Of a DNA stretch of 55,265 bases, positions 1 through 55,265 are shown one piece after another. The position numbers were made by a program, and so were the translations under genes. Positions within the stretch are counted from its first letter, which is position 1. The number at the start of each line of letters is the position of its first letter. The stretch spans positions 1 to 55,265 of IMG/VR virus record IMGVR_UViG_3300037264_004101; one strand, 5' to 3'. Under the pieces are notes generated by a model, which searched no databases, had not been told where the DNA came from, and saw only the letters and a program-made list of their open reading frames with translations. Source of the DNA: a virus.

Positions 1-1390
1 ACTTCTTCGACACCGTCAGCAAGACAGTCAAGTCCGCCGTGAGATCGCGGATCGAACGCAACAGCTCGAAGCGTTGCAAGCTGCTGTTGAGGCTGGCGAT
101 ACGGCTTTGCTCCAACGACTCGGAGTCCTGGCTGCAGAGCTGAAGCAGGAGCGCGCTACTCGGACAGAGCAGACATCGAGCTTGCAAACCTCGATCGACG
201 AAGCAGGGAAGCTCTGCGCCAAGCGTGAAGGTCTTTCGGAAGCAGGCCTTGCAGCTCTCCGACGGGAGATTGCCGAGCGTGCTGCAGAGCTGGAAGCGCT
301 CAGAGTGGCCATGGGAACTGGCGACACCGCCTTGCTCCAACGACTGGGAGTCATGGCCGCAGAGGCCAAGCAGGAGCGCGCTACTCGTACAGAGCAGACC
401 TCGGCCTTGGTCAGCTTGGTCGACGAAGCAGGGAAGCTCACGTCCAAGCATCACGGGCTCGCGGAAGCAGGTCTTGCAGCTCTCCGACGGGAGATTGCCG
501 ACCAGACGCAGCAGCTCGAAGCGTTGCGAGCAGAACTTGACCGTTCTTCCAGGGACACAATCCATCAGCACGGCATTCTCGACCGCGCCCGCATAGCCGA
601 TGTTGTCGAGAACAACCAAAAGGCTGACGCGCTCATGGGGCGTGTTGTGCTCTCGGTGGCTCCTTCCGTCGTGTCTGTCAGTAGCGTTACGCTCAACGCC
701 GCCGGCGTAGGAGAGTATGTCACTCGCATAGGCGTGCATCTGGTCAACCCCCTAACGGGCGAGGTGCATCGCTGGATTCGAGGAGAGCGCCTTCGTGCTT
801 CGCTTGTGGCTACCGTGCCGGGCGGTGTGCCGGCCCCGACCATTAGCGACCCTGTAGAGTTGGAGGACGGCTCCAGCCTGTCGATTCTGACGTGGGGTAC
901 GGGAACGGGCACGTATGACCTCGGTGTTGTAGCTACCGGCACCATCACGTGCGTCGCTGCGGCAAACCTGCTCGACGGCGAAACCGTGACGATCAAGGAC
1001 TGCCATCAGAAAGAGGTCGTCTTCGAGTTCGACGATGATGGCGCGGTGACAGCAGGCAGGGTGCGCGTTCCTGTCGTTACAGGCGCCACCGCCAATGACG
1101 TCGCGCACGCCTTGGCTGTAGCCATTCGGACCTCGGGCATGCGACTTACGACTGACGTGACCGCAGCGGTGCTCACGCTCACGCAGCATTGTGTGGGAGA
1201 CATCGGCAACAATGCCATCGGGGAGACGGTCGCACACGTGGGCTTCGTTGTGGCAGGCTTCTCGGGAGGCAATGCCAACAAGATCGTTGTGACTTTCAAG
1301 GTCGAATCAGCGCTCGATGCCAACGACGACAGGCTGCCATTCGGCAACTTCACGCTTGTTCCTGTCACCCAGACCTTTGTGGTAGTCTGA
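1..1390 (+). CDS. Tail/fibre-like structural protein with coiled-coil repeats (5' partial)
   Basis: The reading frame is open to the left edge from base 2, so the true start lies outside the window; the TTG at 74 is only an internal codon. The N-terminal part is built from 75-residue repeats rich in Leu, Ala, Glu and Arg (for example REIADRTQQLEAL and TALLQRLGV) that look like a long helical coiled coil. The C-terminal half, from about base 690, is beta-rich and similar in style to phage fibre or baseplate-attached domains. Its place beside other tail-type genes suggests a virion fibre or shaft protein. The function is inferred from architecture only. Confidence 0.6.
   Translation, partial: LLRHRQQDSQVRREIADRTQQLEALQAAVEAGDTALLQRLGVLAAELKQERATRTEQTSSLQTSIDEAGKLCAKREGLSEAGLAALRREIAERAAELEALRVAMGTGDTALLQRLGVMAAEAKQERATRTEQTSALVSLVDEAGKLTSKHHGLAEAGLAALRREIADQTQQLEALRAELDRSSRDTIHQHGILDRARIADVVENNQKADALMGRVVLSVAPSVVSVSSVTLNAAGVGEYVTRIGVHLVNPLTGEVHRWIRGERLRASLVATVPGGVPAPTISDPVELEDGSSLSILTWGTGTGTYDLGVVATGTITCVAAANLLDGETVTIKDCHQKEVVFEFDDDGAVTAGRVRVPVVTGATANDVAHALAVAIRTSGMRLTTDVTAAVLTLTQHCVGDIGNNAIGETVAHVGFVVAGFSGGNANKIVVTFKVESALDANDDRLPFGNFTLVPVTQTFVVV
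41..529 (+). repeat. 225-nt in-frame tandem repeat encoding coiled coil
   Basis: The segment starting gagat(c/t)gccg at 41 recurs at 266 and 491, exactly 225 nt (75 codons) apart. Two full units and the start of a third lie in the window. More may lie to the left. Confidence 0.85.
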
Positions 1391-1480
1391 CAAACGCAGT
1401 CGTCCACCGAGCTGCGCTCGGTGTCCTTACAGCCCGCTATTCCCCAGCATTAGCTGCTTCCGCAGCGTAGGAGAAGTCAC

Positions 1481-2464
1481 GTGGCAAAGAAGAAAATCGT
1501 CATTCAGTTTGATGTTGCCCTCCAAGTCGGCACGCTCACACAGCAGAACCTCACGAGCGCAATTTCCACCTCGGGGCTTGATAGCAAGGTCAAGGTTCAT
1601 CCGCTGACGCTCCCTAAGACTCGCGAGGTCTACGGTGTCGAAGTCAAATACGAGGACACCGATCTGGATACCGCCGGTGAGCAGCAGCTCATGAGCGTGA
1701 TCATCTCGGTCACAGGAATCATTCTTCCTGTGGTTCCTGTACCTGAGCCCCTGTTTGTGGCCGCCGTGGTCGGCGCAGGAGAGCGTCTCACAGGACTGGG
1801 CAGTGCTGTCGGCATGTGGTTCGGCAAGATGGTGTTACGATCAACCGGGCGCCCTGGTCGGCTCCCCACCGATATCCACAACTACGCGGGGATGGATGGT
1901 GTCGGTCTCGAAGCCATGAACGAAGATATCCTCGCTGGCGGCAGCACACGAATAGCGGTGGGTCTGGCGGATGCCTTCCAAGTTTGGACGAATGCCAACC
2001 CTCCCGTGTTTTCAAGCATCTTGACGCACGGTGGCGATCGATCGACGATGCTCAATTCCGGTGCCCCGTTCACGGTTTTGACGCTGTACGCCGGCTGTAG
2101 ACATATAAACGATACTGTGGAAGGTCAGCTCCTCGTGAATAACCTCTCGGTCTTTCAGTCTCCTTTTCCGACCTTGCCACTGACCGCCCCCGACACCAAG
2201 ATCGTCTTCCCTGCCAACACCCTCGGTATTGCGCTGCCTTCTGGAGTCTTGCATCTGTCTCACGGACAGATCACGATCCATCGTCCGGCTGTGTTTGAAG
2301 CTGTGGGGGAGGAGAATTACGGAGTAGCGATGTTGCAGTGCTACGTGGGTGATGATTTGAAGCTCTACCTTCGTTCCGCGCGTAGTTTCAACGCCGCTGG
2401 AGAGTCGTTGAGTTCTCTAAATCCTCGCTCCTACGAGAGCGCGGTGCAAGCCGGCGCACTGTAG
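1481..2464 (+). CDS. Predicted virion structural protein, unknown role
   Basis: This 327-residue product starts at GTG 1481, with AGGAGAA about 6 nt upstream. The N-terminus is basic and beta-rich (MAKKKIVIQFDVALQVGT). A hydrophobic Pro/Val-rich segment lies near residues 78-100. No family was recognised and no catalytic motif is visible. It sits between a fibre-like gene and a beta-helix gene, so a tail or fibre-associated role is the best guess. Confidence 0.55.
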   Translation: MAKKKIVIQFDVALQVGTLTQQNLTSAISTSGLDSKVKVHPLTLPKTREVYGVEVKYEDTDLDTAGEQQLMSVIISVTGIILPVVPVPEPLFVAAVVGAGERLTGLGSAVGMWFGKMVLRSTGRPGRLPTDIHNYAGMDGVGLEAMNEDILAGGSTRIAVGLADAFQVWTNANPPVFSSILTHGGDRSTMLNSGAPFTVLTLYAGCRHINDTVEGQLLVNNLSVFQSPFPTLPLTAPDTKIVFPANTLGIALPSGVLHLSHGQITIHRPAVFEAVGEENYGVAMLQCYVGDDLKLYLRSARSFNAAGESLSSLNPRSYESAVQAGAL

Positions 2465-2542
2465 CGTTAACGAGAAAGGGGAGCTTGTGCTCCCCTTTCA
2501 TCTCTGGTCTAGTCGGGCTCCTCACGCAAGAGGAGCCCGACC

Positions 2543-4138
2543 ATGGCATCTTCGGAAGCTCTGCTTCGTTCGCTGCAGAAGTATGCACACGTCCCTTCCT
2601 CCGAGGTGGCGTTGATCGCCAGGGAGCTGGACGAGCAGCCTTTGGCAGGCTACCTGACGACCGGCGAAGCGTTGACGATTCCCGTTGATTACGTTGCGGG
2701 AACTTCGGTGGATCCTCCTGCAGGCACCGTGCTGGCCACGCAGCTTGACGTGACCCGGGCTCTAGCAGGCGCTCCCGCCTTCAAGCACCTGCAGCTCGTC
2801 TACAACGCCCTGCCTCGGGACGTGAATCATCCCGTGACGTTCAATCTTGCGGCAGGAATCCATCGGCCTCATCCCACGCTTCCAGCGGGCATCGCTTGTT
2901 GGCTGCTCAACACGAAGTTTGTGTTTCCGAACGGGAGCATCAACTTCAACGGCGCCCCCCCGTCCCTCTACACTCCCCGACCCACCGTGCCGACTGCGCA
3001 AGCGGTGACGGCTATCCAGGCCGCCAGTGGCGATCCCTACATCGACGTTGCCGGCACGCCTTGGGCGACGTTCAACCTCAAGGGCTCTTACGCCGTGCTC
3101 AACACAGGGCAAGCGGCGCTCATCCATGACCACACGGACAGCCGGCTGTTCGTGCTTGGCGCCATCAGCCCGGTGCCATCTTCGATCCTGTTCATCGGCA
3201 GACCGTCTACGGTGCTCCGCAACAGCGTCAACGACACCACGGCGTTCAAGATTTTCACTCTCCAGATTTCCAGCCTGGGCAGTGCGAATGCCGCAGCATT
3301 ATTGCTAGGCTCAATGAACTTCCAAGATGTGATGGTCGACCCCTTCGGTGCAGCCTCGAACGTCTGGAGCATGATCCTAGGTGCTCAACAGCTCACGCGC
3401 GTCGTCATGGATCAAGATTCGGTCATCGACAACGTGCCTGCAGGGACGCCAAACGGCAACGGTTGGGTGCTGATACCAGATTTTCTGAGTAGCACTCTAG
3501 GAGCGGCCTTCAACGACTGCTCTTTCATCAACCGCCAGACCAGCGGCGGCGCCGACCTGCTTATCAGCATCACTGGCGCCATGGCAGTGCAGCGCTGCTA
3601 CTTCGAGAACAGCGAAGATGCCGTGGTGTGCCGAGCGCCTGGGGCTCTGGTGTCCTTCCGCAATACCGTGTTCAATTCCGTGGGCCAGGCCGTCGGTGCC
3701 AATGCCGGCAGCTTGACCATGGAAGGCGCGATGCGCGTGGACTTCAACGACGCGGCTTCCTCCGGCAAGCAGAATGAGTTTCGCAACGGCAAGGCGAGCG
3801 TTCCTTGTGTCGTGCTTCGCAACGGTGCTCACACACGGACCGATGTGCAATATGCGCAATTCAAGGACAACGCCGCGCAGTGCGTGCTGGTGAAATCGGG
3901 GAGCGTTGCCGACGTGTCCGGATGCACGGCAGGGCAAGGCTTTAAGAACGTCTCCGGGAACGCGGACGTGGGTATCGAGGTCGCCGGCCCTGGAGCTGTC
4001 GTCAATCTGAATACGGGAACGGACGTGACCGGCACGGCAGGTGACGTCCGTCTTGCAGGCTTGGCTGTTGCTTACGCAGCCATTCCAGCAACCGGAGTCG
4101 GCGACTCTGCTTTGGCCAATGCGGCCAGGAGGGCGTGA
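2543..4138 (+). CDS. Tail-spike-like protein, probable parallel beta-helix
   Basis: The 531-residue product starts at ATG 2543, with AGAGGAG upstream. Residues from about 180 to 500 show the short irregular strand-turn pattern (Asn, Gly, Val and Ala ladders such as GALVSFRNTVFNSVGQAVG) typical of right-handed beta-helix phage spikes. No enzymatic residues were recognised. Its position next to fibre genes and upstream of the endolysin supports a receptor-binding or spike role. The fold call is by pattern only. Confidence 0.55.
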   Translation: MASSEALLRSLQKYAHVPSSEVALIARELDEQPLAGYLTTGEALTIPVDYVAGTSVDPPAGTVLATQLDVTRALAGAPAFKHLQLVYNALPRDVNHPVTFNLAAGIHRPHPTLPAGIACWLLNTKFVFPNGSINFNGAPPSLYTPRPTVPTAQAVTAIQAASGDPYIDVAGTPWATFNLKGSYAVLNTGQAALIHDHTDSRLFVLGAISPVPSSILFIGRPSTVLRNSVNDTTAFKIFTLQISSLGSANAAALLLGSMNFQDVMVDPFGAASNVWSMILGAQQLTRVVMDQDSVIDNVPAGTPNGNGWVLIPDFLSSTLGAAFNDCSFINRQTSGGADLLISITGAMAVQRCYFENSEDAVVCRAPGALVSFRNTVFNSVGQAVGANAGSLTMEGAMRVDFNDAASSGKQNEFRNGKASVPCVVLRNGAHTRTDVQYAQFKDNAAQCVLVKSGSVADVSGCTAGQGFKNVSGNADVGIEVAGPGAVVNLNTGTDVTGTAGDVRLAGLAVAYAAIPATGVGDSALANAARRA

Positions 4139-4389
4139 TGGATCTGGGCGAGTACCGAATCAAGTGTGTGAAGCAGGGTGGCGAGACCGTGCCGATCTAC
4201 GACTATGGGGCGCTGGAGGGCGAGGAGCTGGACCTGCTCGACCCCGAGCTTCCTGACACCCTTCGAGCCGCCGACTACCAGACAGCCTGCAATATGTGCG
4301 AGGATGTAGGCTTCCCGCTTGCGCAGCGAATCGCGGACGGCTCTTGGGTCTTGGTGCGAAAGCGGGCACCGCTACCGTCGATGGAGTAA
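4138..4389 (+). CDS. Small acidic protein, unknown function
   Basis: The 83-residue product starts at ATG 4138, which overlaps the previous stop as TGATG and has AGGAGG 6 nt upstream; a GTG one codon earlier is a weaker option. It is acidic, with two Cys, and has no recognised domain. It is translationally coupled to the spike-like gene, so it may act as a chaperone or accessory of that protein, but nothing in the sequence proves this. Confidence 0.6.
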   Translation: MDLGEYRIKCVKQGGETVPIYDYGALEGEELDLLDPELPDTLRAADYQTACNMCEDVGFPLAQRIADGSWVLVRKRAPLPSME

Positions 4390-4431
4390 CCCTGCTGTTC
4401 AGTCTTGACAGGCTTCGTGCTATCAGGGCAT

Positions 4432-5130
4432 ATGTCGCCACCATTCAACCCCAGCATCCCTCTCGTTCTGTCACCCAACCGATCGCCGAGAAAGCCTGGC
4501 CCCTGGTCCGGGACCGTGATTCACTTCACCGCCAGCCGGCCGGGGACAAGGGGAGACATTGCTTGGCTGTGCGACCCGCGCTCAAGCGCGAGCGCTCACT
4601 TCGTGGTGTCCAGGGAGGGAGCTATTGTGCAGCTCGTGTCGCTCGAGGACACGGCCTGGCATGCCGGCATCAGCGCGCTACCGCAGCTCACGGGTCAATC
4701 TATAAGGGGCTGCAATTCGCTGACGCTAGGAATTGAGCTAGACAATCTTGGGCCGCTCGTGCTCGATCCCGAAGGCGAGCCGGGGTTCTGGTTCGAGGAA
4801 GGCAACGCTCTCAAGCCCTACGAAGGCCTCCCGCCCGTCGAGGCGACGCTGGCATGGACCGAGGGGCCAAGGATTCACTGCTTCTGGGAGCCCTACGCAG
4901 AGCCGCAGCTTGAGGCCTTGGCCAAGCTCTTGGTCTGGCTGGCCGAGGTGGGGCATCGTGACGCGGTGCACAATCTGGTCGGGCACGAGGAGGTGGCGTT
5001 GCCGGCCGGACGGAAGCGCGACCCTGGGCCGCTGTTTCCGTGGGCGCGGTTCGCGCGCAGGCTGCCGCGCCGAACGAGCTCGCTACTGGTCCAGCACAGC
5101 CCAGACATCGAGGATGCTGTTGGCGGCTAG
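4432..5130 (+). CDS. N-acetylmuramoyl-L-alanine amidase (endolysin)
   Basis: Amidase_2 (AmpD / T7 lysozyme-like) enzymes cut the amide bond between N-acetylmuramate and the stem peptide to release progeny phage. The zinc-ligand pattern is visible: His in VIHFTAS near residue 31, His in LVGHEEV, and Asp in the C-terminal GRKRDPGPLFPW motif. The start ATG 4432 fits the family better than the upstream TTG 4405. No signal peptide or separate cell-wall-binding domain is seen, so a holin is needed for export. The 3' end overlaps the convergent gene on the other strand by 48 bp. Confidence 0.9.
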   Translation: MSPPFNPSIPLVLSPNRSPRKPGPWSGTVIHFTASRPGTRGDIAWLCDPRSSASAHFVVSREGAIVQLVSLEDTAWHAGISALPQLTGQSIRGCNSLTLGIELDNLGPLVLDPEGEPGFWFEEGNALKPYEGLPPVEATLAWTEGPRIHCFWEPYAEPQLEALAKLLVWLAEVGHRDAVHNLVGHEEVALPAGRKRDPGPLFPWARFARRLPRRTSSLLVQHSPDIEDAVGG

Positions 5131-5508
5131 GTTCCAGACCACCAAACTCCCCCCTGCCGGAATGGTCAGGCCTCGCTTGGCGCCGGACCAGAACTCGAAG
5201 ACGTGAGTGTCGACGGCCGCAGGCAGGCTCACGCGGCGCACGAAGCGCACGGGGGCGGTCGGAGGCGTGCCCCAAGCCACGGCTCCCGCTACGATGCCGC
5301 TGGCACCGTTCGCGTCTTCAAAAAGCACGGGCGCGGTAGGCGTGACGCCGATGGCGGCCGGGCGGCCGATGGCGAGTAGCGACGCCGTGGCCGTGACCAG
5401 GGACACGCCGATCTCGTAAATACGCGCGCCCTGGGTGCCGGCAATGATTTCCCAAGCTGCGGCGTTGATGGTTCCGGTGATGGTTCTTTGTGCAAGGCTA
5501 AGGCTCAT
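5083..5508 (-). CDS. Small beta-rich phage protein, probably structural
   Basis: This 141-residue, Ala/Val/Gly-rich protein has alternating strands and no charged catalytic cluster, and ends LDVWAVLDQ. Similar small proteins sit beside fibre and lysis genes in environmental phages, but I cannot name the family. The start ATG overlaps the upstream gene by 11 bp. It is the last gene of the leftward cluster and runs tail-to-tail into the amidase gene with an overlap. Confidence 0.6.
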   Translation of the reverse strand: MSLSLAQRTITGTINAAAWEIIAGTQGARIYEIGVSLVTATASLLAIGRPAAIGVTPTAPVLFEDANGASGIVAGAVAWGTPPTAPVRFVRRVSLPAAVDTHVFEFWSGAKRGLTIPAGGSLVVWNLAANSILDVWAVLDQ

Positions 5509-5743
5509 GCTGCACCCTACGCTTTCGGGGACAGGCCTTCAAGTATGCCTTGGCTTCACCATCGGCAGGCTCGAAGGTCTCTCGAAATTCCTCGTCGGAC
5601 CAGGTCGTGATGTCTCCGGCACGGTTCACCACGACCCAGAATCCCGTGTTCCCGATGAGCTTGCGCCCACCGACGATGGCGATACCGTTGTCGTCTATCT
5701 GGGTCGCCGAGACCTCGGCCGAGAGGAGTTTGAAGCGGTGCAT
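5498..5743 (-). CDS. PGDYG-like small protein
   Basis: The 81-residue product has the motif pattern GNTGFWVVVNRAGDITTWSDEEFRETFE. This resembles the small phage PGDYG-type domain, in which a Gly/Asp turn precedes a Trp-Ser and an EF segment. The function of that domain is not known to me. It is the upstream partner of the 5083-5508 gene, and both may be made from a promoter in the preceding structured gap. Confidence 0.6.
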   Translation of the reverse strand: MHRFKLLSAEVSATQIDDNGIAIVGGRKLIGNTGFWVVVNRAGDITTWSDEEFRETFEPADGEAKAYLKACPRKRRVQHEP

Positions 5744-5927
5744 GGTTGCGCACCTTACCCGGCCGAGTTAGTCTCGGCTATGGCCAATATTGGGGTGGTA
5801 GCTTCCTCCCCCAAACCTCCAGAGGCCATAGCCGCGCGGCCCGCGCCTCGGGATTGCGAGCGTCTTCGGGCGCCCAGCGCGGCACGTCAAAAGTCCGTGA
5901 TCGGGCAGGCTCTAGTGACCGTGTGGT
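5744..5927. other. 184-bp intergenic region with nested inverted repeats
   Basis: The gap holds an 11-bp perfect inverted repeat (5775-5785 with 5824-5834) enclosing a smaller TTGGGG/CCCCAA pair. A GCCGAG-TTAGT-CTCGGC hairpin at 5762-5778 shares bases with the large stem, so the two folds are mutually exclusive. No convincing gene is present. It may hold a promoter or a regulatory RNA leader for the two leftward genes that follow. Confidence 0.45.
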
Positions 5928-6140
5928 CTACCATCCAACGTCTTTGCTGATGCGAACGTGCTCGTGGTCGGCTAGGTCCGCGCGCTTGGTATTCATTACC
6001 TGCTTAAAATAGTCCCCGACGTCTCCCTGAAAAAGGGGGTCGCCGACAGGAGCGAAGCGCCAGCGCTGCAGGAGCTGACAATAGTCCATGCCGTCGATGA
6101 ACTGTTTGGTGTTTTCGTCAAGAAGAAGGTTTGCTGACAT
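5928..6140 (-). CDS. Small paralogous phage protein A
   Basis: This 70-residue protein starts at ATG 6140 with GGGAGGA 5 nt upstream; an in-frame GTG at 6158 lacks such a site. The pattern I(D)GMDYCQLLQRWRFAPVGDPLFQG is clearly related to the product of 6945-7148 (IDALSYEDLLVYWRFAPPG), including a shared C-terminal RISK motif. The function is unknown. The WRFAP motif and short length suggest a small binding or regulatory protein. Confidence 0.7.
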   Translation of the reverse strand: MSANLLLDENTKQFIDGMDYCQLLQRWRFAPVGDPLFQGDVGDYFKQVMNTKRADLADHEHVRISKDVGW

Positions 6141-6154
6141 GGCGTCCTCCCGTT

Positions 6155-6691
6155 TCACGTGAAACGCTTGAGCTGTTCGACAACGGGGCGTGCATCGTCA
6201 CCCCATGATTGGAGCTGTGCCAACGTCGGGGCCTTGCCGTCAACGATGAAGACATAGATGTCACGGACAAGCTCGAGCAGCTCCGGCGCGGCAGCAATGA
6301 GCGCTGCGTCAGCTCGGCGCGCGTGTGCTGACTCCTTATGAGTAGTCAGCTCACATACCGTGAAGCGGTTTTCATCCCTCACCACGATTGGCACGTCCGC
6401 GCTTTCGATAGGCGCCACGTGCCATCTCTCAGGTTCAGCCTTCGCAGGAGAAGGAGGTTGTTCAAAGAGAGCATTGAGGCGTGCTTCGAGTTCCTTGCCT
6501 TTCATCTTGTCGCTGTTGAAAGCCGCAAACGCCTCGTACAATTGGCGTTCGTGGTTCCCTGCAAAGGGAGGAGCTGACTCGACGGGTGTCGTGTACCGGC
6601 GCAACTCCAGTGCCCAAGCCCAAGCCGCGTAACTGTCTCTTTCCTGCACCGACTTGCGGAACTGCTCGAGCAGAACATCGGAATAGTTCAT
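6155..6691 (-). CDS. Conserved-type phage protein with ADAALIAAAPELLE motif
   Basis: The 178-residue product starts at ATG 6691. The segment HARRADAALIAAAPELLELVRD near residues 125-145 is a hallmark of many phage early hypothetical proteins (Ea22-like or similar accessory genes) whose role is not established. The N-terminal part is helical. The start codon abuts the stop of the upstream gene, which indicates coupled translation. Confidence 0.7.
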   Translation of the reverse strand: MNYSDVLLEQFRKSVQERDSYAAWAWALELRRYTTPVESAPPFAGNHERQLYEAFAAFNSDKMKGKELEARLNALFEQPPSPAKAEPERWHVAPIESADVPIVVRDENRFTVCELTTHKESAHARRADAALIAAAPELLELVRDIYVFIVDGKAPTLAQLQSWGDDARPVVEQLKRFT

Positions 6692-6945
6692 TAGGTCACA
6701 CTCACTTTCTTACTGATGCTAGCGGTCTCGCTGTCAGGCAAAGCATCGCTCTCCAGTATCGTACAGAGGATCGATATGACCATGCGCATTAGCATCCGGA
6801 TGTTGGCAGGGCATTGGCGCGCCGAAAGTTCTCTCTCACGTGAGGGGCCTTCTCTGATTTCTTGCGCGCGTATGCGCTGATATGCAGTTTCAATGAGCTT
6901 GTCCGTGCAGGCTTTCGCATCCTCGCCGATGTGGCAATGTTCCAT
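6691..6945 (-). CDS. Small helical protein with duplicated C-terminus
   Basis: The 84-residue product starts at ATG 6945 and overlaps the next upstream stop. The last eight residues, ISKKVSVT, are identical to the end of the 6945-7148 product, and the DNA around both stops is nearly the same. This points to local duplication or recombination. The rest of the protein is unrelated to its neighbour and has no recognised domain. Confidence 0.55.
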   Translation of the reverse strand: MEHCHIGEDAKACTDKLIETAYQRIRAQEIREGPSRERELSARQCPANIRMLMRMVISILCTILESDALPDSETASISKKVSVT

Positions 6946-7148
6946 CAGGTCACACTCACCTTCTTGCTGATTCGATGCGCTTCAACCGCACCCAGAGCGC
7001 GTCGCTTCTTGTCGAGCACCTTGCAGAAATAATAACCTGCCTTGCCCTGGCACCAAGCCGTTCCGGGCGGCGCGAAGCGCCAGTAGACAAGGAGGTCTTC
7101 GTAACTCAGGGCGTCGATTTGTTCTTTGGTGGCCTCGTCGAGTTTCAT
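6945..7148 (-). CDS. Small paralogous phage protein B
   Basis: The 67-residue product starts at ATG 7148, overlapping the upstream stop as ATGA; longer readings only shadow the upstream gene. It shares the IDxxxYxxLLxxWRFAP core, a YF(C/K)xVxxxKR segment and the RISK tail with the 5928-6140 product, so the two genes are paralogues about 1 kb apart. The function is unknown. Confidence 0.7.
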   Translation of the reverse strand: MKLDEATKEQIDALSYEDLLVYWRFAPPGTAWCQGKAGYYFCKVLDKKRRALGAVEAHRISKKVSVT

Positions 7149-7786
7149 GCTGACCCTCTGCGCGACGTGCGCACCGCTGCGACCTGGAACGCGCGCCAGC
7201 CGGGAATGGCAGGATCGGTACCGAGTGCCTTGGTGAACGCTTCGAGCTTGGCGACGTTGGGCATCAGATACTCTCGCGGGATGAGAGCGGCGTCCAAGAC
7301 CTCCCCCGTCCATTCGATCTTCGATGACGCCCCGGTGTCGGCAGCCACGTGCTGCTCGGCCTGCACATAGGCATCCATGGCCACCGAGGTCTGACCCTGC
7401 GTGAGCGCCGCCGCTGATGCCTTGAGCAGCCGGTCGCGCTCCTGCGCCTGCGCCACGTCATAGGCTCCGATCTTGGCCTTCAGAATCTCGGTGGCGCGTT
7501 TGAGAGCGGCTGTTACCGGCCTGAAAGTAGCGTCGATATCCGACGTGACCGCCTTGAGCGGCCCGACCCACGAGAGGCGCTTCTTGTCGATGATGTCATG
7601 GCGCTGCGCGACTTCGGCGAGAGCGTTGCTGGCGAACTCGCGCTCAGCCGACTGGGTGATTGTGACCTGCTCAAGGAAGGCGAGCACCTGTTCGGCTTCC
7701 CCTATGCTCGCCTGGATGAACTCGTCGACCTCCTTGCGAGGTGGAATCGTTGTCAGCTCCGTTACGACTTTCTTCTTTGGGGGCAT
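7145..7786 (-). CDS. Helical phage recombination-associated-type protein
   Basis: The 213-residue product starts at ATG 7786 with AGGAG upstream. It has a long helical middle (residues 60-145, rich in Lys, Ala and Glu) and a C-terminal IPREYLMPNVAKLEAFTKA..IPGWRAF pattern. That ending resembles the C-termini of phage proteins found next to Erf/RecT-type recombination genes (DUF1351-like), although no such annealing protein was recognised here. A role in DNA metabolism is likely but not proven. Confidence 0.6.
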   Translation of the reverse strand: MPPKKKVVTELTTIPPRKEVDEFIQASIGEAEQVLAFLEQVTITQSAEREFASNALAEVAQRHDIIDKKRLSWVGPLKAVTSDIDATFRPVTAALKRATEILKAKIGAYDVAQAQERDRLLKASAAALTQGQTSVAMDAYVQAEQHVAADTGASSKIEWTGEVLDAALIPREYLMPNVAKLEAFTKALGTDPAIPGWRAFQVAAVRTSRRGSA

Positions 7787-7808
7787 TCTTATCTCCTGGA
7801 TGTGAAGG

Positions 7809-7898
7809 TCATGCCGCTAAGCATTGTGGGCACAGCCCTAGAAACTGGGTGGGCGAGAAGCGCCCGTGCCAAGAACATGACGACAATTGCGTGCTCAC
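7809..7898 (-). CDS. Tiny zinc-ribbon-like protein (29 aa)
   Basis: A GTG start at 7898 overlaps the preceding stop as GTGA, the same coupling used through this operon. The peptide has the spacing CSWHG..(12)..CPQC, which is a plausible four-ligand zinc site and typical of very small phage zinc proteins. It fills an otherwise empty 108-bp gap. Its existence as a protein rests on overlap and motif only. Confidence 0.5.
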   Translation of the reverse strand: MSTQLSSCSWHGRFSPTQFLGLCPQCLAA

Positions 7899-8122
7899 GA
7901 CTTTCGAGAGAAGCCGCAGAGCCGGCAAGTATCCTGGTCTTCGTGCATGTACCAAGGATAGCAGCAGGCGCAGCGACCGAGAGCGACGCTGAACCCCTGA
8001 TAGTAACAATCAAAAAAACCTTCAGGTCGTGACACGTCGACGAACGCGACACCGACAGTGCCGTCTTCGGCGCCTGCCAAGTAGGCGCGCGCCATTCGAC
8101 GCACGTGCTCTGTCGCGCTCAT
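7895..8122 (-). CDS. Small Cys-rich protein, probable zinc binding
   Basis: The 75-residue product starts at ATG 8122, overlapping the upstream stop as ATGA. It contains CACC near residue 52 and CRLC near 66, spaced as in a zinc ribbon, and a central beta-rich part. It has no recognised family. It lies downstream of a helix-turn-helix gene in the same transcript. Confidence 0.65.
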   Translation of the reverse strand: MSATEHVRRMARAYLAGAEDGTVGVAFVDVSRPEGFFDCYYQGFSVALGRCACCYPWYMHEDQDTCRLCGFSRKS

Positions 8123-8361
8123 GGCAGGATCACGTATCTGCCGTTTGACTTGCCGCCCAGACGCGCAAGTACGCTGTCCTCCTGGAGCGCGTCAAACAGG
8201 AAGTGAACGGCCCGCCCTGTCACCCTCAGGTGCTTGGCGATCTCCTCGACGCTACGCGGTTTCTGTAGGTACAGCCGCATCTTCGCGAGTCGATGATGCC
8301 TGGCGATGGAACGCAGGTCGGGAAGCCCGGCTTTCGTGACCTTCGGCGCATTGATGACCAT
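8119..8361 (-). CDS. Small winged-helix/HTH DNA-binding protein
   Basis: The 80-residue product starts at ATG 8361 with GGAGG 4 nt upstream. Residues 30-65 (VEEIAKHLRVTGRAVHFLFDALQED) have the helix-turn-helix spacing of small winged-helix regulators. It is the first gene after a promoter at 8383-8411 that contains a palindrome, so autoregulation is likely. It probably controls this small leftward operon. Confidence 0.7.
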   Translation of the reverse strand: MVINAPKVTKAGLPDLRSIARHHRLAKMRLYLQKPRSVEEIAKHLRVTGRAVHFLFDALQEDSVLARLGGKSNGRYVILP

Positions 8362-8378
8362 GATGCCTCCAGAAAGAG

Positions 8379-8411
8379 TGTACCTATACAGTAAGGTACA
8401 TTGCGTGTAAA
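8379..8411 (-). promoter_or_regulatory. Promoter with overlapping palindromic operator
   Basis: On the minus strand, TTTACA (8411-8406), a 17-bp spacer and TATAGG (8388-8383) form a sigma70-type promoter for the HTH gene. An inverted repeat, TGTACCT with AGGTACA (8379-8400, 8-nt centre), covers the -10 box, as expected of a repressor site. Confidence 0.6.
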
Positions 8412-8415
8412 GACC

Positions 8416-8679
8416 TCACGGCCGGAGACCCTGCTCATAGACAGCTTGTGCAATCTGCTCCAGCTCCTCGCGCACCTCGGCCAGCCGTAAGACTCGGCTC
8501 CCGTGTTCGCGCCGTGCTTGCTCGAAGGCGCCTTCATCTTGGACGTAATAATCGCGTCCATTAGGGGCTGCTCTCTCGAGCGCATGTTCAGCGGCTCGCA
8601 GCGCTTCCGTTGCATATTGGAGCTGCACGAGAAGCTCCGCCCCGCTCGTACCGTTCAGATGAACCGTCGGTATGCGCAT
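8416..8679 (-). CDS. Small helical phage protein, fourth gene of the ribozyme operon
   Basis: The 87-residue product starts at ATG 8679 with GGGAGAGAG upstream, almost the same leader as the genes starting at 9861 and 10588. It begins MRIPTVHLNGTSGAELL and continues as a helical protein (YATEALRAAEHALERAAPNGRDYY). That opening is recurrent in phage hypothetical proteins encoded near recombination genes. The function is unknown. It follows hammerhead ribozyme 1 and would be the last cistron released by ribozyme cutting. Confidence 0.7.
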   Translation of the reverse strand: MRIPTVHLNGTSGAELLVQLQYATEALRAAEHALERAAPNGRDYYVQDEGAFEQARREHGSRVLRLAEVREELEQIAQAVYEQGLRP

Positions 8680-8696
8680 GACTCTCTCCCTTGGTT

Positions 8697-8769
8697 GCGA
8701 GGAGCGACCTCGGAAAAACCTCATCAGGCCAGGCGCTACCTGGCGACGCGCCGCCGTGGCGCGTTTCGG
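8697..8769 (-). ncRNA. Hammerhead ribozyme 1 (type II, stem II open)
   Basis: The RNA begins two bases after the stop of the 8770-9861 gene. In order it has CC-GAAA (8769-8764), stem III CGCGCC/GGCGCG with loop ACGGC, then U-C (C17 at 8745), stem I GCCAGG-UAGCG-CCUGGC (8744-8728), and CUGAUGA (8727-8721). GG (8720-8719) pairs with the first CC. All invariant core bases of hammerheads are present. Cleavage is predicted between 8745 and 8744. A CGAGG-UCGCU-CCUCG hairpin (8712-8698) follows, before the ribosome site of the next gene. Confidence 0.85.
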
Positions 8770-9861
8770 CTACTGTACGGTCTCAACCTCGCGCCGGCCG
8801 CTGACGAGTTGCCCGGCGAGCTTCTGCAGCTCGAGCTTGCGGTCGGGGTTGTCGACCTTGCCAGCGATCCATGAGAGCGCGTTGCTGGCGCGCCACGTGG
8901 TGTTACCTGCCGGCAAGTTCACGATATCGTCGGATTCGAAAATTTCCTTGGCAGCTTGCAGCTCGCCCTTGAGCAGCTTCTTGGCAATAGCTGAGTTGAT
9001 GTGCTTCCACTCGACCTTGTGCTCGTGCGCCCGTTGGATGCCGGCGCAGAGCTGTTTGATCTTGCGGGGCGCCAGGACCCCGCGCACCACGTCACGCAAG
9101 GCGCTGATGCTGGTCCTGGTATCCAGCTCGTAGGTGCGCTGCGACAGCTCGATGTCCTCTCCCAGCCGGCCGCCGAGGTGCACTTGGGCCAGGGAGTTCT
9201 CCATCGTGGCGCCGTTGAGGCAGGCGACGCGGAGCATGAAGGCTCTCAGAGCGTGAGAGCCCGCACCGAAGTCGCTGTTGTGCCATTCAACCCCGAACGC
9301 CATGACCTCGCCCGGAACTGGCTCGTACACCTGAGGCACGAGGGCCTTGAGCGCCACGCGAGTGTCCGAGCACGTGCCCTCTACGGGAATCGCGCCGACG
9401 GATTGACATTCTTCCGCGAAAGCTTCGAGGAGCGGCCGGCTATCCAGCCGGCGATACCTGTTCGACAGAAAGCCGCGCGCCTGCTCCTGGACCTCACGGA
9501 CCAAGAACCGCGCCGTCGACTGGCCCTGGTGATAGTGGCGGTTCAGCACCTCGGCCGCCAACTCCCCCTGCCAGCCGCCCGCCTCGGCCAGGTCGGCGAG
9601 GTAGGCTCCTGGGATGCCGGCGCGCTGGGCCATCTGCCCCAGCGCGTGCTTGTGCACACCGAGGCGCACGGTGCCGAATCCCAGGCGCAGCTCCTTGTCG
9701 CCCGGCTCGAAGCGCAGCGCCTGGCCACTGAGGACGGTGTCCCGTGGCGCCTCGCGGTGCACGCGGTCGAACAGGTCGAGCGCACTCGTGCGCCCCGTGT
9801 CGATTTTGCTGGCAAGCACCGCCCGTGCTCTACCCGCGGTTTCTTCCGATGGCTGATACAT
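8770..9861 (-). CDS. DUF932-type phage/plasmid protein
   Basis: The 363-residue product matches the DUF932 phage/plasmid-like family in length and in the core segment VQEQARGFLSNRYRRLDSRPLLEAF near residue 135. The family is common in phages and plasmids, and its biochemical role is not settled. The start is ATG 9861 with GGGAGAGAA upstream. The gene is flanked on both sides by hammerhead ribozymes, so it should be expressed from a self-excised single-gene mRNA. Confidence 0.75.
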   Translation of the reverse strand: MYQPSEETAGRARAVLASKIDTGRTSALDLFDRVHREAPRDTVLSGQALRFEPGDKELRLGFGTVRLGVHKHALGQMAQRAGIPGAYLADLAEAGGWQGELAAEVLNRHYHQGQSTARFLVREVQEQARGFLSNRYRRLDSRPLLEAFAEECQSVGAIPVEGTCSDTRVALKALVPQVYEPVPGEVMAFGVEWHNSDFGAGSHALRAFMLRVACLNGATMENSLAQVHLGGRLGEDIELSQRTYELDTRTSISALRDVVRGVLAPRKIKQLCAGIQRAHEHKVEWKHINSAIAKKLLKGELQAAKEIFESDDIVNLPAGNTTWRASNALSWIAGKVDNPDRKLELQKLAGQLVSGRREVETVQ

Positions 9862-9878
9862 GATTCTCTCCCTGGGTT

Positions 9879-9953
9879 GCGAGGAGCTGCCTCGCGTGCC
9901 TCATCAGGCCAGGCGCTACCTGGCGACGCGCGTTTCGGTAACGCGCGTTTCGG
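9879..9953 (-). ncRNA. Hammerhead ribozyme 2 (type II)
   Basis: Directly after the TAA of the 9955-10227 gene come CC-GAAA (9953-9948), stem III CGCGCG/CGCGCG (9947-9942 with 9932-9927, 9-nt loop), U-C (C17 at 9925), stem I GCCAGG-UAGCG-CCUGGC and CUGAUGA-GG (9907-9899). Cleavage is predicted between 9925 and 9924. A following hairpin, GCGAGG-CAGCU-CCUCGC (9895-9879), keeps pairing with different bases from copy 1. Confidence 0.82.
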
Positions 9954-9954
9954 T

Positions 9955-10227
9955 TTACGCCTCGGCGACTTCATCGACCGTGGCTTCATTCTTCTTTGCC
10001 CATTTCTCCAGCGCAGATTCGGAGGCGAACAGGCTGTTGAACTTGCGGCCGGTCGTGCCCTTGGTGCCTTTCGCGCGAATCTTGCCTTGCGGCTTCTTCT
10101 CTTCCTCCTCGGTGTCGTCCTTGGGGGCTTTGTCGCTGAACAGGGTGAGCGCCTTGTGCAGTACCGCCAGGTTCTTCTCCAGCATCTTGATCTCGGCCTT
10201 GAGCGTTTTCACCAGATTTGATTGCAC
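9955..10227 (-). CDS. Small highly charged protein, second gene of the ribozyme operon
   Basis: The 90-residue product starts at GTG 10227 with AGGAGA upstream; reading further upstream runs into ribozyme 3 and is not credible. It has a helical N-terminus (KTLKAEIKMLEKNLAVLHKAL), an acidic then basic low-complexity centre (DDTEEEEKK, KIRAKGTKGTTGRK) and a helical end. The basic stretch suggests nucleic-acid binding. No family was recognised. It lies between ribozymes 3 and 2. Confidence 0.7.
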   Translation of the reverse strand: MQSNLVKTLKAEIKMLEKNLAVLHKALTLFSDKAPKDDTEEEEKKPQGKIRAKGTKGTTGRKFNSLFASESALEKWAKKNEATVDEVAEA

Positions 10228-10245
10228 GGTAGTTCTCCTGTTGAG

Positions 10246-10316
10246 CGAGGAGCGACCTCGGAAAAACCTCATCAGGCCAGGAGCTACCTGGCGACGGGGG
10301 CGGTCCCCCGTTTCGG
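10246..10316 (-). ncRNA. Hammerhead ribozyme 3 (type II)
   Basis: Two bases after the TGA of the 10319-10588 gene come CC-GAAA (10316-10311), stem III CGGGGG/CCCCCG with loop ACCG (10310-10295), U-C (C17 at 10293), stem I GCCAGG-UAGCU-CCUGGC (10292-10276) and CUGAUGA-GG (10275-10267). Stem III differs at most positions from copies 1 and 2 yet is perfectly paired. Cleavage is predicted between 10293 and 10292. The CGAGG-UCGCU-CCUCG hairpin follows (10260-10246). Confidence 0.85.
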
Positions 10317-10318
10317 CG

Positions 10319-10588
10319 TCAACCATTGTCGTATTCAGCACAGTCTGCTGAATGACTGTTGCCAGCCCCGCTCCAGCCCCAGCAGCAGCCGTAGCCGAAA
10401 TCCCACGCAAACCGGTTCGAGGTAATTATCGAGCCATCCTCGAACGTCCATCGAGTATCCCCCTGGGGGCTACGCTCCTTTTTGGCACCCGCATCACTAC
10501 AAGCGGTTCCCAGGCTAACGCCTGTTAGCGATGTGAATCTCTCGCCATCATTGTCAAACATCTCTGCAATTTTCTTCGCCGTGTTCAT
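10319..10588 (-). CDS. Small protein, first gene of the ribozyme operon
   Basis: The 89-residue product starts at ATG 10588 with CAGGGAGAG upstream and a leader of about 30 nt from promoter P1. The N-terminus is helical (NTAKKIAEMFDNDG). The C-terminal half is rich in Trp, Gly and Cys (WDFGYGCCWGWSGAG). It has the look of a small phage host-takeover protein, but no family was recognised. It begins the operon whose three internal junctions are hammerheads. Confidence 0.7.
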   Translation of the reverse strand: MNTAKKIAEMFDNDGERFTSLTGVSLGTACSDAGAKKERSPQGDTRWTFEDGSIITSNRFAWDFGYGCCWGWSGAGNSHSADCAEYDNG

Positions 10589-10617
10589 CGTTCTCTCCCT
10601 GTTTGTTTTGTTGTTCA

Positions 10618-10653
10618 TAATCAAAAGATACTACACACAATGTAGAGAGTCAA
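10618..10653 (-). promoter_or_regulatory. Promoter P1 of the ribozyme operon
   Basis: On the minus strand, TTGACT (10653-10648), a 17-bp spacer and TATCTT (10630-10625) form a strong sigma70-type promoter 30-40 bp before ATG 10588. The spacer contains the near-palindrome CTACA-TTGTG-TGTAG, a possible operator. Confidence 0.7.
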
Positions 10654-10720
10654 GTTTATTTTCACCAAACGTACGATTTTTCACTGCCTCCTTTATATAG
10701 TGCGTATCTACGCGGTTTCC

Positions 10721-10749
10721 CACATACTACATTGAGCGTAACAAGTCAA
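10721..10749 (-). promoter_or_regulatory. Promoter P2, tandem upstream copy
   Basis: TTGACT (10749-10744), a 17-bp spacer and TATGTG (10726-10721) on the minus strand. The end of the spacer (AATGTAG before TATG) resembles that of P1 (TGTGTAG before TATC), which suggests a shared regulator site. Confidence 0.5.
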
Positions 10750-10889
10750 GTCTTTACAGGGAAAGAAGGGGGAAACGCGAGAAGATCGGCGTACAGCTCA
10801 TGTCGCTGAAGTCAAGTCTTTACAGGGAAAGAATAGGGAAACGCGAGGAGGTGGGCGTACGGCTCTTGTCGCTGAAGTCAAGTATATAG
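10745..10889 (-). repeat. 66-bp tandem repeat carrying TTGACT boxes
   Basis: The unit gtcaagtctttacagggaa starts at 10745 and 10811, and its first part recurs at 10877, exactly 66 bp apart. Each unit brings a minus-strand TTGACT box but only a poor -10 (TACGCC). The array may be duplicated promoters that have decayed, or repeated regulator sites. Nothing else that looks like a gene occupies 10589-10901. Confidence 0.7.
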
Positions 10890-10901
10890 CGCTTCGCGAC
10901 G

Positions 10902-11390
10902 CTACTCCTCAACCGCGGCGCCGATTTTCTTGACGCGCCAGAGCGCCAGACCTACGGCGTCGATGACGTTGTGCAGCCGGCTCTTGGCGACGCCGCAATG
11001 AGTGATGTGCTCGCGCTCCTGCGCATCGAGCTGCCTGAGCACCGAGGCGCAGTGCACGTCCTTCGGCCTGGAGCCCTTCCATGCATGAGGCTCGACAAGC
11101 TCGATCACGAATTGTTGCATGAGCGCCTGAGCCACCATACCGGCCGTCACGGCGACTTGGATCAAGTCCGCAGGGTTGCCCTTCCATTGCCGTTGCTGGT
11201 AGACCTTCGGCACTTCGATAATGGCGAACGACGGCCCCCTAGGCTCGAGCTCAGCGACCCACGTGTGCAGACTCCAAGCAAGCTCAGAGCGGCCCTTGTC
11301 GAACTCCCAACCGCAGCGTCGCAGCTTGCCATCTTCCAGAAGCGCCCAACCGAACGAGAGACCTCCAGGGTCGATGCCGATGACGGTCAT
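10902..11390 (-). CDS. RuvC-like Holliday junction resolvase
   Basis: The 162-residue product starts at ATG 11390. It has the RNase H-fold acid set: Asp7 in VIGIDPGG, Glu59 in FAIIEVPK, and Asp144 in HNVIDAVGLALW. RuvC-type enzymes cut four-way DNA junctions with paired nicks. In phages they resolve branched replicative DNA before packaging. Length and motif spacing fit the family. It is the last gene of the replication operon and overlaps the next gene upstream. Confidence 0.85.
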   Translation of the reverse strand: MTVIGIDPGGLSFGWALLEDGKLRRCGWEFDKGRSELAWSLHTWVAELEPRGPSFAIIEVPKVYQQRQWKGNPADLIQVAVTAGMVAQALMQQFVIELVEPHAWKGSRPKDVHCASVLRQLDAQEREHITHCGVAKSRLHNVIDAVGLALWRVKKIGAAVEE

Positions 11391-11548
11391 GGCAGGATCT
11401 TCGCGATGGACACGCAGCGTTTGCAGCGAGGCATTTTCTTCACGACCGCGCCACACGAAGGCCCAGGCTGTCCACACAAAGCCTTCACCCATTGCCCTTC
11501 CACGAAAGCATGAAGCGCTGTTGGGCCAGCGAGCCAGAGCACGGTCAC
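11387..11548 (-). CDS. 53-aa zinc-finger-like protein, copy 1
   Basis: It starts at GTG 11548, overlapping the upstream stop as GTGA, and overlaps the resolvase start. The pattern WLAGPTALHAFVEG..ALCGQPGPSC...CKRC gives one His and four Cys, fitting a small zinc site. Its neighbour at 11545-11706 has the same length and about half the same residues, so they are tandem duplicates. The function is unknown. Confidence 0.65.
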   Translation of the reverse strand: MTVLWLAGPTALHAFVEGQWVKALCGQPGPSCGAVVKKMPRCKRCVSIAKILP

Positions 11549-11706
11549 GGCAGCCTCTTCGCAGCCGCTAAGCAGAGCTTGCAATGCGGCAACGGTTCAC
11601 GAGGCGGCCAGCAAGAGCCTCCCGGCCGGCCGCAAAGACTTTTTTGCCAATGCCCCTGTGCGAAAGCATGCAGTACAGTGCCACCCGCTAGCCAGCAGGG
11701 CCTCAT
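11545..11706 (-). CDS. 53-aa zinc-finger-like protein, copy 2
   Basis: It starts at ATG 11706, overlapping the MazG stop as ATGA. It shows WLAGGTVLHAFAQG..SLCGRPGGSC...CKLC, the same ligand spacing as copy 1, and the same AAK(R/I)LP ending. Small proteins with this His-Cys pattern are widespread in phages and have no assigned role. The copies are directly adjacent, which suggests recent duplication followed by divergence. Confidence 0.65.
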   Translation of the reverse strand: MRPCWLAGGTVLHAFAQGHWQKSLCGRPGGSCWPPREPLPHCKLCLAAAKRLP

Positions 11707-12203
11707 CGCTCTTTCGCTTTCGATCTCTCGACGTCGAAGCCTTGCGGATATCTCTCGCGCAACTTCTGTACGTTCAGCCGGGCGATCTCCGACAGGTCTA
11801 CGTCGAGCATGGCTGTCAACGCCCCTAGATACCAGAGCACGTCTCCAAGCTCGAGCAGAAGCTTGGTTCGCTCCAATGCGTGCCCGTGCCCTAGCCATTT
11901 TTTCACGAGGTCCGCCACCTCCCCCGTCTCGCCCGCGAGACCGAGGGTGGCAATAGCTATGCCCTCAGAAACGCCATGTTTGGCGATCTCCGCAGGGCTG
12001 TGACCCTTGCGGTGCAGCTCTCCCTGTCCACTCACCCACGTCCGTTTTACCTCCTGCTGATATTGGTCGAAGGCGTTTGCCTTCAGAGGTCGTGCGACAA
12101 CTTGCGTTCGCTCTTGCGTTGCGATCTCGCCTTCGCAGCCACACGGCTGGTCAAGCGCCTTGGCCTTGCGGCAGTAAGTGCACAAGATTCGCACCTGCTT
12201 CAC
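11703..12203 (-). CDS. MazG-like nucleotide pyrophosphohydrolase
   Basis: The 166-residue product starts at GTG 12203 (GTGA overlap with the upstream stop). MazG enzymes hydrolyse (d)NTPs or ppGpp-type alarmones. The metal-binding pattern is present: GETGEVADLVKK (Glu92, Glu95) and LLLELGDVLWYLGAL (Glu118, Asp121). The N-terminus adds a four-Cys segment (CTYC...CGC). Residues 61-75 (GELHRKGHSPAEIAK) come from a 49-bp element also found in the polymerase gene and sit in the loop before the catalytic helix. Confidence 0.85.
   Translation of the reverse strand: MKQVRILCTYCRKAKALDQPCGCEGEIATQERTQVVARPLKANAFDQYQQEVKRTWVSGQGELHRKGHSPAEIAKHGVSEGIAIATLGLAGETGEVADLVKKWLGHGHALERTKLLLELGDVLWYLGALTAMLDVDLSEIARLNVQKLRERYPQGFDVERSKAKER
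11977..12025. repeat. 49-bp shared element, copy A (inside mazG-like gene)
   Basis: 47 of 49 bases are identical to 15438-15486. On the coding strand it folds as CCGC-A-AGGG / CCCT-GCGG with loop TCACAG. It is read in the same frame as copy B. Confidence 0.85.
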
Positions 12204-12484
12204 GGTCCACCTATTCCGTTCTGCGACCGGCGCCGCACGCCGACGGTCTCGAAAAGCTCGTTCACCTGCTCGAGCTTGGCCCTCGATTGGATGACCATCA
12301 CCTCGCAATTGGTGGCGCGTGCCTGAGCCTGCTCTAACACCTCGCGCGTGAGCAGCGCCTCCCGCATGGTTGAGTAGGCGAACAGGCCGAACACGAGAGA
12401 CAGCGCCAGCGCCACGAGCAACGTGGTCAGCGTCGCGTAGGCGAACACGCGAGCTGAAATCTCCACGCGCATCGGTGGCGGCAT
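12200..12484 (-). CDS. Single-span membrane protein with coiled coil
   Basis: The product starts at ATG 12484 (GTG 12490, overlapping the upstream stop, is an alternative) and has 94 residues. One clear transmembrane helix, TLTTLLVALALSLVFGLFAY, lies near residues 18-37. It is followed by a helical segment (LLTREVLEQAQARATNCEV). The C-terminus is Arg- and Gly-rich. It could be a membrane anchor or small accessory protein. Its position in the replication operon does not reveal the role. Confidence 0.65.
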   Translation of the reverse strand: MPPPMRVEISARVFAYATLTTLLVALALSLVFGLFAYSTMREALLTREVLEQAQARATNCEVMVIQSRAKLEQVNELFETVGVRRRSQNGIGGP

Positions 12485-12486
12485 GC

Positions 12487-12699
12487 TCACGGCCACGCCC
12501 CATATTTGACCAAGTGCTGAATCGCCGCCGGCCACAAGACAGGGTTGCTTCCGAGGCCGCGCAAGGTCACAACGATTTGCTCCTCGCAGCTCTCGTGCAC
12601 CGAGCCGCGAGGCTCACCAAAGGCTGCCGCAGCTAAGGCGCTGTAGATGCGAATGCCCGTGCTCTTGTCGCAATACGGACAGGGCTTGATCGTGGTCAT
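12487..12699 (-). CDS. Small CPYC zinc-ribbon-like protein
   Basis: The 70-residue product starts at ATG 12699 (ATGA overlap). The N-terminal KPCPYCDKSTG is a classic zinc knuckle, and a further Cys near residue 38 may complete a site. The rest is helical. No family was recognised. It is part of a run of very short overlapping genes between the polymerase and MazG. Confidence 0.65.
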   Translation of the reverse strand: MTTIKPCPYCDKSTGIRIYSALAAAAFGEPRGSVHESCEEQIVVTLRGLGSNPVLWPAAIQHLVKYGAWP

Positions 12700-12992
12700 G
12701 GAGTCGTCCAATGCGCCGGCACGCCCTCGTTTACGTGCAGCTTGAGCCAGCGGTCATACGTGGAATGCACTTCGCCCTTCAGCTTGTCGTAAAGGGCGCA
12801 GGAGTCGCGACAACCCTGAAGCCCGCAAAATTCCCGCCATCGGGCGGAACTCCAGGTCAGAAATTCCCAGGTCTGGAACTCGCGCCCAAGCGCCGCACGA
12901 CACGCAATCCACCGAACGCTGGTCGACGCGTAGCACAACGCCTTCGCCTGCTCCCAGGGGCTTTCGACAGGTGCGGCTTGAGCAAAAGTCAT
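12696..12992 (-). CDS. Small Trp/Cys-rich protein, unknown
   Basis: The 98-residue product starts at ATG 12992, overlapping the polymerase stop as ATGA. It holds eight or more Trp and several Cys, with WREFCGLQGCRDSC in the centre. No known domain was recognised. It is immediately downstream of the polymerase and co-translated with it. Confidence 0.6.
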   Translation of the reverse strand: MTFAQAAPVESPWEQAKALCYASTSVRWIACRAALGREFQTWEFLTWSSARWREFCGLQGCRDSCALYDKLKGEVHSTYDRWLKLHVNEGVPAHWTTP

Positions 12993-15838
12993 TTTGCATC
13001 CTCCCAAGGTATGAGGCGGCCGTCGGCGTCTTTGACCGCCTCGGCTTTCTTACTCCAATGGCGCATGAGCGTCGGCGACGCGCGGGCGGGAACATCGGGT
13101 GTCAGCTCCTCCATCGCCGCGCACATGACGCGCGCCAGCTCAACAGCCGCTTCATGCGCGTACTCCTCAGGAGCCTCGAGCAGAATCTCGTCGTGCAAGA
13201 ACGCCACGGGACGGCAGCCTCCGAGAGGCGATCCCTCGGTACCAGGTGCGCCGTAGCAGGCTTTCGTGACGTCCCAGAGCGCCGATTTGCTCACGTCAGC
13301 GGCGAGCCCTTGGAACAAGGTATTGGCGGCCGACGGGAACGTGCAGCCTCCCCGCAGCCGGCCGGAGTAGAGCTGCTGCATGGTCGCCTCGCCGTTCTCC
13401 GTGAGGTTGCCGATGATTTGAAAATACTCCTTGGCCCAAGGCTCGAACGCGAAATACTGGGCTTTCAACTCCTCCGCTTCCTGCAACGTGAGACTGAGCC
13501 CGTAGCCTTTGGCGTACAGCCGAAAGGTCTTGACGCCCATGCCTCCCGGTATTCCGAAAATACACTGTCCGGTCACGACAGGAATGCCCCCGTCGCGAAC
13601 AAGCACGAATGACGACGGTACAGAGAGACACACAACTTCGCTTCGGTGTTTGCGCCGAGTGGGTTCAAGAGCATCCCCCCGCGTTGCCGAGTGGTCTCCG
13701 ATAGACAGTTTCCAAACGGCCGCGTGCTTTCCTTGAGCTTTGTGGTCAAGCGTCAGTCTCGACTTGTGACCGGACAAGGCAGCGATTGCCTGAAGAACAT
13801 CGGCATTCTGCCTCTTGGTGGTCGAATAGACAAAGCGCCGTCCTTCCTTGCGAACGGATCCATCCCAATGTCTCGCTTCTTCGAGAATCATCTCGCGGTG
13901 CCGCAGAGGTAGATTGATCCACCATTGCGGTAAAGTCTTGTCCACAGTGAGCAAGCGGCGCACTCGGATGGACAGTGTCTTCGAGAGATAGAAGTTCGTC
14001 ACAAGTCTCGGTCGAGATTCGGTCCAACCTTCTACACCCTTCAGCAGTTCCCGCATGCGTTCGATCTTGCGAGTCTTGGTGAAGCCGAGACGAATCCCTG
14101 AACGAGTGAAGCTACCGTCAGCTTGAACAGCTACTGCCAGCCGTAGCATCGACCAGTCCTGTTCACCTCCTGGAAAAGTCCCCGCGCTCATGACACCTGC
14201 CCCCGCCCAGTATCTCGCCTTGGGCAGCTTTTCAGGTGTCGTGACATAGGGGTCGCCGTTCTGGCGAAACCCTAGCATACGATGGTCGGGAGTAACCTTT
14301 AGGTCGATACCTTTGTTCTTGAGATGCACAAGCTCGCCCGTAGGTGCTTTTCTTCGCGTCAAAGCCGTAGGTCGTTCCCAGGCAATCACACATTCGCCGT
14401 CACGTTGAGGATAGGCAGCAGCTACCTCGTCCTCGTAAGTGAGTTGCCCTATCCTCTGCCATCCTCGAGTACGGGTCAGAATCTCCGTGTCAGGATGGAA
14501 GCATGCCTTGGCTCTCTGGCGCCACGCGAGCATGTCGGCATCCTTGGCCTTCTTGCGAGCCAGTGCCTCGGCATACTCGATTTTGAGAAGATGCGCGGCG
14601 AACGCGGTATGGGCATCGAACGCGGGGTCTTGTTGAAACTGCTCGGCCAGGTGAGACCGACCGACCGTCCTCGTGAGGACTTGGGCGAACGTGCGTACCT
14701 CTTGGTTATCGAAGTCGCAGGCGACGAAGACCCTGCCAGGACGGGCCACGAAGCACTCACGCACGCCAGGCTCTCTAGGCTGCTGTTGAATCGCAGGTTG
14801 TCGCGCACTCGTGCGCCCCGTGTTCGCCCCGAGCACGTCATAGTCGGCATGGATCGGCAAAGAACCTGCTGCCTCGAGCTTCTCCACGAAGGCGCCAAGC
14901 TGCTTCTCGGCGTGCGCGTATTCGATCAAAGCATCGAGCGCGGGGTGGTCGCATTGCTCCAGCACCGCTGCGCTGGTCTGAATCGAGTGCTTGGGAGTGA
15001 GAGGCACCTCGCCTTCGCCTGCCCACGTCTTCTCCACAAGGTCGCGGATGGCTGCCAGCTTCTTCGATCCCTTCTTGGGATCGACCAATCCCGCTTGTAG
15101 CAGGACTCGGTGCTTTTCTGAAATCGTCTGGGCCAGCCGGCCGCGCAGCTCCCTCACGCGGGCTTGGTCGGTCGTGAGGCCCCAGCAACGCATGAGCTGA
15201 AACGCGAAGGCGTAGGCGGCCTGCCTGCCACACTCGGCGGTCCACATATCGTAGGGCCTGCCGCCGTACAATGTCCGCTTGACCTCGGCCTCCTGATGCT
15301 CCCACACCGAATAAGTGACCCCCGCATCGGTGAGCGCGTATTCTCTAGCGCCCTGGGGCCATTGCCATAGCGGCATGCCGTCGAGGGACTGGTAGTTGAG
15401 CCGCCAGGTCTCTTTGTCCAAAGTGAGGCCGATACGTTGTTTGGCGATCTCCGCAAGGCTGTGACCTTTGCGGTGCAGCTCTCCCTCCGCGTCTTCCGTG
15501 AACCGGCTGCCACGTGCGATGTCAATCAAGCGCTCTCGAATGCGCGTGCATTGCACGGCGAGGTTGTCGTAGGCGCGCCAGACCACGCGACCGACGGCGC
15601 CTTGAAGCTCTCCATCGTAGTTCAAGGCGCACGCCAGATCGTAAGCAATGTTGTGACCGACGAGCAGCTCGGACTCCTTCTCGCCTGCCTGCTGTAGCGT
15701 CTCGATCAAACGCCCGAGCCCTTCCTGCCGGTCGTAGAGCGTAGCGGTCATCTCGGTTGACTCGCTCACGCATACTATGGGCGGCGCCATGCTCCCTGGC
15801 TTGAACAGGTGCGTTTCGGTATCGAAAGCTGTTATCAC
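12989..15838 (-). CDS. Family A DNA polymerase with 3'-5' exonuclease, interrupted by an intein
   Basis: The 949-residue precursor starts at GTG 15838 with AAAGG upstream. Residues 1-200 are a DnaQ-like proofreading domain (FDTE at 5-8, NIAYD near 63-67, YALTDAG near 167-173). The polymerase part shows TGRTSARQPAIQQQPR (340-355), motif A CDFDNQEVR (Asp375) and motif C LHDEILLEAP (Asp883). Residues 446-758 are an intein placed inside motif B, between QRAKA and CIFGIPGGMG, where the fingers helix contacts the incoming nucleotide. The enzyme is therefore inactive until spliced to 636 residues. The exonuclease domain carries copy B of the 49-bp element. Confidence 0.93.
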   Translation of the reverse strand: MITAFDTETHLFKPGSMAPPIVCVSESTEMTATLYDRQEGLGRLIETLQQAGEKESELLVGHNIAYDLACALNYDGELQGAVGRVVWRAYDNLAVQCTRIRERLIDIARGSRFTEDAEGELHRKGHSLAEIAKQRIGLTLDKETWRLNYQSLDGMPLWQWPQGAREYALTDAGVTYSVWEHQEAEVKRTLYGGRPYDMWTAECGRQAAYAFAFQLMRCWGLTTDQARVRELRGRLAQTISEKHRVLLQAGLVDPKKGSKKLAAIRDLVEKTWAGEGEVPLTPKHSIQTSAAVLEQCDHPALDALIEYAHAEKQLGAFVEKLEAAGSLPIHADYDVLGANTGRTSARQPAIQQQPREPGVRECFVARPGRVFVACDFDNQEVRTFAQVLTRTVGRSHLAEQFQQDPAFDAHTAFAAHLLKIEYAEALARKKAKDADMLAWRQRAKACFHPDTEILTRTRGWQRIGQLTYEDEVAAAYPQRDGECVIAWERPTALTRRKAPTGELVHLKNKGIDLKVTPDHRMLGFRQNGDPYVTTPEKLPKARYWAGAGVMSAGTFPGGEQDWSMLRLAVAVQADGSFTRSGIRLGFTKTRKIERMRELLKGVEGWTESRPRLVTNFYLSKTLSIRVRRLLTVDKTLPQWWINLPLRHREMILEEARHWDGSVRKEGRRFVYSTTKRQNADVLQAIAALSGHKSRLTLDHKAQGKHAAVWKLSIGDHSATRGDALEPTRRKHRSEVVCLSVPSSFVLVRDGGIPVVTGQCIFGIPGGMGVKTFRLYAKGYGLSLTLQEAEELKAQYFAFEPWAKEYFQIIGNLTENGEATMQQLYSGRLRGGCTFPSAANTLFQGLAADVSKSALWDVTKACYGAPGTEGSPLGGCRPVAFLHDEILLEAPEEYAHEAAVELARVMCAAMEELTPDVPARASPTLMRHWSKKAEAVKDADGRLIPWEDAK
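13565..14503 (-). mobile_element. Intein with LAGLIDADG-type endonuclease in the polymerase O-helix
   Basis: The 313-residue insert begins CFHPDTEILT (block A, nucleophile Cys) and has TPDHRML (block B-like). Its two dodecapeptide-like motifs, LAVAVQADGSF and EEARHWDGSV, are typical of DOD homing endonucleases. It ends IPVVTGQ before the +1 Cys. The penultimate Gly and final Gln replace the usual His-Asn, a rare but known C-terminal variant. The site in motif B is a favoured insertion point in phage polymerases. Confidence 0.9.
15438..15486. repeat. 49-bp shared element, copy B (inside polymerase exonuclease domain)
   Basis: It matches 11977-12025 except for two bases, which lie opposite each other in the predicted hairpin (AAGG/CCTT instead of AGGG/CCCT). 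It encodes GELHRKGHSLAEIAK, and this context looks natural for a PolA exonuclease domain. Confidence 0.85.
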
Positions 15839-15910
15839 GCAAGAGCCTTTTGAAATGCGCGTCTCTCCGCGCTGTCACGCCTAGCAAGCCGGCGTTCGCA
15901 AAAAATGTGC

Positions 15911-16474
15911 TTAGAAGGGAATCTCTTCGTGAGTCCCAATACCGGCCGCGATTCGCAGCTCGGCAGCCTTCGCCTGAGTCTCGTCCGCGACCGGATACCA
16001 CCAATGCTTGGTGAACTCCTTGCCAGTCTTCTGGCTGACCTTCGTGAAGCATTCCAACTTCAGCAGCCGTCCACGCACCGGCTGTCCAACTGATGACATG
16101 CCTTCGATACTGAGCACCGAAGCCAGTTCATCGTCTGTCAAAGGTCTGCCAACAAGCTTTCCGAACCACGCTTGCGCCGAAGCCACGCTCGGGAACAAGG
16201 CGTTGATGAACCTCTTACAATCGTCGGCCGAGGGAGCGTGCAGCGAGTTGAGAATCTGGCTCACTCCTCTCGTGCCTGCAGGGCGCGACGGGACATTGCT
16301 CTGAATGATATCGAACACGAGCGCAACCATCTCCACCCCTTCCCTTCCCGGCTTCGTGCTCTGAAAGAACTTGAACTGGTCGAGCTGGACCAGAGGGTAG
16401 TTACCCTGCTCGAAGAAAATACCCGTGTTATCGTTGGGGGTTGCTTCTGCGACTCTTTGAGCGAACATAGACAT
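15911..16474 (-). CDS. Putative single-stranded DNA-binding protein
   Basis: The 187-residue product starts at ATG 16474 with AAGGAG 6 nt upstream. The N-terminal half is beta-rich with GIFFEQGNYPLVQLDQFKF, a pattern common to phage ssDNA-binding (DUF669-like or OB-fold) proteins. The extreme C-terminus, THEEIPF, resembles the acidic protein-interaction tip of SSB. It lies just upstream of the polymerase, as expected for a replisome part. No family match was tested. Confidence 0.55.
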   Translation of the reverse strand: MSMFAQRVAEATPNDNTGIFFEQGNYPLVQLDQFKFFQSTKPGREGVEMVALVFDIIQSNVPSRPAGTRGVSQILNSLHAPSADDCKRFINALFPSVASAQAWFGKLVGRPLTDDELASVLSIEGMSSVGQPVRGRLLKLECFTKVSQKTGKEFTKHWWYPVADETQAKAAELRIAAGIGTHEEIPF

Positions 16475-16510
16475 TCAAAACTCCTTGCGCGTTCGCGCCT
16501 TGTGCGGTGC

Positions 16511-16810
16511 CTAAGCCAGGTCTTCCTTCTCGGCGAACCAAGCGGGCACGTAGAACCTCTGCTCTCCTGTAAGGTCTCTTCCTTCAGAGAGCAATACTGA
16601 TTTGGGGATCCATACCTTCTGCCCCATGAAGCCGGGCGTGATCTCGAACAGGACGGCCTTGAGCGTTTCGGTGCGGCGAGTGTGGAAGGCGATACCCACA
16701 GGCTCTTGCTGGCGCTCGCGCTCCTCTGTCGCGCAGTCCCGGCAAACATCATAGTCCTCGCCTTTCCATCCGTCGCATTCGGGACAGGTGTTCTCGAGCT
16801 TCAAAGGCAT
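16511..16810 (-). CDS. Zinc-ribbon protein, unknown role
   Basis: The 99-residue product starts at ATG 16810 with GAGG upstream. CPEC near residue 9 and CRDC near 23 form a probable four-Cys zinc site. The C-terminal half is a small beta-rich domain (KVWIPKSVLL, RFYVPAWFAEKEDL). The context is between the helicase and the SSB candidate. It may modulate replication, but no function is assigned. Confidence 0.65.
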   Translation of the reverse strand: MPLKLENTCPECDGWKGEDYDVCRDCATEERERQQEPVGIAFHTRRTETLKAVLFEITPGFMGQKVWIPKSVLLSEGRDLTGEQRFYVPAWFAEKEDLA

Positions 16811-16822
16811 TCGTTACCTCTT

Positions 16823-18613
16823 TCAAACATCGACGTTCGCATACAAGAGCTTCTGTCGTGCCCCCGTGGTTTCCTCGATATACCGGGCGTCGGCTCGAGC
16901 GCGGTCGAAGCCGGCAGCAAGCTCGTCGGTGTGCAGGTAGATTTCGCAGCACACCTCGTCGGCGAGTTGACCGGGGCGGTGCGTGCGCCCAAGCAGCTGC
17001 TCGAACGTTTTACCGCTCGGAGGGCAGGACACGAGCAGGTTCTTGCTCCAGTGCTGCAGGTTCTTGCCTTCGCTGTGCGCACGGATACTGGCGATGACAG
17101 GGCCGCGAGCATCAAGGATGTTGGCCGAGGCTCCCATGCCGGCTCCGAAGTAGGGATAACCGCTCAGCGCGGCCAAACGTTCACCGACAGCGATGTGCTC
17201 AATCCAGCAGATGCCGCCCTCGCCGTCGCGTTCGCGGTCGCGCATCCACGAAATGGCGTCTTCGAGGGCGAAGTCAGAAAGCCATTCAGGCACCGTGTTT
17301 GGTTTGAAGCTGTCGCGGATCTCTCGCCATTCGCGCCATGCCGAAGGCTGCGGATCCTGGCGCTCGGCGTCTCCGGCGACCAGAAGCTCGCTATCGAGAC
17401 CTCGGCGATTGTGCTCTAGCGTGTCACGCACGTAGCGCTTCCAGGCTTTACGAGCTTCAAGCCAGTCTTCAGGCGCAGGGGGCTGCCACTTGTAGAAAAA
17501 CCCACAAGCCAGCTCGCGTGCATGCCGCCAAAGCTCTACGGCCTCGGTAATCGTGTCGCCGTTCGGCGTCTCCCAGGTGGCGCGCATCTGCGCGAGCTTG
17601 CGCCCGACGTCATCCGGCAGGCGCAAGGGTCTGCGAAGGATCGACAGCGAGACCCCTAGCTCGCTCTCGCTGGTAGCCACGACACCGAGGGTCTGCACCA
17701 AGCGTCGCCGATATCCGTCCCTTGCCGTCTCCTTGGGATTGGCGGGGTCGCAGAGCTCGAGCAGCGCTCCTGGTTCGGCGCGGACCTGAACATCTGCATC
17801 GAGGGCATCGGCCCAGCACGCCATCTCACGCCACGTGCGCGGCATTGGTGCCAAGCCGCCCTTGAGCGCCCAGAGCAGGAGGTGCCAATAGTCCTTCAAA
17901 CTCTTGCGCGTCACGGTGCCAGACATCGCGGCGACTCTGACCTGCTGGTTCTCGCGCAGGTATTCCTTCAACCGCTTCGTTCGAGCGGTTGAAGGAGCTT
18001 TGACCGCATGCGCTTCGTCGAGCACGATGAGGTCGGGCTTGAGTCGAAAGAGCATGTCCTTGTTCTTCGCCAGACTCAGTTCGCTGTAGCCACGAACCTG
18101 CAGGCCGCTGTGCAGCCTCCAATGCTTGCGCATCTCGGGAATGACCTTGCGAAGAGTCTGGTCGCGGAGCTGTGCCGGCACGAGCAACAGCGGCCGCTCG
18201 GCACCGAGGACCACGGGAGCGAGCAAGCTGATGAGCGCCTTCCCTCGGCCGACACCGATGGGGCCGAAGAAGCCTCCCGTCGTGACCATCTCAATGAGCG
18301 CCACGACTTGCGTGTCCCACAAGCGCATGACGCTGTTCGGCAGCCGAAGCCATTCTTCCAAGCCCGCGCGTGCTTCTTCGATGGAAGGGTCTTTCTCCCA
18401 TTCGCGGCGCGGGAGCTTTGCGATGCGCTCGAACTCGTTGCTGCGGACGACACCGTAGTGTCGAATGAGTTTCGACACGGCCGAAGCGGCATGGGCATCT
18501 TCTATAGCACCGCTCGACACGACGGCACGCAAGAACGTGTCTCGCTTGTTGCTCTGAATCTGTCCCAACAGCCGCGCGCCCGAGTCTCCCAGGCCCGCTG
18601 CTATCCTGACCAC
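16823..18613 (-). CDS. Superfamily 2 DNA helicase
   Basis: The 596-residue product starts at GTG 18613. The SF2 motifs are in order: a Walker A variant GPIGVGRGKAL (Lys125), VLDEAHAV (residues 197-204), AMSGT (229-233), and motif VI LLGRTHRPGQ near residue 553. Snf2/phage-type helicases of this build unwind or translocate on duplex DNA using ATP. The Walker A Gly-Arg-Gly-Lys form is slightly unusual. It lies 3 bp downstream of the Fe-S nuclease gene, suggesting a joint helicase-nuclease task in replication or recombination. Confidence 0.85.
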   Translation of the reverse strand: MVRIAAGLGDSGARLLGQIQSNKRDTFLRAVVSSGAIEDAHAASAVSKLIRHYGVVRSNEFERIAKLPRREWEKDPSIEEARAGLEEWLRLPNSVMRLWDTQVVALIEMVTTGGFFGPIGVGRGKALISLLAPVVLGAERPLLLVPAQLRDQTLRKVIPEMRKHWRLHSGLQVRGYSELSLAKNKDMLFRLKPDLIVLDEAHAVKAPSTARTKRLKEYLRENQQVRVAAMSGTVTRKSLKDYWHLLLWALKGGLAPMPRTWREMACWADALDADVQVRAEPGALLELCDPANPKETARDGYRRRLVQTLGVVATSESELGVSLSILRRPLRLPDDVGRKLAQMRATWETPNGDTITEAVELWRHARELACGFFYKWQPPAPEDWLEARKAWKRYVRDTLEHNRRGLDSELLVAGDAERQDPQPSAWREWREIRDSFKPNTVPEWLSDFALEDAISWMRDRERDGEGGICWIEHIAVGERLAALSGYPYFGAGMGASANILDARGPVIASIRAHSEGKNLQHWSKNLLVSCPPSGKTFEQLLGRTHRPGQLADEVCCEIYLHTDELAAGFDRARADARYIEETTGARQKLLYANVDV

Positions 18614-18616
18614 GGC

Positions 18617-20095
18617 TTAGGCCAAACCGCGAACCAGAACGTCCGCGTGCTTGTAAAGCACTTCGCGAACCGCCTTGGCCTCCTCGGTGAACGGGTCCAC
18701 AAGGATGGTGCCCTTCCACGCGGATTCGGTGAGCCAACGATCGAAGGCGTAGGCCAGACCTGCCTTGCCTTCGTTGTACGGAATCATCAGCCAATGCGCC
18801 TTGCCGGCGCCGTCGGCGACTTGCTGCATGAGCGGTTCCAACAGCTCAACAAGCTGAACAGGTCGTTCCTTGCCGTTGGGATACTTGAGCACAGCGGCTT
18901 GCAAGATGACCGAGAGCTGTCCGTTGGCAGTCGATGGTTGGGCCTTTGCCGTCATCACGACCGCAGGAGCAAGTGCCGCAGGCGTCGCGTGAACAGGAGC
19001 CGCTTGCGCTGGTGCAGGTGCTTGCGCCGGAGTCTGAGCCGCCGTCTGCTTCGCCTTCAAGCTATCGAGTAGGCCCAGAGGCTTGGCTGTCGCTGCCACG
19101 ACCGTTGTCGGCGTCCGCATTGCCTCAAGCACGTTGGAAACGGTCTCTGCGGGTACCGCCTGCGGAGGATTCACACCCTTGGCGCCCTTCGATTTCATGA
19201 TGTCTTGCAGCGACGGAGTTGCTTGAGCCGGTGCTGGTTGAGCCGGTGCTGCTTGAGCCGGTGCTGCTTTACTTCGCATAGCGTTGAGCTGGTCTAGAAG
19301 TCCCATGGTATCTTTTACTCCTTGCGCAGTTGAACGAGGGAAGGAGCTTGTACTAAATCCTTCGCTCGAAGTAAAGAAATTTTTAGGGAACGAACCAAGT
19401 GCAGATCCGATGGAGCATTTTGAGCGATAGGGGCAGCCCCCATAACTGACGCATGCCGATTCGTTGCCTCGCACGGCTTCGGGATGAGGCGCCGCCACTC
19501 TCAGATTCGCCAAGACCGAAGCCTTGAGCTTCAAACCTTCCCAGGCGTAACGTGCTTCTCGCGCCGTGGTCGTGAAGCTGACGGGTAGCACCTTTTTGCT
19601 GCCCTTCTGATAGTAGAGCCAACGACACTCAACACGCTCGGCCTCGGGGAAGAACTCCACAGCGGCTCTGCCGTAGGCGATGGCTTGAGGATCTCCCGCA
19701 AGCTCAATGGGTGTTTTAGCCCACGTGAGATTGGACACGAACTTGTGGTCAATAACGACCGCGACACCGTTCTCGGGAGGGACCAGGCAGTCGATGAAGC
19801 CGACGAACTCGGAGCCCTCCTCCAAAGGCAGGAAGAACTCCTGCTCCAACAGCAACGAAGAATCGGGGAGGGGCAGGTATCCCGGCCGGCGCGCGGCATT
19901 GATGAGCTTCCCCAGCTTGTCGTTCCCTGGCTCTTGTCCGTGCTTGAGCAAAGCTTCGACGCGTGCGTGTCCTTCAATACCCTCGACCTGCTGCTCGGTC
20001 TCGGGCTCCTTGAGCCCTTCGATGTAGCGATAGGCCCACTTCCGAGGGCAAGCATCGTACAGAGCTATCTGAGTAGGCGAGACGTGGACGGTCAT
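18617..20095 (-). CDS. PD-(D/E)XK nuclease with Fe-S Cys set, fused to an extra domain
   Basis: The 492-residue product starts at ATG 20095. Residues 1-235 match Cas4/RecB-type exonucleases: Cys16 (DACPRKW), Asp102 (FIDCL), Asp116-His-Lys118, and Cys215, Cys221, Cys227 for a 4Fe-4S cluster. A Pro/Ala-Gln-rich linker (about 270-400) leads to a folded domain (400-492) of unknown type. A ribosome site and ATG lie inside the frame at residue 264, so the second part may also be made alone. Such nucleases process DNA ends for recombination. Confidence 0.8.
   Translation of the reverse strand: MTVHVSPTQIALYDACPRKWAYRYIEGLKEPETEQQVEGIEGHARVEALLKHGQEPGNDKLGKLINAARRPGYLPLPDSSLLLEQEFFLPLEEGSEFVGFIDCLVPPENGVAVVIDHKFVSNLTWAKTPIELAGDPQAIAYGRAAVEFFPEAERVECRWLYYQKGSKKVLPVSFTTTAREARYAWEGLKLKASVLANLRVAAPHPEAVRGNESACVSYGGCPYRSKCSIGSALGSFPKNFFTSSEGFSTSSFPRSTAQGVKDTMGLLDQLNAMRSKAAPAQAAPAQPAPAQATPSLQDIMKSKGAKGVNPPQAVPAETVSNVLEAMRTPTTVVAATAKPLGLLDSLKAKQTAAQTPAQAPAPAQAAPVHATPAALAPAVVMTAKAQPSTANGQLSVILQAAVLKYPNGKERPVQLVELLEPLMQQVADGAGKAHWLMIPYNEGKAGLAYAFDRWLTESAWKGTILVDPFTEEAKAVREVLYKHADVLVRGLA
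19304..19323 (-). promoter_or_regulatory. Internal ribosome site and ATG within the nuclease gene
   Basis: AAGGAG (19323-19318) stands 11 nt before an in-frame ATG at 19306, in the same context (GCGCAAGGAG) as the start of the 16474 gene. The encoded linker just before it looks like a former intergenic gap, so this may be a fused pair still able to start internally. Confidence 0.45.
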
Positions 20096-20319
20096 GTACG
20101 CACGTCAACGTCAACGAATCCCTGTCGCTGCAGCCACGCCAGGACTTCAAGCGTATCGAACCTTGCGACCGTGTGCTTGTCGCAATTCACGCACATCACC
20201 TCGCCGAGTGGACTACCCCGCCCGTCGAGCCGCATGTGTAGTCCACTCGGCTTTCGAGGCAGCACGAAAGCCACGGTGTCGAAGTCGTGATTGAGGGCTT
20301 TTTGGACCGCCTGGGCCAT
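20092..20319 (-). CDS. Small protein with a CVNC motif, unknown
   Basis: It starts at ATG 20319, one base after the upstream stop (TGAAATG); TTG 20334 is an alternative. The product has 75 residues, a CVNC pair near the middle and a C-terminal DTLEVLAWLQRQGF helix. No family was recognised. It overlaps the nuclease start, so translation is coupled. Confidence 0.6.
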   Translation of the reverse strand: MAQAVQKALNHDFDTVAFVLPRKPSGLHMRLDGRGSPLGEVMCVNCDKHTVARFDTLEVLAWLQRQGFVDVDVRT

Positions 20320-20320
20320 T

Positions 20321-20548
20321 TCAGAGGGGGTCAAGGGGTGTCTCGAACGGGATCATATGATTGTAGCAGTTGCCGTCCTCGCACGTGTCCTCACTGGCGG
20401 TGCGCTGGGCCGCCTCGCAGTCCATCGTATGACCTTCTTCGCAGGGCGCGAAGTCCGCGAGCGTGCAGCCGCACTCGGTTTCGCTATTGCACAAGCCGTC
20501 AGCGCCCATCGTGACGAGCTGTTTCTTGATCATGTCGAACGTGTTCAT
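20321..20548 (-). CDS. Cys-rich small phage protein (CGC-type)
   Basis: The 75-residue product starts at ATG 20548, overlapping the upstream stop as ATGA. The pattern MIKKQLVTMGADGLCN..ECGCTLADFAPC recurs in many phages next to replication genes. It has nine Cys overall, which suggests one or two metal sites. The function is not known. Confidence 0.7.
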   Translation of the reverse strand: MNTFDMIKKQLVTMGADGLCNSETECGCTLADFAPCEEGHTMDCEAAQRTASEDTCEDGNCYNHMIPFETPLDPL

Positions 20549-20775
20549 GTTTTGTCCTCGAAAGCCGGCGTGCAGGCGATGGCGGCGTTTGCCGTCATGA
20601 CGGCTTCACGGACCTTGCAGATGGCCGCGCTTTGGTCGGCTCCCTCGGGGGTGTTTTTCAAAATGGCTTTGGCCAAAGCCTTTCCAGCGTCGCGGAGGGC
20701 TTCGTACTTCGGCACCTGGGTCGATAGCGGCTTGTGGTAGGTGAACCAGTGCTCGATGTCGAGGTCGGTGATCAT
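20545..20775 (-). CDS. Acb2-like cyclic-nucleotide sponge (anti-CBASS)
   Basis: The 76-residue product starts at ATG 20775 (ATGA overlap). It shows the all-helical hairpin pattern of the Acb2/Tad1 group: EHWFTYHKP, PKYEALRDAGKALAKAI, NTPEGADQSAAICKVREAVM and TANAAIA. Acb2 proteins bind cyclic di- and trinucleotides made by CBASS cyclases and so blunt abortive infection. Length and motif order fit. The usual AVMWANAAIA appears here as AVMTANAAIA, with Thr for Trp. The call is by remembered motif, not by search. Confidence 0.72.
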   Translation of the reverse strand: MITDLDIEHWFTYHKPLSTQVPKYEALRDAGKALAKAILKNTPEGADQSAAICKVREAVMTANAAIACTPAFEDKT

Positions 20776-21164
20776 TGCACGGGCTCCTGAGCTTGTGTGA
20801 GGGCGCATGCCAAGGCTTCATGGAACATTGCAAACTCCGCAATGCCCGACGTCTCTTGGAACATGACCAACAGGTCGGCGCGGGGCAAGTCTCCGAAATC
20901 GTAATTCACGCCGTCCCCGTAGGCGCGGCGTGCGCGCTCCTCGTGCTTGCGCAAGACCTCGAGCTTCTGCCGGTTGTTCAGCTCCCATCCGCCCGCGCGG
21001 CCGATCAAGCTCATAATGTCGGCGTAGTGCTCGCGCTTGATGCGAACGAGAAAGTGGTCCGGAGGATCGTTGGGCATCACGAAGATCGGCACGGGCGTTT
21101 GGTACAGCAACGACCGCCGCAGGCTGTCGATCAAGTGATTCGTGTCATCATGGCTGAGCGTCAT
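20772..21164 (-). CDS. Hypothetical phage protein
   Basis: The 130-residue product starts at ATG 21164 (ATGA overlap with the upstream stop). It is a mixed alpha/beta protein with DFLVRIKREHYADIMSLIGRAGGWELNN-like packing and an acidic C-terminal helix. No domain was recognised. It sits directly upstream of the Acb2-like gene and overlaps it, so it is probably in the same early-defence or replication transcript. Confidence 0.65.
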   Translation of the reverse strand: MTLSHDDTNHLIDSLRRSLLYQTPVPIFVMPNDPPDHFLVRIKREHYADIMSLIGRAGGWELNNRQKLEVLRKHEERARRAYGDGVNYDFGDLPRADLLVMFQETSGIAEFAMFHEALACALTQAQEPVQ

Positions 21165-21610
21165 GCCGGCCCCCGTTTCACACTGTACTTCTGAAAGATG
21201 CGTGCACGGCGCTGCTCCTCTGTCTCTGAAGGCTCGTCGCGGCGCTGTTGCATCAGGGAGCGAAGGTCGCGGGGGTCTCCCGGACGTGCGGCGACCGGCG
21301 TCGGTATGGTGAACCGGCCACCCTGGATGCTCTCGCGAGCGATGCGTGCCAGCAGTGCCGACCTGCGCTTGTCCTCGAAGGTGCGGCCTTCGACAGGGAG
21401 CATCTTGGCTTCATCACCGGGGTTCGGGACGCTCTGACCTGCTTCCTGAAAAACCTTCTCGGTGTGAACGGTATTGCAGGCGGTGCAGCGCCAAAGCCCG
21501 TCGTAGCCTCTGATGGCGGGGTCGGCGAGGTGGTGAAGACCTCGCAAGCACAGCTTTCCCGGTTCTGGACCTTTGCACGGTTCGAGCTGCTGTTCGTTAA
21601 CGAGAGGCAT
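21161..21610 (-). CDS. Zinc-binding hypothetical protein
   Basis: It starts at ATG 21610 with AAAGGGA upstream; an ATG at 21634 lies before that site. The product has 149 residues, with Cys near the N-terminus (EPCKG, LCLRG) and CTAC near residue 45, a possible zinc fold. The C-terminal half is basic (RRDEPSETEEQRRARIFQKY). It may bind nucleic acid. No family was recognised. Confidence 0.6.
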   Translation of the reverse strand: MPLVNEQQLEPCKGPEPGKLCLRGLHHLADPAIRGYDGLWRCTACNTVHTEKVFQEAGQSVPNPGDEAKMLPVEGRTFEDKRRSALLARIARESIQGGRFTIPTPVAARPGDPRDLRSLMQQRRDEPSETEEQRRARIFQKYSVKRGPA

Positions 21611-21704
21611 GACTGTCCCTTTCTTCGAGCCCATGAACCAGTCGATACACCTGCCAGCGAACCAGCAGACTCCAATACAGTTTCTTCAGCCAGTGCACAA
21701 GCAT
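21597..21704 (-). CDS. Possible 35-aa basic amphipathic peptide
   Basis: An ATG at 21704 overlaps the primase-helicase stop as TGATG, and the frame fills an otherwise empty 90-bp gap. The peptide (MLVHWLKKLYWSLLVRW...) is rich in Trp, Leu, Lys and Arg and could associate with membranes. It overlaps the next gene by 14 bp. Support is limited to spacing and coupling. Confidence 0.4.
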   Translation of the reverse strand: MLVHWLKKLYWSLLVRWQVYRLVHGLEERDSHASR

Positions 21705-24283
21705 CAAAAAGGCTCCTCGACGGAGTTGAGGGCAGGGATGCTGGCCAGGTCGTCGGTGACGTTGCCGCCGTCTTCGTCTTCTCCCGGTTCCCTCGGTGCC
21801 TGTTCGTCTCCCCATAGGCCTCGCAGAAGGGTGTGGCGGTCACCGATGCCGTGCAAGTCAGCCCACGCAAACAACGTTTCAGTCATGATGTCACGATATC
21901 GAATGTGCGAACCACGCCATCTGAGCTGGACACGTTTTTCCTCAGAGACAGCCCGCAACGCCTTGCCGATTTTTGCCGTCTCGGGCTCGATTCGTGTGTC
22001 GGGATGGTAGAGCTTCCAGCCGTCGACGATGGCTTGCTCGTTGATCAAAAGTCGTCCCTTGCCTACGCGCACAAGACCGTCGTTGCGGTTGCTGTAAACT
22101 TTGGGGTTCAGGAGAAAGCGCACAAGCCACTCGCAAACCTTGCTGGACCAGTCACTAGATATGGTGAGCAGCCGGTGCATGGAACTCACATCGCCTTCGA
22201 CCCAGAAGCGCCGAGTCTGCTTTACCTCCCTGTTCTGCGAGAGCCAGAGCATATGCTGAGCGATCCCCCTAGAGCGCCAATAGTTCTTGGTGTCGGTGGG
22301 AATATCGTTCAACAGGTCGGTCGAGTCTTTTGTGACTCTGATGTAGAGAAAGCGCTGCGCCATGGCTTCGAGGTCTTGATTGGTGAGGCTCGAGCGGCTG
22401 GCGAGAAGGAGGTCGTTGTTGGCAGCAATGACCATCCGCACGGCGCCTCGCATGGCTGCAGGGGGAAGGTATTTGCGAGTCACGGTACGTTCGAGTGTGG
22501 ACAGCATGCTGCGCAGCTCGCCGGAGACGTCCGTTTTCCATGAGGTGGGGGTTCCCAGGTCTTCATCGGCGAGGACCAACGGGCAGCGCAGAAGCTCCTC
22601 GTTGAAATTGCTGGTCACTGCATCGAACTTGCCGGGTGTCTCGCTCCAGAGGTGTGCTAGACCTTGGCCGAACAAGGTCTTCCCCGCGCCGGTGTGACCG
22701 GAGAGGTACAAGGCGCAGAGCAGCTTGTTGAGATCGGGTGCGCACGCCATCCAGTCGCAGACCTTCTCGAACGCGCGGCCGCAGAACACGCGCAGCCAAG
22801 CTTCGATGTGGGGATCGTAGACAGGAAGAATGTCGGGGCGATGCGGCCTGGCGGCCTCGTAGACAATGCGGGATTTTTCGTCGAAGTGGGTGAAGTCGAG
22901 GGTGAGGTCGAGAACAGTAGAGCTGCTGACGGTGCCGTAATCCTCGGCCAGTTCTTGCAGCGGTCGACGTCGGCAGCCTTTGGGCGAGAGTTCGTTGAGC
23001 CGCACCGGCGCGCGAGCCAGCAACTCGACGGCAGCCGTGCGTCCCTGCGAAGGACCGTACGGTCCTTTGTAGTTGCCGGATTCGTGCAGCAGGTAATAGG
23101 AGGCTTCTCCGGCTTGAAGAATCCAGCGCTTGTTGAGCGCCTGCTCCGCTTCGGCGGGTTCGTGGGAAATACCTGCCACGACGGCGATTCGACAAAGGTC
23201 TTCGTTCGTGTAAGGAATCTGGTTTCGATTCTCGAGCTGATACTCGAGCGCTTGTTCGGCTTGTTCCGCGTCTTTCTCGGCCGCGTATTGCTGCTCGCTC
23301 ACGTTGATTTTGCCCGCAGCGCCTTCCCAAGCCGTAACGACTTCTTCGATTGTGGGCGGGTCTTCGGGGTGTACCGCGGTCATGGCCGCAATCGAGGGGG
23401 TGAAGAGGATGCGAATAGCTTCGGTGCTGAGCTTCTTCTTTAGAAACCGCCACGCCATGAACAAGGTGAGATCGAGAATGGTTTGATGGCGATGACCTTT
23501 GTCGGCAAAAGGTTCGCCGGCGAGCAGCAGTTGAAGGATCGGTTTCAGGTGTGTGCCGGAAGGCGTGACTTCGTTCTTGTCGATGGTCCTCAGGCCTCGA
23601 CGGAGGTCGAACAGCTCTTTCGACAAACGGGCAGAGTCGACAGCCGCCTCGGGGAAAACGGCTGCCGACCCTGCTTCCAAGAGAGAGAAGCCGACGAGCT
23701 GTTGCGCGTCAAGCCAAAGTCCTTCGTTATGAAAACTGAACGCCTTCGTCAAGTCGAAAGTGCTCGGAAGATAGAACAGCCGAGAGATGTCTCTGGTTTG
23801 CTTGTCGACAAGGCTTTGACACAAGCTGTTCAACGCCTCCCACGCGAACTTGTGCAGCTTCTTCGGTATGGGTTCCTGCAGCGGCAGCACGACACGGACA
23901 CGTGAGCGCTTGTCGGGGTCCTCGTGGGCGGCGATGGCCCCGTGTTTGTGGGTTGTGGCCAGGATCCATTCCCACCGAGCCAGCTTCTTGCAGATGTCGG
24001 CGACCTGCTGTTCGGTGCAATCCTCGATGTCGAGGCCCATGGCATGTGCGGCAATGACGTGTTTGTTGGCCCGTGGGAGCCCGGCCGGCATTTCGCCAAG
24101 CATCACGCAAGGGCCAGTCTTGCGTTGAGTCAGCATGGCGATATGGTCTGAATCTTCGGGACCTCCTCGCAGTTCGTGCTTCGTGAGCACTTCCCTCCAT
24201 TCTGCCCACGGTGCAGATATCGGCTTGGCTTGCCTATCGAAGGGGCTGGTGAAGAACGTGAAGGTTAGGTCCCTTGTTGCCAT
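21704..24283 (-). CDS. Primase-helicase (AEP-like N-terminus, SF3-type ATPase)
   Basis: The 859-residue product starts at ATG 24283. The N-terminal third has features of archaeo-eukaryotic type primases (GLDIED at 83-88, RVRVVLPL, SRLFYLPS near 167-174). The C-terminal part is a D5/SF3-type helicase: Walker A GHTGAGKT (529-536), Walker B LVLADED (569-575) and sensor MVIAANND (617-624). Such fused proteins open the origin, prime and unwind. It is the second gene after the divergent control region and is the likely replication initiator. Confidence 0.85.
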   Translation of the reverse strand: MATRDLTFTFFTSPFDRQAKPISAPWAEWREVLTKHELRGGPEDSDHIAMLTQRKTGPCVMLGEMPAGLPRANKHVIAAHAMGLDIEDCTEQQVADICKKLARWEWILATTHKHGAIAAHEDPDKRSRVRVVLPLQEPIPKKLHKFAWEALNSLCQSLVDKQTRDISRLFYLPSTFDLTKAFSFHNEGLWLDAQQLVGFSLLEAGSAAVFPEAAVDSARLSKELFDLRRGLRTIDKNEVTPSGTHLKPILQLLLAGEPFADKGHRHQTILDLTLFMAWRFLKKKLSTEAIRILFTPSIAAMTAVHPEDPPTIEEVVTAWEGAAGKINVSEQQYAAEKDAEQAEQALEYQLENRNQIPYTNEDLCRIAVVAGISHEPAEAEQALNKRWILQAGEASYYLLHESGNYKGPYGPSQGRTAAVELLARAPVRLNELSPKGCRRRPLQELAEDYGTVSSSTVLDLTLDFTHFDEKSRIVYEAARPHRPDILPVYDPHIEAWLRVFCGRAFEKVCDWMACAPDLNKLLCALYLSGHTGAGKTLFGQGLAHLWSETPGKFDAVTSNFNEELLRCPLVLADEDLGTPTSWKTDVSGELRSMLSTLERTVTRKYLPPAAMRGAVRMVIAANNDLLLASRSSLTNQDLEAMAQRFLYIRVTKDSTDLLNDIPTDTKNYWRSRGIAQHMLWLSQNREVKQTRRFWVEGDVSSMHRLLTISSDWSSKVCEWLVRFLLNPKVYSNRNDGLVRVGKGRLLINEQAIVDGWKLYHPDTRIEPETAKIGKALRAVSEEKRVQLRWRGSHIRYRDIMTETLFAWADLHGIGDRHTLLRGLWGDEQAPREPGEDEDGGNVTDDLASIPALNSVEEPF

Positions 24284-24314
24284 GAAAACCCCCGAGCGAG
24301 GCTGGGTTGTAGGT

Positions 24315-24782
24315 TTAACTCACCTGCAAGGCAATGCCGTCGTAGCAAGACGCTTTAGCGTTTGCCAGCGTAAGAACATATTCATCATAGAGCATGCAGA
24401 GCTTTGCGAAGACGGCAACATAAGCTGCCCTCGGTTCGATATCCTCCGCTGCAGGATTGAGACCGTCATCTAACCATTGCCCTAACAGCTTAAGCGCTTG
24501 CTGCGGGCTTTGACACTCCATGGCTTCTGCTAGTAGCCATAGAAGCGGCTTGTAGCTATCCGATATCCAGCGCTTTACGGTGCTGCGCCCATAGGCTTTA
24601 GGCCAGCCTCCTTTGCGGTGCCGGTAGTGCTCGGCCACGTGGGGAGGGACCTTAGGTAAGAAGTCTGCTAACAGTTGAACAGCTTTCTCGACCGAGTTAT
24701 TGGTGTATCCGCCTCGTTGGGTCAGCGCCGCCGGTATCCAACGCAGGCCGTGTGCCTCGTTCCAGGTCGTGTAAACGAACAT
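24315..24782 (-). CDS. First gene of the leftward replication operon, unknown
   Basis: The 155-residue product starts at ATG 24782 with GAGGAG upstream and a leader of about 35 nt from the promoter at 24817-24845. The C-terminal half is helical and the N-terminal half resembles a small DNA-binding fold (GGWPKAYGRSTVKRWISDSY). This could be a helix-turn-helix, which would suit an operon-leading regulator or origin protein. No family was recognised. Confidence 0.6.
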   Translation of the reverse strand: MFVYTTWNEAHGLRWIPAALTQRGGYTNNSVEKAVQLLADFLPKVPPHVAEHYRHRKGGWPKAYGRSTVKRWISDSYKPLLWLLAEAMECQSPQQALKLLGQWLDDGLNPAAEDIEPRAAYVAVFAKLCMLYDEYVLTLANAKASCYDGIALQVS

Positions 24783-24816
24783 GACTGCTCCTCAGCGGCG
24801 GTGCGGCGCGGCCGGA

Positions 24817-24845
24817 ACCTAACAGGATCCTCAAGAGAGAGTCAA
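24817..24845 (-). promoter_or_regulatory. Promoter of the replication operon
   Basis: On the minus strand, TTGACT (24845-24840), a 17-bp spacer and TTAGGT (24822-24817). The -35 equals that of P1, P2 and the rightward promoter; the -10 is weak. It stands 35 bp before ATG 24782. Confidence 0.5.
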
Positions 24846-24892
24846 CGACGGAGAGTCCGAAACGCCTCGAGCCCCCCTCCGCGAAGACCTCA

Positions 24893-24925
24893 TAAAAAAA
24901 TCTGAGGCCGGTCCTTGCACCGGCC
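24893..24925 (-). terminator. Rho-independent terminator upstream of the replication promoter
   Basis: Read leftward, GGCCGGT-GCAAGG-ACCGGCC (24925-24906) is followed by TCAGATTTTTTT (24905-24894). It would stop transcripts entering from the right, insulating the replication operon, and is placed between the two divergent transcription units. Confidence 0.7.
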
Positions 24926-25412
24926 CCGATGCGAACGCGGGTGACGAGACCTGAGCAGGTGCTCCCGGGTGGGGGGCTTAATGGTACGTGGATGGAAAAA
25001 ACAGACCTCTGAAAAAAGTAGAGAAACGTGAAAGCTCGCTCTGAGCTGTTACGTCGACGTTAAATCAGTGGGATGGCTGCAGGTGAAAAAAAAGCGTCAC
25101 AGGCGTGGCATCTACGTCCTAAGTACTCTTTACAAGGTAGAATGAAAAAAAATAATTGGAGGTAGCTCGGGGTCAAAACGAGGTTTGAGGCGAGATCAGT
25201 GAAACATAAAAATCGCCTACGTATAAGAGGTCAGACTCTAAAACCTGTTACGCCGACATCATTTTTGTTTTTCTCTTTTCGTTTCAAGCCAGTCCCGTGA
25301 TGAAAACGTAACAAAAAGCGTAACACCCCGTCACCGTGTTTGGTTACAGCTCCTCTTAATTTCCATCTAATCAGGCAGTTATCACAAAGTGTCGGGTGGT
25401 TGAAAAAAGTAG
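24926..25412. other. Divergent control region / possible origin
   Basis: This non-coding stretch is more AT-rich than its surroundings, with several A-runs (for example 25087-25094 and 25143-25151). The hexamer GTTACG or its complement CGTAAC occurs at 25048-25053, 25247-25252, 25307-25312 and 25319-25324, two in each orientation; the last two are 12 bp apart. Such repeated short motifs beside a primase-helicase gene are reminiscent of iterons. No gene was seen here. Confidence 0.4.
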
Positions 25413-25442
25413 TTGACTCCGAGGCACGAGAGCCGGTATGTA
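25413..25442 (+). promoter_or_regulatory. Rightward promoter, near-leaderless
   Basis: TTGACT (25413-25418), an 18-bp spacer and TATGTA (25437-25442). The expected start of transcription falls at about 25449, the first base of the next gene's ATG. No ribosome site is present between. Confidence 0.55.
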
Positions 25443-25448
25443 CTCGCC

Positions 25449-26087
25449 ATGCCCGCTGGCACTCACAGCAAGCACTCGGTCGCCGAGGTCGATATCGCTA
25501 GCATTGGTCTAGACCCCCATAACCTGCGCGAGCACGGCAAGCGTAGCGTGGATGAGCTGGCGAACTCTCTCGGTCAGTTCGGAGCCGCGCGCTCGGTCGT
25601 GGTCGACAAGCATGGCATCGTCCGCGCCGGCAACGGAACTCTCGAAGCTGCTCGGAATGCAGGCATAACCAAAGCCCTAGTCGTCGAGACCGACGGCAGG
25701 CAACTCGTGGTCGTGAAGCGACGGGACTGGAGCGACGAGGAGGCGATTTCTTACGCGATAGCCGATAATCGCATAGGCGAATTATCCAAATTCAACTACG
25801 AAGCCTTGGGCGAAACGCTTAGCAAACTACGCGCAAACGAAATTCCGATAGTAGGCTTTGACGCAGGCGAATTGGATATGCTGCTATCGGCGCAGTGGAA
25901 ACCCGATGAGCAAATTGCGGTTGAGAGCTACTTCCGCGAGCCAGCGGCAGCGGCGCAAGAGCTTTCAATCCAGGTGCTTGAGGAGCACGCGGAAGAAATC
26001 GGCAAAGCGCTGCAGCTTGAAATGCTCGCCGGCGCGGCTTCGGAATCCGAAGCTTTGGTGCGTATCGTTCGGCGAGCCCGTGTGTGA
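25449..26087 (+). CDS. ParB/Srx-like domain protein (phage type)
   Basis: The 212-residue product starts at ATG 25449; no Shine-Dalgarno precedes it and the promoter places the RNA 5' end at the ATG. It has the ParB-like nuclease core IASIGLDPHNLREHGKRSVDEL, the GNGTLEAARNAG turn (residues 60-71) and DEEAISYAIADNRIGEL. Phage proteins of this type often accompany DNA methylases or other DNA modifiers. As first gene of the 7-deazaguanine operon it may help target or tolerate modified DNA. The exact role is unknown. Confidence 0.75.
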   Translation: MPAGTHSKHSVAEVDIASIGLDPHNLREHGKRSVDELANSLGQFGAARSVVVDKHGIVRAGNGTLEAARNAGITKALVVETDGRQLVVVKRRDWSDEEAISYAIADNRIGELSKFNYEALGETLSKLRANEIPIVGFDAGELDMLLSAQWKPDEQIAVESYFREPAAAAQELSIQVLEEHAEEIGKALQLEMLAGAASESEALVRIVRRARV

Positions 26088-26096
26088 TTTCGCCCT

Positions 26097-26116
26097 CGGT
26101 TCGGTTCGGTTCGGTT
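26097..26116 (+). repeat. (CGGTT)x4 microsatellite
   Basis: Four exact CGGTT units lie between the ParB-like stop and the dpdA-like start. The number of units could vary by slippage and change spacing upstream of the next gene. Confidence 0.85.
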
Positions 26117-26135
26117 AGTATTCTTCCATGACCAT

Positions 26136-27062
26136 ATGGATACGCTAGAAAATCCAGCTGATAAAGCGCACCTGCCGGCGCTTTTAGTTAGCTATGTATA
26201 CTTGGAAGAGTTTCTTAGAAAACGTAGCACATACCACTATCGCGATTGGGTCTTGGACTCGGGCGCGTTCTCCGTATTTACTAGCGGAGCGACTATCCGT
26301 GTAGAAGATTACACCGATAAGTGCCTTGAGCTTCTTGCTGGCCACGACCCGCCTACTGAGATATTTGCGCTCGACGTGATAGGCGATTGGAAGGCCAGTC
26401 TGGCTAATACCGAATTTATGTGGAAAGCAGGGGTGCCGGCTATACCTGCCTATCACCTCGGTGAACCTGAGCATGCGTTGCTTGCTATTGCAAAAGACTA
26501 CCCGAAGATCGCTATCGGAGGCATCGCACAGCTACGAGGCAAGGCGAAGTCCGACGTCGCCGCTCAATGCATCTCAAGGGTCTGGCCGAAAAAGGTACAC
26601 GGTTTCGGTATCGGACAAGAAAAACTGATGCTGAAATTTCCGTGGCATTCGGTGGACGCCACGAGCTGGGAGCTCGGCCCCGCTAGATTCGGAAACTGGC
26701 ACACCTATGGCCAGATGAGCGTTCGCGGTAGTAAGCAAGACCTTCGTTGCGAGATAGCGTGGTATCTTGATCTGGAGAAGAAGGCTCGTGCGAAGTGGAG
26801 AAAAGAGATGGTTGAGCTTGAAGCGCTCGAGCCTTCTCCGACCGTGAGGCGGGCGGTGTCCGGTTACGGTGATGGCAAGCACGGGAGTCGCCTCCTGTCG
26901 CTTGTCGATTCTGATACCGCCAGGCTCGAACCTTCGCCTACCGTGAGGCTCGCCACAAACTCAAACGATCGCGCGGACAGGGTTCTGACGATGGCTCCAA
27001 CCGTCAGGCTTGTGGCACAGGGTCACGCAAGCTCACGCCAGAAGGTGTCTGAGGAGTTATGA
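26136..27062 (+). CDS. dpdA: DpdA-like transglycosylase (7-deazaguanine insertion into DNA)
   Basis: The 308-residue product is a tRNA-guanine-transglycosylase-like barrel: WVLDSGAFSVF near residue 42, IFALDVIGDWKASL near 83, AIPAYHLGEP, KIAIGGIAQLRGK, VHGFGIG and PWHSVDATSWE. In phages such proteins exchange guanine in DNA for preQ0-type bases. The following genes make exactly that precursor. The start ATG 26136 lacks a clear ribosome site. The last 80 residues add a tail with three related motifs (LEPSPTVRRA, LEPSPTVRLA, MAPTVRLVA) not needed for the barrel. Confidence 0.85.
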   Translation: MDTLENPADKAHLPALLVSYVYLEEFLRKRSTYHYRDWVLDSGAFSVFTSGATIRVEDYTDKCLELLAGHDPPTEIFALDVIGDWKASLANTEFMWKAGVPAIPAYHLGEPEHALLAIAKDYPKIAIGGIAQLRGKAKSDVAAQCISRVWPKKVHGFGIGQEKLMLKFPWHSVDATSWELGPARFGNWHTYGQMSVRGSKQDLRCEIAWYLDLEKKARAKWRKEMVELEALEPSPTVRRAVSGYGDGKHGSRLLSLVDSDTARLEPSPTVRLATNSNDRADRVLTMAPTVRLVAQGHASSRQKVSEEL

Positions 27063-27724
27063 AGAAGCGTTCGGTCATCATCCTCTCGGGGGGCATCGAC
27101 TCGGCGGTGCTGCTGCATACCCTTTTCGCTGAGGGTCAAGACGTTACCGCCCTGACTTTCTCCTACAACCAGAGGCATCGCAAGGAGGTCGAGTATGCTC
27201 GACGCACGGCTGAGCGCTTGAAGGTGTCTTGGTTGTGTATAGATGCCGAAAAGGTATTCGCAGCTTTGCGAGGCGATAGCGCTCTGATGAACGAGAAGCT
27301 GCAGGTCCCTCATGGTCACTTTGCAGCCGAGCCCATGAAGGGCACCGTGGTGCCGAACCGCAACATGATCTTCCTGGCCATCGCCATCGGTCACGCTGTT
27401 TCGGAGAAGCGCAGCGTGGTCTATTATGGCGCGCACGCAGGCGATCACACCATCTATCCTGACTGTCGGCCAGAGTTCGTGGAAACCATGCAACGAGCGG
27501 CGAAGCTGTGTGATTGGCAAAAGATTGAACTGTGCGCGCCCTTCCTGCACTGGTCGAAGGGAAAGGTTGTCGCCGAGGGCAGTAAGCTCGGGGTCAACTT
27601 CTTGGAGACGTGGACCTGCTACGAGGGAGGACAGATTCATTGCGGCCAGTGCGGCTCATGCAACGAGCGCAAGGAAGCCTTTCGCGCCGCAGGTGTTGCG
27701 GACCCTACAGCTTACCAGCTCTGA
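27059..27724 (+). CDS. queC: 7-cyano-7-deazaguanine synthase QueC
   Basis: QueC converts 7-carboxy-7-deazaguanine to preQ0 with ATP and ammonia. The PP-loop LSGGIDS is at residues 9-15 and the C-terminal zinc site is C..CGQCGSC. The length of 221 is normal. The start overlaps the dpdA-like stop as ATGA. It is third in the modification operon. Confidence 0.95.
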   Translation: MKKRSVIILSGGIDSAVLLHTLFAEGQDVTALTFSYNQRHRKEVEYARRTAERLKVSWLCIDAEKVFAALRGDSALMNEKLQVPHGHFAAEPMKGTVVPNRNMIFLAIAIGHAVSEKRSVVYYGAHAGDHTIYPDCRPEFVETMQRAAKLCDWQKIELCAPFLHWSKGKVVAEGSKLGVNFLETWTCYEGGQIHCGQCGSCNERKEAFRAAGVADPTAYQL

Positions 27725-27743
27725 CCTTCGAGGTAACTTCGAG

Positions 27744-28175
27744 ATGATCGTCACCGCTACTCGACGTGTGCAGTTCTGCGCCGGCCATCGCGTGCATGAG
27801 CACGAGTCGAAGTGCCGGAACCTTCACGGTCACAACTATGTCGCTTATTTCACGGCTCAAGGCGAACAGCGACCCCTTGACCCTCTTGGACGTGTGCTCG
27901 AATTCTCGGTGCTCAAGCAAAGACTCGGCGGCTGGATTGAGGAGCATTGGGACCACGGCTTCATCGTCAAGCGCGACGACCAGGAGGCGGTGGCGGCGCT
28001 AGCGCTCATTCCTGAGCAGAAACTCTACGTGCTCGAGGGCAACCCCACGGCCGAGAACATGGCCAAGCACCTTCTCGAAGTCGTTGCACCGACTGTTCTC
28101 GATGGCACCGACGTTCGCGTGGTCAAGGTGCGCCTCGAGGAGACCGAGAATTGCTCGGCCGAGGTGGAATGGTGA
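27744..28175 (+). CDS. queD: 6-carboxytetrahydropterin synthase QueD
   Basis: QueD turns dihydroneopterin triphosphate into 6-carboxytetrahydropterin. The product has 143 residues, with the zinc and active-site pattern CAGHRVH and SKCRNLHGHNY (Cys and HxH), and GNPTAENMAKHL and EETENCSAEV near the end. The start is ATG 27744 with GAGG upstream. It is slightly longer than bacterial QueD. Confidence 0.93.
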   Translation: MIVTATRRVQFCAGHRVHEHESKCRNLHGHNYVAYFTAQGEQRPLDPLGRVLEFSVLKQRLGGWIEEHWDHGFIVKRDDQEAVAALALIPEQKLYVLEGNPTAENMAKHLLEVVAPTVLDGTDVRVVKVRLEETENCSAEVEW

Positions 28176-28798
28176 AGCAATATGTCGTGAACGAAGTCTT
28201 CTTTAGCCTTCAGGGCGAAGGTACACGCGCCGGCACCGCAAACGTGTTCGTGCGCTTCAGCGCCTGCAACATGCGCTGCAGCATGGAGCCGGCAGAAGAC
28301 TCACCTGGAGGCTTCGACTGCGACACCGAGTTCGTCTCCGGTCACAAGGTCACTGCTGAGGAGCTGCTGGATTGGATGGGAGACGAATGGGAGAGCGAGG
28401 ACGGAGGCGCCCCAAAGGCCTGCGTGCTGACCGGAGGCGAGCCAGGCCTACAGCTCGACACCGAGTTGCTTACCGCCTTGAAGACGGTCGGCTGGTATGT
28501 GGCCATCGAAACGAACGGCAGCATCTTGCTCCCGACCGGGCTCGATTGGATCACCGTATCGCCCAAAGTCGCGGAGCATGCGATTAGGCAGCGCACCGCC
28601 AGCGAGGTCAAATACGTGCGCGGACATGGACAAGCGATCCCACGCACGTGCGTTGAAGCACCGATGAAGCTTCTGTCCCCCGCCTTCGGGGGCATGGACG
28701 TTGATCCGAGTGCTCTTGCGTGGTGCATACGTCTTGTGAAAGAACATCCCGAATGGAGACTGTCGCTGCAGATGCACAAGGTCTGGCAGGTTCGCTAA
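28169..28798 (+). CDS. queE: 7-carboxy-7-deazaguanine synthase QueE (radical SAM)
   Basis: QueE rearranges 6-carboxytetrahydropterin to 7-carboxy-7-deazaguanine. The start is ATG 28169, overlapping the queD end, with GAGGTG upstream. FFSLQGEG and TGGEPGLQ are typical. The cluster Cys are Cys33-x3-Cys37-x13-Cys51 (CDTEF), so the second gap is about 11 residues longer than in the common CX3CX2C form, as in some QueE variants. The product is 209 residues long. Confidence 0.93.
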   Translation: MVKQYVVNEVFFSLQGEGTRAGTANVFVRFSACNMRCSMEPAEDSPGGFDCDTEFVSGHKVTAEELLDWMGDEWESEDGGAPKACVLTGGEPGLQLDTELLTALKTVGWYVAIETNGSILLPTGLDWITVSPKVAEHAIRQRTASEVKYVRGHGQAIPRTCVEAPMKLLSPAFGGMDVDPSALAWCIRLVKEHPEWRLSLQMHKVWQVR

Positions 28799-29361
28799 AG
28801 CTCGTGGCCACCTCCCCCCTCGACGGGGCAGGAGCCGTCCGTGATCTGCTGCACCTCATTGGGGAGGACCCCGACCGAGACGGCCTGAAGGACACTCCTC
28901 GGCGCGTGGTGAAGGCGCTGAAGGAGATGACGGCAGGGTACGAGGAAGACCCAGCGCAGATCCTCTCGACCACCTTCGATGTGCTCCACGATGAAATGAT
29001 CATTCTTCGGGGCGTGCGTTTCCAGTCATTGTGTGAGCATCACCTGCTGCCCTTCGTAGGCGTTGCGCACGTCGGCTACATTCCCACGAAGCGCGTTGTA
29101 GGGCTCTCCAAGCTGGCGCGCTTGGTGGCATGCTACGCGCGCCGGCTGCAGGTGCAAGAGCGCCTGACGGACCAGGTTGCGCAAGCCATCATGCAGCACC
29201 TGCGGCCACAGGGCGCAGCCGTCGTGGTGGACTCGGCTCACCTGTGCATGGCTCACCGAGGCGTTCGACAGCCTGACGCGCGCATGGTGACGTCCTGTAT
29301 GCTTGGTGTCTTTCGGGAGAGTCCCGAAGCGCGTGCTGAGTTCCTGCGCTTAATCGAGTAG
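28753..29361 (+). CDS. folE: GTP cyclohydrolase I
   Basis: This enzyme makes dihydroneopterin triphosphate from GTP, the first step of the preQ0 route. It shows IGEDPDRDGLKDTPRRV, the zinc ligands LCEHHLLPF and HLCMAHRGVRQPDA, and GLSKLARLV. The start is uncertain: ATG 28753 overlaps queE by 46 bp, whereas GTG 28804 would follow the queE stop but removes some N-terminal residues. It closes the modification operon. Confidence 0.92.
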   Translation: METVAADAQGLAGSLKLVATSPLDGAGAVRDLLHLIGEDPDRDGLKDTPRRVVKALKEMTAGYEEDPAQILSTTFDVLHDEMIILRGVRFQSLCEHHLLPFVGVAHVGYIPTKRVVGLSKLARLVACYARRLQVQERLTDQVAQAIMQHLRPQGAAVVVDSAHLCMAHRGVRQPDARMVTSCMLGVFRESPEARAEFLRLIE

Positions 29362-29370
29362 AGTGAAATT

Positions 29371-29973
29371 GTGGCCAGACAACCAAGAAAGAAGCCTGAA
29401 AAGCACATTGTCGTCAAGGACCGCACCCCAGAGAGCGCATGGGAGCGTCAGGTAGGCGAAACCGGCTTGTGCTGGGAAGCATTTCGAACCTATCGCGACA
29501 TGCCTCCTGGCGAACGCACTCTGCTCAAGCTCGTGCCCATTTTCGGCAAGTGCCGAACGAACTTTCAACGATGGAGTTCAGAGTGGGATTGGATGGCGCG
29601 GTGCCAGGCTTACGATAGTTGGAAGGACCGCCAGGTAAGGCTGGCAGAGATCGCGGCTGTGCGCGACATGAAGACACGTCACATTCAGATGGCCATGTCT
29701 CTCCAGGGAGCGGCTGCACTGGCACTGAACAAGATCATTGCCGCCGAGCGCGCAGGTACGCAACTCACACTCAAGCCAAACGAAGTGAAAGAGCTTGCAG
29801 AGTTGGGGCTGAAGATCGAACGCCTGAACAGGGGAGAGCCCAGCGAGATCGAGGTCGCCAAGATCGAGATGGTGAGGCCGCACGTGGTCACTGACTACAG
29901 CGCACTCGACCTGCAGGAGCTGCGCACGCTGAGGCAGCTCACACGCAAGGCTCGCAACAGCGGCGATGACTAG
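29371..29973 (+). CDS. Terminase small subunit (predicted)
   Basis: The 200-residue product starts at GTG 29371. The N-terminal SAWERQVGETGLCWEAFRTYRDMPPGERTLL and the FQRWSSEWDWMARCQAYDSWK segment are typical of phage TerS-type DNA-recognition proteins. The C-terminus is helical. It directly precedes and overlaps the large subunit. TerS binds packaging sites and loads the motor. The assignment rests on position and pattern. Confidence 0.75.
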   Translation: MARQPRKKPEKHIVVKDRTPESAWERQVGETGLCWEAFRTYRDMPPGERTLLKLVPIFGKCRTNFQRWSSEWDWMARCQAYDSWKDRQVRLAEIAAVRDMKTRHIQMAMSLQGAAALALNKIIAAERAGTQLTLKPNEVKELAELGLKIERLNRGEPSEIEVAKIEMVRPHVVTDYSALDLQELRTLRQLTRKARNSGDD

Positions 29974-31522
29974 AAGCCGAGGTATCGGCAGCGGCCGGCA
30001 CAGACAGAAGATGGATATCGTCGACGCGCAAGCGCTCGACCGTGAAATCTACCGCCGCAGCTTTCGCGAGTTCGTGCCCGACGCCTTCGAGGCGCTGGAA
30101 GGTGGAGACCTCTGGGCAGACCGTGTGAGGCTCGGTCTGGTCACACCGAAGTTCGTTCCCGGCTGGCATATCGACGTCATCGCGGAGCACTTGCAGGCCG
30201 TGTCGGAAGGCCACATTCGCCGGCTGCTCATCAACGTTCCTCCGGGGACCATGAAGTCGGTGCTGGCTTGCGTGCTCTGGCCAGCGTGGATGTGGATGCG
30301 AGAGCCAAAGCTCCGCTTTCTGTTTTCGTCCTACTCTGAAGAATTCACCAAGCGGGACGCGCGCAAGACCAAGATGCTGATTAAGGGCGAGTGGTTCCAA
30401 GCGCGCTTCCCTCACGTCAAGATCGCAGCGGTTCCCGACACGCAGATGGAGCAGCACACAACGGCAGGCGGCGAACGCCACGGCGCTTCCACGAACAGCG
30501 GTGTGACGGGTAAGCATGTTCACGGCATTGTGGAAGACGACCCGTTGAAATTACAGGACGCCATGAAGTCAGGCGCGCGCAACGAGGCTTGGAACTATCA
30601 CACGCAAGCTCTTGGCTTTCGGCTCTTGCCCGAAGGGGGGTGGCGCGTTGTGGTGATGCAACGCCTGCACGAGGATGACGTGAGCGGCCGCATCCTCGAA
30701 CGCATGGGTGAAGACGGGGACAGCTACGTGCATCTCTGCCTGCCGATGGAATACGAGGCCAAGCGCAGATGCGTCACGCACATATCTCCGACGCACGCCT
30801 TCGAGGACCCCCGCACGCAAGAGGGCGAACTGCTTTGGCCACAACGCATGAATGCAGAGTTCGTTGCCGAGAAGAAAGGTCCGAACGGCTTAGGCGCCTA
30901 CGGCTATGCGGGACAGGCGCAGCAACGGCCGGCGCCGGTTGAAGGCGGCATCATCAAGCGCGACTGGCTGCGCTTTTATCGTGAGCTACCTAAGACACTG
31001 ACTAAATGGTGGCAGTCCTGGGACCTCATCTTCGACGGTGACGCGAAGGGGAGCTTTTGCGTCGGCCAGGTGTGGGCGCAGGACGGCGCGAATCGCTATC
31101 TGGTCTGGCAACGCCGAGAACGCGAGGACTTCGTGGCCACGCTCAACGGCTTCGTGCGCATGACGAACGCCTATCCTCAGGCTCGACGCAAGAAGATCGA
31201 GAAGAAGGCCAATGGAGCTGCGCTCATCTCGATGCTCAAGGGAAAGATCCCCGGCATCGTGCCGGTGAATCCTCACACGGGCAAAGAGGCGCGGCTGATG
31301 GCGGTGTCTCCCTACTTCGAAGCGGGAAATATTTGGTTACCTGACATAAGCATTGCAGGCTGGGTCGAGGAGTATGTCGAGGAGCTTGTGACGTTTCCAA
31401 ATAGCACCTACGACGACCAAGTCGACGCCACCTCGCAAGCGCTGGATGAGCGAGACAAGGCGGTAACAGGTTTTTCTCTCGACCTATCGGTAGGCGCGCG
31501 CCCTAGCCCGTGGCGTTTGTAG
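29966..31522 (+). CDS. terL: Terminase large subunit
   Basis: The 518-residue ATPase-nuclease drives DNA into the prohead. The Walker A variant INVPPGTMKS (89-98) and Walker B HGIVEDD (186-192) match the TIGR01630/Terminase_6 type. The C-terminal RNase H-like nuclease begins SWDLIFDGDAKGS near residue 350 and ends with DDQVDATSQAL. The start is ATG 29966, overlapping the small subunit. It is normal in length and intact. Confidence 0.93.
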   Translation: MTRSRGIGSGRHRQKMDIVDAQALDREIYRRSFREFVPDAFEALEGGDLWADRVRLGLVTPKFVPGWHIDVIAEHLQAVSEGHIRRLLINVPPGTMKSVLACVLWPAWMWMREPKLRFLFSSYSEEFTKRDARKTKMLIKGEWFQARFPHVKIAAVPDTQMEQHTTAGGERHGASTNSGVTGKHVHGIVEDDPLKLQDAMKSGARNEAWNYHTQALGFRLLPEGGWRVVVMQRLHEDDVSGRILERMGEDGDSYVHLCLPMEYEAKRRCVTHISPTHAFEDPRTQEGELLWPQRMNAEFVAEKKGPNGLGAYGYAGQAQQRPAPVEGGIIKRDWLRFYRELPKTLTKWWQSWDLIFDGDAKGSFCVGQVWAQDGANRYLVWQRREREDFVATLNGFVRMTNAYPQARRKKIEKKANGAALISMLKGKIPGIVPVNPHTGKEARLMAVSPYFEAGNIWLPDISIAGWVEEYVEELVTFPNSTYDDQVDATSQALDERDKAVTGFSLDLSVGARPSPWRL

Positions 31523-31562
31523 GCTCGCACTTTCCTCGAAAGCCGTGATAATCTCCCGCTGC

Positions 31563-33158
31563 ATGTCTCCAGAAATTCCTGCCGCAGCCCCTGAATCCGC
31601 ACGGTCTCGTCTTGAGCTGGTCGCCAAGCAAGACGCTCGTCCGCGTGTACCGACAGCCATCGTGGGCACTACAGGTCTTCGTCGGTCTGGGGGATTCATT
31701 GACGAGGAGTTTCTAAGCCGGCTGCGAGGTATCAACGGCGTCCGTTGGTATCGGCAGATGATGGACAACAATTCCATCGTCGGTGCCATTCTGTTCATCG
31801 TCGAGTCGCTTGTGCGGCAGGTGCCGTGGCGCGTGGATGCTGCCGATGAGACACCCCAAGCCAAAGAGCAGGCGGAGTGGGTCACGGGCGCGCTTGCGGA
31901 CATGGGCCACACGTTCGAGGATTTCATCTCGGAGGCGTTTTCGTTCATCGGCTACGGGTGGTCTTACTTCGAGGTCGTTTACAAGCTGCGCAAGGGCGAG
32001 AGCCAGGATAAGACGACTTCGAGTGTATACAGCGACGGAAAGTTTGGCTGGCGCAAGATCGAGATTCGCGGCCAGGAAACTTTGTGGGAGTGGCTTTTCG
32101 ACGAAGAAGGCGGCCTCGCGGGAATGGTGCAGCTCGATCCTTGGACAGGCAAGGGTCCAGTCACTATCCCCCTCGAGAAAGCTTTGTTGTTCCGCACCAA
32201 GTCGGCCAAGAACAATCCCGAAGGCCGTTCACTTCTTCGTCCCAGCGTGGCGGACTATCACAAGCTCGTGCGCATCCAGGAGATCGAAGCCATCGGCATC
32301 GAACGCGATCTCGCCGGTATGCCGATCTTCGAGGTGCCGAAAGAGCTGCTGATGGTGGACGCTCCTCCCGAGGATCGAGCGTTGCGCCAGCTCCTTGAGA
32401 CCATGGTCCAGCAGGTGCGCGTTGACGAGCGTTTCGGAGGCTTGGTGCCGTCGGAAATGAACCCGGACGGTCAGCCCAGCGGGTTCAAGTTCAAGCTGCT
32501 GTCTACAGGCGGCCGGCGCATGATCGATACGAACGAAATTGTAAAGCGGTACGAGAGCCGTATCGCCATGACCTTCCTCGCCGAGTTCATCATGATCGGC
32601 ACTGAGAAGGTCGGCACGCAATCCTTGTTTCAAGGCAAGTCCAACCTGTTCGGCATCGCGCTCGGCACTCTGTTGGATATCGTGGCCTCGACTTTCAACT
32701 TGTTCGCCATCCCTCCGATCATGAAACTCAACGGGGTGCCTCGAGCCTTGTGGCCGAAGCTGACGCACGGCGATGTCGTGTCGCCTGAGCTGGACAAGAT
32801 CGGTTCGTTCCTTGAGTCCATGGCGACGGCGGGAATTCTTTCGCCAAACCGTTCGCTGGAGAACAAGCTTCTTGAAATGGCAGACCTGCCTGTTCCAGAG
32901 ACCGAAGACCTCGAGGTGTTCGATGACCCGTCTACGCCTACGCCCGCAACTGCCGCGGACCTGGCCTCGGGCTTGCTATCAGACCGTCAGGTCGAAGCGG
33001 TGCTGCGCATCAACGAGGCCTTGGCGACAGGGAAGCTGGCTCGTGATGCGGCAGCCGAGTTGCTGGCCGTCACCTTGGGCATGAGCGCCAAAGAGGCGGA
33101 ACGGTTCCTGGGAGGCACCGCGCCTGCAGCTCCTCCGGACGGAAACCCAGGTGCTTGA
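31563..33158 (+). CDS. Portal protein (Mu gp29 / DUF935-like)
   Basis: The 531-residue product matches Mu-like portal proteins: MDNNSIVGAILFIVESLVRQVPWRV, EAFSFIGYGWSYFEVVYK, ALLFRTKSAKNNPEGRSLLRP and ESRIAMTFLAEFIMIG. The portal forms the dodecameric vertex for packaging and tail joining. ATG 31563 is chosen over GTG 31545; neither has a strong ribosome site. A GATAAT box lies at 31547-31552, just before it. Confidence 0.88.
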   Translation: MSPEIPAAAPESARSRLELVAKQDARPRVPTAIVGTTGLRRSGGFIDEEFLSRLRGINGVRWYRQMMDNNSIVGAILFIVESLVRQVPWRVDAADETPQAKEQAEWVTGALADMGHTFEDFISEAFSFIGYGWSYFEVVYKLRKGESQDKTTSSVYSDGKFGWRKIEIRGQETLWEWLFDEEGGLAGMVQLDPWTGKGPVTIPLEKALLFRTKSAKNNPEGRSLLRPSVADYHKLVRIQEIEAIGIERDLAGMPIFEVPKELLMVDAPPEDRALRQLLETMVQQVRVDERFGGLVPSEMNPDGQPSGFKFKLLSTGGRRMIDTNEIVKRYESRIAMTFLAEFIMIGTEKVGTQSLFQGKSNLFGIALGTLLDIVASTFNLFAIPPIMKLNGVPRALWPKLTHGDVVSPELDKIGSFLESMATAGILSPNRSLENKLLEMADLPVPETEDLEVFDDPSTPTPATAADLASGLLSDRQVEAVLRINEALATGKLARDAAAELLAVTLGMSAKEAERFLGGTAPAAPPDGNPGA

Positions 33159-34125
33159 GCAGGTGAGCAAAGCGGTTCCGCGCTACGCGGACCGCAAACC
33201 ACGCAACCTGACGCAGCGAAAAGACCTGGAGTTAGCGGCACGCAATGAGCCTGCCTACGCCAAGGCCCTGATGGCGTTGGCTCGTAGACTGTCGCGAGCT
33301 GTGAAGAAAGAGGACCTCTTGGCAGCTCTTGCGAGTCGCACCCCTGTCGCGCAAGTCGTGGCCAAGATGCCTTGGTGGGATTCGCGCGACCCCGGCGCGG
33401 AGCCTGTGTGGTCACAGTTATCAAAGGACTTAGCAGAAGCCTACCGCACGAGCGTTGAGACACGAGGCCAGGCGACAGTCGATGCCCTGCCAGGTAAGCG
33501 CAAATTCTCGTTCCGTGTGGAGAAGGCAGCGAAGCCTCCAGATATCAGCGTGCCTCCCAATCCACACTCGTTGACCTGGATACGTCAGCGCTCAGGCGAT
33601 CTCATCAAGAATATCTCTGACGAGCAGAAGCAACTTTTGCGCAATCGCATCGCAGCCGGCTATGCCAAGGGAGAACGACCGGAGAACATGGTTGCGTCGA
33701 TACGTCGCAACATCGGTCTCACCGAACGCCAGGGCCAGGCGGTCGAGCGTCGCAGAGAGCTTGTGCTGGAGCGTACCGGCAACGAGAGGCTTGCTGACAA
33801 GGCTGCTGACGGCTATTCCGAAGAGCAGCTCGAGCTTCGCGCGCGCACGATTGCGCGTACAGAGAACAAAGCTGCCCAGAGCCAGGGCCAGCAAGACGCT
33901 TGGCTTGTGGCACGCGAAGAGGGATTGTTGCCGGCGAACACACGGAGAAGGTGGGTTTCGATGCCTGAGTCTCCAAGGCTGTCGGATATCTGCCGTGAAT
34001 TGGATGGCCAGGTCGTGGGGCTGGATGAGAGTTTCCATTCTGAGGTTCTTGACGAAGACGTTGAGGGACCGCCCGCACATCCTAATTGTCGGTCTACCAT
34101 CGTGCTTGAGTTCACCGATGAATGA
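33151..34125 (+). CDS. Minor head / head morphogenesis protein (SPP1 gp7 / Mu gp30-like)
   Basis: The 324-residue product starts at GTG 33151 and overlaps the portal. The C-terminal part has the Phage_Mu_F pattern: IARTENKAAQSQGQQDAWL and the ending PPAHPNCRSTIV. These proteins sit inside the head near the portal and take part in assembly and early DNA entry. The gene order portal then minor head protein is the Mu-like arrangement. Confidence 0.88.
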   Translation: MLEQVSKAVPRYADRKPRNLTQRKDLELAARNEPAYAKALMALARRLSRAVKKEDLLAALASRTPVAQVVAKMPWWDSRDPGAEPVWSQLSKDLAEAYRTSVETRGQATVDALPGKRKFSFRVEKAAKPPDISVPPNPHSLTWIRQRSGDLIKNISDEQKQLLRNRIAAGYAKGERPENMVASIRRNIGLTERQGQAVERRRELVLERTGNERLADKAADGYSEEQLELRARTIARTENKAAQSQGQQDAWLVAREEGLLPANTRRRWVSMPESPRLSDICRELDGQVVGLDESFHSEVLDEDVEGPPAHPNCRSTIVLEFTDE

Positions 34126-34414
34126 CTTTCAAACCTCCTTAGCAGGTGCAGTAAGCGAAATGGCTTACGCCAAGAATCACCATTGGCTAAAACTCACCGA
34201 CGGCGACGGCAACGCCACCATGCTAATTGAGCACGGCTTGGTGAAGTGGAGTTGTCAGGGATGCAAGTTCTTGTTCTTTACGGCCATGAACCCCGGCAGG
34301 CTGTGCTGTCCTTCGTGCGGCGGCGCAGCCGATCCTTTGTGGGTTCGTCCTCAGGTGTCACTTGTGCCGGAAGACGCGAACGCATTTCACTTTGTGAAGA
34401 CGACCGAAGGGTGA
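34118..34414 (+). CDS. Small zinc-ribbon protein in the head module
   Basis: The 98-residue product starts at ATG 34118, overlapping the minor head gene by 8 bp. It has CQGC near residue 47 and CCPSC near 65, a plausible treble-clef or ribbon site. It appears to be an accessory gene inserted in the head module. The function is unknown. Confidence 0.65.
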   Translation: MNDFQTSLAGAVSEMAYAKNHHWLKLTDGDGNATMLIEHGLVKWSCQGCKFLFFTAMNPGRLCCPSCGGAADPLWVRPQVSLVPEDANAFHFVKTTEG

Positions 34415-34418
34415 AAAC

Positions 34419-36698
34419 ATGCCTCTGAACAAGTCCTGTTCCCTCGAAGCGCTTCGCGAGAACATCACCGCTGAAATCGGCTCAGGCACACCGCGAGACC
34501 AAGCCGTCGCCGTCGCCTATTCTACGCTGCGCCGAGCATGCTCTGATGAAGGCAAACCTATACCTAGCAGCAAGGAGCAGGCGGGCGTTGTGCGCGAGTT
34601 CAAGCGCAAGCGAGGCGAACGGGGGCAGGAATACCTCGAAGCAGCCTTGACCGAGGCGCGCAAGCTACTGACGCATCGCAGTTTCTCCATGCTTCACCAA
34701 GCCGCGCGCTCGAGCGCGGGCGGGCGTGTGAGCGCGCGAGCGCGCATGACGTCAGTGGAAAAGGCGCTTGTGCTGGGGCCGGAGTGGCTGAGCGATACCG
34801 AGTTCGATGATGCCGTGTACCGAGTCGACGAGATGCAGGCTGCCGACCTGCGTCGAGGTGTGGACCAGGGAACGAACGCCCTGGCTTCGCTCTTGTGGAA
34901 AGAGGAGAAGCGCAGGGCAGCTCCAAACGTGCGAAAGGGCTTCTATTGGGGAACGTCAGACGGAGGCGTGCATGCCCACGGTCTCGTGCGCACTGCTAGC
35001 AAGACGCGCAAGGATGGAGCGCATTGCCACTACTTCAGGATGCCAGGCACCGGCGCCATCATGCGCACGAACGAAGACGGCGCCCATGAGCACGCCATCG
35101 CCGACAGCGGGCTGAAGACACCTTCGGACGGTGCGCATTCGCATCGCATTGTGGACGACTTCACGACAGGCGAGACCCCGCTCGGTGGATCGCACGTTCA
35201 TGATCTGTTGTTTGAGACCTCCGGCTTTGGCGGTCAGCACACGCACGAATGGAAGCTGCGCGACGGCACCGTAATCGTGTCCTCGACCCTGGCAGACGAG
35301 CTTGAGCAAGCGAAGGGTGCTTTAACGGACTCGCCGCCCCTTCCCGAAGCGTCGAAAATCATCGGAGCGCTGCAGCGAGTGGCATTGCTCGAAGCCGAAC
35401 TGAGAGACGCAAGGCTTGCAAGCACCGCGCAGCTCGCTCGGTCGATAGGTGATGCTGCGCTTTCTCCCTCTGCACCGGCTGTCGTGGTGTCAATGAGCGA
35501 CGGCGAGGTCGAAGTGCACGCCAGCGACGGGAACATGCTGGTCGAATGTGAGCTAGATGCCGAGCCAGGGGACATGGTGGAAATTGGTTCCGACCTGCAA
35601 GGAATGCCTCGAGTAGAAGGACCTTCCCTCGCCACGGCTCCTGCGTCGATTGAGCAGATCGTCAAGTCCGTGGGCGCGGCGCGCGAGTACAAGCTGCACA
35701 CGACCAGAGTGCCGTTCCACGGTCCTGATGACGCACCTATGGTGTTCGTTGCCGGCTGTCCCTCCGAGCTGGAGTTGGCGAGAGGGGAGGCGCTGGTCGG
35801 CCCCGATGGCGTTGTGTTTGTGGAAGCCTACCTGGCGCCGTTGCGCCTCACTAAATCGCAAGTGGCTTTCGGTTTCGCCTATCCGTTCTTTCCAAACGCA
35901 CCTCTCGAGCAGGTGGAAAAAAGCCTGCTGGCCGAGCATGACTGGCTCGACAAGAACCTGGAACGTTGGCCGAAGGCAAAGATCGTGGCGCTGGGGCGCA
36001 CCGCAAAGGCTGTTCTCGCAGGTCGGGCGGTGCTGAGCCTGCCGCATCCTGCGATGCTGCGTGTGGAGGGCAAGACCAGTTTTGCCGAGGAGGCACGGCG
36101 CAAAGTCCGCGCTTTGGCCAAGTCGCTTGACAGCGAGAATAGGATTGGGCATGTTGACACTCACCAGAAGGGTTTGCCGCATGGTGAATCGCCTGGAACC
36201 CTCGCCGCCGTAGGTGAGCTGAAGTCTGCCGGACAGATCCAAGTGAGGATCTTGAAAGCGGCGGATGAGAAGCAGATCGTCTACGGTGTCGTCCTCGATC
36301 CTTACATGGTCGATACCCAAGGCGAATGGGTTCCGCCCGCCGAAATCGAGTCTACGGCCCACGGCTTCGTGAAGAAGTCGCGAGTCATAGGCGTTGAGCA
36401 CTCGAGGAAGGCGAACGCGCAGCTTGTGGAATCGTTCGTGGTGCCTTACCCGACCGCGAAAGATTACCAGGCGGCGCTCTCCAACCTTCCGCACGAGGCT
36501 TATGAGATGCCCTACGGGACGGACAGCATTCATTCTGGAGCCTGGGTCGCAGGAGCCGAACTAGGCAAGGAAGAATGGGCCGCCTACAAGCGGGGAGAAA
36601 TCTCCGGCTTTTCAATCGGCGGTTTCTCTTTCCGAACCACGGTCCCTCTTGCAACGATGCCGGCAGTGAAGTTTCTAAAGCTCGCTCCTATCGTGTGA
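34419..36698 (+). CDS. XkdF-like prohead protease fused to His-repeat and UDG-like domains
   Basis: The 759-residue product has four parts. Residues 8-42 are a short helical motif common in phage proteins. Residues 178-280 hold five D/GGxHxH-type repeats that could bind metal. Residues 425-550 resemble a uracil-DNA-glycosylase fold (VFVAGCPSE, VFVEAYLAP, IVALGRTAKAVLAG, SLPHPAMLR). Residues 605-740 match XkdF-like prohead proteases (YGVVLDPYMVDTQGEWV, VGVEHSRK-type His, GEISGFSIGG). The protease is normally encoded here, so the other domains are additions. Catalytic residues of the glycosylase-like part were not verified. Confidence 0.75.
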   Translation: MPLNKSCSLEALRENITAEIGSGTPRDQAVAVAYSTLRRACSDEGKPIPSSKEQAGVVREFKRKRGERGQEYLEAALTEARKLLTHRSFSMLHQAARSSAGGRVSARARMTSVEKALVLGPEWLSDTEFDDAVYRVDEMQAADLRRGVDQGTNALASLLWKEEKRRAAPNVRKGFYWGTSDGGVHAHGLVRTASKTRKDGAHCHYFRMPGTGAIMRTNEDGAHEHAIADSGLKTPSDGAHSHRIVDDFTTGETPLGGSHVHDLLFETSGFGGQHTHEWKLRDGTVIVSSTLADELEQAKGALTDSPPLPEASKIIGALQRVALLEAELRDARLASTAQLARSIGDAALSPSAPAVVVSMSDGEVEVHASDGNMLVECELDAEPGDMVEIGSDLQGMPRVEGPSLATAPASIEQIVKSVGAAREYKLHTTRVPFHGPDDAPMVFVAGCPSELELARGEALVGPDGVVFVEAYLAPLRLTKSQVAFGFAYPFFPNAPLEQVEKSLLAEHDWLDKNLERWPKAKIVALGRTAKAVLAGRAVLSLPHPAMLRVEGKTSFAEEARRKVRALAKSLDSENRIGHVDTHQKGLPHGESPGTLAAVGELKSAGQIQVRILKAADEKQIVYGVVLDPYMVDTQGEWVPPAEIESTAHGFVKKSRVIGVEHSRKANAQLVESFVVPYPTAKDYQAALSNLPHEAYEMPYGTDSIHSGAWVAGAELGKEEWAAYKRGEISGFSIGGFSFRTTVPLATMPAVKFLKLAPIV

Positions 36699-36702
36699 GA
36701 AG

Positions 36703-37614
36703 ATGGTTGTTGAAAAAACCGTGCGCATGCTTTCCGGCCTCGGAACCTCTGAGGTAAGCGTTGTACGTCGCGCCGCTAATCGGAAGCGTTTCGCATTCAC
36801 CAAGTCGGAGGATTCCCGCATGACCCTCGATCCCATCAAGGCTGTTGTTGGCACGCAAGCGGAAGGCGAAGACCTGTTGATTGCTGCACTGAAGACGGCC
36901 GGCGCTGACGAGAAGCGCGTCGAAGCGTGCGTCGCGGCCTATCGGATTCAGAAGGGTTTCGCCGATGTGATGAAGCCGAGTGACTTCGAAGCCATCGCCA
37001 AGGCGGCCAAGGGCAAGAAGGCCGACTACATGATGGAGGACGAGGAGGACGCGGACGAGGAGTTGAAGAACAAGAAGAAGGCCAAGAAATCCGAAAACGT
37101 GGACCTGTCGGCTCTTACCCCTGAGACGCAAGCCCAGGTGCAAGCGATCTTCAAGTCGCACGAGGCCCTGGAAGCCAAGAGTTCCAAGCTCGAGGAGATC
37201 GTCAAGACCTTGGTCGACGCCGGTCAGACCCGTGAGTTCGTGGCCAAGGCCGAACGCGATTTCAGCCACGTTCCAGGCAGTCCTTCGGAGCTGGCCGCAG
37301 TGCTCAAGAGCGCGCATGACGCGAATCCCAAGCTGGCCGAAGGCTTGGAGAAAATTCTCAAGAGCGTGAACGAGCTGGTAGCCAAGAGCGCGTTGCTTGG
37401 CGCAGTCGGTGTGTCAGGTGGCGCAGCGCCGGCCGGCTCGGCCATGCACCGCCTCGAGGCGATGGCAGGGCAGCTCACGCAAAAGGCGGACAACGGCAAG
37501 CCGTTGAGCAAAGAGCAGCGCATGGACCGCGTGCTCAAGACGGCTGAAGGCGCGGCTCTCTATCGGGAATACCTGGCAGAGAACCCGACGCAGCGCGCGG
37601 CGCACAATTTCTAA
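36703..37614 (+). CDS. Predicted scaffolding/head assembly protein
   Basis: The 303-residue product starts at ATG 36703. It is highly charged and helical (DEEDADEELKNKKKAKKSE, then coiled segments to residue 230). The segment VPGSPSELAAVLKSAHDANPKLAEGLEKIL is typical of the protein found between XkdF-like proteases and decoration proteins. This suits a scaffold removed during head maturation. The role is inferred from position and composition. Confidence 0.65.
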   Translation: MVVEKTVRMLSGLGTSEVSVVRRAANRKRFAFTKSEDSRMTLDPIKAVVGTQAEGEDLLIAALKTAGADEKRVEACVAAYRIQKGFADVMKPSDFEAIAKAAKGKKADYMMEDEEDADEELKNKKKAKKSENVDLSALTPETQAQVQAIFKSHEALEAKSSKLEEIVKTLVDAGQTREFVAKAERDFSHVPGSPSELAAVLKSAHDANPKLAEGLEKILKSVNELVAKSALLGAVGVSGGAAPAGSAMHRLEAMAGQLTQKADNGKPLSKEQRMDRVLKTAEGAALYREYLAENPTQRAAHNF

Positions 37615-37680
37615 GAGTCTCAACACGAGGATTCGCGCCGCACATAGGCGCTCCCCTCCTTAACAGGGAAGGAGCCCATC

Positions 37681-38055
37681 ATGGCATGGGAGAATGTATG
37701 CTCGACGGTCCCCGGAGTCGCAGCTGCGGCCGACCTATCGACGCATCAGTTCAAGATCGTGAAAATGTCAGCGACCGGCATTGCTGTTGCCGGCGCAGGC
37801 CAGGCCTCCATCGGCGTGCTCCAGAACAAACCTTCGGCGCTTGGCCAAGCGGCGACGGTCTGGGGGCCAGGCTCGACGACGAAGGTGGTCGCCGGTGCCC
37901 TGACCGCCAAGGGGGCCTATGTGACACCAGACGGTAACGGCAAAGCCGTTGCGGCAACGACGGGCGACCATATCATCGGTCAGCTTCTCGATGCGGCAGG
38001 CGCCGCCGACAATCTGGTTACCCTTTTCATCAACCCGCAAGGACGGTCCGCTTAA
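37681..38055 (+). CDS. Capsid decoration protein (DUF2190-like)
   Basis: The 124-residue product starts at ATG 37681 with AAGGAG upstream. It is a small beta-rich protein (GIAVAGAGQASIGVLQNKPSALGQAATVW, GDHIIGQLLDAAG) with the usual length and position of DUF2190-type cement proteins directly before the major capsid protein. These stabilise expanded capsids. Confidence 0.8.
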   Translation: MAWENVCSTVPGVAAAADLSTHQFKIVKMSATGIAVAGAGQASIGVLQNKPSALGQAATVWGPGSTTKVVAGALTAKGAYVTPDGNGKAVAATTGDHIIGQLLDAAGAADNLVTLFINPQGRSA

Positions 38056-38076
38056 GCGGGACGACGGAGAACTACC

Positions 38077-39030
38077 ATGCCACAACCTACTCCCTCCGAC
38101 GTCCATGTGAACGCACCGCTGACCAACATCTCGGTCGCGTTCATCCAGGACCAGTCGGAGTTTATTGCGGATCGCGTGTTCCCAGCCGTACCGGTCACCA
38201 AGCAAAGCGACCGATACTACGTTTACGACAAGGCCAATTGGTTCCGCGCTAAAGCTATGGTGCGTGCGCCGGCGAGTGAGTCCGCAGGCAGCGGCTTCAC
38301 CATCGACTCGACGCCGACATACTTCGCCGACGTCTATGCGTTCCACAAGGACGTGGACGATGACGTGCGGGCGAACGCGGACACGGCCATCAACGTAGAT
38401 ACCGACGCCACAACGTTCGTAACGCGGGACTTGGTGCTCAAGAAAGAGCTGACCTGGGCCGCGCGATATTTTGCCGCCACGACCTGGACGGGCTCGACAA
38501 CGGGCACCGATGTAACGCCTTCCATCCTTTGGAACGCAGGCGGCTCTACACCGATTGAGGATATGCGCGAGCAGCTTCGCTCGGTACAGCGCAAGACCGG
38601 CTTCCGTGCGAACAAGATCGCGATGGGCAGCATTGTGTGGGACGTGCTCCAAGACCATCCGGACTTCCTGGAGCGCATCAAGTACACCCAAGTCGCCATC
38701 GTGACCACGGGCCTTCTGGCCTCGGTTCTCGGTGTGGACGAAGTTCTGGTCGGCGGTGCGGTCCAGAACATTGCAATCGAAGGCGCCTCCAACGATCTGC
38801 AATTCGTGTTCGGCAACGACGTTCTCATTGTGTACGCGCCGCCGACCCCAGGCTTGCTGACGCCGACGGGCGGTTACACGTTTATGTGGACAGGTCGTGT
38901 CGGCGGCTCCATGCGCATCATGCGCATCCGTGCAGAGCTGTTGAAAGCCGACCGCATCGAAGGCGAGATGGCTTACGACCAGAAGCTGGTTGCGGCCGAA
39001 ATGGGAGCTTTCCTTCTCAATGTGATCTGA
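38077..39030 (+). CDS. Major capsid protein
   Basis: The 317-residue product starts at ATG 38077 with ACGGAGA upstream. It has the features of phage HK97-fold capsid proteins of the short type: an N-terminal FIADRVFPAVPVTKQSDRYY, a spine region, and a C-terminal VGGSMRIMRIRAELLKADRIEG. Codon use is uniform and the ribosome site is strong, as expected for the most abundant virion protein. A strong RNA hairpin follows at 39053-39098. Confidence 0.88.
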   Translation: MPQPTPSDVHVNAPLTNISVAFIQDQSEFIADRVFPAVPVTKQSDRYYVYDKANWFRAKAMVRAPASESAGSGFTIDSTPTYFADVYAFHKDVDDDVRANADTAINVDTDATTFVTRDLVLKKELTWAARYFAATTWTGSTTGTDVTPSILWNAGGSTPIEDMREQLRSVQRKTGFRANKIAMGSIVWDVLQDHPDFLERIKYTQVAIVTTGLLASVLGVDEVLVGGAVQNIAIEGASNDLQFVFGNDVLIVYAPPTPGLLTPTGGYTFMWTGRVGGSMRIMRIRAELLKADRIEGEMAYDQKLVAAEMGAFLLNVI

Positions 39031-39052
39031 CGTAGGGTTTAGCTTCATGAGC

Positions 39053-39098
39053 GAAACCGAGGTGCGGGGAAGGTCTTGGTTCCCCGTGCCTTGGTTTC
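39053..39098 (+). promoter_or_regulatory. 19-bp RNA hairpin between capsid and next head gene
   Basis: Arms 39053-39071 and 39080-39098 pair along all 19 positions if three G-U wobbles are allowed, with an 8-nt loop. No U-tract follows, so it is unlikely to be a simple terminator. It could protect the capsid mRNA end or reduce downstream expression. The wobble pairs mean the structure belongs to RNA, not DNA. Confidence 0.75.
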
Positions 39099-39115
39099 AT
39101 ATACTCGGAGGAAGC

Positions 39116-39673
39116 ATGTCCTACGTTCTTTGTCGCTCGATGAAAGTCCAGAAGGCTGACGGCTCTTACGAGATGCGGCAGCCGGGTCAGCTTGTGCCAG
39201 AAGCAGCCGGCTGGCCAAATCTTGGGCAGTGGATTCGCCGTGGGCACATTACCCCCGTTGACTCGAAGGTGATGCCGACGCGCCAAGGTATCCGCAAGCC
39301 AATGCGCGCGGTGACGGCGCAAGACCTTGAGGATTGGGGCGATAAGAAAGTCGTTAGGGAGCATGGCGAACAGCCCTCCGACGAAGGCTTCGACACGTTC
39401 GCTGCTCCCGTGGTCGAAGCCGCTGTGCCACCTCGCTCCTCATCTCGACCACCCATACCCGAGCAGTCGGCTGATGGCAGATTCGTCTCCAAGTCGGCTG
39501 AAGTCCCCGTTTCAAAGCAGACGAAGCGCCGAGCGATGGAAGCGGACCTCGAGGAACTGGACCGCGACAGCCTCTACACGCTCGCGATCCAGAACGGTCT
39601 CGACATCCGTAAAAACGCCGTCAAAGAGAAAATCATCCAAGTCCTGCTCGACCATCAGGCAAAGCACGGATAG
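39116..39673 (+). CDS. Head-region protein, unknown
   Basis: The 185-residue product starts at ATG 39116 with GGAGGAA upstream; earlier in-frame starts lie within the hairpin. The C-terminal end has DLEELDRDSLYTLAIQNGLDIRKNAVKEKIIQVL, a SAP/HeH-like helical pattern often found on phage head-tail joining proteins. The middle is disordered (Pro/Ser-rich). Confidence 0.6.
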   Translation: MSYVLCRSMKVQKADGSYEMRQPGQLVPEAAGWPNLGQWIRRGHITPVDSKVMPTRQGIRKPMRAVTAQDLEDWGDKKVVREHGEQPSDEGFDTFAAPVVEAAVPPRSSSRPPIPEQSADGRFVSKSAEVPVSKQTKRRAMEADLEELDRDSLYTLAIQNGLDIRKNAVKEKIIQVLLDHQAKHG

Positions 39674-39676
39674 TTT

Positions 39677-40138
39677 GTGGAGAAGCGTTTCACCTACGGC
39701 AACGACCCGGCAGCGAGCCCACGCGACGCCGTGCGCTTCTTTGCCGGCGACACGGACCACAATTCTCCGCGCATGGATGACCGAGAGGTTGATTACGCGC
39801 TCACTCAAAATAGCAACCCGCGCCTGGCTGCCGCGCTGTGCCTTGACGCTCTGGCTGCGACCTATAGCTTCAAGGCCTCCATCAGCGTTGGCGAGGTATC
39901 GCAAGACCTTGGCGAGATTGCCGACAAGCTGCGCAAGCGCGCCGAGGAGTTACGCACGGAAGCCGGGCGCCATGGGGTGCTGCCCTTCTTCGGTGGCTTG
40001 ACGCTTCAGGGCAAGCTCGACCTCGACAATCGCACGGGCGACGTTCAGCCTCACTTTCGCATTGGCCAGTTCGACAGTCCCGAGGTCGAGCAGTTCGACG
40101 AAGGCTCTCCCAACGAACGGCTGACAGGGGGCGGATGA
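39677..40138 (+). CDS. Head-tail connector-type protein
   Basis: The 153-residue product starts at GTG 39677. It shows RDAVRFFAGDTD..DREVDYAL.. and ALCLDALAATYSFKASISVGEVSQDLGEIADKLRKRAEEL, a pattern typical of head completion adaptor proteins after the capsid gene. The assignment is by position and by the repeated D-x-E-(I/V)-xxAL motif in the first third. Confidence 0.65.
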   Translation: MEKRFTYGNDPAASPRDAVRFFAGDTDHNSPRMDDREVDYALTQNSNPRLAAALCLDALAATYSFKASISVGEVSQDLGEIADKLRKRAEELRTEAGRHGVLPFFGGLTLQGKLDLDNRTGDVQPHFRIGQFDSPEVEQFDEGSPNERLTGGG

Positions 40139-40620
40139 TGGCCTCCAAGGTGAAGGAAACAGACCGTGGCTTGAACAGCCTGCTAAAGCAGGTGGGCAGC
40201 ATTGCCAGAGGCACGCGAGCAACGGTGGGCATTCAGGGAGTCAAAGCTCGAGCAGTCCATTCTGGAAACGTGACCAACGTCGAGCTTGGCACCATCCACG
40301 AGTTCGGTGCTCCCAAGGCAGGCATCCCTTCGCGGTCGTTCCTGCGTGCGCCGGCCGACGAACGCAAGGCCCATTGGAAGAAGCGCCTTACCGATGAGCT
40401 GGGAAAGGCTATGGCTAAGCGCCAGGATTTCAAAGCGCCGCTGATGCGTGTCGGGGAGGAGTTCAGAACGGCTGTGATAGACCGCATCAAAGCAGGTATC
40501 TCGCCGCCTTTGAAGCAGCCTCGCGCAAAAGAAGGAGGAGCACTGACCTCACCTCTCATCGACACGGGAGCGCTCATGGGTTCAATCTCGCTGGAGATCC
40601 GCACAGGAGCCAAGACCTAA
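40135..40620 (+). CDS. HK97 gp10 / virion morphogenesis-like neck protein
   Basis: The 161-residue product starts at ATG 40135 (ATG 40138 is also possible) and overlaps the previous stop. VGIQGVKARAV, TNVELGTIHEFGAPKAGIPSRSFLRAP and PLIDTGALMGSISLEIR are recognisable landmarks of this neck/tail-completion family. It helps join head and tail. Confidence 0.8.
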   Translation: MMASKVKETDRGLNSLLKQVGSIARGTRATVGIQGVKARAVHSGNVTNVELGTIHEFGAPKAGIPSRSFLRAPADERKAHWKKRLTDELGKAMAKRQDFKAPLMRVGEEFRTAVIDRIKAGISPPLKQPRAKEGGALTSPLIDTGALMGSISLEIRTGAKT

Positions 40621-40983
40621 GTGGGCTTCGACCTGAGCGAGGTGATTGACGAGTTCACGGTAAACGTGCCTGTGACTCGCTTCGCCCCGACGGCAACGGT
40701 GAAAGGACGGCTGCAGGAGCCGACGCCAGAAACTACGTTTCGCATGGCCGCCTGCATACAGCCGATGACCGAGAAGGAGCTGCAGATTCTGCCGGAAGGG
40801 TTGCGCAACCAAGACGCCGTGAAGATTTACACGACGACGAAGCTGCGCGTTGTGGACCAAGCGCAGAGCCTTATACCGGATAGGTTCGACTACGAAGGCG
40901 CTACCTATCAGGTGGCGCTGGTCGATAGCTGGCACGACCTCGGCAACTTCTACAGGGCCGTTGCAACCAGGGTGACACGATGA
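40621..40983 (+). CDS. Neck/head closure-type protein
   Basis: The 120-residue product starts at GTG 40621 directly after the previous stop. It is beta-rich and ends DRFDYEGATYQVALVDSWHDLGNFYRAVATRV, typical of small head-closure proteins that have a DxxxYxV motif and Trp. The function is assigned by order and size. Confidence 0.7.
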   Translation: MGFDLSEVIDEFTVNVPVTRFAPTATVKGRLQEPTPETTFRMAACIQPMTEKELQILPEGLRNQDAVKIYTTTKLRVVDQAQSLIPDRFDYEGATYQVALVDSWHDLGNFYRAVATRVTR

Positions 40984-41567
40984 CGGCGCTGGCGCTAGAG
41001 CTCCAGCCGATCGATTGGGCGACCATCGAGGGGGCGCTGTATGACTGGCTTGTGTCGGCCGTTGTCGAGAACGCGATCTGGGAGGACCAGAACGTTCCGC
41101 AGCCGGACTACCCCTACGCCTCGATGAAGGTAATTGCCGGGCCGGTCAAGGAAGCGGGAAAGGACGAGTTGCGCTCGAGCACTCTGACAGGGCAGCCGGC
41201 CGGCGAGGAGGTCGAGCTGCTGAGCACGAGCCCCGTGGTGATGACACTCTCGATTTCGTTTCACGCCGATCCTGCAGCCGGTGCTCTGGAACCTGCGACA
41301 CGGGCAAGGTCCCTGGCTATGAAAGCTCAGGCTTCACTTGGCAAGCTCTCGGTGATACGAATGCTCGATGATGCAGGCCTTGCTATCGTGCGCGAGGAAG
41401 GCGTGACCGATACCAGTCTCGTCATCAACGGCGAATGGCTCTCGCGTGCCACGCTTGACGTCCGTTTTCGCACCGCAACGCAGATGACGGAACGCACAGG
41501 CTACATGGACAAGGTGCAATTGGAATCCCCCGACTTCGATGTCGACACGACCGTGGACGGCAGCTAG
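40980..41567 (+). CDS. Tail terminator / neck protein (gp12-like)
   Basis: The 195-residue product starts at ATG 40980 (ATGA overlap). WATIEGALYDWLVSAVV.., PDYPYASMKVIAGPVKEAGKDEL and RATLDVRFRTATQMTERTGYMDKVQ fit the phage neck-terminator family found directly before the sheath gene in contractile phages. It caps the tail tube. Confidence 0.75.
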   Translation: MTALALELQPIDWATIEGALYDWLVSAVVENAIWEDQNVPQPDYPYASMKVIAGPVKEAGKDELRSSTLTGQPAGEEVELLSTSPVVMTLSISFHADPAAGALEPATRARSLAMKAQASLGKLSVIRMLDDAGLAIVREEGVTDTSLVINGEWLSRATLDVRFRTATQMTERTGYMDKVQLESPDFDVDTTVDGS

Positions 41568-41575
41568 GAGGAGTC

Positions 41576-42910
41576 ATGGCTCTCGCGGATATCGTCAACG
41601 TTCAGATCAGCAAGCAGACTGCCTCGGTTGCTCGCACAGGCTTCGGCACGCCGCTGGTCATGTCTCACGAGGCCAGGCTCTTGGCAGCCTTCGCAGGTAT
41701 CTTGGCGAAGGAGTACACCGAGATAAGCCAGCTCGCGACAGACCTGTTCTCGACCACCGGACCGACCTACACCATCGCGAACGCCATTTTTTCTCAGAAC
41801 CCCAAGGTCGACAAGATCGTCATCGGCAAGCGCACGTCCATCAACTTCCAGCGCATCAATCTGACTGTCGCCGCCGTCCGAAACTCCACCGCCTACTCTG
41901 TCATCATTACGGGCACGACCGTCACCTTCACTTCCGACGCTTCAGCCACGACAGCGGAGATTGTCGCCGGCTTGGTGACAGCCATCAACGCCAGCGCAGT
42001 GAGCGGAGCTGTGACGGCGACGGACGTGGCAAGTACCACTGTTCAGATCGACAGCGACGCTTCTGGTGTTTTGTTCATTCTCGAAGTCGTAGACCGTGCG
42101 TTGCTGAATCAGTTCAACGTGACGCTCGACCCCGGCATTGTCGCCGACTTCAACGCCATCCGTACCGACCCCACGGGCAACGACGATTGGTATGTCGTGG
42201 TCATCGACAATCCCGGCGCAGCCGAGATTCAAGCTCTGGCCACAGCCGTCGAGGCCATCCCGCGCATGTTCGCCGCCACCTCTGGCGACAGCGACATTCT
42301 CACGGCTGCCACGACCGACGTGGCCAGCGACCTGCAGCTAGCGGCGTACGCTCGGACGTTCCTGCTATACCACCCGCAGCCGTTCAAGGGAGCTGGCGCA
42401 GCTTGGGCCGGCAGAGTGCTCCCGTTTGACCCCGGCTCCTCGACGTGGAAGTTCAAGACGCTGGCAGGCATCGAGGTCTACACGCTCACTCCGACCGAGC
42501 GGACGAACGCTCTTGGCAAGAACGCGAACATCTATGAACGCGTGGCTGGCAGGAACATCACAGGCGAAGGCGTGACGAGTAGCGGCGAGTTCATTGACAT
42601 CACCCACTTCATCGACTTCATCACGGCACGTCTGATGGAGAACGTGTTCTTTCGCTTGGTCAATGCCAACAAGATTCCCTTCACTGATGCTGGCATTGCG
42701 ATCATCGAGAACGAGGTGCGCGGCGTCATGCAGCTTGGCATTTCGGTTGGAGGCTTTGCGGCGGACCCTGCTCCCGTGGTGACCGTCCCGAGGGCGAAGG
42801 ACGTGTCCTCCATCGACAAGGCCAATCGGCTCTTGCCCGATGTTACGTTCTCGGCCACGTTGGCAGGCGCCATTCACGAGGTCGAGATCAACGGCGTCGT
42901 CACGGTCTGA
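41576..42910 (+). CDS. Tail sheath protein (DUF3383-like)
   Basis: The 444-residue product starts at ATG 41576 with AGGAGG upstream. The N-terminal VNVQISKQTASVARTGFGTPLVM and the later sheath-type domain (WAGRVLPFDPGSSTWKFKTLAGI, ITHFIDFITARLMENVF, IENEVRGVMQLGI) match contractile sheath proteins of this group. It proves a contractile tail. Confidence 0.9.
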   Translation: MALADIVNVQISKQTASVARTGFGTPLVMSHEARLLAAFAGILAKEYTEISQLATDLFSTTGPTYTIANAIFSQNPKVDKIVIGKRTSINFQRINLTVAAVRNSTAYSVIITGTTVTFTSDASATTAEIVAGLVTAINASAVSGAVTATDVASTTVQIDSDASGVLFILEVVDRALLNQFNVTLDPGIVADFNAIRTDPTGNDDWYVVVIDNPGAAEIQALATAVEAIPRMFAATSGDSDILTAATTDVASDLQLAAYARTFLLYHPQPFKGAGAAWAGRVLPFDPGSSTWKFKTLAGIEVYTLTPTERTNALGKNANIYERVAGRNITGEGVTSSGEFIDITHFIDFITARLMENVFFRLVNANKIPFTDAGIAIIENEVRGVMQLGISVGGFAADPAPVVTVPRAKDVSSIDKANRLLPDVTFSATLAGAIHEVEINGVVTV

Positions 42911-42925
42911 CGCGAGGAGTGAGCC

Positions 42926-43345
42926 ATGGTCAAGAGTTATAACCCTGCAGACGTGAGTATCATCTTCGCAGGCATCCCGATTGAAGGTTTCGCTGACGGC
43001 ACGTTCCTCGTGGCCGAGCGCGACAACCCTTCATTCACCAAGATGGTGGGCGCGGACGGCGAGGGAGCCAGGGCCAAAAGCAATGACACTGGCGGCACCG
43101 TGACGCTGACGCTCATGCAGACGTCACTTGCCAACGACGCTCTGTCTGCCATCGCAGCGCTCGATGAAGCCTCGGGTGATGGGGTGGGGCCGTTGTTGGT
43201 CAAGGACAACTCGGGCCGCACTCTGGTCATTGCCGAGAGCGCGTGGGTGCAGAAGCCGGCGAACGCCGAGTTCGCGCGGGAGCTTAGCAATCGAGAGTGG
43301 GTGCTGGAGAGCGACAACCTAAACATCTTCGACGGCGGCAATTGA
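42926..43345 (+). CDS. Tail tube protein (DUF3277-like)
   Basis: The 139-residue product starts at ATG 42926 with GAGGAG upstream. The pattern YNPADVSIIFAGIPIEGFADGTFLVAERDNPSFTK and GTVTLTLMQTSLANDALSAI is typical of the inner tube of contractile tails. It directly follows the sheath gene. Confidence 0.88.
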   Translation: MVKSYNPADVSIIFAGIPIEGFADGTFLVAERDNPSFTKMVGADGEGARAKSNDTGGTVTLTLMQTSLANDALSAIAALDEASGDGVGPLLVKDNSGRTLVIAESAWVQKPANAEFARELSNREWVLESDNLNIFDGGN

Positions 43346-43363
43346 TAAACCTGGGACGCACGC

Positions 43364-43846
43364 ATGAGCCAGAATGAGGGACAAACCAAGACGATCGACG
43401 GCGATACTTATCGCGTCATGCTGCTCGACCCCTTCGTGGCCACCGACATGCTTGCCGACCTGGGAGAGGTGCTAGGACCATCGCTTGCAGCGCTGGCCTC
43501 GAGCCTGGGTGGCGAGGATCAGATCAAGGCAATCGTAGACGGCACCGGCTCCGAGGCTTTGAGCTTCGGTGTGACGCTCGAGCGCGCCGTGACCGAGTTC
43601 TTCAAACGCTTCAGTAAGGCTAAGCAGCGCGAGGTCATCAACACCCTGGCCAAGGTGACCACCGTGGTCAAAGGTGTCGGCGAAGAGCCTTCTCTCGAGC
43701 GCGTCTTCGCCGTGCATTTCCGGGGGCGAATTGGCGCGTTGTATCAATGGCTCGGCTTCGCCCTGCAGGTGCAGTTCCAGGATTTTTTTTCCTCACTCGC
43801 TCCCGGTATCAGAGCCGCCGTCCTCAGGGCGGGGCTGCTCAAATAA
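43364..43846 (+). CDS. Tail assembly chaperone, short form
   Basis: The 160-residue product starts at ATG 43364. Between tube and tape measure, phages encode a chaperone in two forms. This zero-frame form ends AAVLRAGLLK. It is alpha-helical, with GVTLERAVTEFFKRFSKAKQREVINTLA. The second form is made by -1 frameshifting at 43783-43789. Confidence 0.82.
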   Translation: MSQNEGQTKTIDGDTYRVMLLDPFVATDMLADLGEVLGPSLAALASSLGGEDQIKAIVDGTGSEALSFGVTLERAVTEFFKRFSKAKQREVINTLAKVTTVVKGVGEEPSLERVFAVHFRGRIGALYQWLGFALQVQFQDFFSSLAPGIRAAVLRAGLLK

Positions 43847-44049
43847 CGCTTCCTCCGCATCTCTCCCGTCATGCTCACCTCTGGCGCCTCGTGCTCAGGC
43901 GCATTGCTACCTATGAGGAGCTTCGGCGATACTGGAGCCTCTGCGACGTGCTGCGGGCCAACGAGATGTTGGACGTGCAAGACGATGCCGAGTGGCTTGA
44001 GCACGAGAACGCACGTGCCAAGACTGCACGTGCTCGACGGAGGCATTGA
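43364..44049 (+). CDS. Tail assembly chaperone, frameshifted long form
   Basis: The product is read from 43364 to 43789, then -1 to 44049 (228 residues). The shifted part carries HLWRLVLRRIATYEELRRYWSLCDVLRANEMLDVQDDAEW, a conserved-looking ending with no credible start of its own. The stop overlaps the tape-measure start. Long forms of this kind wrap the tape measure during tail assembly. Confidence 0.78.
43783..43789 (+). promoter_or_regulatory. Slippery heptamer T TTT TTT for -1 frameshift
   Basis: In frame it reads GA[T TTT TTT] TCC, an ideal X XXY YYZ site. A GC-rich stretch able to fold (CCGCC with GGCGG) follows about 30 nt downstream. Confidence 0.78.
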
Positions 44050-45656
44050 TGGCTCTGCGTGAAATCCTGGTCTCCCTCGGCTTCGACTTCGACAAGAATC
44101 AGGAGAAGCAGCTCTTTTCGACCATCGGCGCCATCAAGAAAGCTGCCATCGGCCTAGGTATAGCGTTCGGCGCAAAACAGATTGCAGACTTCGTGTCCTC
44201 CACCGTAGCAGGTGTCGCTCAAGCCGGAGACGAACTGGACGAACTGAGCCAGAAGCTGGGAGTGTCGGCGCAAGCGTTGCAGGAACTGGCACCGATTGCC
44301 GAGAAGAATGGCGCCTCCATGGGGGACCTGGCAGTCGGCCTGCGTACGCTCTCGCGCAACGCCGTTGAGGCTTCAAAGGGCTCGAAGGAGATGCGAGCAG
44401 GCTTTTCTCAACTAGGCGTCTCCGTCACCGACTCGAGCGGCAAGCTCAAGTCGGCCGAGCAGCTTCTGACCGAACTGTCAGACGGCTTCGCCGGCATGAC
44501 GGACGACATCTCTCGAACAGCCCTGGCACAACGGCTGCTCGGCAAGTCGGGAACGCAACTGATTCCTACGCTGCTGAAAGGATCGAAGGAGCTGCAGCGC
44601 CAGCGCCAGCAAGCGCACGAGCTGGGACTGGTCATGAGTGACGAGCTGCTGCGTCTTTCGAGTGACTACACCGACGCGCAGGCGGACCAGATTGCTGTGA
44701 CCAAAGGCTTGAAGCAAGTCTTCGCTCGGCAGCTCTTGCCAGCGTTCATCGCCGGCGCCAAGGCGCTTACGGCATTGCTCCTCCGAGCAAAGCCCTTGGT
44801 CTTGGTCCTTGGGCAAGGTCTGGCCACGGCTCTGACAGCAACAGCACGAGTCCTTCGTGGCTTGGGCCAGGCTGCCACTCTCGTTGCCAGAGGCATTGCA
44901 GCCCTCGGCCCTGTGCTTGGAACTCTGGTCACCATAACTGCTGCGCTCACAGCGGCAACTGCTTTGTTTGGTAGCACTGCAATCATCGCGTGGCTGAAGG
45001 CCACGGCGCCCTTGCTGCTGTTCATCGTGCTCCTCGGCATCATCATCGCGGCCATCGTTCTGGTTATCGAAGACCTCGTTGCCATGGGCGACGGCATGGA
45101 GTCCGTGTCTGGAGCCATGGTCGAAGGTTTTCAAGCCCTGGTCGAGGAGCTGGGGTCGATACCGGCAGCCATCGGCGCCATGCTGAAGGAGGCCATGGTC
45201 TTCTGGCTGGACTTCTTCGGCATGACGCGCCAGGGCGCCGAGGACATGGTGTCGAGCATCATCCAGTTCTTCGTCGGCATGTTCAAGACGCTGAACGAAG
45301 GCTTCGACACGGCGGTCAAGTTCTGGGCAAATCTCATTCAGGACTTCTTCGCGGGCTTGGTAGCCCGGTTCCAGAAGGTGGCAGGATTCGTGTCCGGTCT
45401 GATGGGAGGAGGAGCTGCAGCGGGAGGACTGACCACGGCTGCACCTCTGGTGGGAGGTGGCGGCACGAGCAGTTCCACTATTGTGAACCAGCCTCGCACC
45501 GAGGTCACGGTGAGCGTGGATGCCTCGGGGGGAGCCATGAATCCCGTCGAAATTGGCGGCGCCGTGCGGCGTGAGATAGACGCTGCTCTTGAGGCCAGGG
45601 ACCGCCAGACCGCACAGGCGCTCGGTGTAGCTGTGCCCGCCTTGGCAGGAGGCTGA
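44049..45656 (+). CDS. Tape measure protein
   Basis: The 535-residue product starts at ATG 44049. It begins with REILVSLGFDFDKNQEKQLFSTIGAIKKAAIGLGIAFGAKQ and has DELDELSQKLGVSAQALQELAPIAEKNGAS. A hydrophobic middle (about 240-345) has several membrane-like helices, and the C-terminus is Gly-rich. All this is typical. The length predicts a rather short tail, of the order of 80 nm by the usual residue-to-length relation. Confidence 0.88.
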   Translation: MALREILVSLGFDFDKNQEKQLFSTIGAIKKAAIGLGIAFGAKQIADFVSSTVAGVAQAGDELDELSQKLGVSAQALQELAPIAEKNGASMGDLAVGLRTLSRNAVEASKGSKEMRAGFSQLGVSVTDSSGKLKSAEQLLTELSDGFAGMTDDISRTALAQRLLGKSGTQLIPTLLKGSKELQRQRQQAHELGLVMSDELLRLSSDYTDAQADQIAVTKGLKQVFARQLLPAFIAGAKALTALLLRAKPLVLVLGQGLATALTATARVLRGLGQAATLVARGIAALGPVLGTLVTITAALTAATALFGSTAIIAWLKATAPLLLFIVLLGIIIAAIVLVIEDLVAMGDGMESVSGAMVEGFQALVEELGSIPAAIGAMLKEAMVFWLDFFGMTRQGAEDMVSSIIQFFVGMFKTLNEGFDTAVKFWANLIQDFFAGLVARFQKVAGFVSGLMGGGAAAGGLTTAAPLVGGGGTSSSTIVNQPRTEVTVSVDASGGAMNPVEIGGAVRREIDAALEARDRQTAQALGVAVPALAGG

Positions 45657-45657
45657 C

Positions 45658-46245
45658 ATGGGCGTCTTCGGCCAGTTCCGTTCGACCGTCGCCATTGTTG
45701 ACAACGAGTTTGTGGACGTGCTCACGTTCGACGCCTTGGTGTCGGCGAGCTACACGGGCAACGCCCAGGTGACCGATCATCCGGTCGAGGGCGTGACGGA
45801 CATCACCGATCACATTCGGGCGTTACCGAAGGAGCTGCAGATCCGGGGCATCGTGTCGAATCACCCGGTCATGTTCCTGGCTTCGTTCCGAGCGCTGCCG
45901 TCGGTGCCGGGAACGGACCCCGCGACACGCGCCGAGGCCGCCTTCTTGTTTCTCGAGCAGGCCAAAGACCAGGGCAAGCTGATGCACGTGAGCACGAGCC
46001 TGTTCGATTACACGAACATGGCAATCACGTCGCTGTCGGTATCGCGTGACAAGGACACGTCGAACATTGTGGATATCTCCATGACGTTGCGGGAGGTGCT
46101 GATAGCCACTACCGAGCTTGTGCTGGCGCCGGAGATCGGCAAGCCGACAAGCCTTGGCAAACAGACCAAGAAGGCTGCGCCTGCTCCCATAGCAGCAAAG
46201 GCGCAGAGCATCTTGGCCAAACTCTTCGGAGCCTTCGGAGGCTGA
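45658..46245 (+). CDS. Distal tail / Dit-like baseplate protein
   Basis: The 195-residue product starts at ATG 45658, 1 bp after the tape-measure stop. It has YTGNAQVTDHPVEGVTDITDHIRALPKELQIRGIVSNHPV and MAITSLSVSRDKDTSNIVDISMTLREVLI, landmarks of the phage Dit-like family after the tape measure. It is probably the first baseplate ring. Confidence 0.82.
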   Translation: MGVFGQFRSTVAIVDNEFVDVLTFDALVSASYTGNAQVTDHPVEGVTDITDHIRALPKELQIRGIVSNHPVMFLASFRALPSVPGTDPATRAEAAFLFLEQAKDQGKLMHVSTSLFDYTNMAITSLSVSRDKDTSNIVDISMTLREVLIATTELVLAPEIGKPTSLGKQTKKAAPAPIAAKAQSILAKLFGAFGG

Positions 46246-46246
46246 C

Positions 46247-46576
46247 ATGGCGACCGTCTTCGAGATGCCGTTGAGCACGACCTTGGCTGCTTACAGCCTG
46301 GAGACGCCCTTGGATGGCAAGCTCTTTCGCTTTCAGTTCAAGTTCAACGTGCGCGATTCATTCTGGTACATGGAGTTGAGCAATGGTCTGACAGGCGAGC
46401 TGCTGCGCGCCGGCATCAAGCTCGTATCACAATGGGATCTTCTTCGGCTGTATCAAGATCCCACACGGCCGGCTGGCCAGCTTGTCCCCGTGCCTCAAGG
46501 CGAGCCGGGTATGGAGGCGACGGTGCTGGGCCAGCTCGGCAAGGATGTGCTGCTCACCTATACGGGAAAAACCTGA
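46247..46576 (+). CDS. Baseplate plug-like small protein
   Basis: The 109-residue product starts at ATG 46247. The pattern FEMPLSTTLAAYSLETPLDGKLFRFQFKFNVRDSFWYMELSNGLTGELL is typical of the small conserved protein between Dit-like and hub proteins in contractile phages. The role is inferred from order. Confidence 0.75.
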   Translation: MATVFEMPLSTTLAAYSLETPLDGKLFRFQFKFNVRDSFWYMELSNGLTGELLRAGIKLVSQWDLLRLYQDPTRPAGQLVPVPQGEPGMEATVLGQLGKDVLLTYTGKT

Positions 46577-46579
46577 GCC

Positions 46580-47425
46580 GTGGGGGATCTGTTCCATCGC
46601 GATGCCGTGCTCACCGTGAGCGGCATTCGCATCTCTGCTCAAAATGCTGCGACCAAGGAGTTGCAGCCCATGCTTCGGTTCATCTTCAAGGTTGTGAAGA
46701 CGCTCTCCAAGGAGCCGAACACGGCCGAGGTGAGCATTTACAATCTGAGTGCCAGCAATCGCGCCAGGCTGCAGACGAAGAACCTTCCAGTCTCACTCGA
46801 CGTCGGCTACGTCGGCAACGTGCATCAAATTTTCTCCGGCGTGCTCCAATACGGTCAATCGTCACAGCAAGGCACTGATTGGGTAACCACGATGCAGAGT
46901 GCCGACGGTGCCCAGCAGTTCAAGTCGGCGCGCATCAACGTAGGCCTCAAAGGCCCGGTGAGCGTCACGCAAGCGCTCAATACTGTGGCTGAAGCTCTTG
47001 GCGTGCCTCTTGGGAACGTCGCCGAGAAGGCTGCGGCCGGGTCGCAACGACCTTCGCTGACTCAGTTCGTCAAGGGCTTGGTGCTGTCGGGCAAGGCCGA
47101 GGAGCAGCTCGACAAGGTGGTCAAGTCGCTTGGTTACTCGTGGTCGCTGCAGGATGGCGCCTTGCAGATACTCGGTCCGAAAGAGACAGTCAGCGGCCAG
47201 GTCATCTCCCTCGAAGTCGGAACCGGCTTGGTGGGTTCCCCCCAGCTCGGCGAAGACGGCGCGGTGAAAGCCCGGTCCTTGATGCAGACCGACCTGCTTC
47301 CCGGCCGGCGCGTCCAGATTCTTTCCCGGCTCGTGAACGGCTTCTTCCGCATAGAGAAGGTCACGTTCGAGGGCGATACCTGGGGCGTGCCCTGGTACGC
47401 CGACATCGAGGCAAAGCCGATATGA
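46580..47425 (+). CDS. Baseplate hub protein (gp27/gp44-like)
   Basis: The 281-residue product starts at GTG 46580. KEPNTAEVSIYNLSASNRARL, VDVGYVGN-type strands and SLGYSWSLQDGALQILGPKETV are hub-protein features. Its C-terminus ends in IEKVTFEGDTWGVPWYADIEAKP. It forms the central hub on which the spike sits. Confidence 0.82.
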   Translation: MGDLFHRDAVLTVSGIRISAQNAATKELQPMLRFIFKVVKTLSKEPNTAEVSIYNLSASNRARLQTKNLPVSLDVGYVGNVHQIFSGVLQYGQSSQQGTDWVTTMQSADGAQQFKSARINVGLKGPVSVTQALNTVAEALGVPLGNVAEKAAAGSQRPSLTQFVKGLVLSGKAEEQLDKVVKSLGYSWSLQDGALQILGPKETVSGQVISLEVGTGLVGSPQLGEDGAVKARSLMQTDLLPGRRVQILSRLVNGFFRIEKVTFEGDTWGVPWYADIEAKPI

Positions 47426-48120
47426 CGACAGCTTCCGTCTCCCGTTCGCCCACGGCTGCCGAGGTGCTGAGATTGGCCATCTCGGGAGCGCTCGAGAACG
47501 TCCACGTGGCGCTGCCGGGACGCATCGAGGAATGGGATCCTGCTCAACAAAAGGCCTCGGTCAAACCTCTCGTTAAGCGCTTGATTGCGGCCGAGGACGG
47601 CGAGGAGATTCTTGAAGAACTGCCGGTTCTGACAGACGTGCCGGTTCTGTTCCCCCGCTCGAGCGAGTTCTTCCTATCCCTCCCGCTTGCGCCGGGGGAC
47701 TTCGTGCTCTTGGTCTTTTGCGAGCGGTCTATCGACGCTTGGACGGCGGGCTCGGGTGATGACACGGACCCGAACGACTTTCGCCGGCATGACCTCTCCG
47801 ATGCCGTAGCGCTCCCAGGCTTCTACCCCTTCGCCAAGGCCCTGGCCGACGTCAGCGCCTCAACAATGGCCCTGGGCAAGACCGGAGGTCCCCAGGTTCA
47901 CGTGGATGGCGCTGCGGTGCACTTGGGTGCGTATCCAGCCACGGATTTCGTGGCTCTAGCAGCCGCAACCGAGGCACGACTGACCGCTCTTGAGGTGGCG
48001 CTGGGAGCAGGAGGTCACACGCACGCAGGCGTTGCGCCAGGACCAGGAGTCACAGGCCCGCCCTTGCCGCCCGTGGTACCAGGGAGCCCCGTGGCTGCCA
48101 CGAAGGCAAAAGCCACCTAG
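47422..48120 (+). CDS. Baseplate spike protein (Gp138-like N-terminus)
   Basis: The 232-residue product starts at ATG 47422 (ATGA overlap). VHVALPGRIEEWDPAQQKASVKPL, LPVLTDVPVLFPRS and LPLAPGDFVLLVFCERSIDAWTAG are typical of the OB-fold part of membrane-puncturing spikes. The C-terminus is Gly/Pro-rich with GGHTHAG. No enzymatic domain was seen. Confidence 0.85.
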   Translation: MTTASVSRSPTAAEVLRLAISGALENVHVALPGRIEEWDPAQQKASVKPLVKRLIAAEDGEEILEELPVLTDVPVLFPRSSEFFLSLPLAPGDFVLLVFCERSIDAWTAGSGDDTDPNDFRRHDLSDAVALPGFYPFAKALADVSASTMALGKTGGPQVHVDGAAVHLGAYPATDFVALAAATEARLTALEVALGAGGHTHAGVAPGPGVTGPPLPPVVPGSPVAATKAKAT

Positions 48121-48153
48121 CCTCACGACAGACGTTGAGGTAGGCTGGCGACC

Positions 48154-48522
48154 GTGGCTGACCTCGCTCTCGACCCCGCGACAGGCGACATCGACCTGAC
48201 GGCGCAGAAGCTGCACCTGGTCGATGGCGACGATGCGATTGTCCAGCACGTGGCCTTGAGACTGCGCATGTTCCGAGGCGAATGGTTCTTGGACTCCACG
48301 GTCGGGATGCCGTACTACGAACGAGTCCTGGTCAAAAACCCTGACTTGGTGGCAGTCCGTAGCGCCTTTCGCCAAGCCATTGCCTCCACCCCCGGTATTG
48401 CGTCCATCGACAAATTCGACTTGGCGCTCGACTCCACAATCCGCAAGCTGACCGTGACATTCACTGCGACGAAGCAAGAAGGCGGAACCTTGGACTTCAC
48501 GCGGGAGTTCGTGATCGCATGA
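48154..48522 (+). CDS. Baseplate wedge protein (gp25/GpW-like)
   Basis: The 122-residue product starts at GTG 48154. It has the gp25-like pattern LTAQKLHLVDGDDAIVQHVALRLRMFRGEWFLDSTVGMPYYERVL. It joins the sheath start to the wedge. Confidence 0.85.
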   Translation: MADLALDPATGDIDLTAQKLHLVDGDDAIVQHVALRLRMFRGEWFLDSTVGMPYYERVLVKNPDLVAVRSAFRQAIASTPGIASIDKFDLALDSTIRKLTVTFTATKQEGGTLDFTREFVIA

Positions 48523-50345
48523 GCAGCTATGGCGTTGTTCCAGAGGGATTCAGAGAGAAGACGCTGGATGTCATCCTCAACGAGCTGAGCGAAGCCGAGC
48601 GCACGGCCTTTGGTGCGAACATCGACACCGATGCCGACAGCGTGCTTGGCCATATCAACGGCCTTCTCGGCGACCAGATAGCACAGCTCTGGGAAGTTGC
48701 TCTGGCGGTCTATCGGTCGCTCTATCCCGACTCGGCTTCTGCCGAGGCGCTGGACAACGTAGCGGCGTTGACCGGCGCCGTTCGCTTGGCGCAGCAGAAG
48801 TCCACGGTGCTCCTCAAGCTCAACACCAATAATGGAACCGTTCTGCCGGCCGGTCGTGTGGTATCCGTAGGGGCCGACGGCACGCAATGGCAGACCTCGG
48901 CGACCCTAACGAACGCCACGGGTGTTCAAGCCACGCTGGAAGTGCCTGCCGAGTCCGTGAGCTTCGGTCCGATCGTCGGCAACGCTTACGCTATCGACAC
49001 CATTCAGACGCCTGTCGCCGGCTGGTCGGCACGTGCTCCCGTCGACAACGAGAACGTCTCTCCCTTTGTGCTGGCCAATGGGCAGACGCTCATTGTCGCC
49101 GCTGACGGCGGTGCGGATCAGACTGTGACGTTCTTGACCGCTGACTTCGCAGCCATCGGCGCCGCCACACACACCGAGGTTGCGGCCAAGCTCAACGCCG
49201 TGCTGACCGGCATCACGACCTTCGCACAGGCTACCGGCAAGCTGCGCGTGTTCTCGAACACCTTCGGTGCGGGCTCTTCGATTCAGATCAAGGGCGGCAC
49301 GTCGAACGCCGCTCTGGGCTTCACGCGCGAGCTGCACAAAGGCTTCAACTGGAATCAGTCGGCCAAGCACCTGAGCAGTAGTTCGGAGAACTACGCTCTG
49401 GCCAATGGTCAGACACTCACGGTGAAGGTGGACGGCGGCGGCACGCAAACCGTCACGTTTCTGACCGCTGACTTCGTAGCTATTGGCGCGGCCAAGGCGC
49501 GCGAGGTCGCGGTCAAGCTGACTGCTGTTCTCACAGGAGCGTTCGCTTACGCCGCAGCCGGCAAGGTGCTCATCGAATCGCTGACAGCAGGCGTCAACAG
49601 CTCCGTTGAAGTCACGGGCGGGACGGCAAACACCGCGCTTGGGTTCTCGCTGAACAAGGCCATAGGCGAAACGCATGACGCCATTGCCGGTCGCAATACC
49701 GAGCTCGACGCTGATTTCCGCGTGCGGCGCGAGGAGCTGCTGCGCCTTGCTGGCGTGGCCACGGTCGAGGCCATTCGCGCGGCCGTGCGAGACCTTCTAG
49801 GCGTGACGCAGGTCATCGTTTTCGAGAACGCCACGGACTCGACGGACGCGGACGGTCTACCTCCGCACTCGTTCGAGGTCGTGGTGTCGGGGGGTGACGA
49901 CACGGAGGTCGCCCAAACGATCTTCGACACCCAGGCAGCCGGCATTGCCACGCATCGCGATCCCGGAGCCAACGGGCGGACCGTGGTTATCACGGACAGC
50001 CAGAACTTCACTCACAGCATCAACTTCACCCGTCCGAGCGATTTGGATATGTGGATCGACGTCGACATTGTGATTGACGCCGAGGTGTTCGGTGGAGGCG
50101 TGACTTCGGCCGGCATAGACCAGGTGAAGGACGCGCTCAAGACCTTGGGAGATTCGCTAAGCATCGGCGATGACGTAATTGTGAATCGCTTCCTTGGCGA
50201 ACCGTTCGACGTGGCGGGCGTGATAGATGTTACGGACATCAAGATCGATGACGTGTTCCCTCCCGTCACCGGCACGAACTTCATCATCGCAGCTCGTCAG
50301 GTGGCACGGTTCTCGACGGCTCGCATCACGGTGAACGTGAGCTGA
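48519..50345 (+). CDS. Baseplate wedge protein J-like, with two inserted repeat domains
   Basis: The 608-residue product starts at ATG 48519 (ATGA overlap). The start (VPEGFREKTLDVILNELSEAERTAFGANID) and the C-terminal wedge part (RREELLRLAGVATVEAIRAAVRDLLGVTQV) are baseplate J features. Between them are two copies of a domain beginning ALANGQTL..VDGG..QTVTFLTADF, 109 residues apart. The repeats are similar in fold pattern to additions on other virion proteins here. Confidence 0.85.
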   Translation: MSSYGVVPEGFREKTLDVILNELSEAERTAFGANIDTDADSVLGHINGLLGDQIAQLWEVALAVYRSLYPDSASAEALDNVAALTGAVRLAQQKSTVLLKLNTNNGTVLPAGRVVSVGADGTQWQTSATLTNATGVQATLEVPAESVSFGPIVGNAYAIDTIQTPVAGWSARAPVDNENVSPFVLANGQTLIVAADGGADQTVTFLTADFAAIGAATHTEVAAKLNAVLTGITTFAQATGKLRVFSNTFGAGSSIQIKGGTSNAALGFTRELHKGFNWNQSAKHLSSSSENYALANGQTLTVKVDGGGTQTVTFLTADFVAIGAAKAREVAVKLTAVLTGAFAYAAAGKVLIESLTAGVNSSVEVTGGTANTALGFSLNKAIGETHDAIAGRNTELDADFRVRREELLRLAGVATVEAIRAAVRDLLGVTQVIVFENATDSTDADGLPPHSFEVVVSGGDDTEVAQTIFDTQAAGIATHRDPGANGRTVVITDSQNFTHSINFTRPSDLDMWIDVDIVIDAEVFGGGVTSAGIDQVKDALKTLGDSLSIGDDVIVNRFLGEPFDVAGVIDVTDIKIDDVFPPVTGTNFIIAARQVARFSTARITVNVS

Positions 50346-50348
50346 GGC

Positions 50349-50900
50349 ATGGCCGTAACCGTCAAAGACCTTCTCGAAGAAGCACGCGGGCGCGTGCTCG
50401 AGCAGCTTCGCGGAAAAATCAGCTTCGACGCGCTTTTGGAAATCTTCACGACACAGGCGACCGAGCTTCAGACCGCCTTGCTGCAAATTCTTGACGACAC
50501 GGTTATTGCCGACTCCGAGGGAGCGCAGCTCGACGGCATCGGCCGGATCGTAGGCGAGTCGCGTTTTGGACGGTCCGATGCCGACTACCGCAACGCGCTG
50601 TTGGCGCGCATCCTGTTGAACAAGTCGCGAGGTACAATCGAGGACATTCTCGGGGTTCTACTAGCCGAGCTTGACGGTGTGTTCACGCTGCAGTTCACGG
50701 AGCACGCACCGGCCGGATATCTGCTCTACGTGGTCGAAGCGATTGATCCTCTGGTGAACGACCCGGTGCGCATCGGCAACGTCATTCAACAAGCTAGAGC
50801 CGCGGGTGTAAAGGGGCACGTTCACTTCCACGTCGCCGGGCCGTTTCAATATGACGCGGGCTTAGGATTCGATGACGGCAAGTACGCCGACGTTTTTTAG
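50349..50900 (+). CDS. Baseplate protein I-like (DUF2612)
   Basis: The 183-residue product starts at ATG 50349. QLDGIGRIVGESRFGRSDADYRNALLARILLNKSRGTIEDIL matches the DUF2612/gpI-like group that follows the J-like gene and links fibres to the wedge. Confidence 0.82.
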   Translation: MAVTVKDLLEEARGRVLEQLRGKISFDALLEIFTTQATELQTALLQILDDTVIADSEGAQLDGIGRIVGESRFGRSDADYRNALLARILLNKSRGTIEDILGVLLAELDGVFTLQFTEHAPAGYLLYVVEAIDPLVNDPVRIGNVIQQARAAGVKGHVHFHVAGPFQYDAGLGFDDGKYADVF

Positions 50901-50908
50901 GAGCTACG

Positions 50909-52813
50909 ATGGCGCTGTTCAGCAAGCCGGTCAAAATTCCTCGGTGGGCGGACACCGGCACCATCACGGAGCCTTCCGAGTCTCAGAAGAATTCAGGCTG
51001 GCTCTTTCAGCAAATTCCTCCCTCCGCGTTCGAGAACTGGAAAGAGAACCTGACCGGCAGCTGGTTCAAGTGGCTGAACGAACGCCTGTTCGATGGACTT
51101 GTCAGTAGCGACTTCACGGTCACGGCCGTTGCAGGAACCACTACGACAGAAGAAGGTGGCGATGTTGTCACGGAGGGGGGCAACGCCTTCAACAACGCAG
51201 GTACCACGGCGAAAGGTGGCGATTGGTTCTCTCGTGGAGGGGAGGGCTTCGGCACGGGAGCGGGAGGGGACTTCTTCGGTCGAGGGGGAAATGCGCAAAA
51301 CGCCAGCGGCGGGGTCGCTACGCTTGCGGCCGGCGACGGAAATTTCAACGGTTCACCGGCTCGTCTGTTGGGAGGCAATGCGCTCACTGCTGGAAACGGC
51401 GGAGCGGTCGATCTGCTCGGAGGCAATGCAGCCGGAACAGACCTTCAAGGCGGCACCGTCCTTCTCGAAGCGGGCAATTCGACGGGCAATCAATCATCGC
51501 GCGTCCTGTTGAGAGCTGCGAAAGGCTTAGCTTCCGGCACGGCAGTTCGGTCTGCTGAAGATTTCTTATCCGCCGACGGATCTTACAACGGCATCATCTT
51601 TTACAAAGGGATAATAACAGGCCCAGGCATCGGGGGAGAGGTGCTGAATATCGAGTCGATCAACGCCAGCGGATCGGCCGCGTATCCGCTGATGAACATC
51701 ATCGCGTCCAGCACCGCGAGCATGGTCGACGGATTCGGCGTCGCTCAAGAATTCTATTTGAAGGACATCAGCGGCGTTTACAATCGCGTAGGCGAGTTTA
51801 TCTACCAGCGCAAGAACGCAGATGACGTAGGCGTGTTCAACTTGTGGAACAACCAAGGCGGCGTCTTAGGCCGAGGCATCTACATCGACGAGGCCAGCCG
51901 CGTAGGAATAGGCCTCCCTGCAGGTGACGGCAATCCCACGCTTGCCGGCGGCTTGGTGGTCAATGGCAACCTCATCCCTCGTGATAGCGTGGGAGGTGCT
52001 CTCGGGGACGCCACTCACCGATGGTTCCGACTCGATCTGACAGCTGCGGCGAACGTTAGCGCTGTCGATGCGGTCGACGCTCAATGGCTGACGCTTCGTA
52101 CGGTCTCCGCTGGCGTCGAAACGAACCTGCTAAGAGTCCACAACGACGGCAGAATCAGTCACATAACGACAGGTTTAGCAAAACGTTACGAGGCGGCGAT
52201 AGACGGTGGCTTCGCGTCGCGCCTTGGAAATCCTTTGGCGCTGGGGAACGTTGGTTATCAGTTCTTCAACGGCGGCGGAGGCCTCCCTGGCGCCGGCATG
52301 TTCTATCGGCTGTCCGGGGCGGGGGATGGTGTTCAGTTCGCCGAGACCGGCTTCGAGCTGCTTTCTGTATGGGCTCCTCAAGGAGCAACCAATGTCACGA
52401 GTGCCGTATCCGCAGGCCGAAGGCACCCCACAGCGCATAACCAGATGGGAGGCTTCACCTGCTTCACGGTTCCCGTGCGTGCCAACGTCAACATCTCGCA
52501 TCGTAACGTGGTGGCAGTGATTTCCGGCAACGATCGAAGCGTGACACCGACGACCGCGCTAGGTCAACTGGGATCTGTAGGTGTGTGGACGGACTTGGGG
52601 GTTCTCGCCGGGGACTTTGGCCACATTGCCGTTTCCGGAGTTGTGGAGGTAGTTGCCGGAGTAGGTTTCACACGAGGGGATTATCTGCAGTGCAGCAACG
52701 TAGCGGGAGCTGTCCAACAGTTGGGAGCTTTCGGGCCGGCTTGCATTGGACTGGCTCTCACTACAGCGGGCATCGGCACTGTTGGCCAGATGCTCATTCG
52801 TTTCGGAGGATAA
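50909..52813 (+). CDS. Tail fibre with Gly-rich N-terminal region
   Basis: The 634-residue product starts at ATG 50909 with AGGAG upstream. Residues 1-55 look like a baseplate-attachment part. Residues 75-200 are a repetitive Gly-rich region with GGN/GGD every 10-15 residues, likely a regular beta structure. The C-terminus is beta-rich. It is a main receptor-binding fibre candidate by position. Confidence 0.75.
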   Translation: MALFSKPVKIPRWADTGTITEPSESQKNSGWLFQQIPPSAFENWKENLTGSWFKWLNERLFDGLVSSDFTVTAVAGTTTTEEGGDVVTEGGNAFNNAGTTAKGGDWFSRGGEGFGTGAGGDFFGRGGNAQNASGGVATLAAGDGNFNGSPARLLGGNALTAGNGGAVDLLGGNAAGTDLQGGTVLLEAGNSTGNQSSRVLLRAAKGLASGTAVRSAEDFLSADGSYNGIIFYKGIITGPGIGGEVLNIESINASGSAAYPLMNIIASSTASMVDGFGVAQEFYLKDISGVYNRVGEFIYQRKNADDVGVFNLWNNQGGVLGRGIYIDEASRVGIGLPAGDGNPTLAGGLVVNGNLIPRDSVGGALGDATHRWFRLDLTAAANVSAVDAVDAQWLTLRTVSAGVETNLLRVHNDGRISHITTGLAKRYEAAIDGGFASRLGNPLALGNVGYQFFNGGGGLPGAGMFYRLSGAGDGVQFAETGFELLSVWAPQGATNVTSAVSAGRRHPTAHNQMGGFTCFTVPVRANVNISHRNVVAVISGNDRSVTPTTALGQLGSVGVWTDLGVLAGDFGHIAVSGVVEVVAGVGFTRGDYLQCSNVAGAVQQLGAFGPACIGLALTTAGIGTVGQMLIRFGG

Positions 52814-52817
52814 GACC

Positions 52818-53174
52818 ATGCCTATTCAGCTCACGACACCGATCGACATGGGGGCTCTGGACTCGAACCCCTATACTCACATCATGATCACCGAGTTCAC
52901 GCTTTCGCCAAGGGCTAAGATGATTTCCGTGGTCACGCATGCGGGCTACATTTCCGGAAGCGCCTTCGTGCCGGGTCTGCAGGTTCAGGGGGTGACGGTC
53001 AAAGGCTTTCGCATCACGGATGATACAAACTCCGACCCACCGCTCATGTACTACAGTGACATGATCGATGTCGCAGTCGGCGCGGTGCCGACCCGCAAAA
53101 TTTACGATGCGGCTGCCGAAGAGCTGTATCAATGGCTCCTCGACTGCGCACACTTCGTTGGCACTTTCGTTTGA
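52818..53174 (+). CDS. Small fibre-associated protein
   Basis: The 118-residue product starts at ATG 52818 with GGAGGA upstream. It is beta-rich (ITEFTLSPRAKMISVVTHAGYISGSAFVPG) and ends in a helix. It is probably a fibre chaperone or baseplate addition. No family was recognised. Confidence 0.6.
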   Translation: MPIQLTTPIDMGALDSNPYTHIMITEFTLSPRAKMISVVTHAGYISGSAFVPGLQVQGVTVKGFRITDDTNSDPPLMYYSDMIDVAVGAVPTRKIYDAAAEELYQWLLDCAHFVGTFV

Positions 53175-53182
53175 GGTCTTTG

Positions 53183-53521
53183 ATGAAAACGCACAAGCAA
53201 GTGGCCGTCGAGGCCATCGAGAAGATCACGGAAACGGCAGGCAAGAGCGCCGACGTGATCGACATGCCACGCCCCTTGCCTACCGTCATCCAGCTCGTGC
53301 GCGAGGAGCTGCTGGAAGCCGAAAACCTTCGGCTCAAGATGGCGCTGCTCGGGCGCGATTTCGAGGAGGGCAAGCGCCAGCTCCGCGACCAGGACAAGGG
53401 CTGGAGGGCCAGGGTTGAGGGGCGGCTCGGCGTCGACCTTCCGAGCTATGACCTGGACCTGAACTCCGGCACGGGCCGGCTGAAAGGAGAATCAGATGGA
53501 TCCGATCAATCCCGGAACTGA
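53183..53521 (+). CDS. Small helical protein, unknown
   Basis: The 112-residue product starts at ATG 53183 and is largely helical (VREELLEAENLRLKMALLGRDFEEGKRQLRDQDKGWRARVEG). It overlaps the following membrane gene by 26 bp. The coil with charged residues resembles proteins placed before holins. The role is unknown. Confidence 0.55.
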   Translation: MKTHKQVAVEAIEKITETAGKSADVIDMPRPLPTVIQLVREELLEAENLRLKMALLGRDFEEGKRQLRDQDKGWRARVEGRLGVDLPSYDLDLNSGTGRLKGESDGSDQSRN

Positions 53522-53954
53522 TATGCTGCTCTCGCTCTACGGCGCCCTCGGCACCGTACTAACAGCGCTTCTGAGCTGGCTCTCGGTGCGCATCGCGGCA
53601 TGGATCAAGACCAAGACTCAGAATGAGCTGGTCGGCGGAACGTTGGGGCGCTTGTCGGACTCCGTGTTCACCGCCGTCAAGCTCGTGAATCAGACGCTCA
53701 AGAAAGAGATCGAGGCCTCCAAGCTGCCGGGCAGTCCAGGCGGCACGGCCATCACTAAGGACGAAGCCACACGGTTGAAATCTGCGGCCATGGCCGTGCT
53801 TCTGGCCGAGTACGGTGGCCTTGCCGGCTTAACGAAGGTCTTGGGCGTCTTGGGGCTCACGAGCGAAGCTGCTGTGACCTCGTGGGTCGGTTCCAAGATC
53901 GAAGCTGCTGTGCATGACGTGAAAGCCGAAAACCCTCAGACGCCCGTGCGTTGA
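53496..53954 (+). CDS. Holin-like membrane protein
   Basis: The 152-residue product starts at ATG 53496. It has one N-terminal membrane span (LLSLYGALGTVLTALLSWLSVRIAAWI), then a helical cytoplasmic-type region. This is a common build of phage superfamily holins with a long tail. Holins time lysis and let the amidase reach the wall. The amidase lies at the other end of the window. Confidence 0.65.
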   Translation: MDPINPGTDMLLSLYGALGTVLTALLSWLSVRIAAWIKTKTQNELVGGTLGRLSDSVFTAVKLVNQTLKKEIEASKLPGSPGGTAITKDEATRLKSAAMAVLLAEYGGLAGLTKVLGVLGLTSEAAVTSWVGSKIEAAVHDVKAENPQTPVR

Positions 53955-54178
53955 CGTTGGCCGTTACTCGCGGGCTCGACCAGGCCGAGAACACCACGAG
54001 CCATCTCAGCTTGGGCTTGTCCGCGTCTCTCTCAGAAGCTACTCTCGCCCTCGACTACTCCCGCCGTTTGAGTAGCGGCTTCTCTGCCTTCGCGCAGGCG
54101 CAAGCCAGCGCTCACCGCGTAGGCGGAAGGTGGGCAAACGATCTGTCCGCAATCGGAGGTCTTCGATGGGCATGGTGA
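53951..54178 (+). CDS. Small beta-rich protein, unknown
   Basis: The 75-residue product starts at TTG 53951 (TTGA overlap with the preceding stop). It is Ser/Leu/Ala-rich with alternating polarity (HLSLGLSASLSEATLALDYSRRL) and ends GGLRWAW, a C-terminal aromatic ending reminiscent of outer-membrane-type beta strands. It may act in lysis. The evidence is weak. Confidence 0.5.
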   Translation: MTLAVTRGLDQAENTTSHLSLGLSASLSEATLALDYSRRLSSGFSAFAQAQASAHRVGGRWANDLSAIGGLRWAW

Positions 54179-54510
54179 CTGCAGCCGTCTTCGTGGCGAC
54201 CTCGGTGGCGGTAGCCCAGGTCGGCGGCTCGCCTACCGGCAACTTATCTTATGACTTGATGGTGCAACTCGTCTCGGCCCTCGGTCCCATGGGCTTCGTC
54301 ATGTGGCTCGTGTGGCGCACCACGAACCACACCATTCCTCGTCTGGCCAAGAACTTCGAGGAGGCGCTCGACCGAGAACGCGCCGACTTCAAGAGCATCA
54401 TTACCGACCAGCGCGAGGACTTCCGCAGGGAGCTTGACCGCGAGCGCGAAATCTACTTTCGGCAGATCGGCATGCTCGAGAAGGCCGTCGAACGTTTCTC
54501 AAGGGAGTGA
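54166..54510 (+). CDS. Membrane protein with coiled coil, possible spanin/holin partner
   Basis: The 114-residue product starts at ATG 54166 with GGAGG upstream. It has a signal-like N-terminus (MVTAAVFVATSVAVAQ), a second hydrophobic span (LGPMGFVMWLVW) and a long charged coil (EEALDRERADFKSIITDQREDFRRELDREREIYF). The build resembles inner-membrane spanins or anti-holins. There is no proof of function. Confidence 0.55.
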   Translation: MGMVTAAVFVATSVAVAQVGGSPTGNLSYDLMVQLVSALGPMGFVMWLVWRTTNHTIPRLAKNFEEALDRERADFKSIITDQREDFRRELDREREIYFRQIGMLEKAVERFSRE

Positions 54511-54514
54511 CTTT

Positions 54515-54715
54515 TTGGACCGCACGACAACAGTTTTTCTCATGCTGGCCGCTGCAGGGGTTCTTGTCTCCTGGGATATCTATGTCGCCTACTTCAACAA
54601 GACGCCGAACGACAAGGACACCATCTCCGGCATCGTCTTCGGCTGGGCGCGCAAGCATCCCGTGGTACCGTTCGCGTTCGGTGTGCTGATGGGTCACTTC
54701 TTCTGGGGGCAGTAG
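54515..54715 (+). CDS. Small holin-like membrane protein
   Basis: The 66-residue product starts at TTG 54515 with AAGGGAG upstream. It has two hydrophobic segments (TVFLMLAAAGVLVSWDIYVAYF and HPVVPFAFGVLMGHFFW) separated by a short charged loop, typical of two-span small holins. It lies beside two other membrane genes, which makes this a lysis cassette. Confidence 0.6.
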   Translation: MDRTTTVFLMLAAAGVLVSWDIYVAYFNKTPNDKDTISGIVFGWARKHPVVPFAFGVLMGHFFWGQ

Positions 54716-54716
54716 C

Positions 54717-55031
54717 ATGCATCTCGAAAAGCTCGAGCGCCTCGGTGTGCTCTACATGCAGGGTGACAGGCTGCCTAAGATTCAAGGAGCCATCGAAGAC
54801 GTGGATCTGACAGGACACACAGTCATGCTTCACCTGCTGCGCCCGACGACGGTGCTTGTGAAGAACGCCACGCTGACAGATGCCGTAAACGGCCTGTTCG
54901 AGTTCGCTTGGGCGACCGGGGACCTCGTGGCGGGCGTCGGCCAAGAGGCATCCCTTCGGTTACAGAATCCCTCAGGTCTAGTTCAGACCCTAGGGCGGTT
55001 TCTGATTGACGTGCTGGAACTGCCGGTATGA
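54717..55031 (+). CDS. BppU-like N-terminal domain protein
   Basis: The 104-residue product starts at ATG 54717. YMQGDRLPKIQGAIEDVDLTGHTVMLHLLRPTTVLVKNATLTDAVNGLFEFAWATGDLVAG is the pattern of the small BppU-like baseplate/fibre N-terminal domain, which binds fibres to the baseplate. It ends before the expected fibre part, so it stands alone. Confidence 0.75.
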   Translation: MHLEKLERLGVLYMQGDRLPKIQGAIEDVDLTGHTVMLHLLRPTTVLVKNATLTDAVNGLFEFAWATGDLVAGVGQEASLRLQNPSGLVQTLGRFLIDVLELPV

Positions 55032-55213
55032 AAGTGACACTGACACTGGAATCAGGGTCTCCCAGCATGGGAGCACGGAGACTGGTCTTCCTCGTGCCGC
55101 AGCCTCGCATCGACGTTTTGCCAGAAGCAGCCTCCACGCTTCGATTCACCGACGGCGACACACGAGTGTCCTTGGCTGTCAGGATTCGACCACGGAGCAT
55201 CGACTATGCCTAA
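55028..55213 (+). CDS. Small hypothetical protein
   Basis: The 61-residue product starts at ATG 55028 (ATGA overlap) and is beta-rich, ending VSLAVRIRPRSIDYA. It has no recognised domain. It bridges two genes with BppU-like beginnings. Confidence 0.55.
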   Translation: MKVTLTLESGSPSMGARRLVFLVPQPRIDVLPEAASTLRFTDGDTRVSLAVRIRPRSIDYA

Positions 55214-55265
55214 GCTGCCGCGCATCTATTACGTGGAGGACGACAGGCTTCCTGATCTGGCTGTC
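55206..55265 (+). CDS. Second BppU-like gene (3' partial)
   Basis: The frame starts at ATG 55206, overlaps the previous gene and is cut by the window edge after 20 residues. IYYVEDDRLPDLAV resembles LYMQGDRLPKIQG of the 54717 gene, so it is probably a paralogue. Confidence 0.55.
   Translation, partial: MPKLPRIYYVEDDRLPDLAV

Follow-up and report, generated by a model that had tools for sequence, protein, structure and literature searches.

Three short elements, each lying in one of the gaps between four consecutive genes of a viral genome, raise two questions: are they genuine type II hammerhead ribozymes, and what would they do to the RNA in which they are embedded? The window, i.e. the whole stretch of 55,265 nucleotides analysed here, is a complete IMG/VR virus record, with the genes for portal, terminase, capsid, tape measure and baseplate on one strand and those for replication on the opposite strand. 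The host of the three elements is a tailed phage, for which no close relatives by DNA were found among phage records.

Three elements in the gaps of a four-gene unit

By sequence inspection, the minus strand carries the same order of segments in each element, CC-GAAA-stem III-UC-stem I-CUGAUGA-GG, which in copy A (10267..10316) reads CC-GAAA-CGGGGGACCGCCCCCG-UC-GCCAGGUAGCUCCUGGC-CUGAUGA-GG; copy B lies at 9899..9953 and copy C at 8719..8769, on the same strand. The core CUGAUGA...GAAA...UH, located at a three-way junction, is identical in the three copies, and in all of them stems I and III are closed by loops and stem II is open, in the order II-GAAA-III-UH-I-CUGAUGA-II. We searched both strands of the window with a descriptor made of GAAA, UH and CUGAUGA, stems I and III of at least 4 bp and a stem II of at least 2 bp. 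Exactly three matches were found, copies A, B and C, while 200 simulated 55 kb sequences with the dinucleotide content of the window gave none; a preliminary description of this DNA had placed three minus-strand elements at precisely these positions, and its cut points agree with the position predicted here, after C17 (10293/10292 in copy A, 9925/9924 in copy B and 8745/8744 in copy C). According to the descriptor, stem III has 7-9 bp, stem I 6-7 bp and stem II 2-4 bp; the longest stem III is that of copy B (9 bp, A-U pairs included), and loop I consists of five nucleotides.

Alignment revealed hardly any difference between the copies in stem I, core and tail. Stem III had been described as completely different in each copy, and this had been read as strong covariation, a claim that proved overstated. 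Copies B (at 9.9k) and C (at 8.7k) have the first five pairs in common and differ at pair 6, copies A (at 10.3k) and C differ at pairs 3, 5 and 6, all of them C-G to G-C swaps, and the mean difference over the three pairwise comparisons is only 1.33 of the first five pairs. The three window copies alone are therefore weak evidence of covariation, and the real covariation comes from relatives, as discussed in the next section. An identical copy of the window stem I was searched for in genome contigs, and none was found.

All four genes are on the minus strand, and the order stop codon, ribozyme, ribosome binding site (RBS) is found in all three copies. Gene 1 (10319..10588, 89 aa) has its stop codon (10319-10321) 2 nt before copy A, gene 2 (9955..10227, 90 aa, GTG start) has it (9955-9957) 1 nt before copy B, and that of gene 3 (8770..9861, 363 aa; stop codon 8770-8772) abuts copy C, at 0 nt. 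From the end of the ribozyme to the next start codon there are 39 nt after copy A (10227), 37 nt after copy B (9861) and 39 nt after copy C (8679), where gene 4 begins (8416..8679, 87 aa). Gaps of 0-2 nt and 37-39 nt confirm the earlier placement of the elements just past a stop codon and ahead of the next RBS. The four genes, predicted as ORFs, are without known function: comparison with phrogs, pfam and ncbifam gave no family match for genes 1 and 4 and no confident one for gene 2, and gene 3 belongs to phrog_1362 (unknown function). The 363-aa protein of gene 3 has distant relatives in a few phages, with 35% identity at best, and no close relative of it was found in IMG/VR.

The unit is part of a longer series of genes on the minus strand; neither the upstream gap (10589-10901) nor the downstream one (8362-8415) contains a ribozyme. 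Upstream of gene 1 a sigma-70-like promoter, TTGACT-17-TATCTT (10625..10653, minus strand), was detected by consensus scan only, one site being found where 1.4 are expected by chance. Just past gene 4 (window 8379-8406, minus strand) there is a promoter-like site, TTTACA-17-TATAGG, that overlaps with a hairpin (TGTACC...GGTACA) whose tail is rich in T, and this stretch could end the four-gene unit or start the next. With a promoter-like site before gene 1 and, after gene 4, a stretch that resembles a promoter or a terminator, a four-gene operon read as a single transcript is plausible, although these signals, the only bounds of the unit, are weak. The upstream gap, 313 nt long, also contains two 66-nt tandem repeat units, 89% identical (window 10743-10874), each with a TTGACTTCAGCGACA box on the minus strand; they are perhaps phage promoter or operator repeats.

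Covariance models, covariation in relatives and the small loop I

The comparison with Rfam suggested in the preliminary description gave a divided answer. All three copies match RF02276 (Hammerhead_II), with 33.7 bits for copy B, 30.3 for copy C and 26.7 for copy A, but none of the three reaches the gathering score of 37 bits, which is a curated detection cut-off and not a structural definition; apart from these sub-threshold matches, Rfam found nothing else of note in the window. The core and stems I and III of all three copies align to the model (33.7 bits being the best full-length match). The model however has a 10-nt stretch against the five nucleotides of loop I in the window copies, and an AGCC tail (the pseudoknot strand) that they do not have. 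We also used a covariance model, R1, derived from 14 phage elements outside the window, all having a stem I hairpin of 17 nt. With R1, copy C scored 65.5 bits (E 1.3e-17), copy A 64.3 bits (E 3.1e-17) and copy B 60.7 bits (E 3.9e-16), and the next-best match in the window had an E of 0.27. The search pattern behind R1 took its core letters from the window, so that the core match is partly built in, but the pairing and the covariation are not.

A scan of IMG/VR with CGAAAC-GUCGCC-GGCCUGAUGAG spacings gave 114 stretches. In the 14 relatives on which R1 is based, 98.6% of cells pair and 51 cells show double changes, versus 14.8 after shuffling; the double changes are located at 10 of 15 pairs, slid controls fail, and the second pair of stem II occurs as UA, AU, GC and CG. 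Window copies and the 14 relatives alike retain the invariant single-stranded core without any change. Since these 14 elements had been picked by a pairing descriptor, a further test was run without one, on 126 distinct elements found by a pattern in which nothing but the core and the inner pairs is prescribed. At least three further stem III pairs were present in 89% of these elements (12% in a control with the halves exchanged), and the second stem II pair was kept in 113 of the 126 (42% in the control). Copies within one phage differ by compensatory changes. Position is conserved as well: in related contigs, 78% of 184 descriptor matches have a stop codon no more than 10 nt away, compared with 9% of random positions, and the arrangement of stop codon, ribozyme and RBS recurs in many phage contigs. 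Core, all three stems, the match to a covariance model from other contigs and the covariation in relatives thus uphold the type II hammerhead identity given in the preliminary description. The three elements are real and well formed, and very probably active.

The window copies belong to a subclass with a small loop I and without the usual pseudoknot between loop I and the tail, the complementarity between these two segments being only 2-3 nt. A pseudoknot of at least 4 bp was found in none of 39 elements with a loop I of up to 6 nt, whereas elements with a larger loop I have one in 70% of cases, versus 32% after shuffling. The small-loop-I class is under-detected by Rfam. The type II hammerheads of contigs L034, L027, L010 and L063 score 29-36 with Hammerhead_II, and a subclass that falls below the cut-off points to an under-count of these ribozymes in the annotation of phages. 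R1 copies were also counted per contig, with 12 in L141, 8 in L143 and 7 in L144, and none of these reaches the Rfam gathering score.

Between ribozyme and RBS all three window copies have a CGAGG-N5-CCUCG hairpin, recognized by sequence, copy alignment and hairpin scan on the minus strand: CGAGG-UCGCU-CCUCG after copy C (8697..8712) and again at about 10245-10260, and a version with a CAGCU loop at about 9880-9896. Loop I (UAGCG/UAGCU) and the loop of this hairpin (UCGCU/CAGCU) share 3-4 complementary bases in each copy. A kissing contact between the two loops was considered and left unproven; by inspection, among small-loop relatives that have a downstream hairpin, it is not kept in L019 and L034 and is only weak in L109. 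A pattern scan of phages for the hairpin sequence gave 21 matches, none of which is a hammerhead in the descriptor list.

Probable cutting at the gene junctions and alternative readings

We consider it likely that genuine type II hammerheads cut the four-gene RNA into four single-gene mRNAs with hairpin ends. The nascent RNA would be cleaved after C17 in each copy. Hammerheads leave a 2',3'-cyclic phosphate and a 5'-OH, and the upstream product would carry the former at its 3' end and the downstream product the latter at its 5' end. Since only stem II spans the cut, each product would keep a hairpin at its new end, the upstream one stem III at its very 3' end and the downstream one stem I at its very 5' end. 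The likely benefit would be independent stability and translation of each mRNA, and we infer that the hairpins protect both new ends. Compensatory changes together with placement at the junctions are what selection for cutting at each junction would leave. Cleavage in the window phage is very probable by analogy, and the most probable function is to cut the mRNA between genes, which matches the published prophage clusters discussed below.

A less probable reading, to which we give limited weight, is that the elements are hammerheads by descent which cut slowly or fold conditionally, so that they act mainly as structured 3' and 5' spacers or as regulated switches, their cutting being not constitutive but dependent on ribosomes, competing folds or Mg2+. 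The loop I-tail pseudoknot, common but not universal, speeds many type II hammerheads, and the window copies, lacking it, may therefore cut more slowly. A ribosome that terminates at the stop codon moreover covers, with its footprint, the start of the ribozyme in each case. In nearest-neighbour folding, stems I and III are favoured, a stem II of 2 bp is not, and competing folds are predicted for copy A as well as for copy B; in the minimum free energy fold predicted for copy A, its stem I strand can base-pair with the RBS that lies downstream (GGUAGCUCCUG with CAGGAGAACUACC). However, this stem I-leader pairing is not clearly unusual, since 20-79 of 1000 shuffles are as good, and masking of the RBS by stem I of copy A was rejected as little better than shuffles. 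Release of the RBS by cutting was also rejected, the predicted accessibility being 0.38 before and 0.39 after cutting and unchanged also in four relatives. As for the missing pseudoknot, many hammerheads without it were reported by Perreault et al. 2011 (PMC3088659).

A different relation between ribozyme and RBS was observed in contigs L064, L141 and L097. Their type II hammerheads carry CUGAUGAGGUGCC and are then followed by a start codon, 8-11 nt past the core, with a Shine-Dalgarno-like GAGGUG inside the 3' strand of stem II. The pairing partner of GAGGUG is a GGCA that precedes GAAA, so that in these contigs the RBS might be freed by cutting; the predicted RBS accessibility showed no difference before and after cutting.

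The near identity of stem I, core and tail in the three copies and the variety of gene contexts could also be expected of mobile or recombinational modules, whose ribozyme activity would serve the spread of the element and not mRNA processing. We regard this as very unlikely, given that no retroelement, integrase or target duplication was seen at the copies, that the position from stop codon to RBS is constant, and that the differences between copies of the same phage are compensatory. A chance resemblance to hammerheads of what would be ordinary hairpins between genes, terminators or attenuators, is still harder to believe, in spite of the two GC-rich hairpins in each element and the U-runs after two copies, because the exact core recurs in three copies and 14 relatives, none of the 200 simulations reproduces it, and the U-run is placed after stem II and not directly behind a hairpin.

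Prophage clusters and a 24-ribozyme array

Since 2011, clusters of type II hammerheads have been known to occur between genes of phages, and the window triple joins them. In prophages, Perreault et al. 2011 (PMC3088659) found individual genes surrounded by such clusters, and they showed that clusters of this kind, the ardA-flanking triple of Agrobacterium tumefaciens among them, are cleaved in vitro and in E. coli. As in clusters of this type, the window has several copies flanking single genes of one putative transcript, and its type II form, same core and short stem II are described as common in prophage clusters (PMC3088659). The window differs from them in its genes, in the occupation of every gap of the unit, in the five-nucleotide loop I without a loop I-tail pseudoknot, and in the extra hairpin between ribozyme and RBS. 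It would add a clean example of a little-studied form of phage gene control, an operon cut by built-in ribozymes.

The more surprising object is an array of 24 type II hammerheads in 7.6 kb of another phage contig (L140:1433-9021, corresponding to IMGVR_UViG_3300017605_000570 about 9940-17518), all on one strand and all above the Rfam cut-off. No published array of this size was found in the literature searched, largely open-access papers. As in the window, the hammerheads lie between a stop codon and an RBS; unlike the window, there are 24 copies instead of 3, loop I is large with an AGCC tail, and the genes are mostly of 26-119 aa. It is possible, and we propose it only tentatively, that a set of phages uses a general expression strategy in which a ribozyme follows every gene, up to at least 24 in a row, and yields hairpin-closed single-gene mRNAs, and that the window's subclass, largely missed by Rfam, combines a small loop with a tertiary contact other than the pseudoknot, perhaps with the loop of the downstream hairpin. 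The related contigs, above all this array, make the mRNA-splitting proposal of 2011 directly testable.

The array looks like a series of genes separated by ribozymes, and its layout fits cutting gene by gene. A single ORF fills 22 of the 23 intervals between ribozymes, starting close past one ribozyme, typically at 17-20 nt, and stopping within a few nucleotides of the next; the ORFs encode 26-119 aa, with one of 342 aa, so that some 22 small genes are separated in this way. A TTGACT-N17-like promoter lies ahead of the first ribozyme.
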